This document shows, one piece after another, positions 1 to 39,359 of a DNA stretch of 39,359 bases. Source of the DNA: an uncultured Saprospiraceae bacterium (GTDB lineage: Bacteria; Bacteroidota; Bacteroidia; Chitinophagales; Saprospiraceae); NCBI GenBank assembly GCA_937923465.1, contig CALDUB010000222.1:1-39359 (forward strand), in the 5' to 3' direction. The number at the start of each line of letters is the position of its first letter. Position 1 is the stretch's first letter. Under the pieces are notes generated by a model that was not told the DNA's origin, ran no database searches, and saw only the letters and a program-made list of their open reading frames with translations. Both the position numbers and the translations under genes were made by a program.

Positions 1-385
1 TTTCATTTAACTCAATCTTATCGTCTAGTTTTTCGATTTTTATTCTATCAATAAATACAAAATATAGACCGTCTTCAAACGCTAGTAAGGCTGTTTTAAG
101 AGCATCTTCAAGTAAAACTGTTTTATCATTATAAACTGCGCCAAATCCAACTTTACCTCTCTCTGCTTTCTCTGAAATATCGCTTTCCGATAGATATGGA
201 AGTAGGCTTTCTGCTGCGGTATTTGATACGTTAAATTGCGCGACTTGTTGGGTGACGAGTTCTGTCAATAAATCTCGAAGGGTAGGGATGTCTGGAAATT
301 GACTAGACAAGTGAAAAGAAATGCTTTCTAAAACGGGATGTTTCTTACCAAGCATTTTTATAGAGAGTGTAAGTGTTCTTGACAT
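1..385 (-). CDS. Unknown protein, 3' end outside the window
   Basis: A leftward reading frame opens with ATG at 385-383 and stays open for 128 codons to the left edge, so the C-terminus is missing. The protein begins MSRTLTLSIKMLGKK and has no signal peptide or membrane segment. It reads as a soluble alpha/beta protein with an internal GKVGFGAVYNDK stretch. I do not recognise the family with confidence. It faintly recalls small proteins encoded beside DUF4132 genes in other phyla, but that is memory and not evidence. The next gene to the right is divergent and 252 bases away. The open frame running off the edge and the ordinary composition support a real gene. Confidence 0.6.
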   Translation of the reverse strand, partial: MSRTLTLSIKMLGKKHPVLESISFHLSSQFPDIPTLRDLLTELVTQQVAQFNVSNTAAESLLPYLSESDISEKAERGKVGFGAVYNDKTVLLEDALKTALLAFEDGLYFVFIDRIKIEKLDDKIELNE

Positions 386-637
386 TAGATTGTGTTATTG
401 GTGAAATACGAATACAATATTAAATCAAATAAATTACAAAATCAATAAACTTAAACAAAAAAGTTAAGAGTAATTTAATTTGAAACAAATGCAATAGTTA
501 GAAGTTGTTTGAATTTAACTAAATTTCTATATGAGGACCCCGACTTAGGTACGGGATTTAGAAAGGGAACTTTTTTATAGAGAACGGAGCTTATTCTTCC
601 TGAAACTGAAGTCGTTTTTATTCAAAAAGGAATACTC

Positions 638-919
638 ATGGAAAAATGTTCAATATGCGATAGAGAGTTAGGAGATAAGAATGTCTCCAAGCATCATCTA
701 GTCCCTAAATCGAGAGGAGGAAAACATACCGACACGATACTGATTCATAATATCTGTCATCAAAAAATACATTCCTTGTTTACGGAGAAGGAACTAAAAG
801 AGGAATACCATACGGTAGAGAAATTAATTAATCACGAAGAGATGGAGAAGTTTATAAAGTGGGTTTCCAAGAAAGGGAGTGATTTTTATCGAAGAAATAA
901 GAGGAAGAAGAATATCTAG
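638..919 (+). CDS. Small HNH-type nuclease-like protein
   Basis: This 93-residue protein carries a minimal HNH layout. There is a CxxC knuckle at residues 4-7, a His-His pair at 19-20 within HHLVPKSRGG, Asn38, and Cys40-His41 with His45 in NICHQKIH. In the family these residues bind one catalytic metal and often a structural zinc. The second zinc knuckle keeps only one clear cysteine, so the structural site may be incomplete. The C-terminal half is helical and ends in a Lys/Arg-rich tail that could bind nucleic acid. The start is supported by an AAGGAA sequence a few bases upstream. It stands alone, with no methylase, specificity subunit or intron nearby, so a restriction or homing role cannot be inferred. 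Confidence 0.75.
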   Translation: MEKCSICDRELGDKNVSKHHLVPKSRGGKHTDTILIHNICHQKIHSLFTEKELKEEYHTVEKLINHEEMEKFIKWVSKKGSDFYRRNKRKKNI

Positions 920-1069
920 CTTGACGGACTGCCAAGCAATAAATGTTTAAAAACACCTACTCAACGGGCAAAAGTGTACAATAATCTAAAAGAACTATTT
1001 TTAGAGAGTGATTAGTGGCTTCTTTGTAGTATAGAAATCGGATAACATCATTTCGGCTAAAAACACTTT

Positions 1070-2437
1070 ATGAAAACGCAAGCTTACTTACTTATACTCA
1101 CTTGCTTATTTGCTGGCGTTCTTTCTGCAAAAACGAGTAATTACTATGCTGTTAAATTTTTGGACAAGGAGCATAATCTTTATACGATTGATAAGCCATT
1201 AGATTTTTTATCTGAAAAAGCTTTGTCTAGGAGAGAGAAGCAAGGTCTTGAGGTTACTGCGATTGATTTACCTATTACGACAGGATATCTTTATCAAGTG
1301 AAATTGCGAGGAGCAAAAGTAATTTATACTTCTAAATGGTTGAACACGGCAATCATCACTTGTCCTGAAACTATACGGTCAGAACTAGAAAAGCTTTACT
1401 TTGTAAAAGAAATTATCTATGTAGGTAAGGGGAGTAATCATGATATAGTCATTACCGAAAAAAAGAAAAAAAGAAGAATACCAAAGAGAGATATTCATGC
1501 CTTTTACGGAAAGGGGCAAAATCAAATAGATATGCTCAATGGGGGCTATATTCATAACAAAGGAAAGCGAGGGCGCGGTATTACGATTGCCGTTTTAGAC
1601 GGAGGGTTTTGGAGAACTGATGATTTAAAAGTGTTGCGCGGCGTACAGAAGTCTTCTGCGCGATTTGCAAACAGAGACATTGTCAATCGAGATAGAGATG
1701 TATTTGAGAGTTCTGCACATGGAACGGAGGTGCTTTCTGTTATGGCAGCCAATCTACCAGGAGTAATGGTCGGTACAGCGCCTGATGCTGATTATATTTG
1801 CTTGAAAACTGAAGATGTCAGAGGCGAATTTTGGTTAGATGAGTATACTTGGGTAGTCGGATTAGAGTTTGCGGATAGTGTAGGGGTAGACTTAATAGTT
1901 TCAAGTTTGGGGTATACTACATTCAATGATTCTTCGATGGACTATACATATGATGATTTACAGAAAAATAATTCAATCAGCACACGAGCAGCTAATATTG
2001 CTTTTGATAAAGGAATGATAATCATATGCAGTGCAGGCAATGAGGGAGAAAATGACTGGAAGTATGTGAGTTGTCCCGCAGATGGAAAAGGTGTTTTGGC
2101 TGTTGGAGCTGTTAATAATCTAGGTGAAAGAGCTTTATTTGCTTCTTTGTCTTATCAGATTGGTGGTGTGATGAAACCCGATGTAAATGCTCTAGGGACC
2201 AATGTAACAGTCGCCTCGGTTATCGGGAAAAATTTAACGAAAGAAACATCTGGGTCTTCTTATTCTGCGCCGATTATTGCAGGATTAGTTGCTTCATTAT
2301 GGAGTGCATTTCCTGAATTTAGTAACCAAACTATCTTAGATGCGGTCAAACTATCCACTCAAAAAAGCGGTAATGATTTTAGACTTCCAGATTTTGAATA
2401 TGCGTATAAGATTCTGCTACTTGAGAAGCTATATTGA
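1070..2437 (+). CDS. Secreted S8 (subtilisin-like) serine peptidase
   Basis: This 455-residue protein has a signal peptide at about residues 1-20, a prodomain-like N-terminal region of about 145 residues, and an S8 catalytic domain. The triad is visible as Asp177 in AVLDGGF, His217 in SAHGTEV and Ser397 in SGSSYSAP, with oxyanion Asn324 in SAGNEGE. The protein stops soon after the catalytic domain. It lacks the C-terminal T9SS sorting domain that many Bacteroidota subtilisins carry, so it is probably released into the periplasm or handled by another route. A run of Lys/Arg near residues 131-140 lies at the prodomain-catalytic boundary and could be the maturation site. Its last 59 bases overlap, tail to tail, the end of the opposing response regulator gene. 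Confidence 0.92.
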   Translation: MKTQAYLLILTCLFAGVLSAKTSNYYAVKFLDKEHNLYTIDKPLDFLSEKALSRREKQGLEVTAIDLPITTGYLYQVKLRGAKVIYTSKWLNTAIITCPETIRSELEKLYFVKEIIYVGKGSNHDIVITEKKKKRRIPKRDIHAFYGKGQNQIDMLNGGYIHNKGKRGRGITIAVLDGGFWRTDDLKVLRGVQKSSARFANRDIVNRDRDVFESSAHGTEVLSVMAANLPGVMVGTAPDADYICLKTEDVRGEFWLDEYTWVVGLEFADSVGVDLIVSSLGYTTFNDSSMDYTYDDLQKNNSISTRAANIAFDKGMIIICSAGNEGENDWKYVSCPADGKGVLAVGAVNNLGERALFASLSYQIGGVMKPDVNALGTNVTVASVIGKNLTKETSGSSYSAPIIAGLVASLWSAFPEFSNQTILDAVKLSTQKSGNDFRLPDFEYAYKILLLEKLY

Positions 2438-2810
2438 CTAATGCTTTTTCTAGTTTATTCAAGCTAAGAGGTTTTTCAATGAAGGCGATTTTGTAAGCAG
2501 TTGAATTAAATTTCTCTTGTCGCTCGGTACAAATCTGAGTCGATAAAACAACAATAGAGAGTTTGTCACGGTGTCTGACAGGCATGTTGTTAATGACTTC
2601 CCAGCCAGAATGTGCAGGCATGTTTACATCTAAAAACATCAAGTCAGGACTTGTTTTTTCGGGGTTTTCTAGATAAGACATCACATGAGAACTCTCATTA
2701 AATACTTTTATTTCTACGTCAGGATTTATTTTTTTTATTATTCTTTTGTTCAAAAAATTAGTAGCGTCGTCATCGTCTACTATAATAACAGAATTGAAAG
2801 AGTGACTCAT
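2379..2810 (-). CDS. Single-domain response regulator (CheY-like receiver)
   Basis: The 143 residues form one receiver domain without an output domain. The acidic pocket is VDDDDA at residues 11-16, the phospho-acceptor is Asp61 in FLDVNMP, the switch Ser90 sits in VVLST, and the conserved Lys113 is in EKPL. Such regulators usually act by protein contact or pass phosphate to an Hpt protein. It is the last gene of a leftward block, 12 bases after the histidine kinase, which is its likely phosphodonor. An Hpt gene lies at the head of the same block. The 3' end overlaps the convergent S8 peptidase gene. Confidence 0.93.
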   Translation of the reverse strand: MSHSFNSVIIVDDDDATNFLNKRIIKKINPDVEIKVFNESSHVMSYLENPEKTSPDLMFLDVNMPAHSGWEVINNMPVRHRDKLSIVVLSTQICTERQEKFNSTAYKIAFIEKPLSLNKLEKALVNIASQVAESYTHIQNLEV

Positions 2811-2822
2811 TATTTATTATAT

Positions 2823-3770
2823 TTAAGGTAGGGGATTTACTTGTGAATTTGGAATGACGAAGTGAAATTGACTGCCATTTCCTAGTTTTGACTCCACCCA
2901 GATAGTTCCGTTGTGTAGGTCGATTATCTTCTTACATTTTGTCAAACCGATACCCGAACCAGAATACTTATTCGAATTATGAAGCCTATGAAACAGCTTA
3001 AAAATAGAATGTTTATACCTCGCATCAATCCCTATTCCATTATCTTGTATTGTGAACTTAGTCTCTAGATGATTACTCTCAAAAGAAATATTAACAATCG
3101 GTTTTATGTCTGGTCGTTGGTATTTAATAGCATTAATAAGGAGGTTTTGAAAGAGAAGTCTAAGCTCTAGAGGATATCCTTTAATCATCGGAAATTTATC
3201 TGGGAGATTAATTACAGCACCTGATTTTTTGATTAGGTGTGTTAAGTCAAGAATCGTTTCCTTTACGATTTCGCCGATATTTACGTCCTCAATTTTACGA
3301 TTTGTTCCGAGTTTAGCATAGGTTAAAAGTTTTCTAACCATTACTCTCATTCGACTTGAAGTACTTGATATTAACGCGAAATATTGTTTTACCTCAACAT
3401 CCTTAAAGATGCTACAATGGTCTTCTTCTAGTACTTCAATAAATCCATTAATAGTATTTAAAGGCTCTTGTAAATCATGAGAAATGGCATAAGCATACTC
3501 TTCCAGCTCTGCATTTTTTTTCAGTAAAGCTGTATTTGCATCTGCAATCACGTTTTTCGCTTTTTGTAACTCCTCTGTTTTCTTAATGAGTAGCTGATAA
3601 TACCAAATAAGCACTGCAAAAGCAAAGAAAACAAATACACAAGAAGAAAAAATGACTGCGCAATTTAGAAAATTGTCATTCACTAAACTTGCAAGAAAAC
3701 CACTATAAACAAGCCCTGTTAGAAAAAGTGCTATAGGGAAAGTTCTATTTTTACTGATAAAATGCATCAT
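2823..3770 (-). CDS. Membrane sensor histidine kinase
   Basis: This 315-residue kinase has two hydrophobic segments at about residues 11-30 and 36-61 with almost no loop between them, so there is no extracytoplasmic sensor domain. A coiled-coil linker (62-90) leads into the HisKA helix with phospho-acceptor His98 in AYAISHDLQEP. The ATPase domain follows, with an N box (NLLINAIKYQ), G1 (DNGIGI) and G2 (GSGIGLTKCKKI). The SHDLQEPL H-box is typical of kinases of the phytochrome-like class. It may sense the membrane or be driven by another protein. It sits between two response regulators, 5 bases after one and 12 before the other, so all three are probably co-transcribed. Confidence 0.93.
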   Translation of the reverse strand: MMHFISKNRTFPIALFLTGLVYSGFLASLVNDNFLNCAVIFSSCVFVFFAFAVLIWYYQLLIKKTEELQKAKNVIADANTALLKKNAELEEYAYAISHDLQEPLNTINGFIEVLEEDHCSIFKDVEVKQYFALISSTSSRMRVMVRKLLTYAKLGTNRKIEDVNIGEIVKETILDLTHLIKKSGAVINLPDKFPMIKGYPLELRLLFQNLLINAIKYQRPDIKPIVNISFESNHLETKFTIQDNGIGIDARYKHSIFKLFHRLHNSNKYSGSGIGLTKCKKIIDLHNGTIWVESKLGNGSQFHFVIPNSQVNPLP

Positions 3771-3775
3771 CTTAA

Positions 3776-4483
3776 TTACAGCAATTTTAAGCGTTTCATT
3801 AGCGCCGATTTATGTGCCTTTGCTATGGGAATGACTTTGCGTTCAATAACTAAGGTACTTTCTTCAATGTCAACTATCTCATTTAGGTTGATAATGAAAG
3901 ACCTATGAATGCGCATAAAATTGTGATTAGCCAGTTTTTCCACTATACGTTTTAGCGTACTATAAATCATGTAGTGTTTATCTTTGCAATGAACACGCAC
4001 GTAGTCTGACTCATTTTCGAAGTATAAAATATCTGTAATATTTAACCGTACATGACGACCTTTTTCCTTTATGAAAAGACTTTGGGATTGAGGAATAGAC
4101 AAAGTCTGTTGAATTTGGTTTTCCTTTTCCATTGTTTCTATAGCCCGTCTGACACATCTATCAAATCGAGGATAGTTAAATGGTTTTTTTAAAAAGTCTT
4201 GTGCTTGAAATTCAAAAGCATCAACAGCATATTTTTCCTCCGAAGTGGTAAACACAACCATTGGTGTTTCGGGAGCACGATTTAAAAAATCGATACCTGA
4301 TACTTCAGGCATATTCATGTCTAGAAAAATTAAGTCAACACTTTCTTTTTCTAAAAAAAATAATCCTTTTTCCGCCCCGTCGCACTCCGCAATTAAATTT
4401 ATATGCTTATTTTTATTACAAAAAAATTCCAAAATTTTCCGTGCTTCCAGAGAGTCGTCTACAATCATTGTATTGAGCAACAT
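3776..4483 (-). CDS. LytTR-family response regulator
   Basis: This 235-residue regulator has an N-terminal receiver (about 1-120) with Asp9-Asp10, phospho-acceptor Asp55 in IFLDMNMP, the Thr79-Thr80 switch and Lys100 in LKKP. A C-terminal LytTR DNA-binding domain (about 130-235) follows, with the characteristic YFENESDYVRVHC and FMRIHRSFIINL segments. LytTR proteins bind promoter direct repeats through a beta-rich domain. The gene is 5 bases upstream of the histidine kinase, so the kinase is the likely partner. It may autoregulate the block, but I found no clear paired repeats in its 270-base upstream gap. Confidence 0.94.
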   Translation of the reverse strand: MLLNTMIVDDSLEARKILEFFCNKNKHINLIAECDGAEKGLFFLEKESVDLIFLDMNMPEVSGIDFLNRAPETPMVVFTTSEEKYAVDAFEFQAQDFLKKPFNYPRFDRCVRRAIETMEKENQIQQTLSIPQSQSLFIKEKGRHVRLNITDILYFENESDYVRVHCKDKHYMIYSTLKRIVEKLANHNFMRIHRSFIINLNEIVDIEESTLVIERKVIPIAKAHKSALMKRLKLL

Positions 4484-4568
4484 AATTTTTCTTTTATAGA
4501 AATCAGAAACAAGTAAAATCGTTTCATTCCTATTTCTAATTTTAAGTATCTAAACTTGGCTTGCAAAC

Positions 4569-4588
4569 TCAAACAGCTTCTAAGGAAC
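4569..4588. repeat. 20-base dispersed repeat, copy A
   Basis: The 20 bases beginning TCAAACAGCTTCTAAG recur at 27065-27084 with a single mismatch and in the same orientation. Both copies are intergenic and lie upstream of signalling or envelope genes. No function is assigned. Confidence 0.6.
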
Positions 4589-4755
4589 GCGAAAAAAATC
4601 TTAATAATAACTGCTATGCTTACAGTCACCTATGTAGCAAAAGATGTAAAGGGATGTATCTACATCGCTTTATTATGTTCATCTATCACTAGTGGATTTT
4701 TCTCTGTTTCACTGTAAAAGATAGTGATATAGAGTATTGGCGCAATATGAAATAA

Positions 4756-5172
4756 CTAATGTTTTTGCCGTCTCAAGAAAGAGCCAATTGCTGCTTGTTG
4801 ATTAAAAACGATAGGTATTGCTTTTTTAAATTTGGTACGGATGGACTTGACTAAGGAATGAAGACAAGATGATTGTCTCGCTTTACTTTCTAATTCTTTA
4901 AGAAGTAAAGCGATATCTGTCAGACCTACAAGTTTAAATGTAGGAATCATTTGGTGTGCCAAATGGTAGACTTTTCTATGATTATTAGAAAGCATAGAGT
5001 CAATAAATTCGTAGAATTTTTGGACTGTGCAATTTAAGAAAAGGTCAAACACAAAAGCTGCGTCTGATATGTTTTCTTGATAATAATCGTTTAGATAATT
5101 AACGTCTAAAAGGGGGTTAAAGTGAAAAGAATTCTCGTTAGTTAATGTGCCGATGTTATCTACATTATTCAT
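4756..5172 (-). CDS. Histidine phosphotransfer (Hpt) protein
   Basis: The 138-residue all-helical protein carries the Hpt signature around residues 65-95: a His at 73 in LAHQMIPTFKLVGL followed by the LLKELE helix. In the family this His shuttles phosphate between receiver domains. The usual K-G after the His is replaced by M-I-P, a variant also common in Bacteroidota Hpt proteins. The first 30 residues look disordered. It reads leftward toward the LytTR regulator with a 272-base gap, so it may be transcribed separately from or jointly with the kinase block. With no hybrid kinase in the block, it probably connects the two stand-alone receivers. Confidence 0.82.
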   Translation of the reverse strand: MNNVDNIGTLTNENSFHFNPLLDVNYLNDYYQENISDAAFVFDLFLNCTVQKFYEFIDSMLSNNHRKVYHLAHQMIPTFKLVGLTDIALLLKELESKARQSSCLHSLVKSIRTKFKKAIPIVFNQQAAIGSFLRRQKH

Positions 5173-6025
5173 GGTAGTATAATTTTTTATGATATCTAAA
5201 AGTCAATTAGTTTTAAGTCTGATACCACACTGATTTTCATAACTGTTAAAAACAAAAAAGGGGATTTTAAAATTGGAAATAATAGCAAACTAATCTCGTT
5301 CTCAATCACATTTCACGGGATTTGTCAGAGAACCACTAGTCTAAATACATACTGAGTATCGTGTAACAAATATTTAAATTTCAACTCAGTAATAATTTAT
5401 TACAGATTATCACTTTTCAAACAAGTGAAATGAGTAAAGACATCGGTTGCTTTTTTTTTACGGAAAGTGAACAAGCTAAGTAAGGGAGGAAGAGAGGGGG
5501 TGATAATATAAAAGAGAAAATATTTTACCTGAAACTTTAAGTGATTTTAGTATTAAAAAATATCTTGATAAGCTTTGTCTACTAAGAAACACCCAAAGAA
5601 TAACTCTCAACATTTGTTATAAGTTATTCTTTCACCGTTCCTAAGCCAAATTTAGTTGTTTTTTTTTTACTAAATCTTCGGAATCTTTAATTTTGTGACG
5701 CTAAATATTTATAAATATATTCAATTGTACTTATAAGTATCTATAAAAATAGCAACAACTAGTTTGTGTTTTTAAAACATTGAAAATCAGTAGGTTATCG
5801 ATTTGTGAGAGATGTGATTTAGCTTAAGGTTAGTATATCTTATTGATTAATAAGGAGTTGCCTTTTTTTTGTAGTGTTTTTTTAATATGTTTAATAGGTT
5901 GATTTTCAATTTTTTTGTAAGTGTGATAGTACTTATTAGTGAATTAATGTTATTTTTTTTATGAAAAATGTGACATTCTTCCTTACGCTTTTAATATACT
6001 CGTACATATCTAATTAAAAAACAAA
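5173..6025. other. Long AT-rich gap without recognisable genes
   Basis: Very AT-rich sequence with several homopolymer T runs and no credible open frame. A 12-base word GCTAAGTAAGGG at 5475-5486 recurs at 18422-18433, and 5319-5334 matches in inverse orientation a hairpin arm at 28399-28414. A weak six-pair hairpin (CTTATT/AATAAG) lies at 5839-5854. No known structured RNA family was recognised. Confidence 0.6.
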
Positions 6026-6053
6026 AGGAAGCAACGAATGAACGTTACTTCCT
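6026..6053 (-). terminator. Intrinsic terminator after the tRNA
   Basis: Read leftward, AGGAAG and CTTCCT arms flank an inner AACG/CGTT stem. A T-rich tract at about 6013-6025 follows. It begins 9 bases after the tRNA 3' end and fits its terminator. Confidence 0.75.
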
Positions 6054-6061
6054 AATGTTTG

Positions 6062-6136
6062 TGGTCCCGCTTGGGCTCGAACCAAGGACCCCCTGATTAT
6101 GAGTCAGGTGCTACTAACCAACTGAGCTACAGGACC
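6062..6136 (-). tRNA. tRNA, anticodon CAT (Met or lysidine-Ile2)
   Basis: The cloverleaf is complete on the reverse strand. The acceptor GGTCCTG pairs with CGGGACC, the anticodon stem is CCTGA/TCAGG around loop CTCATAA, and the T arm is CTTGG-TTCGAGC-CCAAG. The discriminator is A and CCA is not encoded. Elongator Met and lysidine-modified Ile2 tRNAs share this loop, so identity cannot be settled by eye. The D arm reads GCTC-AGTTGGTTAG-TAGC, one base longer than the usual form, leaving a C-T mismatch at the top of the D stem. Total length is 75. Confidence 0.95.
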
Positions 6137-6183
6137 GAAATGTGGTATAAAAAGCAAAAAGAATAATCTTATTTACTCTGTAT

Positions 6184-6215
6184 TTTTACATTCTGAACGC
6201 AAAACTACATATTTG
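6184..6215 (+). promoter_or_regulatory. Bacteroidota-type promoter for the HAD operon
   Basis: TTTT at 6184-6187 is followed after exactly 20 bases by CATATTTG at 6208-6215, one mismatch from TAnnTTTG. Predicted transcription starts near 6220, which favours the ATG at 6249 over any upstream start. Pattern match only. Confidence 0.45.
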
Positions 6216-6248
6216 CAGTTCCCTTTGCAAGTAGAAATTAAATATTTT

Positions 6249-6872
6249 ATGAAAAAAGTAAAAAATATCATCTTTGACTTCGGTAATGTTCTACTGAATT
6301 TGGACATGAAGGCTACTGAAAATCAACTAGTTGCGCTCTTAGGAGGGCACTATAAATTTTCTGAAGAAAAAAATGCATATCCTGCTTTTTTTGAAGATTA
6401 TGAGGTTGGAAAGATGAAAGAAGAGGCATTTTTGTCTGGATTGCAAGAAATGACGGATAAAAATCCAAGTCAGTCAGATTTGAAATCGGCTTGGAATGCC
6501 ATGCTTTTAGATGTGCCTCCTCCGCGCTTGGAGATGTTATTGCAATTGAAAGAAAAGTATCGTGTTTTTTTATTGAGCAACACTAACAAGACGCATATTG
6601 ATTACGTTATGAAGTATCTGGAAGCAGAATACGGCATCACTGATTGGGATACGCGTTACTTTGAGAAAACATATTATTCACATTTAGTGAAAATGCGGAA
6701 GCCTGATACTGATATTTATAATTTTGTACTCAAGGATGCAGGGATTAACGCCGAAGAAACACTCTTTATCGATGATAATCCTGCGAATATAAAAACTGCC
6801 GCCGCTTTAGGTTGGCAAACAATTCTACACAACGATGGTCGAGATATTACGACTGTAATGCAGAATTTGTAA
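6249..6872 (+). CDS. HAD-superfamily (IA, YihX-like) phosphatase
   Basis: The 207-residue protein has the four HAD motifs: nucleophile Asp10 in IIFDFGNVLL, Ser/Asn in LLSNTN near residue 109, Lys in MRKPD near 150, and acidic LFIDDNP near 174. The first motif reads D-F-G-N-V, as in sugar-phosphatases such as YihX (glucose-1-phosphatase), and a helical cap sits between motifs I and II. The substrate is probably a small sugar phosphate, which is inference. I place the start at MKKVKN because the frame's earlier ATG at 6213 lies inside a plausible promoter. It leads a three-gene rightward operon with 22- and 4-base gaps. Confidence 0.88.
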   Translation: MKKVKNIIFDFGNVLLNLDMKATENQLVALLGGHYKFSEEKNAYPAFFEDYEVGKMKEEAFLSGLQEMTDKNPSQSDLKSAWNAMLLDVPPPRLEMLLQLKEKYRVFLLSNTNKTHIDYVMKYLEAEYGITDWDTRYFEKTYYSHLVKMRKPDTDIYNFVLKDAGINAEETLFIDDNPANIKTAAALGWQTILHNDGRDITTVMQNL

Positions 6873-6894
6873 AAAAAACGCTAAAATTAAAAAT

Positions 6895-7461
6895 ATGCAT
6901 AAGTTTTCATTTTTTCTACTTGTATTGTTATTGGTTTCTTGTAATGAGCCTAATCCTAAAGTTGCTGTAAATTCCGAGACTACAGCAAAGACAGAAGAGG
7001 CAGTGCCCAAAAATAAGGAAGAAGCTTTTGAAAAGGCTAAAACTGAAATGGCGACGACAGAAAAGGATTTTGAAGGAGTTGATATGTTGCCAAGTATAGA
7101 GATTTCTGTCTTAGAAAATCTATGGGAAAATTGTGATTTTGTAGATTATGTCTATTATGAACTACCAATTAGTGCTAGTTTGGATAATAAAAATTCTATT
7201 CAATCTTCAGTACAGCATATCGCAGCAAATCCTGCTGCAAAAATAAATGATTGTAAGGCAATCGGACGCGTCTTTTATCAAATAGAAGGTGAGAATGTGT
7301 TACAGGGAGATATTTATTTTTCGAAAGGATGTACTTATTTTCTTTGGTTGGATAGTAAAGGAAAATACTTCGCTGGAAATCTGATGATGGACTCTGCAAT
7401 GAAATTTTTCGCCAGCAACATCCAAGCGGCATTTGGGAAAATTCCTGCACAGAATAAATAA
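6895..7461 (+). CDS. Uncharacterised lipoprotein
   Basis: The 188-residue protein starts with a lipoprotein signal ending LLLVSC, so Cys16 would be lipidated. A disordered Lys/Glu-rich stretch (about 20-65) leads to a compact alpha/beta domain. Three further cysteines occur in NCDFVDY, NDCKAIG and KGCTYF, and could form a disulphide. No family is recognised. It lies between a HAD phosphatase and a Ppx/GppA-type phosphatase with gaps of 22 and 4 bases. It is therefore co-transcribed with two phosphatases, but it would act at the envelope while they act in the cytoplasm. Confidence 0.85.
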   Translation: MHKFSFFLLVLLLVSCNEPNPKVAVNSETTAKTEEAVPKNKEEAFEKAKTEMATTEKDFEGVDMLPSIEISVLENLWENCDFVDYVYYELPISASLDNKNSIQSSVQHIAANPAAKINDCKAIGRVFYQIEGENVLQGDIYFSKGCTYFLWLDSKGKYFAGNLMMDSAMKFFASNIQAAFGKIPAQNK

Positions 7462-7465
7462 ACCT

Positions 7466-8365
7466 ATGAAGAAATTTGCAGTAATAGACCTGGGGACAAA
7501 TACCTTTCACCTATTAATTGTCAGTTCAAATACGGATGGTTCTTTTACTGAACTATATCGAGAGCGCAAGTATATTAAGCTTGGAGAGAATGGAGTAGAG
7601 CGAATCGGAGATGCGCCTTATCTTCGAGGAATTGAAGCTCTTTTGGGATTTAGTAAAACATTAAAAGAGTACATAGTTGATGAGGTTCGAGTGTTTGGGA
7701 CAGCTGCTTTGCGGACGGCTTCAAACGGTCCGCAGTTTGTTTCTGAGATTAAAGAAAAGACGGGCTTGGATATTACCTTAATCAATGGTGATGAAGAAGC
7801 ACGACTGATTTATCTTGGCGTGCGTCAGGCTGTGCCATTTGGTTCAGATATTGGGCTGATAATGGATATTGGAGGAGGAAGCGTTGAGTTTATCATTGCG
7901 GATAAAACGCAGATTTATTGGGCGCAGAGTTTTCCTATTGGAGTATCTGTATTGAGGAATAAGTTTCATGAGAAAGAACCGATTTCTGCAATCGAAATTG
8001 AAGACGTAAGAAAACATCTCAGTCTGACATTAGAACCGTTAAAAGATACCCTAAAAGACTATCAAGTCAATAATCTCATTGGTGCTTCAGGTACTTTTGA
8101 TGTGTTAGAGATGATACTAGTAGAGGAAAAATTATCTGACTTGCATTCCGAAGTGAGTGCGGTAGATTTTGAACCTTTGTATCAAGAATTTTTGAAGACG
8201 ACCTTAGAGCAAAGATTAGAAATGTCAAAATTGCCAAATGACCGCGCAGATATGATTATTGTCGCTTTGATTTTGATTGATTATATTATAGAATTAGCAA
8301 AAATCGAAAAGATAACTATTTCTGCTTACGCAATGAAAGAGGGGATGCTGTCAGAAATGGGATAA
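7466..8365 (+). CDS. Ppx/GppA-family phosphatase
   Basis: The 299-residue protein shows the ASKHA-fold motifs of exopolyphosphatase/pppGpp phosphatases: VIDLGTNTFHLL at the N-terminus, GTAALRTASN, DGEEAR-like NGDEEARLIYLG, the second phosphate loop MDIGGGSVEF, and GASGTFDVLE. It ends after the two-lobed core and lacks the C-terminal HD-like domain of E. coli GppA and Ppx, as is usual for the short Bacteroidota form. It should hydrolyse polyphosphate or pppGpp; which one cannot be read from the sequence. The start at MKKFAV, 4 bases after the lipoprotein stop, fits translational coupling. Confidence 0.9.
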   Translation: MKKFAVIDLGTNTFHLLIVSSNTDGSFTELYRERKYIKLGENGVERIGDAPYLRGIEALLGFSKTLKEYIVDEVRVFGTAALRTASNGPQFVSEIKEKTGLDITLINGDEEARLIYLGVRQAVPFGSDIGLIMDIGGGSVEFIIADKTQIYWAQSFPIGVSVLRNKFHEKEPISAIEIEDVRKHLSLTLEPLKDTLKDYQVNNLIGASGTFDVLEMILVEEKLSDLHSEVSAVDFEPLYQEFLKTTLEQRLEMSKLPNDRADMIIVALILIDYIIELAKIEKITISAYAMKEGMLSEMG

Positions 8366-8370
8366 AACTA

Positions 8371-8408
8371 AGAATGGTTTGAGTCGCTTAAACAACTCAA
8401 ACCATTCT
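8371..8408. terminator. Bidirectional terminator hairpin
   Basis: AGAATGGTTTGAGT (8371-8384) is perfectly complementary to ACTCAAACCATTCT (8395-8408) around a 10-base loop. It sits between convergent genes and probably ends both transcripts, although it lacks a strong T run. Confidence 0.75.
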
Positions 8409-8437
8409 AACAAGTTTCAAACAACTCAAATTAGTCT

Positions 8438-9697
8438 TTAACAAACTACTTCAACTTCATCCTTCTTTGCTTTGTAATATAATTCACAGCAATTATCCTC
8501 CGTCAGAAAAGATTGTGCGACACGTTGAATGTCTTCTTTTGAAACTTTTTCGTAGTATTTTATTTCTTGATTAGTCAATTCCACATCTCCCAAAAGTTCG
8601 TAAAATGCCAGATTCATGGCTTTATTCAAAACGTTTGTTTCTGAGAAAACTAAAGTACTTTCGACTTTGTTTTTGACTTTTTCTAGCTCCTCCGCTTCTA
8701 CAAGTTCCGCTTTTATCTTGTTTAACTCCGTCCAAATTGCCTTTTCCGCTTGCTCTAAAGTAACCCCTTCGGAAGGTTTTCCTTCGACTACAATCAAACC
8801 TGGGTCAATACTTCCAGTCACATAGCAATCAATAGAAGTAAAAAGCTGCTGTTCCTTTAATAATCGACGGTACAGACGAGAAGAACTCCCATTACATAAG
8901 ATGTCAGAAAGCAAATCAATTGCATAATAATCTTTATGCAGTCTTTCTGGAACATGGAATGCCAAATAAAGTGCATCTACAGGAACACTTGCTTCTTGAA
9001 TTTTTTTCTCTAGACGCAATTGTGGCGGCTCAATAGGAAGACGTCGCGTAGGAACATTTCCCATAGGAATTTCCCCAAACCACTTTTTGACCAAAGTTTT
9101 TACATCTTCCAATTTCACATTACCAGCAACACTCAAAATAGCATTATTTGGACGATAATATTTGAAGAAAAAATCTTTGACATCTTCCATCGTTGCATCT
9201 TCTACATGCTTAGGAATTTTCCCAATTGTTGGCCAATTGTATGGATGAACTTTGTATGCCATTTCTGACAAATGATGCCAAACATCGCCATAAGGCTGAT
9301 TCAGGCAAGTTTCCTTAAACTCTTCAATCACCACTTTGCGCTGAACATCCAAAACTTCTTGGTCAAAATTCAAACTCATCATCCGGTCACTTTCCAACCA
9401 TAGCGCAGTCTCTATATTTCCCGCAGGTAATAGAGTGTAGAAATTCGTGATATCATTATTGGTGAAAGCATTATTCTCTCCACCTGCATTTTGTATAGGC
9501 TCATCAAAGTCAGGAATATTGGCAGAACCTCCAAACATCAGATGCTCAAACAAATGAGCAAAGCCAGTCTTGTCAGGACTTTCATCTCGTGCGCCTACAT
9601 TATATAGCAAATTTACAGCTGCCATTGGAGTGCTATTGTCTTCGTGTACGATGACGCGCAGTCCATTTTCTAAAACAAATCTTTCGTACTTTATCAA
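8438..9697 (-). CDS. M16-family zinc metallopeptidase
   Basis: The 419-residue protein is a single M16 half-enzyme with the inverted zinc motif HxxEH at residues 48-52 (HLFEH) and the downstream Glu ligand in the EEFKE segment near residue 125-129. The C-terminal half is the usual inactive-like M16 lobe containing LAFHVP and SSRLYRRL. There is no signal peptide, so it is probably cytoplasmic or periplasmic without a classical leader. M16B peptidases work as homo- or heterodimers and degrade peptides. No non-catalytic M16 partner is adjacent, so it likely forms a homodimer. It stands alone between a terminator and a 294-base gap. Confidence 0.92.
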   Translation of the reverse strand: MIKYERFVLENGLRVIVHEDNSTPMAAVNLLYNVGARDESPDKTGFAHLFEHLMFGGSANIPDFDEPIQNAGGENNAFTNNDITNFYTLLPAGNIETALWLESDRMMSLNFDQEVLDVQRKVVIEEFKETCLNQPYGDVWHHLSEMAYKVHPYNWPTIGKIPKHVEDATMEDVKDFFFKYYRPNNAILSVAGNVKLEDVKTLVKKWFGEIPMGNVPTRRLPIEPPQLRLEKKIQEASVPVDALYLAFHVPERLHKDYYAIDLLSDILCNGSSSRLYRRLLKEQQLFTSIDCYVTGSIDPGLIVVEGKPSEGVTLEQAEKAIWTELNKIKAELVEAEELEKVKNKVESTLVFSETNVLNKAMNLAFYELLGDVELTNQEIKYYEKVSKEDIQRVAQSFLTEDNCCELYYKAKKDEVEVVC

Positions 9698-9991
9698 GGA
9701 GATATATTGTGAAGATTTTAGATATTAGACCTTAGATGTTAGACAACATAAGTACCTGAATATCTGAAATTATGACTTGCAGGAAGCCATAATTCTAAAC
9801 CTATTTTTAACAAATTTAAACCGCATTTTATTTTCTTCTCTTAGAAGGAAGAAATATTCCACACGATTATTTATAGTCCAAAGGTAAGACCTTATTACGA
9901 CTATTGCTTTACTAACGTTTGAAAAGAGTAAATCGTTAATTTTTATTGGATATTTTTGTACTTCGAGGTTAGATTATTTAAAGTAACTCGT

Positions 9992-11632
9992 TTACCAACT
10001 CTTCCCTAGCGTCTCATCCAATTTCGTCACACGCACATCTACTCGACGGTTTTTACTGCGACTTTCTTCCGAGTCATTCGCTGTCACAGGTTTTGCACCA
10101 CCCAAACCGACCGCTTCGATACGTTCAGCACCAATACCTTCATTTATCAAGTATTCTCGAACAGCCTTTGCGCGGTCTTCTGACAGTCGACGGAGTTCAT
10201 TGGCTTTACCATTATTATCTGTGTGTCCCTCTACCATGATTTCCATAGTAGGATATTCTTTTAATAAATCTGCAAGTTCATCTAATGCATTAAAAGACTG
10301 TCGCATTATCAATGCCTTGGACCGTTCAAAGTAAATAGGGTCAACACTAACCTGAGCGTTTAATTCCATAGGGTCGAGGATTAAATCAAATTCATAATCC
10401 TTAAAATAGTAAAAGTCTTTTTTGAACATCAAGCGACGTGGGTGCGCAAAGAAACCTTCTTTTTGAGCAACAAATTTATGTTCCTCTCCCTTCCTCATCG
10501 TTACCCTAAAAGTCCCGTCAGCAGAAGCATAAAAACTCTTGTAGTTTTTTGCGGTAGAAGGACCAAAAAATAACTTTGCAGGAATAATATCTCTAGTCGC
10601 AGAATTAATAATGCGTCCTTTGACAGTTATTTCTGTTTGAGGCTGAGGGTCTTTAATGCCTACTCTAAAGATGTCACTTGTACCATCACGTGTTGAGGTA
10701 AAATATAGGAAACCAGTAGCTGCATTAAAGTAAGGTTGACTATCGTCTGCTGATGAATTAATCGGAGCTTTGAAGAGAGAAGCCGTTGACCAATTTTGCC
10801 AAGATTCATCTAATCTTCTAACCGAGTAAATATCATTTCCTCCTAAACCTGGGCGATTAGAAGAAAAATAAAGCGTCTTTTTATCTTCTGAAAGTTGAGG
10901 AGTCGTCTCGCGATAGTTAGAATTAACTCCAATTCCTAAATTTTTAGGCGTACTCCATTTTTGTTCTCCCTCTTTAAAAGAAACATATAGGTCATTAGAA
11001 CCGAAGCTATCTTCTCTTTCTACCGATAAAATTAAAACCTCCCCGTCTGTACTCATCGTAAAGTTGACTTCTTCACTTTGTGTATAATAGTTTCCGATAA
11101 ATATAGGTTCTGGAAAAGACCAAGTTCCGTCGGCGTATAAACGTGTCCGCGAAAAACCTTGGCTCATACCACCTTCCTTTTTGAATTGATTGATAATAAT
11201 AAATTCATCTGGCTCAGGTGTCAAGGCACAGATGCTATTAGGCAATGCATTATTTAATGGCATGCCTGGATGATAGACATAATCAAAATAATCATCGACA
11301 CTCTCGGCGACCCATATATCCTGATTAAAAACAGAATTTGTCGGATTGTTGATATGCGTACCGGATAAGTCTGCATAAGCCTCTCGCAATTTTGCATCGT
11401 ACTGTGCAGGTGCCGTTTGACTCACATCTTTACCATTAATAAGTAAGGTTCTATTAAAGTTAGGATGAGAAACTATGGTATAGTAAAGTGTCTTTCCGTC
11501 ACGGGACACGACTGGCGAAATCTCATTATACTGAGAAGAATTCACTTTTGCATTCAATTTTTCAATCCGCATTTTTTGCGCAGATAGATTAAATGAAATA
11601 AAAAAGAAAAAGAATAGGTGTAATCGGAACAT
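9992..11632 (-). CDS. OmpA-family protein with PD40 propeller and CRD (PorE-like)
   Basis: The 546-residue exported protein begins with a hydrophobic signal peptide ending NLSAQ. A beta-propeller of PD40/TolB-like blades follows (about 35-330), with recognisable repeats such as SRDGKTLYYT, SEDKKTLYFSSNRPG and YFTSTRDGTSDIFR. A carboxypeptidase regulatory-like domain comes next (about 334-420, VKGRIINSATRD), then an OmpA C-terminal peptidoglycan-binding domain (about 430-540, MVEGHTDNNGKANELR and SKNRRVDV). The architecture matches PorE-type proteins that anchor the T9SS to peptidoglycan, but it lacks the N-terminal TPR of PorE. Many paralogues of this design exist, so the PorE link is only a suggestion. 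It is monocistronic. Confidence 0.9.
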   Translation of the reverse strand: MFRLHLFFFFFISFNLSAQKMRIEKLNAKVNSSQYNEISPVVSRDGKTLYYTIVSHPNFNRTLLINGKDVSQTAPAQYDAKLREAYADLSGTHINNPTNSVFNQDIWVAESVDDYFDYVYHPGMPLNNALPNSICALTPEPDEFIIINQFKKEGGMSQGFSRTRLYADGTWSFPEPIFIGNYYTQSEEVNFTMSTDGEVLILSVEREDSFGSNDLYVSFKEGEQKWSTPKNLGIGVNSNYRETTPQLSEDKKTLYFSSNRPGLGGNDIYSVRRLDESWQNWSTASLFKAPINSSADDSQPYFNAATGFLYFTSTRDGTSDIFRVGIKDPQPQTEITVKGRIINSATRDIIPAKLFFGPSTAKNYKSFYASADGTFRVTMRKGEEHKFVAQKEGFFAHPRRLMFKKDFYYFKDYEFDLILDPMELNAQVSVDPIYFERSKALIMRQSFNALDELADLLKEYPTMEIMVEGHTDNNGKANELRRLSEDRAKAVREYLINEGIGAERIEAVGLGGAKPVTANDSEESRSKNRRVDVRVTKLDETLGKSW

Positions 11633-11753
11633 CGGTTTATTTAATCGGTGACAGTTTTTGGCTAGCTAGATATTAAATTTGAACGTCATATTTAATCGAA
11701 ACAATCGATGAACTAATAACGCAATAACTAAACCATATCTTACTTTTGGCGTG

Positions 11754-11761
11754 CAAAGTTA
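11754..11761 (-). promoter_or_regulatory. Possible -7 element for the OmpA/PD40 gene
   Basis: TAACTTTG on the reverse strand matches TAnnTTTG, about 120 bases before the start codon. No matching -33 element at the right spacing. A rightward TACTTTTG overlaps the same area at 11741-11748. Confidence 0.25.
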
Positions 11762-11888
11762 CATTAGAGTATTTGACTATGTAGCTAAATGTTCAATGAA
11801 TTTCAGAACAAAATCATCATTCTGAAAATAATTTCAATAAATACAAACAAAATTTTCTTTGGGTGCTGTTTATTTGATTAAAAAACCG

Positions 11889-11896
11889 TACTTTTG
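11889..11896 (+). promoter_or_regulatory. -7 promoter element before the DUF177 gene
   Basis: TACTTTTG matches TAnnTTTG and ends 16 bases before the ATG at 11913. It implies a very short leader and argues against the in-frame upstream ATG at 11859. The -33 region is poor. Confidence 0.4.
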
Positions 11897-11912
11897 CGTC
11901 CGTTTTACAGAA

Positions 11913-12431
11913 ATGAAGATACTACAAGAATATACAATACCAATCAGCGGCTTAAAAGAAGGCGTGCATCAATTTGATTTTCAAATAGATGATACATTTT
12001 TTAAGCACTTCGAAGCTTCTCCAATCGAGAAAGCCAACCTTAGGGTTGATTTCTATTTTGATAAGCAGCACGGGATGTATGTTTTAATCTTTGAAGTAGA
12101 CGGAAAAGTTTCAGTTGAATGCGACTTATGTTTAGAACAATTTGAAATACCTGTACAATCATCTAATACGCTGATAGCAAAATTTGATGCTAGCGAAGCG
12201 GACGATGCAGAGGTTATTCATATTCCACGAACACAAATTGAAATCAACATTGCAGAATTCATTTATGAATTCATTGTTCTTTCTATTCCTCTTATGAAAA
12301 AACACGAAGACGCAGGCGAAGAATGCCCGGAAGACGTTTTTGAATATTTGGACAAACAGGAAGATACCGCAGATGAAACACCAAATAATAATCCTTTTTT
12401 AGATGCTTTGAAAAATTTCGAAGATAAATAA
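11913..12431 (+). CDS. DUF177/YceD family protein
   Basis: The 172-residue protein has the DUF177 signature: a CxxC pair in VECDLCLEQFE near residue 70 and a C-terminal acidic region with EECPEDVFEYLDK, ending NPFLDALKNF. Members are encoded next to rpmF almost everywhere, and YceD is linked to 23S rRNA metabolism and ribosome assembly. Here rpmF follows 113 bases downstream in the same direction, which supports the call. The start at MKILQE is chosen because the earlier in-frame ATG would overlap a plausible promoter and adds a non-conserved extension. Confidence 0.9.
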   Translation: MKILQEYTIPISGLKEGVHQFDFQIDDTFFKHFEASPIEKANLRVDFYFDKQHGMYVLIFEVDGKVSVECDLCLEQFEIPVQSSNTLIAKFDASEADDAEVIHIPRTQIEINIAEFIYEFIVLSIPLMKKHEDAGEECPEDVFEYLDKQEDTADETPNNNPFLDALKNFEDK

Positions 12432-12544
12432 AAGAGTAAAATTATAATCGCTTCGGCGAATAGAAAATATTTTTTTAGACGACCGGTAAAGGCAATTCCA
12501 ACGACTAACAAAGTCGGTTTTTATCGGATAAAATTTGTGACAAA

Positions 12545-12733
12545 ATGGCACATCCTAAGAGTCGGATTTCAAAGCAACGCAAGCGCAAACGTCGTACGCA
12601 CTATAAAGCTACGCACGCGCAAATCGCTACCTGTGCAACTACAGGAGAAAAGCACCAATACCACCGTTCTTACTTCGATGACGAAGGGAACATGTACTAC
12701 CGTGGTAAGGTCTTAATTGGCGCAGAAGAGTAG
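12545..12733 (+). CDS. rpmF: 50S ribosomal protein L32
   Basis: The 62-residue basic protein starts [20 protein letters not shown], the hallmark of L32, and continues with [19 protein letters not shown] and YYRGKVLIG. Only one of the zinc-ribbon cysteines is present, so this is the zinc-independent form, common in Bacteroidota. It has the right length and sits behind DUF177. A terminator follows 32 bases after the stop. Confidence 0.97.
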
Positions 12734-12765
12734 GCAACTATTCTTTTTCTGCTAAGAAGAAATAC

Positions 12766-12801
12766 AAAAAGCTCTCATCCTTGTTGGATGTAGGGCTTTT
12801 T
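12766..12801 (+). terminator. Terminator after rpmF
   Basis: AAAAAGC/GCTTTTT outer arms and CATCC/GGATG inner arms form a hairpin ending in a T run, 32 bases after rpmF. Confidence 0.8.
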
Positions 12802-12815
12802 GTGTTTGTCATGCA

Positions 12816-12877
12816 GTATCCCGAAACTCCCGTTTCGGAAATACTAGATAGTGACCGAAACAGGAGTTTCGGGATAC
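12816..12877. repeat. Inverted repeat with 23-base arms
   Basis: The left arm at 12816-12838 (begins GTATCCCGAAACTCC) and right arm at 12855-12877 are reverse complements with one mismatch around a 16-base centre. It has no T run and lies beyond the rpmF terminator, so it looks like a palindromic repeat element and not a terminator. Confidence 0.8.
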
Positions 12878-12885
12878 GGTATAAT

Positions 12886-13151
12886 AAAAAGCTGACTGCG
12901 AAATATTTCATTCACAGCCAGCAGACCTAATCTACAAAAATTACTCTTTAGGGAAATATTGTGTTTTACTTTTTGAGTTTTTTGAGGGCACATAAAGTGT
13001 AGGTATATCAAGAGCGAAATTGCTGATATACGCTTCTTACCATTTTGTAGGTGTTAAGAATTTTTAAATCGAATTATGAAGTAGTTAGGAAAAAGCTGAC
13101 TGAGAACAATTAGTCCCCAGCCAGCAGACCTAATCTACAAAAATTACTCTT
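12886..13151. repeat. Pair of ~62-base direct repeats
   Basis: Segments 12886-12948 and 13090-13151 share AAAAAGCTGACTG at the left and CAGCCAGCAGACCTAATCTA onward at the right, ending AAAAATTACTCTT. Their middles differ. In each copy GCTGACTG can pair imperfectly with the CAGCCAGC segment. The rest of the 12734-13300 gap holds no gene; an ACATTTC/GAAATGT palindrome lies at about 13207-13222. Confidence 0.8.
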
Positions 13152-13300
13152 GTGTGTTTCAAGTGTACGTTTCCGCGAAGTTGCGCCCGCCGCAAGCGAC
13201 GGACACAACATTTCGGGAAATGTTAATTCTAGAAATTGATAATTATTAATTAAAATTTGAGAAGTAAAGACCTCTCTATTTTTCAATCACCGATTTCTAA

Positions 13301-16300
13301 TTATTTTTGCATCAATGCAGCACGACTCTTAAAATTAGAAACCATTTGCGTCGTAGCTGCTTGCAATTCAAAAGAACCTTCTGGTAATTTAATAATGCGT
13401 TCCTTGTCCTTCATACCTGCTACTTCGATGTTGTATTGTTCGTAGCTAGAGTGGGTACTTAGGATGCCATTCTTGTAGTTGAAGAAGTAATAGTTGCCAC
13501 CAGGAGAAGTCATTAAGACTGTAAATTGGTCTTCGCCATTTGCAGGCATTTTGAATTCTACAGCACCTTTAATCATCTTGTGATAACCCTTCGTTCCAAT
13601 TGCCGCCATTCCATATTCTTTTTTTGAAGAAATAAAAGACTGATAATCAGCATCCCATGTCATTTCTAGTTCTGTCAAGAGGAAATTGAAATCACAATCT
13701 TCTACAGGAATTCCAAATGTATTGCCTTGACGTAATTGCTGTATACTCTGTGGCAATTTCTTCGGGTCACTTACCAACTCTGACAAGACAGTCTCGTAAG
13801 TTTCCACATCGCGATATTGGATTGGACTACCTTCAAAGCTTGCTGATTGAAAATCTACAGCAATCATATTTTTCAACTCTTTTGGTAAACCAAACTCTAA
13901 AGCAACAGCAACTTTCGCATTTAAATTATCATTTGCCAATGCTGCATTTGTTAATTCACCTTCTGGTAAACCAGACGTAATCATACCTATCGTTTGGATA
14001 CTTGGACCTTTTAAATTTGTACCTAAGTTCAAAGTTCCTTTTCCCTTAAGAGAACCGTCATTTTCATTGAAAACCATCAAATTTCCTTTTGCTTCTGGAT
14101 TCATGACTTTCAAACTATCACCAATTATAAACTCTCCTTTTTCTGCATTGTAATAAGTCATACCGTCCACATCTATAAATGCATGGTCTTTGCGACTAGC
14201 CAATGGCATCATCAAACGTGTATAATGTTGACGTGTTTCTTGATTAAGGTAGATACCTGTGTGTACGCGTTGTCCTTCTTTATCTTTTGGTTTGTCCAAT
14301 TCTAAGCGCAAATCATTTTTGTCTGCACGACAATCCACATAAAAATGACGTGGATTAGCTAAGACTGATGATTTGAATTGTGCATATCCCTTGTAACCTA
14401 AATTTGGAGTAGAAGAACGCAATTCAACACCACCCGAAAAATTAAAACCTTGAGCCATTAAGAAAGGAGTGCTTTCACCAACTACAGCTTCTGCAACCGT
14501 TTCGACTTTATTGTCTGTACGTTTACCGACGCGTTGTCCGACGATACTTGTGAATGGAATTTCTTGAGTGACATCACCGACATTGTAATCATAGAAACCT
14601 TTACCTGTGAATTTATCCTTGCTGTGAACTTTGATAGTTGCACGCTTGATTTCGTGGTATTTATTTTCGCGACTGGCAAGAATACGTGCGTCTTTGAGTT
14701 CTTCCATTTGTCCTCCAGGAAGTACGGTCACACTACCTTCACTTGGATAAACAAAAGCATCAGCAGACTCAATAAATGGAACGCCTCCAATATTTAGACG
14801 ACCTGTAGGAAAGTCATATTGCCCCGTTGCACCTTCGAATGTAAGCTCTTTTTGCTTGCTATCTGTAGATTTGAAAGTACCCAGTTTCCCCTCTTCTGCG
14901 ATGAAAGTGATATTCTTTTTACCTAAGTTCCATTCAAATTCATTCAAGCTCGTTTCGTACTGATTGTGTGGCATTTTCGTGATAGCATCTTTGTCATTTG
15001 CTTTGAAACTTCCGAATTGTTTTTCGAAGTCCATAACTCCTGCGACGTTTTTTGTATCGAAAGCCAATGCATCGGTCTCTAATGCTTTAATTTGAAGATT
15101 TGTCGTATCTGCTTCTACCGAATAATGTCCAAAGTCAAATAACTTCGAGTCCATTTCTCCCTCATCCCATTTGAACTTACCTTTTCCTTTCAAACCACCT
15201 GGTGTGTAAATCAAAGTACCGTCAACCGTGTGCTTTTTTTCCGCAAATACATCGAAAGATTTTTCTTTAGACTGCACATACATACTGTCTGCGTATGGCT
15301 GCCAATTGATTTGTACATCTGCACCGTTTACATGTGGCAAACCAGCTGTCTTATCTTCTTCTAAATCAAAATTCTTTGCAGAACATGATAAATTATCTGG
15401 ACGGAAAACAATATCATCTGAACTGATATCTGTCTTTTGATAAGACAAATCACCCTTTCCTTTCAAACCTGCATTACTTAAGACCATATCTCCTTTAAAA
15501 TTTCCTTTCTCTTTGAAAATGTTATATCCTTCAGTCGGCGCAGTCGTCGTGAAACCTAAAGATTTATCTTCTTGTAAGCGTAGCGTTTCTTCAAATTCGG
15601 GGAAAATACCCGCAGTCACCATTTTTCCTTTTAGCTCAAATTGCTCTGGCGTAATCTGACGCAATCCTTGAAAGAAAAATGGCTTCAATTCGAAGAAAAA
15701 TTCGTCACGAGGATAAGCATCTCCTAATTTATTGTCTTGATCATAGAAGACGAAAGAACTACCCTTACTTTTGAAAGAAGGGAAAATTGTCAAGTCTTCA
15801 CGTCCTGATTTATTGGCTGGAGCGTCAATAAGTACGGTACCTGCAGCGTGCTCGATACGTGAACCGATGGCGAAAGCATCACCATTTGGTTGAGGTAGAT
15901 AAAAATCTAAGAAGCGAATAGAATCCGATTTTACCCAAAATTTTTCGTAGTCAAAGTGATATTCCGAACCTGTCAAAGTTGCAAAACCAGCATACAAGGT
16001 TCCGCCAAAATCTACCTTACGATTTTCACCGATATTTAATATTTTACCTGTAGGGACAGCGGCAACTTTTTGACGATTACTAAATTCTACTTGCTTGACA
16101 CCTTTGAGTTTCATTTCTTGTTTGTTGAAATCAATCTCGGCATTTCCACCTCCAACAACTGACTTCATTTTCAAAACATCAAAATCTCTTTTTCCTGCAT
16201 GTACTTCTGCATAACGGAAGATTTTATCATAAACAAGGACACGATTTTCCTTTGGAAAAAAGCGAATAAATCCACTCTCTTCTAAATCAAAAAGTAAAGA

Positions 16301-17782
16301 TTGAATATTCGCAACATCAAAATTAGGATTGAAATGCTTGGCAACGGCGTCTGCACTCAAATCTTTTCCTTCTGCTTGAGCAAGTACCATTAGCTTAACG
16401 ATAGGATTATAATCTGCTACGTTTTGAATACGACGAATGTATTTTTCGCTATAAAAATCTTCTGACTCAATCAAAACGGTCTGGCTACCTGCACCACTTT
16501 TGATACGTGTCTCGTTGACCATTAATTTTTGCTCTAATGGATACCAGTTTAGTTTATCTGTATTGATGTAGACTTGGTGATAAGAGTCAAAAAATGGTGC
16601 TTTTGAAATCGCTTTTTCACCTTTACTCAAGGCTAAGAAATTTCTTTTGATATCTGACTTTGAATTAATACCAGGGTGATAGATAGAATCTTGACCGAAG
16701 TACAAAACAGCTTCCACATTCTTTGCATTGACAAATTCTTCATCGTCTAATGTGAAATAATCTCCTGCTAAGCGATAAGTAACTTTTCCTGTTTTATCGC
16801 GGTGCGTTAAGCTACACGTTTCGCCTTCATTAGCTGAACCTTCAACTTTTACACCTTCCAATTTAAAACCACCCTCGTAAATCAAACCTTCGCCCATATT
16901 AAGAGTTACCGTTTCTTCTCCTGACTGAAAACGTGGGTAAGAAGACTTACGACTTCCGCTGACTGCGAGAATTTTATCTTTAAATTGACCGACTACAATC
17001 TTATTTCCAAAGAATTTAGGGTAGCTTAATTTCGCATTATTTGCTACATAGTGACCATTTGACATGTTGATTTCATAAGTACTCAATTCCGCCTCTGCAT
17101 CAATATTTTTGCTAATGCGACTCCAACTTACAACGCCGCCTTGACCGACCCATTTATTTTGTAAAGGATAGAATATGCCTGAAGTTCCCTTGATAGAAAT
17201 TTCTAAATTTTTCTTGATTGCCGTCAAATCTGTTTTTAAATATTTAATAACAGGCTCGTTTTTTTCCCAGAGAACAGAAGGAGTAGGGGCGGTCGCCGCC
17301 CAATCTATCCCGCCTTTTGCTTTGTGTAAAGCTTTGCCATTAAATAACTGTTGCGAGAAAATGAGATAAGACTTATATTTTCTAAATTCAGCCTTACTCA
17401 AATCTGTCAAGAATTCACCCAATGTCCCATGCCAGTCCATGAAGTTATCCTTGCCGACTTGATTGAATTTTACGACATTTAAGCCCTTTAGGTACTCGGT
17501 GTAGTAGGGCGCAGCAGTCATTTTATTTTCACCCATTTTATTACAGACTTTGACAATCTCGCCAAACTCTGGGTCGGTGAATTTATTATTCTCAATCTGC
17601 CCCGCAAATTGTTCGAAAAGTAAAATGTGGTCTTTATTTTTTGTCCCTTCTATGAAGACTCTAAGCTCATCCAAAAATTCTACCCTGCTGGTGGAAAATA
17701 CCAAGGTCTCTGGATTGTTAAATCCTGAGCAAAGAAGAAAGAGGAAAGCGACAAATGTAATTTTAGAGAGTTTGTGTAACAT
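13301..17782 (-). CDS. Giant secreted beta-rich protein of unknown function
   Basis: This 1,493-residue protein has a signal peptide (about 1-20, VAFLFLLCSGF; no good lipobox) and no further membrane segment or sorting domain. After a helical N-terminal region (about 30-190) it is mainly alternating short beta-strands rich in Gly, Lys, Asp and Phe. The phrase LKGKG recurs near residues 768, 862 and 1244, each followed by a strand pair, which suggests a repeating beta-groove or solenoid. Around residues 455-530 lies a helical, winged-helix-like segment (IQSLLFDLEESGFIRFF). The strand pattern recalls OstA/LptA- and AsmA-type lipid carriers, but that resemblance is impressionistic. I recognise no named family. 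It is transcribed alone, with a long structured upstream region. Confidence 0.9.
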   Translation of the reverse strand: MLHKLSKITFVAFLFLLCSGFNNPETLVFSTSRVEFLDELRVFIEGTKNKDHILLFEQFAGQIENNKFTDPEFGEIVKVCNKMGENKMTAAPYYTEYLKGLNVVKFNQVGKDNFMDWHGTLGEFLTDLSKAEFRKYKSYLIFSQQLFNGKALHKAKGGIDWAATAPTPSVLWEKNEPVIKYLKTDLTAIKKNLEISIKGTSGIFYPLQNKWVGQGGVVSWSRISKNIDAEAELSTYEINMSNGHYVANNAKLSYPKFFGNKIVVGQFKDKILAVSGSRKSSYPRFQSGEETVTLNMGEGLIYEGGFKLEGVKVEGSANEGETCSLTHRDKTGKVTYRLAGDYFTLDDEEFVNAKNVEAVLYFGQDSIYHPGINSKSDIKRNFLALSKGEKAISKAPFFDSYHQVYINTDKLNWYPLEQKLMVNETRIKSGAGSQTVLIESEDFYSEKYIRRIQNVADYNPIVKLMVLAQAEGKDLSADAVAKHFNPNFDVANIQSLLFDLEESGFIRFFPKENRVLVYDKIFRYAEVHAGKRDFDVLKMKSVVGGGNAEIDFNKQEMKLKGVKQVEFSNRQKVAAVPTGKILNIGENRKVDFGGTLYAGFATLTGSEYHFDYEKFWVKSDSIRFLDFYLPQPNGDAFAIGSRIEHAAGTVLIDAPANKSGREDLTIFPSFKSKGSSFVFYDQDNKLGDAYPRDEFFFELKPFFFQGLRQITPEQFELKGKMVTAGIFPEFEETLRLQEDKSLGFTTTAPTEGYNIFKEKGNFKGDMVLSNAGLKGKGDLSYQKTDISSDDIVFRPDNLSCSAKNFDLEEDKTAGLPHVNGADVQINWQPYADSMYVQSKEKSFDVFAEKKHTVDGTLIYTPGGLKGKGKFKWDEGEMDSKLFDFGHYSVEADTTNLQIKALETDALAFDTKNVAGVMDFEKQFGSFKANDKDAITKMPHNQYETSLNEFEWNLGKKNITFIAEEGKLGTFKSTDSKQKELTFEGATGQYDFPTGRLNIGGVPFIESADAFVYPSEGSVTVLPGGQMEELKDARILASRENKYHEIKRATIKVHSKDKFTGKGFYDYNVGDVTQEIPFTSIVGQRVGKRTDNKVETVAEAVVGESTPFLMAQGFNFSGGVELRSSTPNLGYKGYAQFKSSVLANPRHFYVDCRADKNDLRLELDKPKDKEGQRVHTGIYLNQETRQHYTRLMMPLASRKDHAFIDVDGMTYYNAEKGEFIIGDSLKVMNPEAKGNLMVFNENDGSLKGKGTLNLGTNLKGPSIQTIGMITSGLPEGELTNAALANDNLNAKVAVALEFGLPKELKNMIAVDFQSASFEGSPIQYRDVETYETVLSELVSDPKKLPQSIQQLRQGNTFGIPVEDCDFNFLLTELEMTWDADYQSFISSKKEYGMAAIGTKGYHKMIKGAVEFKMPANGEDQFTVLMTSPGGNYYFFNYKNGILSTHSSYEQYNIEVAGMKDKERIIKLPEGSFELQAATTQMVSNFKSRAALMQK

Positions 17783-17809
17783 GATTTTTTAATTTGTAGA
17801 TTAGAAATA

Positions 17810-17928
17810 GGCATACCTCTCCCATTAGGAGATGTGACGACATGCCTGTATTTATGATGTTATAATTAGAGTTTCGTTATTTGTAACTATGCATAGGAGT
17901 CTTGTTAGGATGCATGCGCACACATCCT
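17810..17928. other. Two hairpins upstream of the giant gene
   Basis: GGCAT (17810-17814) pairs with ATGCC (17842-17846) enclosing a CTCC/GGAG stem, and AGGATG (17907-17912) pairs with CATCCT (17923-17928). On the reverse strand they would lie in the leader of the giant gene, 28 to 146 bases before its start codon. Confidence 0.5.
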
Positions 17929-17945
17929 CTATCTCAATTTGTTTC

Positions 17946-18387
17946 ACGATATTTTAATGTTATTTTTAAATTCAGAACATAGTAATCCCGTCAATAATGA
18001 AACATCATTATAGCAATAGAAAATAAGCATCCCAATCTCAGCCGTACTATGGTGAGTACAGAAGACTTAATGCACTTATGATATTCACTTGAAAATTTAC
18101 GATATTTTAATGTTATTTTAAATTCAAGACATAAGAAGCCTGTCAATAATGAAACATCATTATAGTAGTAGAAATCAAGCATATCAATCCCAGCTGTACT
18201 GCGGTGAGTACAGAAGAATAGTGCATTTTTGATATTTGCTTAAAAATTTACGATATTTTAATGTTATTTTTAAAGATTAGACATAGATATCCTATCAATA
18301 ATGAAACATCATTATAATCATGAAAAATTGAGCATACCTATCCAGTCTGTGCTACAAGTAGTACAGAAAAGAGGTAATCCAGCATTG
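17946..18387. repeat. Three tandem ~150-base structured repeats
   Basis: Copies begin at 17946, 18099 and 18250, each opening ACGATATTTTAATGTTAT. Every copy contains a hairpin ATAATGA-AACA-TCATTAT (17994, 18146, 18298) and a second stem of the CTGTACT/AGTACAG type (18042, 18194, 18347). Copies diverge elsewhere, yet the stems persist; the third has a G-T pair in place of A-T. No copy encodes a plausible protein. The remainder, 18388-18835, holds no gene that I can see, only the word GCTAAGTAAGGG shared with 5475-5486. Confidence 0.85.
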
Positions 18388-18835
18388 TTAGTCTGAGTAT
18401 TTATTTCGGTGAAGTAGAAAGGCTAAGTAAGGGTGTAATCGTAAAAAATCCTTACAAGTCTTTATTTAATAGTAGATTAGGAATTTAAAAAATATTAATA
18501 CGTTTTAAGTATTGATATTGTAAAGCCATTCACTACACATGAAATTCATCAGACAGAAATCGGTTTATTTAAAATGTAAGTCCAAAAGAAAAATTAAATC
18601 GGAATATATAGGCACGAGCCATATACAGGAGAGCGACAAGTCAATGTAGAAGATTTTCAGAAAAGTCTTTTAATGGTTAACTGAAACAACTAATTAATTT
18701 GAGAAACTCTGTACAAAAGCATTAAATGAGAGGAATACTTTCACTTTGTTGCTGAGGCTAAAATATGCCTATATGTTTTGGTATAATAGTTATTGAGGTA
18801 CAAATTAAAGTCTTTTATATATAAAATACAAATTA

Positions 18836-18873
18836 AAAGAGCCAAATACCTGCATGTTGGTAGTTGGCTCTTT
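18836..18873 (-). terminator. Terminator after porZ
   Basis: AAAGAGCCAA pairs with TTGGCTCTTT, with inner TACC/GGTA, around an eight-base loop. Located 44 bases after the porZ stop; read leftward it ends in CTCTTTTAATT. Confidence 0.8.
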
Positions 18874-18916
18874 CAATTGTAGAGAGAAATGTAGTAAAAT
18901 GGGGATTACTTAAGAT

Positions 18917-21193
18917 TTAATTCATAATTAGAATTTTAGCAACAACTGCGTCTGACTGATTTAGATTGGAAGTGCGCGCACTAAAAACTAAATAAACACC
19001 AGAAGCCGCTCGGCGACCATTGTAATCTTTTCCGTCCCAAATCGCCTGACCACCCAATGCTTGAGTTTCATAAATCAACTGTCCCATTGCATCTGTAATC
19101 TTAATATTGGCATCCGTTGCTAGACCATTAATGGCGATAGGTCCAGTGTATTCAGGTCTTACTGGATTTGGGAATACATTTGGATTTTCGATATTAACAG
19201 CATTACCCGTTGTTGCTTCGCCGCGTAGAGCTTGGATACCTTTGTCGGTTCCGATATAGACTTTTCCATTTTCCCCGTCAATCGCAATGTCGTTTATGAC
19301 ATTATCAAAAAGTGGACTATTGTCTTCACTTAAGTAGACAATCTCATCTCTACCGTCAGGCGATAGCACAAAAACACCACTTCCTGTACCTATCCATTTT
19401 CTATTCGCGCCGTCAACTGTGATGCAGCGCACACTTTCATCTTTTAGTAAAGCGGCGCCGTCACCCTCTACCGTAACAATCCTTTGTGACCCAACACAAT
19501 TAGCGTCGAACGGGTCACCGCATTCAAAAATGATAATACCTTCTTGAGTCCCTACCCACATATCGCCATCCAAGTCTTTCGTAATACAATTAACTTGATT
19601 ACTTTCCAAAACTGAATTTCCTGTTGAGAAAGACTTACATTGATTTTCTTTTTCATCAAAAACTACAAAGCCAGTACTCGCCTGAAGAGATGTCATCCAT
19701 TTATTATCAAAATCATCAATGGTAACACCGATTAAGGTTGTTGAGCTGCAAGAAAAATCTTCCCAACTTCCGTCTGCGCGCATGACAGATATAGGATTTG
19801 CTCCTAAATAATTAGAAACCCAAAGATTGTTTTGACTATCAAAAGCCAGCCCACTGACCCGAGTACGGGTATCATCTCCGACAGCATTATTCATAGATGA
19901 AGTACTGTCATCTATGACACGTAGAGTTTCTCTATCATAGTGAACTAAGCCATCGAAGTAAGAACCAGCATAGACATCGCCAGTTTCAGGATGAATAACA
20001 ATCGGAACAAAATCAGTTATATTGGCTAAAAGAGGTTCTGTATCTCGATTGAATATCGTCCAATTTCGGTCAATGTAAGAGTAAAAACCTTGAGGAAATC
20101 CTAATGGTCCAGAATTGAGTGAAATTCCTCCTGAAGTAGCCCAGAGTTCGCCATTGTAGACTTTTAAAGTATTGTTTCGGACAGAAGGAGGCGAATTTGT
20201 TCTAATAATATTACAATCATCTCCAGAAACAAGGTGATAACCTTCGAAATTATCAGCTATCCAAACACGACCTATCTGGTCTTCCACCGCGTCTAGAGGT
20301 CTTGTCGCACAATTAAACGAAAGTAACTCTGTACTCTCCATATCAAAAACGTATGTTGCTCCTCTGACACTGTTTGACTCATAAGGATAGCCAATAACCA
20401 ATCTATTGCCCTCGGCAGAAAGGAAACCAACATTCAATTCAGGATTACTATGGATGACTTCTGCGCCTACCAGAGGATTTACTTTATACACATTTGTGTC
20501 CACTCCAACATACAATTCATCATTATAAACAGCAACAGCGCCCGCTGAATAATCTTCGGGTAAGCCGCTTTCTGTTCCTAGATACTCCCATTGACCGAAG
20601 GCATCTATAAAAGCATTATTTTCTGAGACACGGTACAAACCATCTTCTGCTGCAGCGTAGATAAAACCATCATATTTACAAATGCCAAAGACTTTGAGTT
20701 CGTTGGTAAAGGTGGTAAATACGAATTCGTTGGTTGCTATATTGATTTCTGAAATACCGTAGTTTGTTCCTAGTAAGAAAGTTTCTTCCCCACTAACATG
20801 AATATCGTAGATGATTTTTTGACCAACTATATTACTGAAATCCTTGATAAAAAATAGAGTTGTTAAATCTCCTTCGTCTGGTACTAAATCAATCACGCCG
20901 TCATCATAAATGACCATTAGGGTCTTTTGTTGCGGATGATATTTAACATTACTAACACCTATATTACTCAGTCCGTCAGTCTTGCTAATCCGCTGCAGAG
21001 GAGAACTTATATCATTTTTGTCGAGTACGGCAACAGAAAGACCTGTTCCAAAATAAATTTTTGAATCACTTTGAGTAACCGATTTTCCACCTCGATAGGG
21101 GAGGTGAGACTCCCATTGGCCAAGTACCAAGTCGTTTTGTGAATGAAGAGAAAAAAAAGAGAGGAAAAGTAAGAGAGTAAGCAAATGCTTCAT
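18917..21193 (-). CDS. porZ: Type IX secretion system protein PorZ
   Basis: The 758-residue protein has a signal peptide (MKHLLTLLLFLSFFSLHSQ) and an N-terminal PorZ-type propeller opening LGQWESHLPYRGGKSVTQ with FGTGLSVAVLD and ISKTDGLSNIGV. A second propeller has two-component-regulator-like blades (DGDMWVGTQEGIIIF, GKVYIGTDKGIQALRG), and a T9SS type A C-terminal domain follows (VFPNPVRPEY to the end). In Porphyromonas PorZ belongs to the surface attachment complex that links A-LPS to cargo; length and architecture match. I start at the ATG at 21191-21193 because it opens the signal peptide; the frame extends 22 codons upstream. nadD ends 116 bases upstream in the same direction. Confidence 0.85.
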   Translation of the reverse strand: MKHLLTLLLFLSFFSLHSQNDLVLGQWESHLPYRGGKSVTQSDSKIYFGTGLSVAVLDKNDISSPLQRISKTDGLSNIGVSNVKYHPQQKTLMVIYDDGVIDLVPDEGDLTTLFFIKDFSNIVGQKIIYDIHVSGEETFLLGTNYGISEINIATNEFVFTTFTNELKVFGICKYDGFIYAAAEDGLYRVSENNAFIDAFGQWEYLGTESGLPEDYSAGAVAVYNDELYVGVDTNVYKVNPLVGAEVIHSNPELNVGFLSAEGNRLVIGYPYESNSVRGATYVFDMESTELLSFNCATRPLDAVEDQIGRVWIADNFEGYHLVSGDDCNIIRTNSPPSVRNNTLKVYNGELWATSGGISLNSGPLGFPQGFYSYIDRNWTIFNRDTEPLLANITDFVPIVIHPETGDVYAGSYFDGLVHYDRETLRVIDDSTSSMNNAVGDDTRTRVSGLAFDSQNNLWVSNYLGANPISVMRADGSWEDFSCSSTTLIGVTIDDFDNKWMTSLQASTGFVVFDEKENQCKSFSTGNSVLESNQVNCITKDLDGDMWVGTQEGIIIFECGDPFDANCVGSQRIVTVEGDGAALLKDESVRCITVDGANRKWIGTGSGVFVLSPDGRDEIVYLSEDNSPLFDNVINDIAIDGENGKVYIGTDKGIQALRGEATTGNAVNIENPNVFPNPVRPEYTGPIAINGLATDANIKITDAMGQLIYETQALGGQAIWDGKDYNGRRAASGVYLVFSARTSNLNQSDAVVAKILIMN

Positions 21194-21269
21194 ACTATAA
21201 TTATTGGTTGCTGTGTTATTAGACTTGTTACTCAGATAGAAACCGTCATCTGAAATCAATATTGTAACG

Positions 21270-21277
21270 CAAAGATA
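21270..21277 (-). promoter_or_regulatory. Possible -7 element for porZ
   Basis: TATCTTTG on the reverse strand matches TAnnTTTG about 76 bases before the chosen porZ start. No clear -33 partner. Confidence 0.3.
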
Positions 21278-21309
21278 CTTTAAAAGTAGATTGTCTTTTA
21301 CTGAACGAA

Positions 21310-21894
21310 TTAAGAACGATACAAACCTGTATCTTCTAAGTTTTTGAGCACACGGTCAGGCACCAAATATTCAACAGAAGTACCTTCTTTAATACATTTA
21401 CGAATGTAGCTCGCAGAAATATGCATCAATGGAACAGTATCCATAATGGTGACAGAGGCATGATTTTGCAAGTCTCCAAGTTCATAACCAGGGCGTTGAT
21501 AGACATAGATATGATAATCACGGAGTAAGATTTCGTAATTTTTCCACTTCTTCAAACTCGCCAGATTATCGCCCCCCATAATGAGCGCAAACTGCCTGTC
21601 TGGATATTTTTCCTTTAAATAAGTCAGGGTATCAATGGTATAAGAAGGCTGCGGTAAGTCAAACTCAATCTTAGACGCACGAATTTTTTCATTATCGCCA
21701 ATCGCGGCTTCTACCATATGCAAGCGGTCATAATTATTGGCAAGACTACTCTTGTTTTTAAATGGATTTTGAGGACTGACGACCATCCAAATCTCTTGCA
21801 GGTCGGTCTGCGTCGCCATGTAATTGGCAATTATCATGTGCCCGATGTGAACAGGATTGAATGAACCGAAAAATAAACCAGTGACTTTTTTCAT
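21310..21894 (-). CDS. nadD: Nicotinate-nucleotide adenylyltransferase
   Basis: The 194-residue protein is a nucleotidyltransferase of the HxGH class: GLFFGSFNPVHIGHM at residues 6-20, WMVVSPQNPFK, the MGGDNLASLKKW substrate segment, and ISASYIRKCI near the C-terminus for ATP binding. It transfers AMP to nicotinate mononucleotide, the penultimate step of NAD synthesis. Length is normal for the family. It lies 80 bases downstream of ligA, which consumes NAD, in the same orientation; a hairpin in between may separate the transcripts. Confidence 0.95.
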   Translation of the reverse strand: MKKVTGLFFGSFNPVHIGHMIIANYMATQTDLQEIWMVVSPQNPFKNKSSLANNYDRLHMVEAAIGDNEKIRASKIEFDLPQPSYTIDTLTYLKEKYPDRQFALIMGGDNLASLKKWKNYEILLRDYHIYVYQRPGYELGDLQNHASVTIMDTVPLMHISASYIRKCIKEGTSVEYLVPDRVLKNLEDTGLYRS

Positions 21895-21929
21895 ATGCTT
21901 AAAAGTTGTAAAGTTGTAAAGTTGAATAA

Positions 21930-21961
21930 TTGTAAAGTTGTGCGCCTATTCAACTTTACAA
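21930..21961 (-). terminator. Hairpin between ligA and nadD
   Basis: TTGTAAAGTTG (21930-21940) is complementary to CAACTTTACAA (21951-21961) around a 10-base loop. The left flank repeats GTTGTAAA several times. A possible ligA terminator, though it lacks a clean T run. Confidence 0.45.
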
Positions 21962-21974
21962 CTATATAACTTTT

Positions 21975-24113
21975 TTAAGAAATTCTTTCTATGAATTCAT
22001 CTTCCGTTAGAATTTCTACTGTGCCCAATGCTGTTGCTTTTTTCAACTTAGAACCAGCTTTCTCACCAGCCACTAAAATATCCAACTTAGAGCTAATCGC
22101 ACTGATATTTTTGGCACCAGCCGCTTCTGCTTTTTGCTGAGCAACTTTACGACCCATTCTAAGGAGTTTCCCAGTGAAGAGGATTGTCTTACCAGAGAAA
22201 GGACCGTCGGTTGCCAATGCTTTTGGAATGTCATTCTCTGTTTGTGTCAAATTAACGCCTAGAGACTCCATTGTTTCTAGCATCTCTATATTTTTTGGTT
22301 CGGCAAACCAAGCAATAACATTTTCAGCAACGACAGGACCGACATCTTTGATATTTGTGAACGTCTCTAAATCCCATTCCTTTAAATCAAAAACGTGTTT
22401 GATTTCTGCTGCGATAAGACGAGAAACCTTCTTACCCAAATGGTGAATCGTCAAACTGTGTAAAAGACGGTGAATTGGATTTTTCTTCGCTTTCTCAATT
22501 GCCTTTTCTAATTTCTCTACTGAACGCTTCCCAAAGCCTTCGAGTTCGCCTATTTTTTCATAATCCAGACGGTAAACATCTGCGATATTCTTTAACCAAC
22601 CTAGGTCATAAAATTTCTCCACATTAGACTGACCAAAGCCGTCAATATCCATGGCAGGTTTAGAAACGTGGAAAATGATGCGTTGCAATTCTTGTGCACC
22701 ACAGACACAATTGGGACAACGCCATGCCGCTTCTCCTTCTACTCGAATCAGTTTAACTGGCGTGTCTGTTGTATTAATCGGACAGTTTTCTGGAAATGCA
22801 ATTTTAACCTCTGAGCCGTCGCGCAAATCTTCCATTGCCTTGACGATATAAGGAATAACATCACCAGCCCGTTCTACCAAAACAGTATCACCTAAGTGTA
22901 AATCTTTACCCGTAATGAAATCTTCATTGTGCAAGGAAACAGAAGTAACCGTTACACCTGCCAATTGTACAGGAGCGATTTTAGCTACAGGAGTTATCGA
23001 GCCAATTTTTCCAACTTGATACTCTACATTTTCCAGTTTAGAAGTCGCTTGTTTTGCTTTAAACTTGTAAGCGATAGCCCAACGCGGATGGTGACTAGTA
23101 TAGCCAACCGTTTCTTGTAATTTTCGGTCATTGACCTTGACTACCATGCCGTCTATTTCATATTCGTAGCTTTCGCGTTTGGCTTCCCAAGCCAAACAAA
23201 AATCAGCGACTTCTTTGATATCTTTACAAACTTTACGTTCTATCGTCGGGACTTTAAAACCAGCATTTGCTAAAAACTCAATACTCTCATCGTGCGTCTC
23301 AAATTGCTCTAAAACATTTTCGCCCGCAGCGTTAACTGCATATCCCAATTGATAGATAAACGCTTCCATTTTCCGCTCCGCAGACTCTTTGGGGTCTTTC
23401 ATACGTAGACCACCTGTTGCAGCATTACGCGGATTAGCGAAGAGTGATTTACCTGCTTTTTCTCGTTCAATATTCACTTGTGTGAAAATATCTTTGCGGA
23501 TTAAAACCTCGCCGCGCAGTTCTGTCTTTGTCACTCCGCGTGCAGAAAAATTAGCAGTTAACGGAATAGATTTCATTGCCTTGGCATTGGCAGTCATTTC
23601 TTCTCCTTTTACACCATTTCCACGAGTTGCGCCACGCACCAATTGGTCATTTTCATAAACCAATGCAATACTACCGCCGTCAAATTTTGGTTCGACAACA
23701 TATTCTATTTGCGCATCTTCGTCTAAGAAAGCAACCTTTCTAACACGCTCGTCAAATTCCTTTAAATCTTCCGCATTATAAGAGTTATCCAAAGACAACA
23801 TCGGTACTAAGTGCGCTACATTTTTACCTAAATCACTCAAGTCACTTGACACACGTTGTGTTGGACTGTCTGCTGTGATTAAGTCAGGGAAAGTAGCTTC
23901 GATTGCTTCCAGTCGTTTGTACAAACTGTCGTACTCAAAATCACTAATGACAGGGTCATTTTTAACGGAGTACCGCCATTCGTGGTAAATTAAAATTTCA
24001 CGGAGGGTAGAAATTTCTGGACCCACAAACATACGAGTAGGTATTTCTTTTTCAGCGGCTAAAATTTCCTTTGATTTGTCAAAAAAGGCTTTTTCTTGTT
24101 GAGTTGTGTACAT
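21975..24113 (-). CDS. ligA: NAD-dependent DNA ligase
   Basis: The 712-residue protein has all LigA parts: Ia domain (HEWRYSVKNDPVISDFEYD), adenylation domain with catalytic Lys143 in EPKFDGGS, OB fold, zinc finger, helix-hairpin-helix repeats and a C-terminal BRCT domain (about 635-712, GKTILFTGKLLRMGR). It seals nicks in replication and repair using NAD. Odd point: the zinc site has Cys444, Cys466, Cys469 and Cys471, while the residue three after Cys444, normally Cys, is Asn447 (CPIN). The extra Cys469 in CPNCVC may replace it. nadD follows downstream. Confidence 0.97.
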   Translation of the reverse strand: MYTTQQEKAFFDKSKEILAAEKEIPTRMFVGPEISTLREILIYHEWRYSVKNDPVISDFEYDSLYKRLEAIEATFPDLITADSPTQRVSSDLSDLGKNVAHLVPMLSLDNSYNAEDLKEFDERVRKVAFLDEDAQIEYVVEPKFDGGSIALVYENDQLVRGATRGNGVKGEEMTANAKAMKSIPLTANFSARGVTKTELRGEVLIRKDIFTQVNIEREKAGKSLFANPRNAATGGLRMKDPKESAERKMEAFIYQLGYAVNAAGENVLEQFETHDESIEFLANAGFKVPTIERKVCKDIKEVADFCLAWEAKRESYEYEIDGMVVKVNDRKLQETVGYTSHHPRWAIAYKFKAKQATSKLENVEYQVGKIGSITPVAKIAPVQLAGVTVTSVSLHNEDFITGKDLHLGDTVLVERAGDVIPYIVKAMEDLRDGSEVKIAFPENCPINTTDTPVKLIRVEGEAAWRCPNCVCGAQELQRIIFHVSKPAMDIDGFGQSNVEKFYDLGWLKNIADVYRLDYEKIGELEGFGKRSVEKLEKAIEKAKKNPIHRLLHSLTIHHLGKKVSRLIAAEIKHVFDLKEWDLETFTNIKDVGPVVAENVIAWFAEPKNIEMLETMESLGVNLTQTENDIPKALATDGPFSGKTILFTGKLLRMGRKVAQQKAEAAGAKNISAISSKLDILVAGEKAGSKLKKATALGTVEILTEDEFIERIS

Positions 24114-24193
24114 AGATAAGTATGAAGTGTAAAATAGGAAATATGAATAGGAGCGGTTTCATATTCATATTTCTTATTTCATATTTTTAAAAA

Positions 24194-24607
24194 TTACTCT
24201 TCTTCAAATTCGACTCTAATTAGAGCACGAGAACCATTAGCAATAGAGAACGCATCTTCTAGGACAACAGTTGCGTCAGTTGGGTATTGAACGCTGTAAA
24301 AATAATCTCCACCTTCTAAATTGGAGAATTCTGCCGTTCCTGCACCGCCAGTTAACTGTTGTCCATAAATAGGCTCATTAAATTCTCTATTATTTGCTGA
24401 TGTGTAGAGAAAGATTTGAGAAGCCGCTAGGACATCAAAAGTTGTCGAACAAGTCGGGTCGGCAGCTGTATCGGTACAGTTAACAACGGTGAATATTGCT
24501 GAACCTACAACTGGAGTTGGGGTATCGTCTGAAACGATAATATCATCTTTGCAGGATGAAAGGAATAGAGAACAAATTAAGAGTGTGAATAAGGTTTTAA
24601 GATACAT
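24194..24607 (-). CDS. Small lipoprotein with a beta-sandwich-like domain
   Basis: The 137-residue protein has a lipoprotein signal ending LFLSSC (Cys19). The mature part is a strand-rich domain with two more cysteines (NCTDTAADPTC) and the segment TAEFSNLEGGDYFYSVQYP. That segment has the look of a transthyretin- or CarboxypepD_reg-like fold: strand, Gly turn, then a YxYxV strand. It ends in an acidic tail FEEE. No specific family is recognised. It lies downstream of the T9SS cargo gene across a strong terminator and 80 bases upstream of ligA. Confidence 0.8.
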   Translation of the reverse strand: MYLKTLFTLLICSLFLSSCKDDIIVSDDTPTPVVGSAIFTVVNCTDTAADPTCSTTFDVLAASQIFLYTSANNREFNEPIYGQQLTGGAGTAEFSNLEGGDYFYSVQYPTDATVVLEDAFSIANGSRALIRVEFEEE

Positions 24608-24714
24608 GAGTTTTGAATTTTAATGAGTGAAAAATATTAGAGTCTAAATATTCTGCAAAATAAGGACTGTTTTGAGAGAAGAGAAAATTGAAGGAGATAT
24701 TTTTAAGAGAAATA

Positions 24715-24753
24715 AAAAAAGCGTGAACGAAATGTATTCGTTCACGCCTTTTT
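24715..24753 (-). terminator. Strong terminator after the choice-of-anchor V gene
   Basis: GCGTGAACGAA (24721-24731) pairs perfectly with TTCGTTCACGC (24737-24747) around a five-base loop, with A and T runs on the flanks. It can act in both directions and lies 18 bases after the gene's stop. Confidence 0.9.
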
Positions 24754-24770
24754 ACAGAAATTATCTTGTT

Positions 24771-25595
24771 TTATAACTTCAACATTCTTTCTGCTGCGTA
24801 GTAATCTTTACCACTGATTTGAAGAATGTAAACACCTTTCGCTAAATCAGAAACGTCGATTGAGTTCTGGTTTTCACCTGTAATCAAATTAACGGTTTGA
24901 ACCTTAACAACTTTTCCGAAAGCGTCTGTAATTTGCAAATGGTAGTTACCATTGTCGCGTCCAATAGCTTTGTAAGTCAATGAAGAACCTACAGGGTTTG
25001 GCATAACAGTCAATTCCATTTTGCCTATACCTTGGTTTGCTACACTTGAACCAGCATCTTCAGCAAGAGTAACCATTGGTGCTACTGCGCCATTGTCTCC
25101 ACTAGTTGCGCCATTACCATTTGTAGAAGAAGTTGCGGCGTAAAAGCTCACATCACCTGCACCTGTCGCTGGTGCTGTCCATGTAATATTGTAAACATTG
25201 CTTGTCCCTGGACCGTCTTGCTCTGCATAGCTACGTCCACTAACACTAACTGTTTTGTAACCTGTACCACTACCCCAAGCACCTGCGGTTGCATTCGCTC
25301 CGTCTAAAGCGACTGCCTGAAAACCATAGCTAGCAGGACTTCCTGTTGTTGTCGTTGTAATGCGCATAGTATATTGAGCACCTGGTTCATATTCAGTAAC
25401 TGGGTTATCTCCACTTAGTATTTCGATAACTGCCGAAGGATTGAACGCGCCTGCGTTGTGACAGGTTTGACAAGAGCCATTACCTACTGGAGAGCCTGTA
25501 CGGTCATTGCCTTGGACAGTACCTGCTCCATTAGAATTGGATAAGGCAAAAAAGCCTGCAATGGCGAGAATAAAAGGAATGTAGATTTTTTTCAT
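24771..25595 (-). CDS. T9SS-exported Reelin-like/choice-of-anchor V protein
   Basis: The 274-residue protein has a signal peptide (MKKIYIPFILAIAGFFALS) and then GSPVGNGSCQTCHNAGAFNP with a CxxCH motif at residues 42-46. A Reeler-like beta domain follows (about 50-190, EPGAQYTMRIT, YGFQAVALD), then a T9SS type A sorting domain (about 200-274, VMPNPVGSSLTYKA to the end). This matches what databases call choice-of-anchor V proteins. CxxCH is the c-type heme attachment motif, so a monoheme surface protein is possible; the same cysteines could instead form a disulphide. I use the internal ATG at 25593-25595, because the 42 upstream codons precede a proper signal peptide. Confidence 0.85.
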   Translation of the reverse strand: MKKIYIPFILAIAGFFALSNSNGAGTVQGNDRTGSPVGNGSCQTCHNAGAFNPSAVIEILSGDNPVTEYEPGAQYTMRITTTTTGSPASYGFQAVALDGANATAGAWGSGTGYKTVSVSGRSYAEQDGPGTSNVYNITWTAPATGAGDVSFYAATSSTNGNGATSGDNGAVAPMVTLAEDAGSSVANQGIGKMELTVMPNPVGSSLTYKAIGRDNGNYHLQITDAFGKVVKVQTVNLITGENQNSIDVSDLAKGVYILQISGKDYYAAERMLKL

Positions 25596-25882
25596 TTTTT
25601 TAATTGAGTTGATATTTGAAAAATTGTTTCTTAGCGTAAATGACTTTTCTCCAGTTGGAGATGCAGAAGAAGCTACACTAAAGTCATAAAATTGACTAAT
25701 TTCTTTACGTGAAGGTGACATATTTTTTTGGATAAGGTTTAAATATTATAATTTAATCATTCCTAAAAGTCATTAGTTTTACAGAAAGCCTTCTGATAGT
25801 ATTTTACTTTTTATACATCTAGAGTGTTTATAAGTCGTTTACGTGTCTGAATTTTTGCTTACTACTCAATTGATTTTCACAA

Positions 25883-25925
25883 GAAATGGGGCTATAGTTA
25901 TTTCACTATAGCCCCATTTCTTTTT
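25883..25925. terminator. Terminator hairpin with 16-pair perfect stem
   Basis: GAAATGGGGCTATAGT (25883-25898) is perfectly complementary to ACTATAGCCCCATTTC (25905-25920) around TATTTC, followed rightward by a T run. It lies 16 bases after the thioredoxin-SPOR stop, and the T run suits rightward reading while leftward reading has only a weak U tract. Confidence 0.85.
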
Positions 25926-25940
25926 CGATTTAATGCGATT

Positions 25941-26843
25941 TTATTTCATCGTCGTCAAATCTTTCACAAATGCCTCTGGAATTCCAGACTCCAGTATTTT
26001 TAACTTGTATTTCGCTGCCTTATCGCGTTTTTTAAAATCTCCAATCAAAACTTTATAAACTGTTTTATCCTGTAATTTATCGATATGAACTAATATAGGC
26101 TCATTGAATTTAAGTTGGTAAGCAGAAACTTCACGCAATACATTTTCATAATCCGCGAAAACACCAACTTGCACACTAAATCCATCTGACGGTTCGCGCT
26201 CTACATTAAAGCGGAAAAGTCCACTACCTGTAGATACTATTTTTTCTGGTTTTGGTTGATAGCCTGGCGCGTAGTCAGGTTCAGACGGAGATTCTTGTAC
26301 ATCATCAATGTAAGGTTGGACACTGCTTCCGACCTGTTCTGGCAATGGCGTATAAATCGGAGGAGGAGGAGTGTTTTCTATATCGTTCGGGTCATTTGTA
26401 TAATCAACTGGAGTATCCTCAAAGCCATCATACTGCTCCAAATAGGCTTGTAATTTTGAGCCTGTAATACTACCTTCGATTCTTTTCATAAAAGTACCGT
26501 TTGGCTCAAACAGCAAGATAGTAGGGTAGGCGGTAACTTTAAATTCTTCTTTGTACACGTATCCGTCAAAGTTATCGACATCAATTTTAACGGCGTAGTA
26601 ATTTTCATCAATGTACTTTGCGAGGTTCGGGTCTTGCCAAGTTGTCTCATCCATCATGCGGCAAGGCATGCACCAAGTAGCAGTGAAGTAAGCAAAGTAA
26701 GGGCGATTATTTTCTATTGCTTGTTGTTTTACTGTTGCAAAATCAGTAGAAGAAAAAGTTACTTTCGCTGCTTGTATTTGATTTGTAAAGGCAAAACAAA
26801 ATAAAAACAGTAATAAGTTATTAATAATTTTCATTGTATTCAT
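25941..26843 (-). CDS. Secreted thioredoxin-SPOR fusion protein
   Basis: The 300-residue protein has a signal peptide (about 1-26) and a thioredoxin-fold domain with redox motif WCMPC (Cys58, Cys61) and cis-Pro in TAYPTILLF. A Pro-rich linker follows (about 145-215), then a C-terminal SPOR domain (about 222-296, GFSVQVGVFADYENVLREV and YKVLIGDFKKRDKAAKY). SPOR domains bind denuded peptidoglycan at division sites, so this looks like a periplasmic disulphide reductase or isomerase tethered to the septal wall. The fusion is inferred from one continuous frame. The start could be Met1 or Met4. Confidence 0.9.
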   Translation of the reverse strand: MNTMKIINNLLLFLFCFAFTNQIQAAKVTFSSTDFATVKQQAIENNRPYFAYFTATWCMPCRMMDETTWQDPNLAKYIDENYYAVKIDVDNFDGYVYKEEFKVTAYPTILLFEPNGTFMKRIEGSITGSKLQAYLEQYDGFEDTPVDYTNDPNDIENTPPPPIYTPLPEQVGSSVQPYIDDVQESPSEPDYAPGYQPKPEKIVSTGSGLFRFNVEREPSDGFSVQVGVFADYENVLREVSAYQLKFNEPILVHIDKLQDKTVYKVLIGDFKKRDKAAKYKLKILESGIPEAFVKDLTTMK

Positions 26844-27064
26844 GTATTTCTTAAGTGTGTCAAATTGGTCAAGTGGGGTGTCTAAAAGAAACGAAGTATG
26901 GCAAAGGGCTAGTATCTTTTACAAAAAAAGATTAATTAGTTATGAAACTAGGCGACTTTTAAAAATCCGAAGGTAAGAGAAATTTCTCTTTTGCTTAATA
27001 GAAATACAGATTCTTTGTCATTTGCACAGTTGCCCCTTCTTACTACTATTGCTACCTGTATAAT

Positions 27065-27084
27065 TCAAACAGCTTCTAAGCAAC
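27065..27084. repeat. 20-base dispersed repeat, copy B
   Basis: Matches 4569-4588 in 19 of 20 bases. It lies about 50 bases upstream of the moxR promoter's -33 element. The remainder of the 26844-27272 gap carries no gene. Confidence 0.6.
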
Positions 27085-27117
27085 ACAAACTACTTCAAGC
27101 CGTTATTAGAATGCTAA

Positions 27118-27149
27118 TTTGAGAGATTGCGAAACAAAGAGTACATTTG
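27118..27149 (+). promoter_or_regulatory. Bacteroidota-type promoter for moxR
   Basis: TTTG at 27118-27121 is followed after exactly 20 bases by TACATTTG at 27142-27149. Both elements match the phylum's primary sigma consensus. Predicted start near 27154, giving a leader of about 120 bases. Confidence 0.65.
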
Positions 27150-27172
27150 TGACGTTTCAAATAGTCTTATGT

Positions 27173-27210
27173 TAAAACGGGAGATATTGTTTGTAATATC
27201 TCCCGTTTTA
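27173..27210 (+). promoter_or_regulatory. Perfect 16-pair leader hairpin before moxR
   Basis: TAAAACGGGAGATATT (27173-27188) is perfectly complementary to 27195-27210 around GTTTGT. It begins about 20 bases after the predicted transcription start and ends in TTTTA, so it could terminate transcripts early. Confidence 0.7.
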
Positions 27211-27272
27211 ATGCACATCACGAATAAAAGAGGATATAAGAAGCTTCTTAAAATTCTCAAAAACCTGAATTC

Positions 27273-28244
27273 ATGGCAAAAACAACATACAAATCCGACG
27301 TAGAAGCGGTTGATGCATTGGCGGCTGCTTATAAAGAATTAAAAGCTGAAATAGGCAATGTAATCGTCGGACAGGATGAGGTAGTGAAAACTGTTATTAT
27401 ATCTCTTTTCGCAAATGGTCACAGCCTTTTGGTAGGTGTGCCTGGTTTGGCGAAGACGCTTTTGGTGAGTACGATTGCACAGGTGTTGGATTTGGATTTT
27501 AAGCGTATTCAATTTACGCCCGACTTGATGCCGACGGACATTACTGGTTCTGAAATTTTGGGAGAGAGTCGTAAATTTGAGTTCAATAGAGGACCAATTT
27601 TCTCTAATATCCTTCTAGCAGATGAGATTAACCGCACACCTCCTAAGACGCAGGCGGCTCTTTTGGAGGCGATGCAAGAGCGTTCTGTTACTGTATCAGG
27701 TGTACGTCATATTTTGCCTTCACCATTTTTTGTATTGGCGACGCAAAATCCGATTGAGCAAGAAGGAACATATCCTTTACCTGAAGCACAATTAGACCGT
27801 TTTATGTTTAACATTCCTTTGGACTATCCTTCTTATGAGGAAGAAGTTGCTGTCGTAAAAGGAACGACCTCTGGTAGTAAGTACAAGTTGAAAAATATTT
27901 TGTCGGGCGACCAGATTTTAGCTTTCCAAGCTTTAATCCGCAAAATTCCAATTGCAGACAATGTATTGGAATACGCAGTATCCTTGGCAACTAAAACACG
28001 TCCGGGTACAGAACGTGCGACAGATAAAGTAAATCAATATATCTCTTGGGGGGCAGGACCTCGTGCTTCACAGTATTTAGTATTGGGAGCGAAGTGCCAT
28101 GCTGCGATTAATGGAAAATATTCTCCAGACATCGAAGATGTACAAGCGATTGCAAAATATGTATTGCGTCACCGTATCGTACGTAACTACAAAGCAGAAG
28201 CGGAAGGTATTACGGAAGAGAATATCATTCAGAGCTTATTTTAA
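27273..28244 (+). CDS. MoxR-family AAA+ ATPase
   Basis: The 323-residue protein has the MoxR ATPase core: Walker A GVPGLAKT at residues 55-62, Walker B ILLADEINR at 112-120 with Asp116-Glu117, sensor 1 in LATQNPIEQEGTYPLPEAQLDRF, and the C-terminal lid with GAGPRASQYL. MoxR ATPases act as chaperones that mature or insert metal into partner proteins, usually with VWA-domain proteins. The customary DUF58 and BatA/BatB genes do not follow; instead a terminator and an unrelated gene do, so this copy is an orphan. It has its own promoter and leader hairpin. Confidence 0.95.
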   Translation: MAKTTYKSDVEAVDALAAAYKELKAEIGNVIVGQDEVVKTVIISLFANGHSLLVGVPGLAKTLLVSTIAQVLDLDFKRIQFTPDLMPTDITGSEILGESRKFEFNRGPIFSNILLADEINRTPPKTQAALLEAMQERSVTVSGVRHILPSPFFVLATQNPIEQEGTYPLPEAQLDRFMFNIPLDYPSYEEEVAVVKGTTSGSKYKLKNILSGDQILAFQALIRKIPIADNVLEYAVSLATKTRPGTERATDKVNQYISWGAGPRASQYLVLGAKCHAAINGKYSPDIEDVQAIAKYVLRHRIVRNYKAEAEGITEENIIQSLF

Positions 28245-28247
28245 ATA

Positions 28248-28386
28248 TAGCTCAGCTTTGTAAGCTGATAGTTTATCGGGTTTTCAACCCGAAACAAACG
28301 GCATTGACTGAAAAGTCAATGCCGTTTGTGCGTACGGGATACGGGTCATAAAATCATTTGACGTTTCTGTTTGCAAAGCTGAGCTA
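28248..28386. repeat. Nested inverted repeat downstream of moxR
   Basis: TAGCTCAGCTTTG (28248-28260) is the exact reverse complement of 28374-28386. The 113-base interior holds a CGGGTT/AACCCG hairpin and the moxR terminator. Confidence 0.7.
28294..28329 (+). terminator. moxR terminator
   Basis: ACAAACGGCATTGACT (28294-28309) pairs perfectly with 28314-28329 around the tetraloop GAAA. Located 50 bases after the moxR stop; it lacks a T run, so termination strength is uncertain. Confidence 0.65.
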
Positions 28387-28398
28387 CGTATAATTTTT

Positions 28399-28453
28399 GG
28401 TTCTCTGACAAATCACTGCTTGTCCCGCAACGCGGGAGGATTTGTCAAAGAAC
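28399..28453. repeat. Hairpin overlapping the end of the 82-residue gene
   Basis: TTCTCTGACAAATC pairs with GATTTGTCAAAGAA with one mismatch, enclosing CCCGC/GCGGG. The stop codon and last codons of the leftward gene lie in one arm. The left arm with its flank, 28399-28414, recurs inverted at 5319-5334. Confidence 0.65.
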
Positions 28454-28693
28454 GTAATTTTTTAGAAAATCTAAAACCTTCTCCTTTGGCATTTCACAAG
28501 GCTTAAAATTTTCTCCTGTCTTTGTCAGATAAAAATTAAAACTAATAAAATCTGTCCCCCCCAATTCTTCCGCAAAAACCTTCGCGCTTTTACCCTGATT
28601 AAAGTCTCGACGGGTTAGGCTGTATTTTTTGCCTTGGAAAAATACTTCAGAATAGCCCAAGGGTATTTTGTCAATTAATTCTTTCATATTCAA
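28445..28693 (-). CDS. Small uncharacterised protein (82 residues)
   Basis: The protein reads as one compact alpha/beta domain with phrases IPLGYSEVFFQGKKYSLTRR, AEELGGTDFISFNFYLT and PCEMPKEKVLDFLK. I recall similar small Bacteroidota proteins, some labelled peptide methionine sulfoxide reductase in databases, but there is no MsrA or MsrB active-site pattern here, so I leave function open. No signal peptide. It is divergent from tsaB, 58 bases apart. Its C-terminal codons and stop lie within a hairpin. Confidence 0.75.
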   Translation of the reverse strand: MNMKELIDKIPLGYSEVFFQGKKYSLTRRDFNQGKSAKVFAEELGGTDFISFNFYLTKTGENFKPCEMPKEKVLDFLKNYVL

Positions 28694-28751
28694 ATTTCGA
28701 GTGATTTGTCTATCTTCGCGTTATTATTTCAAAAATGATACTTTAAATTAA

Positions 28752-29453
28752 ATGCAAGAGAGTTCTCCACTAATTTTAAACATTGAATCCGCCACGGATA
28801 TCTGCTCTGTTTCTCTCAGTCGCGGCACTGAAATCCTTTCTTTTCGCGAAACGCAAGAAACCTTCGCGCACTCAAAAGTATTGACTTTATTGATAGAAGA
28901 CTGCCTTGGCGAAAAAAATATTCAGCTAAAAGATTTAGACGCCGTGGCTGTCAGTAGAGGTCCTGGGAGCTATACTTCCTTGCGAGTAGGTAGTTCGGTT
29001 GCAAAAGGAATTTGCTACGCATTAGACAAACCCCTGTTGGCTTTAGATACATTAAAGTCTTTAGCCTTAGCTACTTATGCCATTGAAGGCGATGCAGACG
29101 CTATTTACGCGCCGATGATAGATGCCCGCCGTATGGAATGCTACACGGCACACTTTTCTGCCTCAGGAGACCGCTTGACAGACACTGCCGCTGAAGTTAT
29201 TACAGAAAATTCTTATTCAAATATTTTTAAATCTGAAAAAAAGATAATATTTTGTGGCAGCGGAGCAGAAAAATGTCGTTCCGTATTACTTTCCCCCCTT
29301 GCATTTTTTTCCCCTATAGTATGTTCTGCTATGTATTTGCCCCCTTTGGCAGTACAGACATTTGTTGAAAAACGTTTTGAAGATATCGCTTATTTTGAGC
29401 CGGAATACTTCAAGGCGCCGAATATTACGAAGTCTAAAAAGAAGTTGCTTTAA
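28752..29453 (+). CDS. tsaB: tRNA t6A biosynthesis protein TsaB
   Basis: The 233-residue protein is an ASKHA-fold TsaB: LNIESATDICSVSLSRG at the N-terminus, the diagnostic SRGPGSYTSLRVGSSVAKG near residue 68, LALDTLKSLA and YAPMIDARRMECYTA. TsaB scaffolds TsaD and TsaE in adding threonylcarbamoyl to A37 of ANN-decoding tRNAs. It lacks the metal ligands of TsaD, as expected. No other tsa or rimI gene is adjacent. The gene begins 58 bases from the divergent small gene. Confidence 0.95.
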   Translation: MQESSPLILNIESATDICSVSLSRGTEILSFRETQETFAHSKVLTLLIEDCLGEKNIQLKDLDAVAVSRGPGSYTSLRVGSSVAKGICYALDKPLLALDTLKSLALATYAIEGDADAIYAPMIDARRMECYTAHFSASGDRLTDTAAEVITENSYSNIFKSEKKIIFCGSGAEKCRSVLLSPLAFFSPIVCSAMYLPPLAVQTFVEKRFEDIAYFEPEYFKAPNITKSKKKLL

Positions 29454-29987
29454 GCGATAACTTTTAAGAAATTACTTTTGATAACTGTGATTTAGGTCTT
29501 TTTCATCTTGTTTTGATGATGTAAAAATCTAGATTTTAAGGTCAAAAGTCTAATATCTCTAAAAAGGATTTTTCGTTTTTCCCCGTCAACAAATAATTTT
29601 TATTTTTTTATCCCTCTTTTCTCAAGAACCGTTATTACAAAAATACTTCTGATTCTGTGCGCTCCACATTATCTAGACGTGTCTATAATCTAATCTTTTT
29701 ACAACTGTTTGGGTCGTGAAAAAGTCGATTTTTCGTGGATTTAGGCATCGATTTTTGCTATGGTAAGGGATTCACAATCAATAACTTAGGTTTTTTATTT
29801 GTGCTCAAATTGTCAAAAAACGAATAAGAATTAAATTTAAATTAAGAAAACTTTTTTATTGTGAATTAAATTCTTTTATTTTGACCTGATTTTTAGAAAC
29901 TTACACATAGCTTAAATTCGTCATGCTTACAATTGGTACGATTTTCGATTTTTGGCTAACAACATTCTATTTTAAATAAACATTCAT
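29454..29987. other. AT-rich gap before the first ArsR gene
   Basis: No credible gene. Two near-identical 11-base words GAATTAAATTT (29828-29838) and GAATTAAATTC (29863-29873) lie 115-160 bases before the regulator and could be operator half-sites; this is speculative. Confidence 0.4.
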
Positions 29988-30326
29988 ATGAGAAAGCAAA
30001 AAAACGAAACTGTTACATTAAAGAAGGGAAAACAGGATATTCAGCTCGACTACGCAGAGCTACGCAAAGCTGTATTGGTACTCCGTGCAGTTAATCACAA
30101 ATTACGTCAACGTGTCATCGACCTTTTAGAAGAGCACGAGCGCATGACTGTGACTGACATCTACATCAAATTACGTTTGGAGCAATCTGTAGCTTCTCAA
30201 CACTTAGCGATTTTACGTCGTGCAGGAGTTGTAGCAACAGAGCGTCACGGAAAATTCATTTACTATGCATTGGACCAAGAGCGTTTGTCTCAAATTTCAA
30301 GATTAGTTGAAGAGTTAGCTGCGTAA
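29988..30326 (+). CDS. ArsR-family winged-helix regulator (paralogue 1)
   Basis: The 112-residue protein is an ArsR/SmtB-type winged helix. Helices cover LRAVNHKLRQRVIDLLEE, the recognition region LEQSVASQHLAILRRAG, and the wing VVATERHGKFIYYAL. It contains no cysteine and lacks the ELCVCDL arsenic site, so it should not sense arsenic through the classical motif. The basic N-terminal arm (MRKQKN...KKGKQ) may add DNA contacts. It shares the LEQSxxSQHLxILRxAG core with a second ArsR gene 746 bases downstream. No arsenic or efflux genes are nearby, so the target and ligand are unknown. CGT-rich arginine codon use suggests good expression. Confidence 0.92.
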   Translation: MRKQKNETVTLKKGKQDIQLDYAELRKAVLVLRAVNHKLRQRVIDLLEEHERMTVTDIYIKLRLEQSVASQHLAILRRAGVVATERHGKFIYYALDQERLSQISRLVEELAA

Positions 30327-30952
30327 TTAGATTTTACAAAAGTTTTTCTTTTTTAGTAAAAGAAATCAAATAACTTAGACTACAATACTCATACTTTTTC
30401 TTTCTAAAAAAAATCCAAGAGATAATAGTTTTATAGCTCAGCTATGCAGCGATTTTTTTGAATTCTTTAGAAGAAAAATTAAAAAGATATTGTTAATCCA
30501 ACTTATTTAATTTCTCTTTAATGCGAATTTTTTATGATGTGATAATCTTGAAAATAAGAGTTAATTGAGGATTTAAATCTTGATTTTTATAAAAGTTTTT
30601 AACTTTTTGACAATTAGGAAAATATTCTTAAATTTTCATTTTAATATTCATTATCACAAGTGATTTTTATTTCCCCAAAATGAGGAGAAAAAGCAGAAGA
30701 ATCGATAGGATTATACCCTTGGTTTGAGTTCGAGACACAAAGCACAAAAAACATAAAAATTGTGTTGTTAACGAAAAATAACTTTTTATCGATAATTTTT
30801 TTTCGAATAAGAAAAAAATGCTTTTCAACTACTTGTTTTGTCACATAACAGTTTTTCGTCAATCCCATGACAAACAGTTACAAGGGTAAAACGTATAGAA
30901 AAAGCTTACACATCATTTATTTTTCTAATATTTTCACTTGAAGTTCGTAGTG
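30327..30952. other. Gap between the two ArsR genes
   Basis: Very AT-rich, with a weak leftward frame at 30641-30868 that I do not accept. A rightward transcript ending at the 30953-30990 terminator would leave room for a small RNA, but no promoter or known RNA fold was identified. Confidence 0.4.
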
Positions 30953-30990
30953 AAAAAATGCTGTCAGCCACGAGGTTGACAGCATTTTTT
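30953..30990. terminator. Strong terminator upstream of the second ArsR gene
   Basis: AAAAAATGCTGTCAGCC (30953-30969) pairs with 30974-30990 around ACGA with one wobble, ending in a run of eight T. Functional in either direction. Confidence 0.85.
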
Positions 30991-31000
30991 TTGGAGATTT

Positions 31001-31032
31001 TTTGAATAAAATGAAAATTAAACGCATATTTG
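31001..31032 (+). promoter_or_regulatory. Promoter for the second ArsR gene
   Basis: TTTG at 31001-31004 and CATATTTG at 31025-31032 are 20 bases apart, as in the moxR and HAD promoters. Predicted start near 31037, 36 bases before the ATG. Confidence 0.55.
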
Positions 31033-31072
31033 CTTTGCACATTAGTTTTCATACTCCAAATTTATTACTTCT

Positions 31073-31396
31073 ATGAGAAAAGCTAAGGTTATTATTAACC
31101 ATGAGAAACTGGCTGATTCTTCAGAAATCCTACGGGCTTTGGCCCATCCTCTACGTATGCGGATTCTGGAATTTATTGACGAAAATGGCACGATTAACGT
31201 CAACAAGATTTACAATACTTTGAAGTTGGAGCAATCCATTACTTCTCAGCACTTACGCATTTTGCGTATTGCGGGATTAGTGGAAACCAGCCGTGAAGGT
31301 AAATTTATCCATTACAGTATCAACTACGATAGATTGACACATTCAATGAATGCAATTAATGTATTCTTGGATGCTATTAACGAAGAAAAGGAATAG
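31073..31396 (+). CDS. ArsR-family winged-helix regulator (paralogue 2)
   Basis: The 107-residue protein is a second ArsR-type winged helix with LRALAHPLRMRILEFI, recognition segment LEQSITSQHLRILRIAG and wing LVETSREGKFIHYSI. It is cysteine-free like its upstream paralogue, and the near-identical recognition helix suggests that both may read similar operators or form heterodimers. It has its own predicted promoter and is insulated upstream by a strong terminator. No adjacent metal resistance or transport gene gives a clue to ligand. Confidence 0.92.
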   Translation: MRKAKVIINHEKLADSSEILRALAHPLRMRILEFIDENGTINVNKIYNTLKLEQSITSQHLRILRIAGLVETSREGKFIHYSINYDRLTHSMNAINVFLDAINEEKE

Positions 31397-31728
31397 TAAT
31401 AGTTTTATTTGTCCGAAAGTGTAACAACATAACCAACGCTGAAAGATTAACTAAACAAAGACTAAATCAAACTTAAGTACTCGTTAGATTTCGATTAATT
31501 GAGCAAACACACAAAGGAATTTTGAATAAAGAGTTTTGAGTTTTGAATGAGTTAAATTATTCAAAATACAAAGTCATTTTTCTTATTTCCGAAACAGGTA
31601 ATTCCGTAACTGGAATTGCCTTGCTGTGTTTTGTTAGCTCAGTAAAAAATATGCTGAAATAAATTGTAAAGTAATTTTGAAAATATTTAACAATCAAGAA
31701 GTTAGAAATATTCAAAATCCAACATTTA
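31397..31728. other. AT-rich gap with stuttering short repeats
   Basis: No credible gene. Words such as TTTTGAATAAAGAGTTTTGAG (shortened here) recur loosely around 31519-31545, and ATTCAAAAT/ATTCAACAT words occur at 31552-31560 and 31708-31738. Confidence 0.4.
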
Positions 31729-32331
31729 TCATTCAACATTATTTTCAATCTCCCAACCGTACTTATTCCAATCTTCCTCAAAGTCGATATCAGATAAGCG
31801 CTCTGTCAAATGACAAGAAGCGTCAAGGGCGTTTATACGTTTAAGCGTAGTTGGAAATACGCTTTCTGTGCTCCATTCTACATTTTCAAAAACTGTTGGT
31901 TGATAGCTACGCATTCCTAGTAGATAGTAGCCGCCGTCAAAGGTAGGTCCAACCACAAAGTCATTCTTATTCAAAGCATCAAAAGCTTCCTGGACAATCT
32001 CTGGTGTCAAACTCGCGCAATCACTCCCTACAATCACAACCTTATCATGCGTTTTAAATCCTTCTTCAAATGCCGCAGACATACGCCCACCAAGGTCAGT
32101 TTCTACTTGGAGATGTTTTTGAAAGTCTTCATTTGACCAATCATCCCCACGATTTATTTCTTGGCTGTAAAAAAGTAGGCGAGAAGTATCAATCGCTGTT
32201 GCAATCTTGCGCGTATGCTTCATCAATTCTATATAAATCTGCAAAGCACGTTCATCGCCAGCTGTTTTGGCGATGCGGGTTTTGACTTTCCCTAATTCAG
32301 GATTTTTGACAAAGATAATTAGTGCTTTCAT
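31729..32331 (-). CDS. DUF2064/TIGR04282 glycosyltransferase-like protein
   Basis: The 200-residue protein has a GT-A type nucleotidyl-sugar fold: MKALIIFVKNPELGKVKTRI at the start, DLGGRMSAAFEEGF, VVIVGSDCASLTPE with the acidic SDC motif, and VVGPTFDGGYYLLGM. TIGR04282 members are named for arsenosugar biosynthesis in cyanobacteria, but most bacterial members are uncharacterised. The nearby ArsR regulators do not strengthen that name, because they lack arsenic sites and point away. The end overlaps no other gene. Confidence 0.9.
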   Translation of the reverse strand: MKALIIFVKNPELGKVKTRIAKTAGDERALQIYIELMKHTRKIATAIDTSRLLFYSQEINRGDDWSNEDFQKHLQVETDLGGRMSAAFEEGFKTHDKVVIVGSDCASLTPEIVQEAFDALNKNDFVVGPTFDGGYYLLGMRSYQPTVFENVEWSTESVFPTTLKRINALDASCHLTERLSDIDFEEDWNKYGWEIENNVE

Positions 32332-32489
32332 AGTTTTGTTTATAGTCTACGTGTGATGATTCTTTTTTGATAATGATTTTCATGATTTGTAAGATTTTTA
32401 TGAGGCTTTTCGCTAAAGCTCGAAAAGTTGCGACATTCCGCATAAAATCATATGGATTATCATCAGAGAAAATGAATTTCTTTCTAAAA

Positions 32490-32643
32490 TAGACTTGTTT
32501 GTAGATAAGGAATACGTATATGAAATTTATATTTTTTCGTTAGTTTTCTTTAAAAAATAAGTGCATACCGTGTTCCGACGCTTTGCTCGGGAGCGGAATA
32601 AAGATATTTTCATATGCGTGTTTATTATTTGTAAACAAGTCTA
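32490..32643. repeat. Long imperfect inverted repeat
   Basis: Segment 32490-32525 (begins TAGACTTGTTT) matches the reverse complement of 32608-32643 at roughly three quarters of positions, with a TTCCG/CGGAA hairpin near the centre. The surrounding gap 32332-32953 has no supported gene. A TTTCTTTTGG/CCAAAAGAAA hairpin lies at 32767-32793, and GTTCAT words stutter at 32927-32949. Confidence 0.6.
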
Positions 32644-32953
32644 ATAGCTGAGAGAATATCTCATATATTCAAAATTTGCATTTTCATGTGAACTCGTCGC
32701 TTTTGACGGGAGGCAAGCCCTGTGTACTGTTTGACTGGAGGGAGTTTTCACAGGGTAGCGTTTTTGTTTCTTTTGGGGCAATGCCAAAAGAAAATAGAAA
32801 GAACTGAAAGTAACGGTTACCAACTAACATCATAAAGAACTGAAAATTAAATCATGTTTGCAATCTTCACTAAAATATTGCAGCATATAAGAACATCTAC
32901 GATTATTTTCTATCAAGCGGTTCATCGTTTAACTGTTCATGGTTCATAGTTTT

Positions 32954-34753
32954 CTAAATCTCATCCGCAGGAATCCGTATCCCCATTTGCGACATCAAAA
33001 TCGTCGCATTAAAACTCTCACTCACCCCAGGCTTGACTTTATAATCAAAAAATAACTTCCCGTCGTGAATCTGAACCTCAATCCGTAGATTTTCAACCGC
33101 ACCATCATATTGCTTTTCAAGAACACCAAGGTCTAAATCATGCGTTGCAATAATCCCCGAACCTTTCGCTTCAATCAACTGACGAATAAGCGCTTTCGAA
33201 CCTGTATGGCGGTCACGCGAGTTCGTTCCTTTCAAGATTTCATCCAGTAGAAAGAAAATATTCTCTCCACTTTCAACGGCTTCGATAATAAATTTTAGAC
33301 GCTTCAATTCTGCATAAAACGAAGACGTACTTTCGTGTAAAGCATCTTCTGTCCGCATACTCGTATAAACTTTTAACGGAGGTAAAGACAACTTTTTAGC
33401 ACAGACAGGCGCACCAATTTGAGCTAAAACGATATTCAAACCGACCGTACGCATGAAGGTACTTTTACCAGCCATATTCGAACCTGTGACAAGTTTTAAA
33501 TGCCCTTTTGTTGGAATAGAAATATCATTATTAATTCGTTTCGTCTTGGGGATTAAAGGATGCCCTAATTCTTCTGCGCGAACGATTGCTGCTTTATTTA
33601 TTTCTGGAAAAGTCCAGTCAGGATTATTGTAATAGGCTGTTGCTAAGCTGTTTAGAGCTTCAAATTCTGCTAGGGCTTCGAACCATTTCGGTAGTAAAAT
33701 GTTTTGAGCAGAACGCCATTCTTCTAGTTTTTTTACTTGTTTCAAATCCCAGAGAACACTGAAATTAAAAAAGATAGCAAAGAAATTATTACGGAGATTT
33801 AATTGACTGATGATATAAGACAATTCAGAAATTTGCTCAGAAGCAGATTTATTTTCAAGAAAGAAAACCTCACGGAGTTCTTTTAATTTGGGTGCTGTAA
33901 ATTCTTGTTTTTCAATATGCTCAATCATCGAAGCATAACCAGCTAGGATTTTTTCGGCTTTATTTGTTTGCTGGTGCGTGATATTGATACGTTCAACAGT
34001 TTGCTTTAATGCGTAGCCCGCAGGAAGGAAAAATAAAATCACTGCATACCAAGGAAGGAGCGTCAACCACAAAACTAAACCACCCAAAGCCAAGAAAGGC
34101 GCAAGGAAAATAAGCGTCTTCCAAAGAGAATTATTAGAAATATATGGTTCTTCGTGCAGCCACTTTTTCAATTCATCCACATGCGTAATATCATCTTCCG
34201 TAGCCAGTCCAACGGCTTGGAATTCCTGTCTCCAAATCATTTTGTCCTTCAATTCAGTCAAAGAGACTTGACGACGCGTAACTTCGGTAAAATCAACAGG
34301 ATAACGCAAGTAATCAGCCAATCGCTCATGTCCAATAGCAGAGGCAGTACGATTTGTTGATTGAAAATAAGAGTGCTCTCCAAAGATATCTAAATCTGTG
34401 GTATAAGGATGTTCTGGATTGACATAGCGTTTTCCTCCGTCAAATACAGAGTAATCTTCATCGAGAAAAGAGAGTTCTTTTTGATTGATGATGACTAAGT
34501 TTTCATTTAACTCTTGTTCTCTTTTTACAGCATTGTGCCAAGTAATAAAGCGTGAAAAACCCAATAAGAATATCACAATACCTGCAATGCCAAGACCGAC
34601 ATGATATGTGAAAAGTAAAATAATTATTGCCAAAGCAATAATAAATGTCACCAATCGAATCAAAGAAAAACGTACATATTTCGACTTTAATGCTGTCGCA
34701 TTTGCCGAGAAGTCAGCGACACGTTTTTCATATATTTCTCTTAAATTCTCCAT
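32954..34753 (-). CDS. Membrane-anchored MutS-family ATPase
   Basis: The 599-residue protein has two N-terminal hydrophobic segments (about 31-50 and 52-70), two more at about 211-231 and 233-248, a helical lever-like region, and a C-terminal MutS ABC-type ATPase. That ATPase has Walker A TGSNMAGKST (423-432), a STSSFYAELKRL signature, Walker B FFLLDEILKGT (500-510) and His538 in IATHDLDL. It lacks the mismatch-recognition domain with Phe-x-Glu and the connector domain of true MutS. MutS-like proteins with membrane segments occur in Bacteroidota, but I know of no established function. It should sit in the inner membrane with the ATPase in the cytoplasm. It is monocistronic and divergent from the M24 peptidase gene. 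Confidence 0.93.
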   Translation of the reverse strand: MENLREIYEKRVADFSANATALKSKYVRFSLIRLVTFIIALAIIILLFTYHVGLGIAGIVIFLLGFSRFITWHNAVKREQELNENLVIINQKELSFLDEDYSVFDGGKRYVNPEHPYTTDLDIFGEHSYFQSTNRTASAIGHERLADYLRYPVDFTEVTRRQVSLTELKDKMIWRQEFQAVGLATEDDITHVDELKKWLHEEPYISNNSLWKTLIFLAPFLALGGLVLWLTLLPWYAVILFFLPAGYALKQTVERINITHQQTNKAEKILAGYASMIEHIEKQEFTAPKLKELREVFFLENKSASEQISELSYIISQLNLRNNFFAIFFNFSVLWDLKQVKKLEEWRSAQNILLPKWFEALAEFEALNSLATAYYNNPDWTFPEINKAAIVRAEELGHPLIPKTKRINNDISIPTKGHLKLVTGSNMAGKSTFMRTVGLNIVLAQIGAPVCAKKLSLPPLKVYTSMRTEDALHESTSSFYAELKRLKFIIEAVESGENIFFLLDEILKGTNSRDRHTGSKALIRQLIEAKGSGIIATHDLDLGVLEKQYDGAVENLRIEVQIHDGKLFFDYKVKPGVSESFNATILMSQMGIRIPADEI

Positions 34754-34757
34754 GCTG

Positions 34758-34790
34758 CAAATGTAGAAAGGAACTGGGAATAATAGTCAA
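34758..34790 (-). promoter_or_regulatory. Promoter for the MutS-like gene; near-leaderless mRNA
   Basis: On the reverse strand TTG (34790-34788) and TACATTTG (34765-34758) are 22 bases apart. The -7 element ends 4 bases before the ATG, so the transcript would have almost no leader. Confidence 0.45.
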
Positions 34791-34851
34791 TATACGCTCG
34801 AAAACCTTTGTCTTTAACGCTTCTTTAAAGAGATAAATTAGGAAAATGTTA

Positions 34852-34859
34852 TACATTTG
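34852..34859 (+). promoter_or_regulatory. Possible -7 element for the M24 peptidase gene
   Basis: TACATTTG matches TAnnTTTG 82 bases before the start. No -33 match at 20 bases. Confidence 0.35.
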
Positions 34860-34941
34860 TTTTCTTCTAAAATTAAGCTAAGCTCAACCGAAGAGTTTTG
34901 CCACCGTCAATGGTTAACCAACAACGTTCAACTAAAGAAAT

Positions 34942-36720
34942 ATGATTAACGAAAGATTAAAAGCCCTCCGCGCAGTGATGCAAGAAAATGGAATTGATGC
35001 TTACATCATTCCTTCGAGTGATGCGCACAAGAGTGAATATGTGGCAGAACACTGGGCGACGCGTGCATGGATTTCTGGTTTTACGGGGTCTGCGGGTTTG
35101 GCAATAGTTACGCAAGAACATGCGGGACTTTGGACGGATAGTCGTTATTTTTCACAGGCAGAAACGCAGTTGGCAGAGAGTGATTTTGAATTGCACAAAC
35201 AAGGTATTCCTCACGCGCCAGAACACAGAGCATGGTTGCGGGATAACATAAAAGAGGGTGGAGTAGTGGCTTGTGATGGACGTCAATTTTCAGTTGGAGA
35301 TATTCGTGCAATTGAGAAGAAGTTAAAAGCTAAAAACGCGAGTCTTGTCTTAGATAAGGATTTGATTGATGAAATATGGGAAGACCGCCCGAGCTTACCG
35401 ACGGCACCAATTTTTGAGCATGATGTCAAATATGCAGGGAAGTCACGCGTCGAGAAGTTAGCAGAAATCCGCGAAGAAATGACGGCTGATTATTATTTGG
35501 TGACGGCTTTAGATGAAATTGCTTGGGCGTTTAATTTGCGCGGTAATGATGTTGATTGTAATCCCGTTTTTTATGCTTTTGCTATGATTGACCATGATTC
35601 TGCTTGGATATTCATGGATATTGATAAAGTGCCAGAAGATTTAGCAAATAAGCTTTATGAAGAAGGTATTTATTTGAAACCTTATGAATTTGCAGAGGCA
35701 GTATTAGAAAGTCTAGAAGAAGATAAAACAGTGCAATTTGATAGGGGTACAACTAATATTTTGCTATATAACGGCATTCAAGAAGGCAATGCAAAAGCGG
35801 AGAAGAATATTATTCAAGCCTTAAAAGCAATTAAGAATGAAACGGAGATTAAGCATATTCGTAATGCTATGATTAAAGACGCGGTGGCTTTGACGCGTTT
35901 ATTCCGTTGGTTAGAGAAAACAGTAGAAGAGCGGGGCATTCCTGAAACGGAGGTAGCGGAAGTTTTAGCTAATTTTAGAAAAGCACAAGGTGAGTATCAT
36001 GGCGAAAGTTTTGACGCAATCGTAGGCTACAAAGGCAACGGGGCGATAGTTCATTATCGAGCAGAAAAAGAAACTTGTGCGATGATAGAAAAAGACGGTG
36101 TTTTACTTTTAGATAGTGGTGGACAATATTACGACGGTACGACGGATATCACGCGGACGATTAGATTGGGAGAACCGACTGAGCAAGAGAAATTTTGTTA
36201 TACAAAGGTATTGAAAGGTCATATTGAGTTGGCTTCGGTTGTTTTTCCAGCGGGTACGCGTGGTGCACAATTGGATACGTTAGCACGAATGCACCTCTGG
36301 CAAGCCAACTTAAATTATGGTCACGGAACAGGTCATGGCGTTGGGTTTTTCTTGAACGTACACGAAGGTCCTCAAGGTTTTGCGCCGAGTCCAGTAACGA
36401 GCCGCGGCACGACAGTTTTTAAGTCTGGCATGGTTACTTCTAACGAACCAGGATTTTATAAAGACGGAGATTATGGAATTCGTATAGAAAATTTAGTCTT
36501 ATGTATAGACGCAGGAGAAAATGAGTATGGAAAGTGGCTAAAATTCTCTGACCTCACATTATTTCCGATAGATACGCGTTTAATTCAAATGGAGCAAATG
36601 ACGTCACGCGAGAAAAAATGGTTGAATGAATACCATGCGCGTGTTTTTGAGGAAGTTTCTCCGCGTATGGAGGCGGATGAAGTGGCTTGGTTGAGGGAGA
36701 AGACTTTGGTTATTAGTTAA
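34942..36720 (+). CDS. Xaa-Pro aminopeptidase (M24B, aminopeptidase P family)
   Basis: The 592-residue protein has two creatinase-type N-terminal domains (INERLKALRAVMQENGIDAY, TGSAGLAIVT, LWTDSRYFSQAE) and a C-terminal pita-bread catalytic domain. The five dinuclear metal ligands are visible as Asp391, Asp402, His465, Glu502 and Glu516 in LLDSGG, GTTDITR, GTGHGVGFF, TSNEPGFY and RIENL. It removes N-terminal residues preceding proline. The length matches the eukaryote-like three-domain form common in Bacteroidota. There is no signal peptide, so it is cytoplasmic. FKBP follows 83 bases downstream in the same direction. Confidence 0.96.
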   Translation: MINERLKALRAVMQENGIDAYIIPSSDAHKSEYVAEHWATRAWISGFTGSAGLAIVTQEHAGLWTDSRYFSQAETQLAESDFELHKQGIPHAPEHRAWLRDNIKEGGVVACDGRQFSVGDIRAIEKKLKAKNASLVLDKDLIDEIWEDRPSLPTAPIFEHDVKYAGKSRVEKLAEIREEMTADYYLVTALDEIAWAFNLRGNDVDCNPVFYAFAMIDHDSAWIFMDIDKVPEDLANKLYEEGIYLKPYEFAEAVLESLEEDKTVQFDRGTTNILLYNGIQEGNAKAEKNIIQALKAIKNETEIKHIRNAMIKDAVALTRLFRWLEKTVEERGIPETEVAEVLANFRKAQGEYHGESFDAIVGYKGNGAIVHYRAEKETCAMIEKDGVLLLDSGGQYYDGTTDITRTIRLGEPTEQEKFCYTKVLKGHIELASVVFPAGTRGAQLDTLARMHLWQANLNYGHGTGHGVGFFLNVHEGPQGFAPSPVTSRGTTVFKSGMVTSNEPGFYKDGDYGIRIENLVLCIDAGENEYGKWLKFSDLTLFPIDTRLIQMEQMTSREKKWLNEYHARVFEEVSPRMEADEVAWLREKTLVIS

Positions 36721-36803
36721 TTGTTGTTAGTTATTGACTATTTTGACTAAGTCATCTTTACAAGTAACATAATAACCAACAATTAATAACTAGTAACATA
36801 AAC

Positions 36804-37718
36804 ATGAAACAACTATTTTTTCTACTCACAATTATCTTTCTTTCTGCAAACTTATCCGCACAAGAGAATTTGCAAGATTACCTAAAGGAATACAATGTCA
36901 AAACGCAATCAACACCCGAAGGCATTCACTACGCTTTTGAGAAAAAAGGAAAAGGAGAGACGGCAAAATCAGGTAAATTTGTCAAAGTAAACTACCGTGC
37001 GACTTTATTGGACGGGACAGAATTTGACAGTAGCCCCTCGGATGAACCTTTTGTTTTTGAGGTAGGATACCAGCAAGTTATCCGTGGATTGGATAGAGGT
37101 ATTCAGCTTTTTCCAGAAGGGACGAAAGGAACACTTTACATTCCTTCTATATTGGCATTTGGAAAAACAGGGAGAGGTACAAATATTCCGCCCAATGCAG
37201 ATGTAATTTTTGATATTGAAGTTTTGCAGGTCATGGATTATGATGCTTATGACGTATATATGCGGGAGTTGGAAGAGAAAGAGAAGGCGGATTTTGCGCG
37301 TCAAGAGCGTTTGCAATTTTTGATAGATAAGAAAGCTATAGCGGATTATGCAACGGAGCATAAATTGAAAGTGAAGACTTTGCCGAGTGGTGTATCTTAT
37401 GTCGTTAAAAAGCGTGGGAAAGGGGCAAATGCTGGTTCTAATTCGTTGGTTACTATGGACTATGAAGGACGATTGACGAATGATAGCTTTTTTGACGGAG
37501 AAGGTTTGCGTTCTTTCAAATTTTGGATGGGCAAAGGAATGGTTATCGTAGGTCTAGAAGAGGCTTTGCCTTTCTTTAATGAAGGGGCGGAAGGACTGAT
37601 ACTTGTACCTTCAAAGTTGGCTTATGGTCAGCGCGCTATTCAGGAAAATGAAATTAATGTGCCTTCTAATTCTGTTTTGATTTTTGAGGTGGTAGTGAAG
37701 GAGATTAAGAATCGTTGA
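36804..37718 (+). CDS. Secreted protein with two FKBP-type PPIase domains
   Basis: The 304-residue protein has a signal peptide (MKQLFFLLTIIFLSANLSAQ) and two FKBP domains, about 55-146 (GKFVKVNYRATLLDGTEFDSS, QVIRGLDRGIQLFPEGTKG, IPPNADVIFDIEVL) and about 205-302 (LVTMDYEGRL, IVGLEEALPFFNEGAEG, VPSNSVLIFEVVV), joined by a charged helical linker. The first keeps most active-site positions, while the second lacks the usual FDSS-type loop and may bind and not isomerise. It should assist folding of exported proteins in the periplasm. It follows the aminopeptidase P gene, so both enzymes act on proline bonds, although in different compartments. Confidence 0.94.
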   Translation: MKQLFFLLTIIFLSANLSAQENLQDYLKEYNVKTQSTPEGIHYAFEKKGKGETAKSGKFVKVNYRATLLDGTEFDSSPSDEPFVFEVGYQQVIRGLDRGIQLFPEGTKGTLYIPSILAFGKTGRGTNIPPNADVIFDIEVLQVMDYDAYDVYMRELEEKEKADFARQERLQFLIDKKAIADYATEHKLKVKTLPSGVSYVVKKRGKGANAGSNSLVTMDYEGRLTNDSFFDGEGLRSFKFWMGKGMVIVGLEEALPFFNEGAEGLILVPSKLAYGQRAIQENEINVPSNSVLIFEVVVKEIKNR

Positions 37719-37792
37719 TTGGATTAAGAATCCTTGCACTTACGTACAAGGCTGAAGGCTGTCGTGCCCTTGGCACTTGAAAAGTTTAGATA

Positions 37793-37835
37793 AAAAAAGC
37801 AGCTTAGGAAATTGAATTTTCTAAGCTGCTTTTTT
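37793..37835. terminator. Bidirectional terminator between FKBP and DUF151 genes
   Basis: AAAAAAGCAGCTTAG and CTAAGCTGCTTTTTT arms pair almost perfectly and carry A and T runs on both flanks, between convergent genes. Confidence 0.92.
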
Positions 37836-37882
37836 GCGCCGTCCACCGTCAAGCGAAGCGTCCGTCTACCGTTCACAGTATT

Positions 37883-38485
37883 TTAATCCTGCTGCGAGCG
37901 ACGATTAATTTCATCACGTATTTTTGCTGCTTTTTCATAATCTTCCTCTGCTAGCACAGTATCCAATTGTTTTGTCAAGTCATCAACAGACATAGTTGCG
38001 AGAGACTCAGCTTTCGCTTTTTGCTTACGACGAGGCGCATTAGCTTCTTGTGGGCTATCTGTATCTTCTAAGACAACACCAGCTGCATCTAAGATGAATT
38101 CGTAAGTATAAATCGGACAGTCAAAACGTACCGCCATTGCCAAGGCATCAGAAGTACGGCTGTCAATTTCCACCATTTCACCATCTTTCAAGCAAATCAA
38201 ACGCGCATAAAAAATACCGTCTAATAAGTTGTTAATCACGACTTCTTTTAATTCTGCGTTGAAAACTTCCATCGCATTTTTAAACAAATCGTGTGTCAAT
38301 GGGCGGTTAGGGGTCATGCGCTCCATAGCCACAGCAATTGCTTGTGCTTCAAAGCCACCAATGACGATAGGCAAGCGGCGTGTGCCCTCTTGCTCACCTA
38401 ATACAACCGCATAATTATGGGATTGCGTTACGCTGTGCGACAACGCAACAATATCTAATTCGATTTTTTTCATGCTGTTACTCAT
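37883..38485 (-). CDS. DUF151 bifunctional-nuclease family protein with UVR motif
   Basis: The 200-residue protein has an N-terminal DUF151 domain (about 5-135) with LPIVIGGFEAQAIAVAMER, RPLTHDLFKNAME and VEIDSRTSDALAMAVRFDCPIY, a charged linker, and a C-terminal UvrB/UvrC-type motif (about 166-199, LTKQLDTVLAEEDYEKAAKIRDEINRR). Plant DUF151 proteins were reported to cleave DNA and RNA; the bacterial role is unclear. The UVR tail suggests protein contact with UvrA- or Clp-like partners. Start at Met1 or Met5. A predicted promoter lies about 190 bases upstream, implying a long leader. Confidence 0.92.
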   Translation of the reverse strand: MSNSMKKIELDIVALSHSVTQSHNYAVVLGEQEGTRRLPIVIGGFEAQAIAVAMERMTPNRPLTHDLFKNAMEVFNAELKEVVINNLLDGIFYARLICLKDGEMVEIDSRTSDALAMAVRFDCPIYTYEFILDAAGVVLEDTDSPQEANAPRRKQKAKAESLATMSVDDLTKQLDTVLAEEDYEKAAKIRDEINRRSQQD

Positions 38486-38681
38486 ACGAAAAATTGCATT
38501 TTTTCATTTGTCAATTGTTAGTTGACAGTTGTCAGGCAAGCGTCTCAGGAATTAAGACTTAGAAGATACCTACCCACATGACAATAAAATCCCTCTTATT
38601 TCTATTCAAAAGAACGTGTAAATTGAATACAAGTTCTACACAGAAAAAGAGATTTCAATGCTGAACCTCAATTTCGGGGTG

Positions 38682-38712
38682 CAAAAGTACGATTTTTTCA
38701 TGTATTTTTCAA
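38682..38712 (-). promoter_or_regulatory. Promoter for the DUF151 gene
   Basis: On the reverse strand TTG (38712-38710) and TACTTTTG (38689-38682) are exactly 20 bases apart. Predicted start near 38677, so the leader would be about 190 bases. Confidence 0.5.
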
Positions 38713-38753
38713 CCTTAGTTTTATCTCTTGACCTTTCAACTAATAACTTTCAT

Positions 38754-39359
38754 CTATATACTCTTCTCCAAGCCCTTTGCTTTGTTCCAAAGTACGTCCA
38801 TTTCCTCCAAACTCATATCGTCCAAACTCTTCGTTGCATTGGCTTCAATGTACTCAAAACGGGCTTTAAACTTACGATTTGTCCGTTCTAAAGCTGTTTC
38901 TGGGTCGATATTTTGAAAACGAGCGTAATTTATGAGAGAAAATAGAACATCTCCAAATTCTTCTTCTCGTTCAACTTGGGCATCTTTTGTGTTCATTGCT
39001 TCTTGCAATTCTTCCATTTCTTCCTCTACTTTTTCCCAAACTTGCGCCGCATTTTCCCATTCAAAACCCACTTGCGCCGTCTTATCTTGCATCCGATACG
39101 CTTTTACCATAGCAGGCAAAGACTTTGGAACGCCTCCTAAAACAGATTTTTTGCCTTCTTTCAATTTCAATTGTTCCCAATTGCGTTTTACTTCCGCTTC
39201 ATCTTTTACCGTCACATCGCCATAGATATGAGGATGTCGCGAAATGAGTTTTTCGCAATTATCATTCATCGCATCCGCAATATCAAAAGCGCCTTTTTCT
39301 TCCCCCAATTTGGAATAAAAAACCATGTGCAACATAATATCTCCCAATTCCTCTTTGAT
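38754..39359 (-). CDS. mazG: MazG nucleotide pyrophosphohydrolase, N-terminus outside window
   Basis: The reading frame is open to the right edge and enters it as IKEELGDIMLHMVFY, which is internal to the first MazG domain, so roughly the first 60 residues are missing. The visible 201 residues include GAFDIADAMNDNCEKLI and RHPHIYGD of the first domain. The second MazG domain has metal-binding acidic motifs EEEMEELQEA and EEEFGDVLFSLINYARF, then NPALE-like DPETALERTNRKFKARF. MazG hydrolyses NTPs to NMP and pyrophosphate and limits damaged nucleotides and ppGpp. An ATG at 39347-39345 should not be mistaken for the start. Confidence 0.95.
   Translation of the reverse strand: MKEELGDIMLHMVFYSKLGEEKGAFDIADAMNDNCEKLISRHPHIYGDVTVKDEAEVKRNWEQLKLKEGKKSVLGGVPKSLPAMVKAYRMQDKTAQVGFEWENAAQVWEKVEEEMEELQEAMNTKDAQVEREEEFGDVLFSLINYARFQNIDPETALERTNRKFKARFEYIEANATKSLDDMSLEEMDVLWNKAKGLEKSI

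Follow-up and report, generated by a model that had tools for sequence, protein, structure and literature searches.

A widespread family of large exported envelope proteins with a predicted duplicated beta region and a probable nested winged helix

A long gene that matches no recognised family raises the question of what its product is and what it might do. The gene lies in a 39,359-nucleotide stretch of DNA from an uncultured Saprospiraceae bacterium (contig CALDUB010000222.1), referred to here as the window. Between positions 12000 and 19000, 13 ORFs of at least 60 aa were listed, and those overlapping the 1,493-aa ORF were no longer than 87 aa. Since many genomes carry full-length, uninterrupted homologues of the ORF at 13301-17782, it is a true gene and not a chance frame, which confirms that the gene is real. 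Our best explanation, at a probability of roughly 0.4, is that the product forms a beta scaffold facing the periplasm, with a winged helix through which partners dock. The gene and the features assigned to its product are as follows.

13301..17782, minus strand: whole gene, 1,493 codons plus stop, ATG start (ORF and homologues)
17711..17782, minus strand: predicted signal peptide, about residues 1-24 (hydrophobic 12-mer in 76 of 82 family ORFs; cut site aligned in 76 of 80 members, with Glu in place of Gln after it in the window copy)
17213..17710, minus strand: N-terminal region, residues 25-190, predicted helical to about 150 (hydrophobic moment)
16460..16774, minus strand: beta module copy 1, first part, residues 337-441 (profile self-comparison)
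16190..16459, minus strand: probable winged helix within copy 1, residues about 442-531 (model, fold matches, alignment, insertion scan)
15917..16189, minus strand: beta module copy 1, second part, residues 532-622 (profile self-comparison)
15302..15505, minus strand: shorter repeat, first copy, residues 760-827, containing the LKGKG at 773 (score 58.7)
15032..15232, minus strand: shorter repeat, second copy, residues 851-917, containing the LKGKG at 864 (same self-comparison)
14543..15157, minus strand: beta module copy 2, residues 876-1080, without the insertion (profile self-comparison)
13733..13882, minus strand: predicted C-terminal helical stretch, residues 1301-1350 (hydrophobic moment)

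The window protein gave no significant match in Pfam, NCBIfam, PHROGs (none below 0.09), PADLOC (none at all), or PDB sequences, in agreement with the first-pass annotation, which had seen no recognisable family. No member was found in the viral contigs searched. The portions of the literature covered by our search held no account of this family, which may nonetheless be described. The window gene is a divergent second copy within an unnamed family whose members are ~1,500 residues long. A draw of 395 genomes from the class contained 324 with family matches, partial ones counted and usually one per genome, and a draw from the phylum (completeness at least 90) contained 14 of 392; the two draws differ in composition and neither is a census. 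In 80 aligned members, 63 columns are conserved in at least 95%. One match recorded with stops inside (G593) was found, after its coordinates were checked, to extend to the gene's own stop. The family is large, unnamed, and widespread, and consists of exported bacterial envelope proteins. Since several lineages are without the protein, it may be useful yet dispensable. The recurrent neighbours, PrmA, TpiA, and PlsY, are housekeeping genes and point to no specific role. With ~1,500 residues, matches in four of five genomes drawn from the class, and no family match in the libraries searched, the protein may well be an envelope part that has so far gone unrecognised in this class.

Export is well supported by sequence features. 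A strongly hydrophobic 12-mer (mean Kyte-Doolittle of at least 2.0) occurs in the first 60 residues of 76 of 82 family ORFs, compared with 2 of 50 PrmA and 1 of 34 TpiA proteins. In 76 of 80 members, Gln occupies the aligned column after the cut, the predicted mature N-terminus, and the residue before this Gln is A in 57, G in 13, S in 5, and C in 1. PMC10653852 concerns exported proteins of Bacteroidota that follow a Q-rule, in which Gln is exposed after signal peptidase I. The family resembles Q-rule proteins by sequence only, and the window copy differs in having Glu directly after the predicted cut. Beyond residue 60, the highest 19-residue hydropathy has a member median of 1.23 and exceeds 1.6 in 4 of 80. 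These data indicate that the family is exported with a cleavable-type signal peptide and mostly lacks a transmembrane-like stretch, and the earlier claim of a secreted protein with a clean signal peptide held up.

The gene upstream of the window copy is porZ, which would fit a T9SS-linked role, as would the finding that 321 of the 324 carriers match SprA as well, the other three being genomes 95, 85, and 56% complete. However, 64 of the 71 non-carriers also match SprA, which means that the T9SS is kept without the family protein; both counts were read off match lists, with non-carriers mostly taken as genomes absent from the carrier list. Shared ancestry alone explains much of the overlap. In addition, blastp clustering of 41 loci placed porZ close to the family gene at just two of them, the window's own and one from the same genus. 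No secretion tail was recognised: the search for a C-terminal sorting domain gave no Por_Secre_tail or CHU_C in Pfam at E up to 1 and no NCBIfam tail at E up to 0.1. The likeness to PorZ and other T9SS parts consists of porZ lying upstream in the window and of SprA being co-resident in most genomes, whereas no sequence relation was shown and many SprA genomes are without the family protein. An essential T9SS role, as the porZ neighbour might suggest, was rejected as unsupported by SprA co-occurrence and neighbours, and we regard an accessory role as improbable.

Hydrophobic moments were of the strand type in most 50-residue blocks from residue 151 onward and of the helix type at 1-150, 451-500, and 1301-1350, and weakly so at 1451-1493. 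The protein had been described as beta-rich, with LKGKG repeated along it. Its beta-rich nature is borne out at the level of hydrophobic moments, as distinct from a solved or confidently predicted fold; AlphaFold2 modelled the beta region 640-1255 at a pLDDT of 31.7. Internal repetition was supported by profile self-comparison. Residues 337-622 without 442-531 matched residues 876-1080 with a score of 77.8 (96.6%) over 178 columns, where the reversed control scored 17.3. This duplication was recovered again among 20 members from the protein's own order (49.7), among the other 60 members (75.6), and between these two groups (55.5 and 65.3). The profiles thus indicate that the beta part contains an old internal duplication, 337-622 with 876-1080, which is new here. 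The shorter repeat, 760-827 with 851-917, scored 58.7, and the highest reversed control was 21.5. LKGKG occurs three times in the window protein, at 773, 864, and 1245, whereas shuffling the sequence 20,000 times with its composition kept never produced three. The copies at 773 and 864 occupy equivalent sites, 91 residues apart, within this repeat, where the family form is mostly L-x-G-x-G. The three copies placed earlier near 768, 862, and 1244 are therefore present, but the third is not equivalent to the others and belongs to a different element.

An exported, beta-rich protein could also bind carbohydrate or peptidoglycan, or act at the surface, with its beta modules as binding domains. Among 31 members, GLEYA (0.045) and BNR_assoc_N (0.11) were weak Pfam matches of single members. 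However, no convincing binding module was found in the 37 members scanned, the copy-2 profile had no match in PDB sequences, and the recurrent neighbours are not for polysaccharide use. We consider this explanation slightly less probable still than a T9SS link.

Another possible explanation is a lipid-carrying groove or bridge, similar to LptA or AsmA/TamB without detectable kinship, in which the beta modules would stack into a hydrophobic channel for phospholipid or LPS. OstA/LptA and LptD, known for a beta-taco or groove fold, are exported and beta-rich, with repeated strands (LptD in its N-terminal domain), and AsmA/TamB proteins are very long, exported, and beta-rich; the family is likewise long, exported, beta-rich, and repetitive, its predicted strands are amphipathic, and its gene directly precedes plsY (phospholipid synthesis) in 20 of 80 copies. 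Profile-profile comparison recovered the positive controls AsmA-TamB (58.4, 80.5%) and OstA-LptD (68.1, 92.4%). Against a set of 22 OstA proteins, the family scored 40.3 at first, 47.9 with 46 members (own reversed controls 28.3 and 32.7), and 39.8 with 80 members (33.1 and 34.6), in favour of a groove. However, when the set was widened to 51 proteins the scores fell to 30.9 (controls 21.6 and 28.3) and then 26.6 (25.9 and 29.7), about the control level, and an OstA relationship was dropped. The 39.8 that the narrower set gives with 80 members speaks against a complete absence of signal, but the result is not robust. LptD gave 24.4 (23.4 and 24.9) and 28.6 (21.9 and 22.1), with a probability of 0.8% at best, and AsmA (25.3-26.9) and TamB (20.2-23.0) were below reversed controls (24.7-33.7). 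The module profiles scored 13.6-24.8 against OstA, LptD, AsmA, and TamB, with controls at 14.9-24.7. Four module rows exceeded their own controls, all at 1.3-1.8% probability: the merged module with LptD (24.8 vs 15.3 and 14.9) and TamB (24.4 vs 17.5 and 17.1), and copy 2 with LptD (24.3 vs 15.7 and 15.9) and OstA (24.5 vs 17.1 and 18.7). Reversing both sides (40.4 and 35.8) does not yield a control, and these comparisons were not treated as controls.

The suggestion of an OstA/AsmA-style protein is therefore unsupported as regards membership, since HMM-HMM comparison with the LptA/AsmA/TamB families gave no robust match while the positive controls matched. Neither outcome named as refuting the earlier reading was seen: there was no confident match to a characterised family and no usable model showing a fold without a repeating groove. 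Compared with OstA/LptA and LptD, the family is longer, has a winged helix, and lacks robust profile similarity to the wide set. PMC12045153 describes TamB as inner membrane-anchored. In contrast, no N-terminal anchor that stays was found in the family, which shows no profile similarity to AsmA/TamB and carries, as judged from sequence, a signal peptidase I-like site. Moreover, 22, 22, and 25 of 25 relatives have their own OstA-like, AsmA-like, and TamB proteins, respectively, so the lipid-transport role is already filled in most of them. The low pLDDT of region 640-1255 speaks neither for nor against a groove. A groove-like mode of working is possible, and we judge this explanation unlikely, while giving it more weight than T9SS or surface binding.

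The helical insert near 455-530, noted earlier as winged-helix-like and odd in an exported protein, was supported by its AlphaFold2 topology, by matches to regulators in the PDB, and by the alignment, where all 80 full-length members keep the segment with 65-78 residues aligned. AlphaFold2 gave one good model out of five (74.2, the other four 44-49), with the order H-E-H-H-E-E-H and block pLDDT of 76-92 over model residues 11-80. The first ten Foldseek rows were MarR-type or similar regulators, with no match at E of 0.001 or below and with unrelated proteins also among the 50 rows. The highest Z in a VIA structure comparison was 9.8, with an rmsd of 3.8 over 80, a level that helical models may reach through common arrangement. 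A profile search of PDB sequences matched winged-helix regulators (best E 0.0023). No Pfam winged-helix model matched more than 3 of 31 members; the strongest was Fe_dep_repress, which reached 1.5e-4 among its 3 members. DUF1390 matched 7 of the 31 in this region (best 0.0046). The model and alignment confirm the helical insert, which is very probably a winged-helix domain. The sole Pfam match in this region of the window copy, Enterotoxin_b (0.068), was judged spurious.

Among 49 cuts of 90 residues, 442-531 gave the best score between the two beta module copies (77.0, median 52.6). The peak is broad, as cuts starting at 386-458 can score 67-77, and the scan is not independent of the chosen cut because 442-531 was picked and then tested on the same alignment. 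This comparison places the winged helix, at about 442-531, as an insert within beta module copy 1, which is new here. The winged-helix fold is chiefly familiar from intracellular regulators that bind DNA, and the family is like MarR-type domains in the topology and fold of residues about 458-528. It differs in being exported, in being nested within a beta module, and in a helix 3 that is not clearly basic. The median net charge of this helix is 0, with one Lys/Arg, which is weak evidence against DNA binding. Many fold matches being regulators, the protein could be a membrane-side or cytoplasmic transcription regulator whose winged helix binds DNA. However, the signal peptide, the conserved mature N-terminus, the general lack of a transmembrane-like stretch, and the low charge of helix 3 make this very improbable.

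If the protein is a scaffold that docks partners, it would be located in the periplasm or on the periplasmic face of the outer membrane, as a large beta-repeat structure built on the old duplication. The term scaffold is our inference, given the low pLDDT of the beta region. The winged helix would project out of the scaffold to dock proteins rather than to read DNA, and the scaffold itself may hold or bridge outer-membrane assembly or surface components typical of the class. More tentatively, the family could be an ancient, class-wide part of an envelope machine without a known relative, in which a winged helix of the DNA-binding type was recruited to a duplicated beta scaffold for docking outside the cytoplasm. 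If true, it would possibly be a new envelope assembly or transport component in this class. The nested winged helix offers something concrete to test, and the family definition and domain map would let annotators name the family and experimenters pick constructs.

As a separate observation, the full-length paralogue in the same genome had a weak PHROGs match, in its winged-helix region, to a DnaD-like loader (0.092).

The 1,493-residue protein belongs to a real, exported and class-wide family without a name in the libraries searched, and the domain map of this family is now clear. The family gene is:

13301-17782, minus strand, open reading frame of 1,493 residues

No family was found for the window protein in Pfam (E up to 1), NCBIfam (E up to 0.1) or the PDB sequences (E up to 10), and PADLOC gave nothing for it, in agreement with the first-pass annotation, which had recognised no family. 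PHROGs returned one match (0.097). The 31 members of the first alignment, scanned singly, had no common family: each Pfam model (E up to 1) matched at most two of them, and the four NCBIfam models found were each seen in one member. Six further members from elsewhere in the class gave single weak matches alone (0.025, 0.075).

In 76 of 82 family open reading frames, a strongly hydrophobic segment lies close to the N-terminus, compared to 2 of 50 PrmA and 1 of 34 TpiA proteins. Gln stands in the column after the predicted cut in 76 of 80 aligned members, preceded by Ala, Gly, Ser or, once, Cys. Both features support the earlier proposal that the protein is secreted. This Gln follows the Q-rule known from exported proteins of Bacteroidetes (PMC10653852). 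The window copy has Glu at this position and, therefore, its own predicted cut site is less certain.

Matches were present in 47 of 60 relatives; the sole named relative found was a Saprospiraceae MAG (71%). The class draw gave matches in 324 of 395 genomes (160 of 197 genera) and the phylum draw, which differs from it in make-up, in 14 of 392, every one in the same class. Since the f20 genomes listed in the phylum draw (a group of the same order) all lack the gene and carriers and non-carriers are mixed within some families and genera (e.g. group f25 of the class draw), the gene was probably lost more than once. A second copy in the same genome shares 40% identity across residues 7-1488. The window copy is a divergent paralogue: in the 80-member tree, it lies on a long branch apart from this second copy. 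One genome carries two family genes in tandem (locus L271, 6700-16046; 1,549 and 1,566 residues). A stretch of 100 N (11051-11150 of locus L003) interrupts the closest relative's gene, which makes this break an assembly gap.

Strand-type hydrophobic moments were seen in most blocks outside those of helix type (1-150, 451-500, 1301-1350 and, weakly, 1451-1493). Residues 447-545 were folded from an alignment of the window sequence and one relative. The best model reached a mean pLDDT of 74.2, with block means of 76-92 for model residues 11-80, and has the order H-E-H-H-E-E-H; the four remaining models were poor (44-49). The first ten Foldseek matches listed were MarR-type or similar regulators (best E 0.0039; none at E 0.001). 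The 40 further matches listed included MarR-type, other winged-helix and some unrelated proteins (e.g. a histone acetyltransferase and a flavin reductase). VIA-align gave Z 9.8 (rmsd 3.8 over 80), with Z of at least 8 in 62 of 1,000 chains, a value that helical models can attain through common arrangement. A separate sequence route agrees: when the 31-member profile of the region was compared with PDB chains, the best 11 of 22 were winged-helix regulators, led by transcription factor E (E 0.0023). Pfam winged-helix models matched at most 3 of the 31 members. At this place, 80 of 80 members have an aligned segment of 65-78 residues, and in 20 relatives the winged-helix profile matched 18 times across 16 genomes, always at the place of a family member and never elsewhere. 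The helical insert noted in the first-pass annotation is real, and very probably has a winged-helix fold. Helix 3 has a median net charge of 0 and one Lys/Arg, which makes DNA reading somewhat less probable.

Self-comparison of the 80-member profile (171 slice pairs) scored 58.7 for 760-827 against 851-917 and 51.5 for 507-590 against 950-1026, with a best reversed control of 21.5; the 31-member alignment gave 52.8 and 43.3 (best control 24.7). Residues 337-622 (copy 1) without 442-531 matched 876-1080 (copy 2) at 77.8 (96.6%, 178 columns; reversed control 17.3), compared to 52.4 with 442-531 kept in. A 90-residue cut slid over 49 positions scored highest at 442-531 (77.0; median 52.6), in a broad peak (76.8, 71.7 and 72.1 for starts at 434, 450 and 394). 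With and without the cut, the duplication scored 49.7 and 37.2 in 20 own-order members and 75.6 and 51.1 in the other 60 (nine also own order); across the two sets it scored 55.5 and 65.3. The winged helix is therefore an insert within the first copy of a duplicated beta module, and the second copy lacks one. The repeated LKGKG noted earlier marks a shorter repeat at 773 and 864; at 1245 it is a different element. A search of PDB chains with the copy 2 profile gave no match (E up to 10), and a model of 640-1255 from a three-row alignment was poor (pLDDT 31.7). Our best guess, at a probability of about 40%, is that the family protein is a periplasm-facing scaffold in which the winged helix would act as a docking arm.

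A possible but less likely alternative is that the protein forms a lipid groove, in line with the OstA/AsmA style suggested earlier. When compared with profiles made from the proteins of relatives, the family scored 25-27 with AsmA and 20-23 with TamB, both below their reversed controls; LptD gave 24.4 and 28.6. The positive comparisons AsmA-TamB and OstA-LptD gave 58.4 and 68.1. OstA scored 40.3, 47.9 and 39.8 with 22 proteins but fell to 30.9 and 26.6 with 51, and the modules alone gave nothing convincing against these profiles. Furthermore, 22, 22 and 25 of 25 relatives already carry OstA-like, AsmA-like and TamB matches, respectively.

The 80 loci compared hold 81 copies longer than 900 aa. 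For 50 of these copies, the gene immediately upstream is prmA, in the same orientation (median gap 13 bases), and plsY is next downstream, same strand, in 20 of the 80 copies having a downstream gene. From each of the prmA, tpiA and plsY clusters, a single member was compared with NCBIfam and passes the cut-off of a corresponding model; an ABC permease, a BT_3928 protein and others also occur around these genes. Such conservation of position points to a single old transcription unit. The window copy has porZ upstream instead. SprA is the T9SS translocon, and 321 of 324 carriers in the class draw match it, as would suit a T9SS accessory; however, so do 64 of 71 non-carriers (385 of 395 genomes in all), and in a clustering of 41 loci the porZ neighbour was common only to the window and a same-genus locus. 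We consider such a T9SS accessory role less likely than either the scaffold or the lipid groove.

Between the family gene and porZ, 1,134 bases (17783-18916) hold no long open reading frame; a same-genus genome has a 604-residue one there. Downstream of the family gene, two similar terminator-like hairpins lie on the minus strand (12886-13151), with a flank repeat of 47 nt (87% identity, 203 bases apart). A 34-nt inverted repeat (12805-12888; 85% complementary, 16 nt between arms) lies between the family gene and rpmF. The OmpA/PD40 protein at 9992-11632 resembles the CHU_0125 and PorE families, under their cut-offs, and in 10 loci a protein of some 2,000 residues that matches these models more weakly is encoded a short way downstream of the family gene. 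A match to the Acido-Lenti-1 RNA family (RF01687) was found at 37732-37777 (39.3 bits; cut-off 37).
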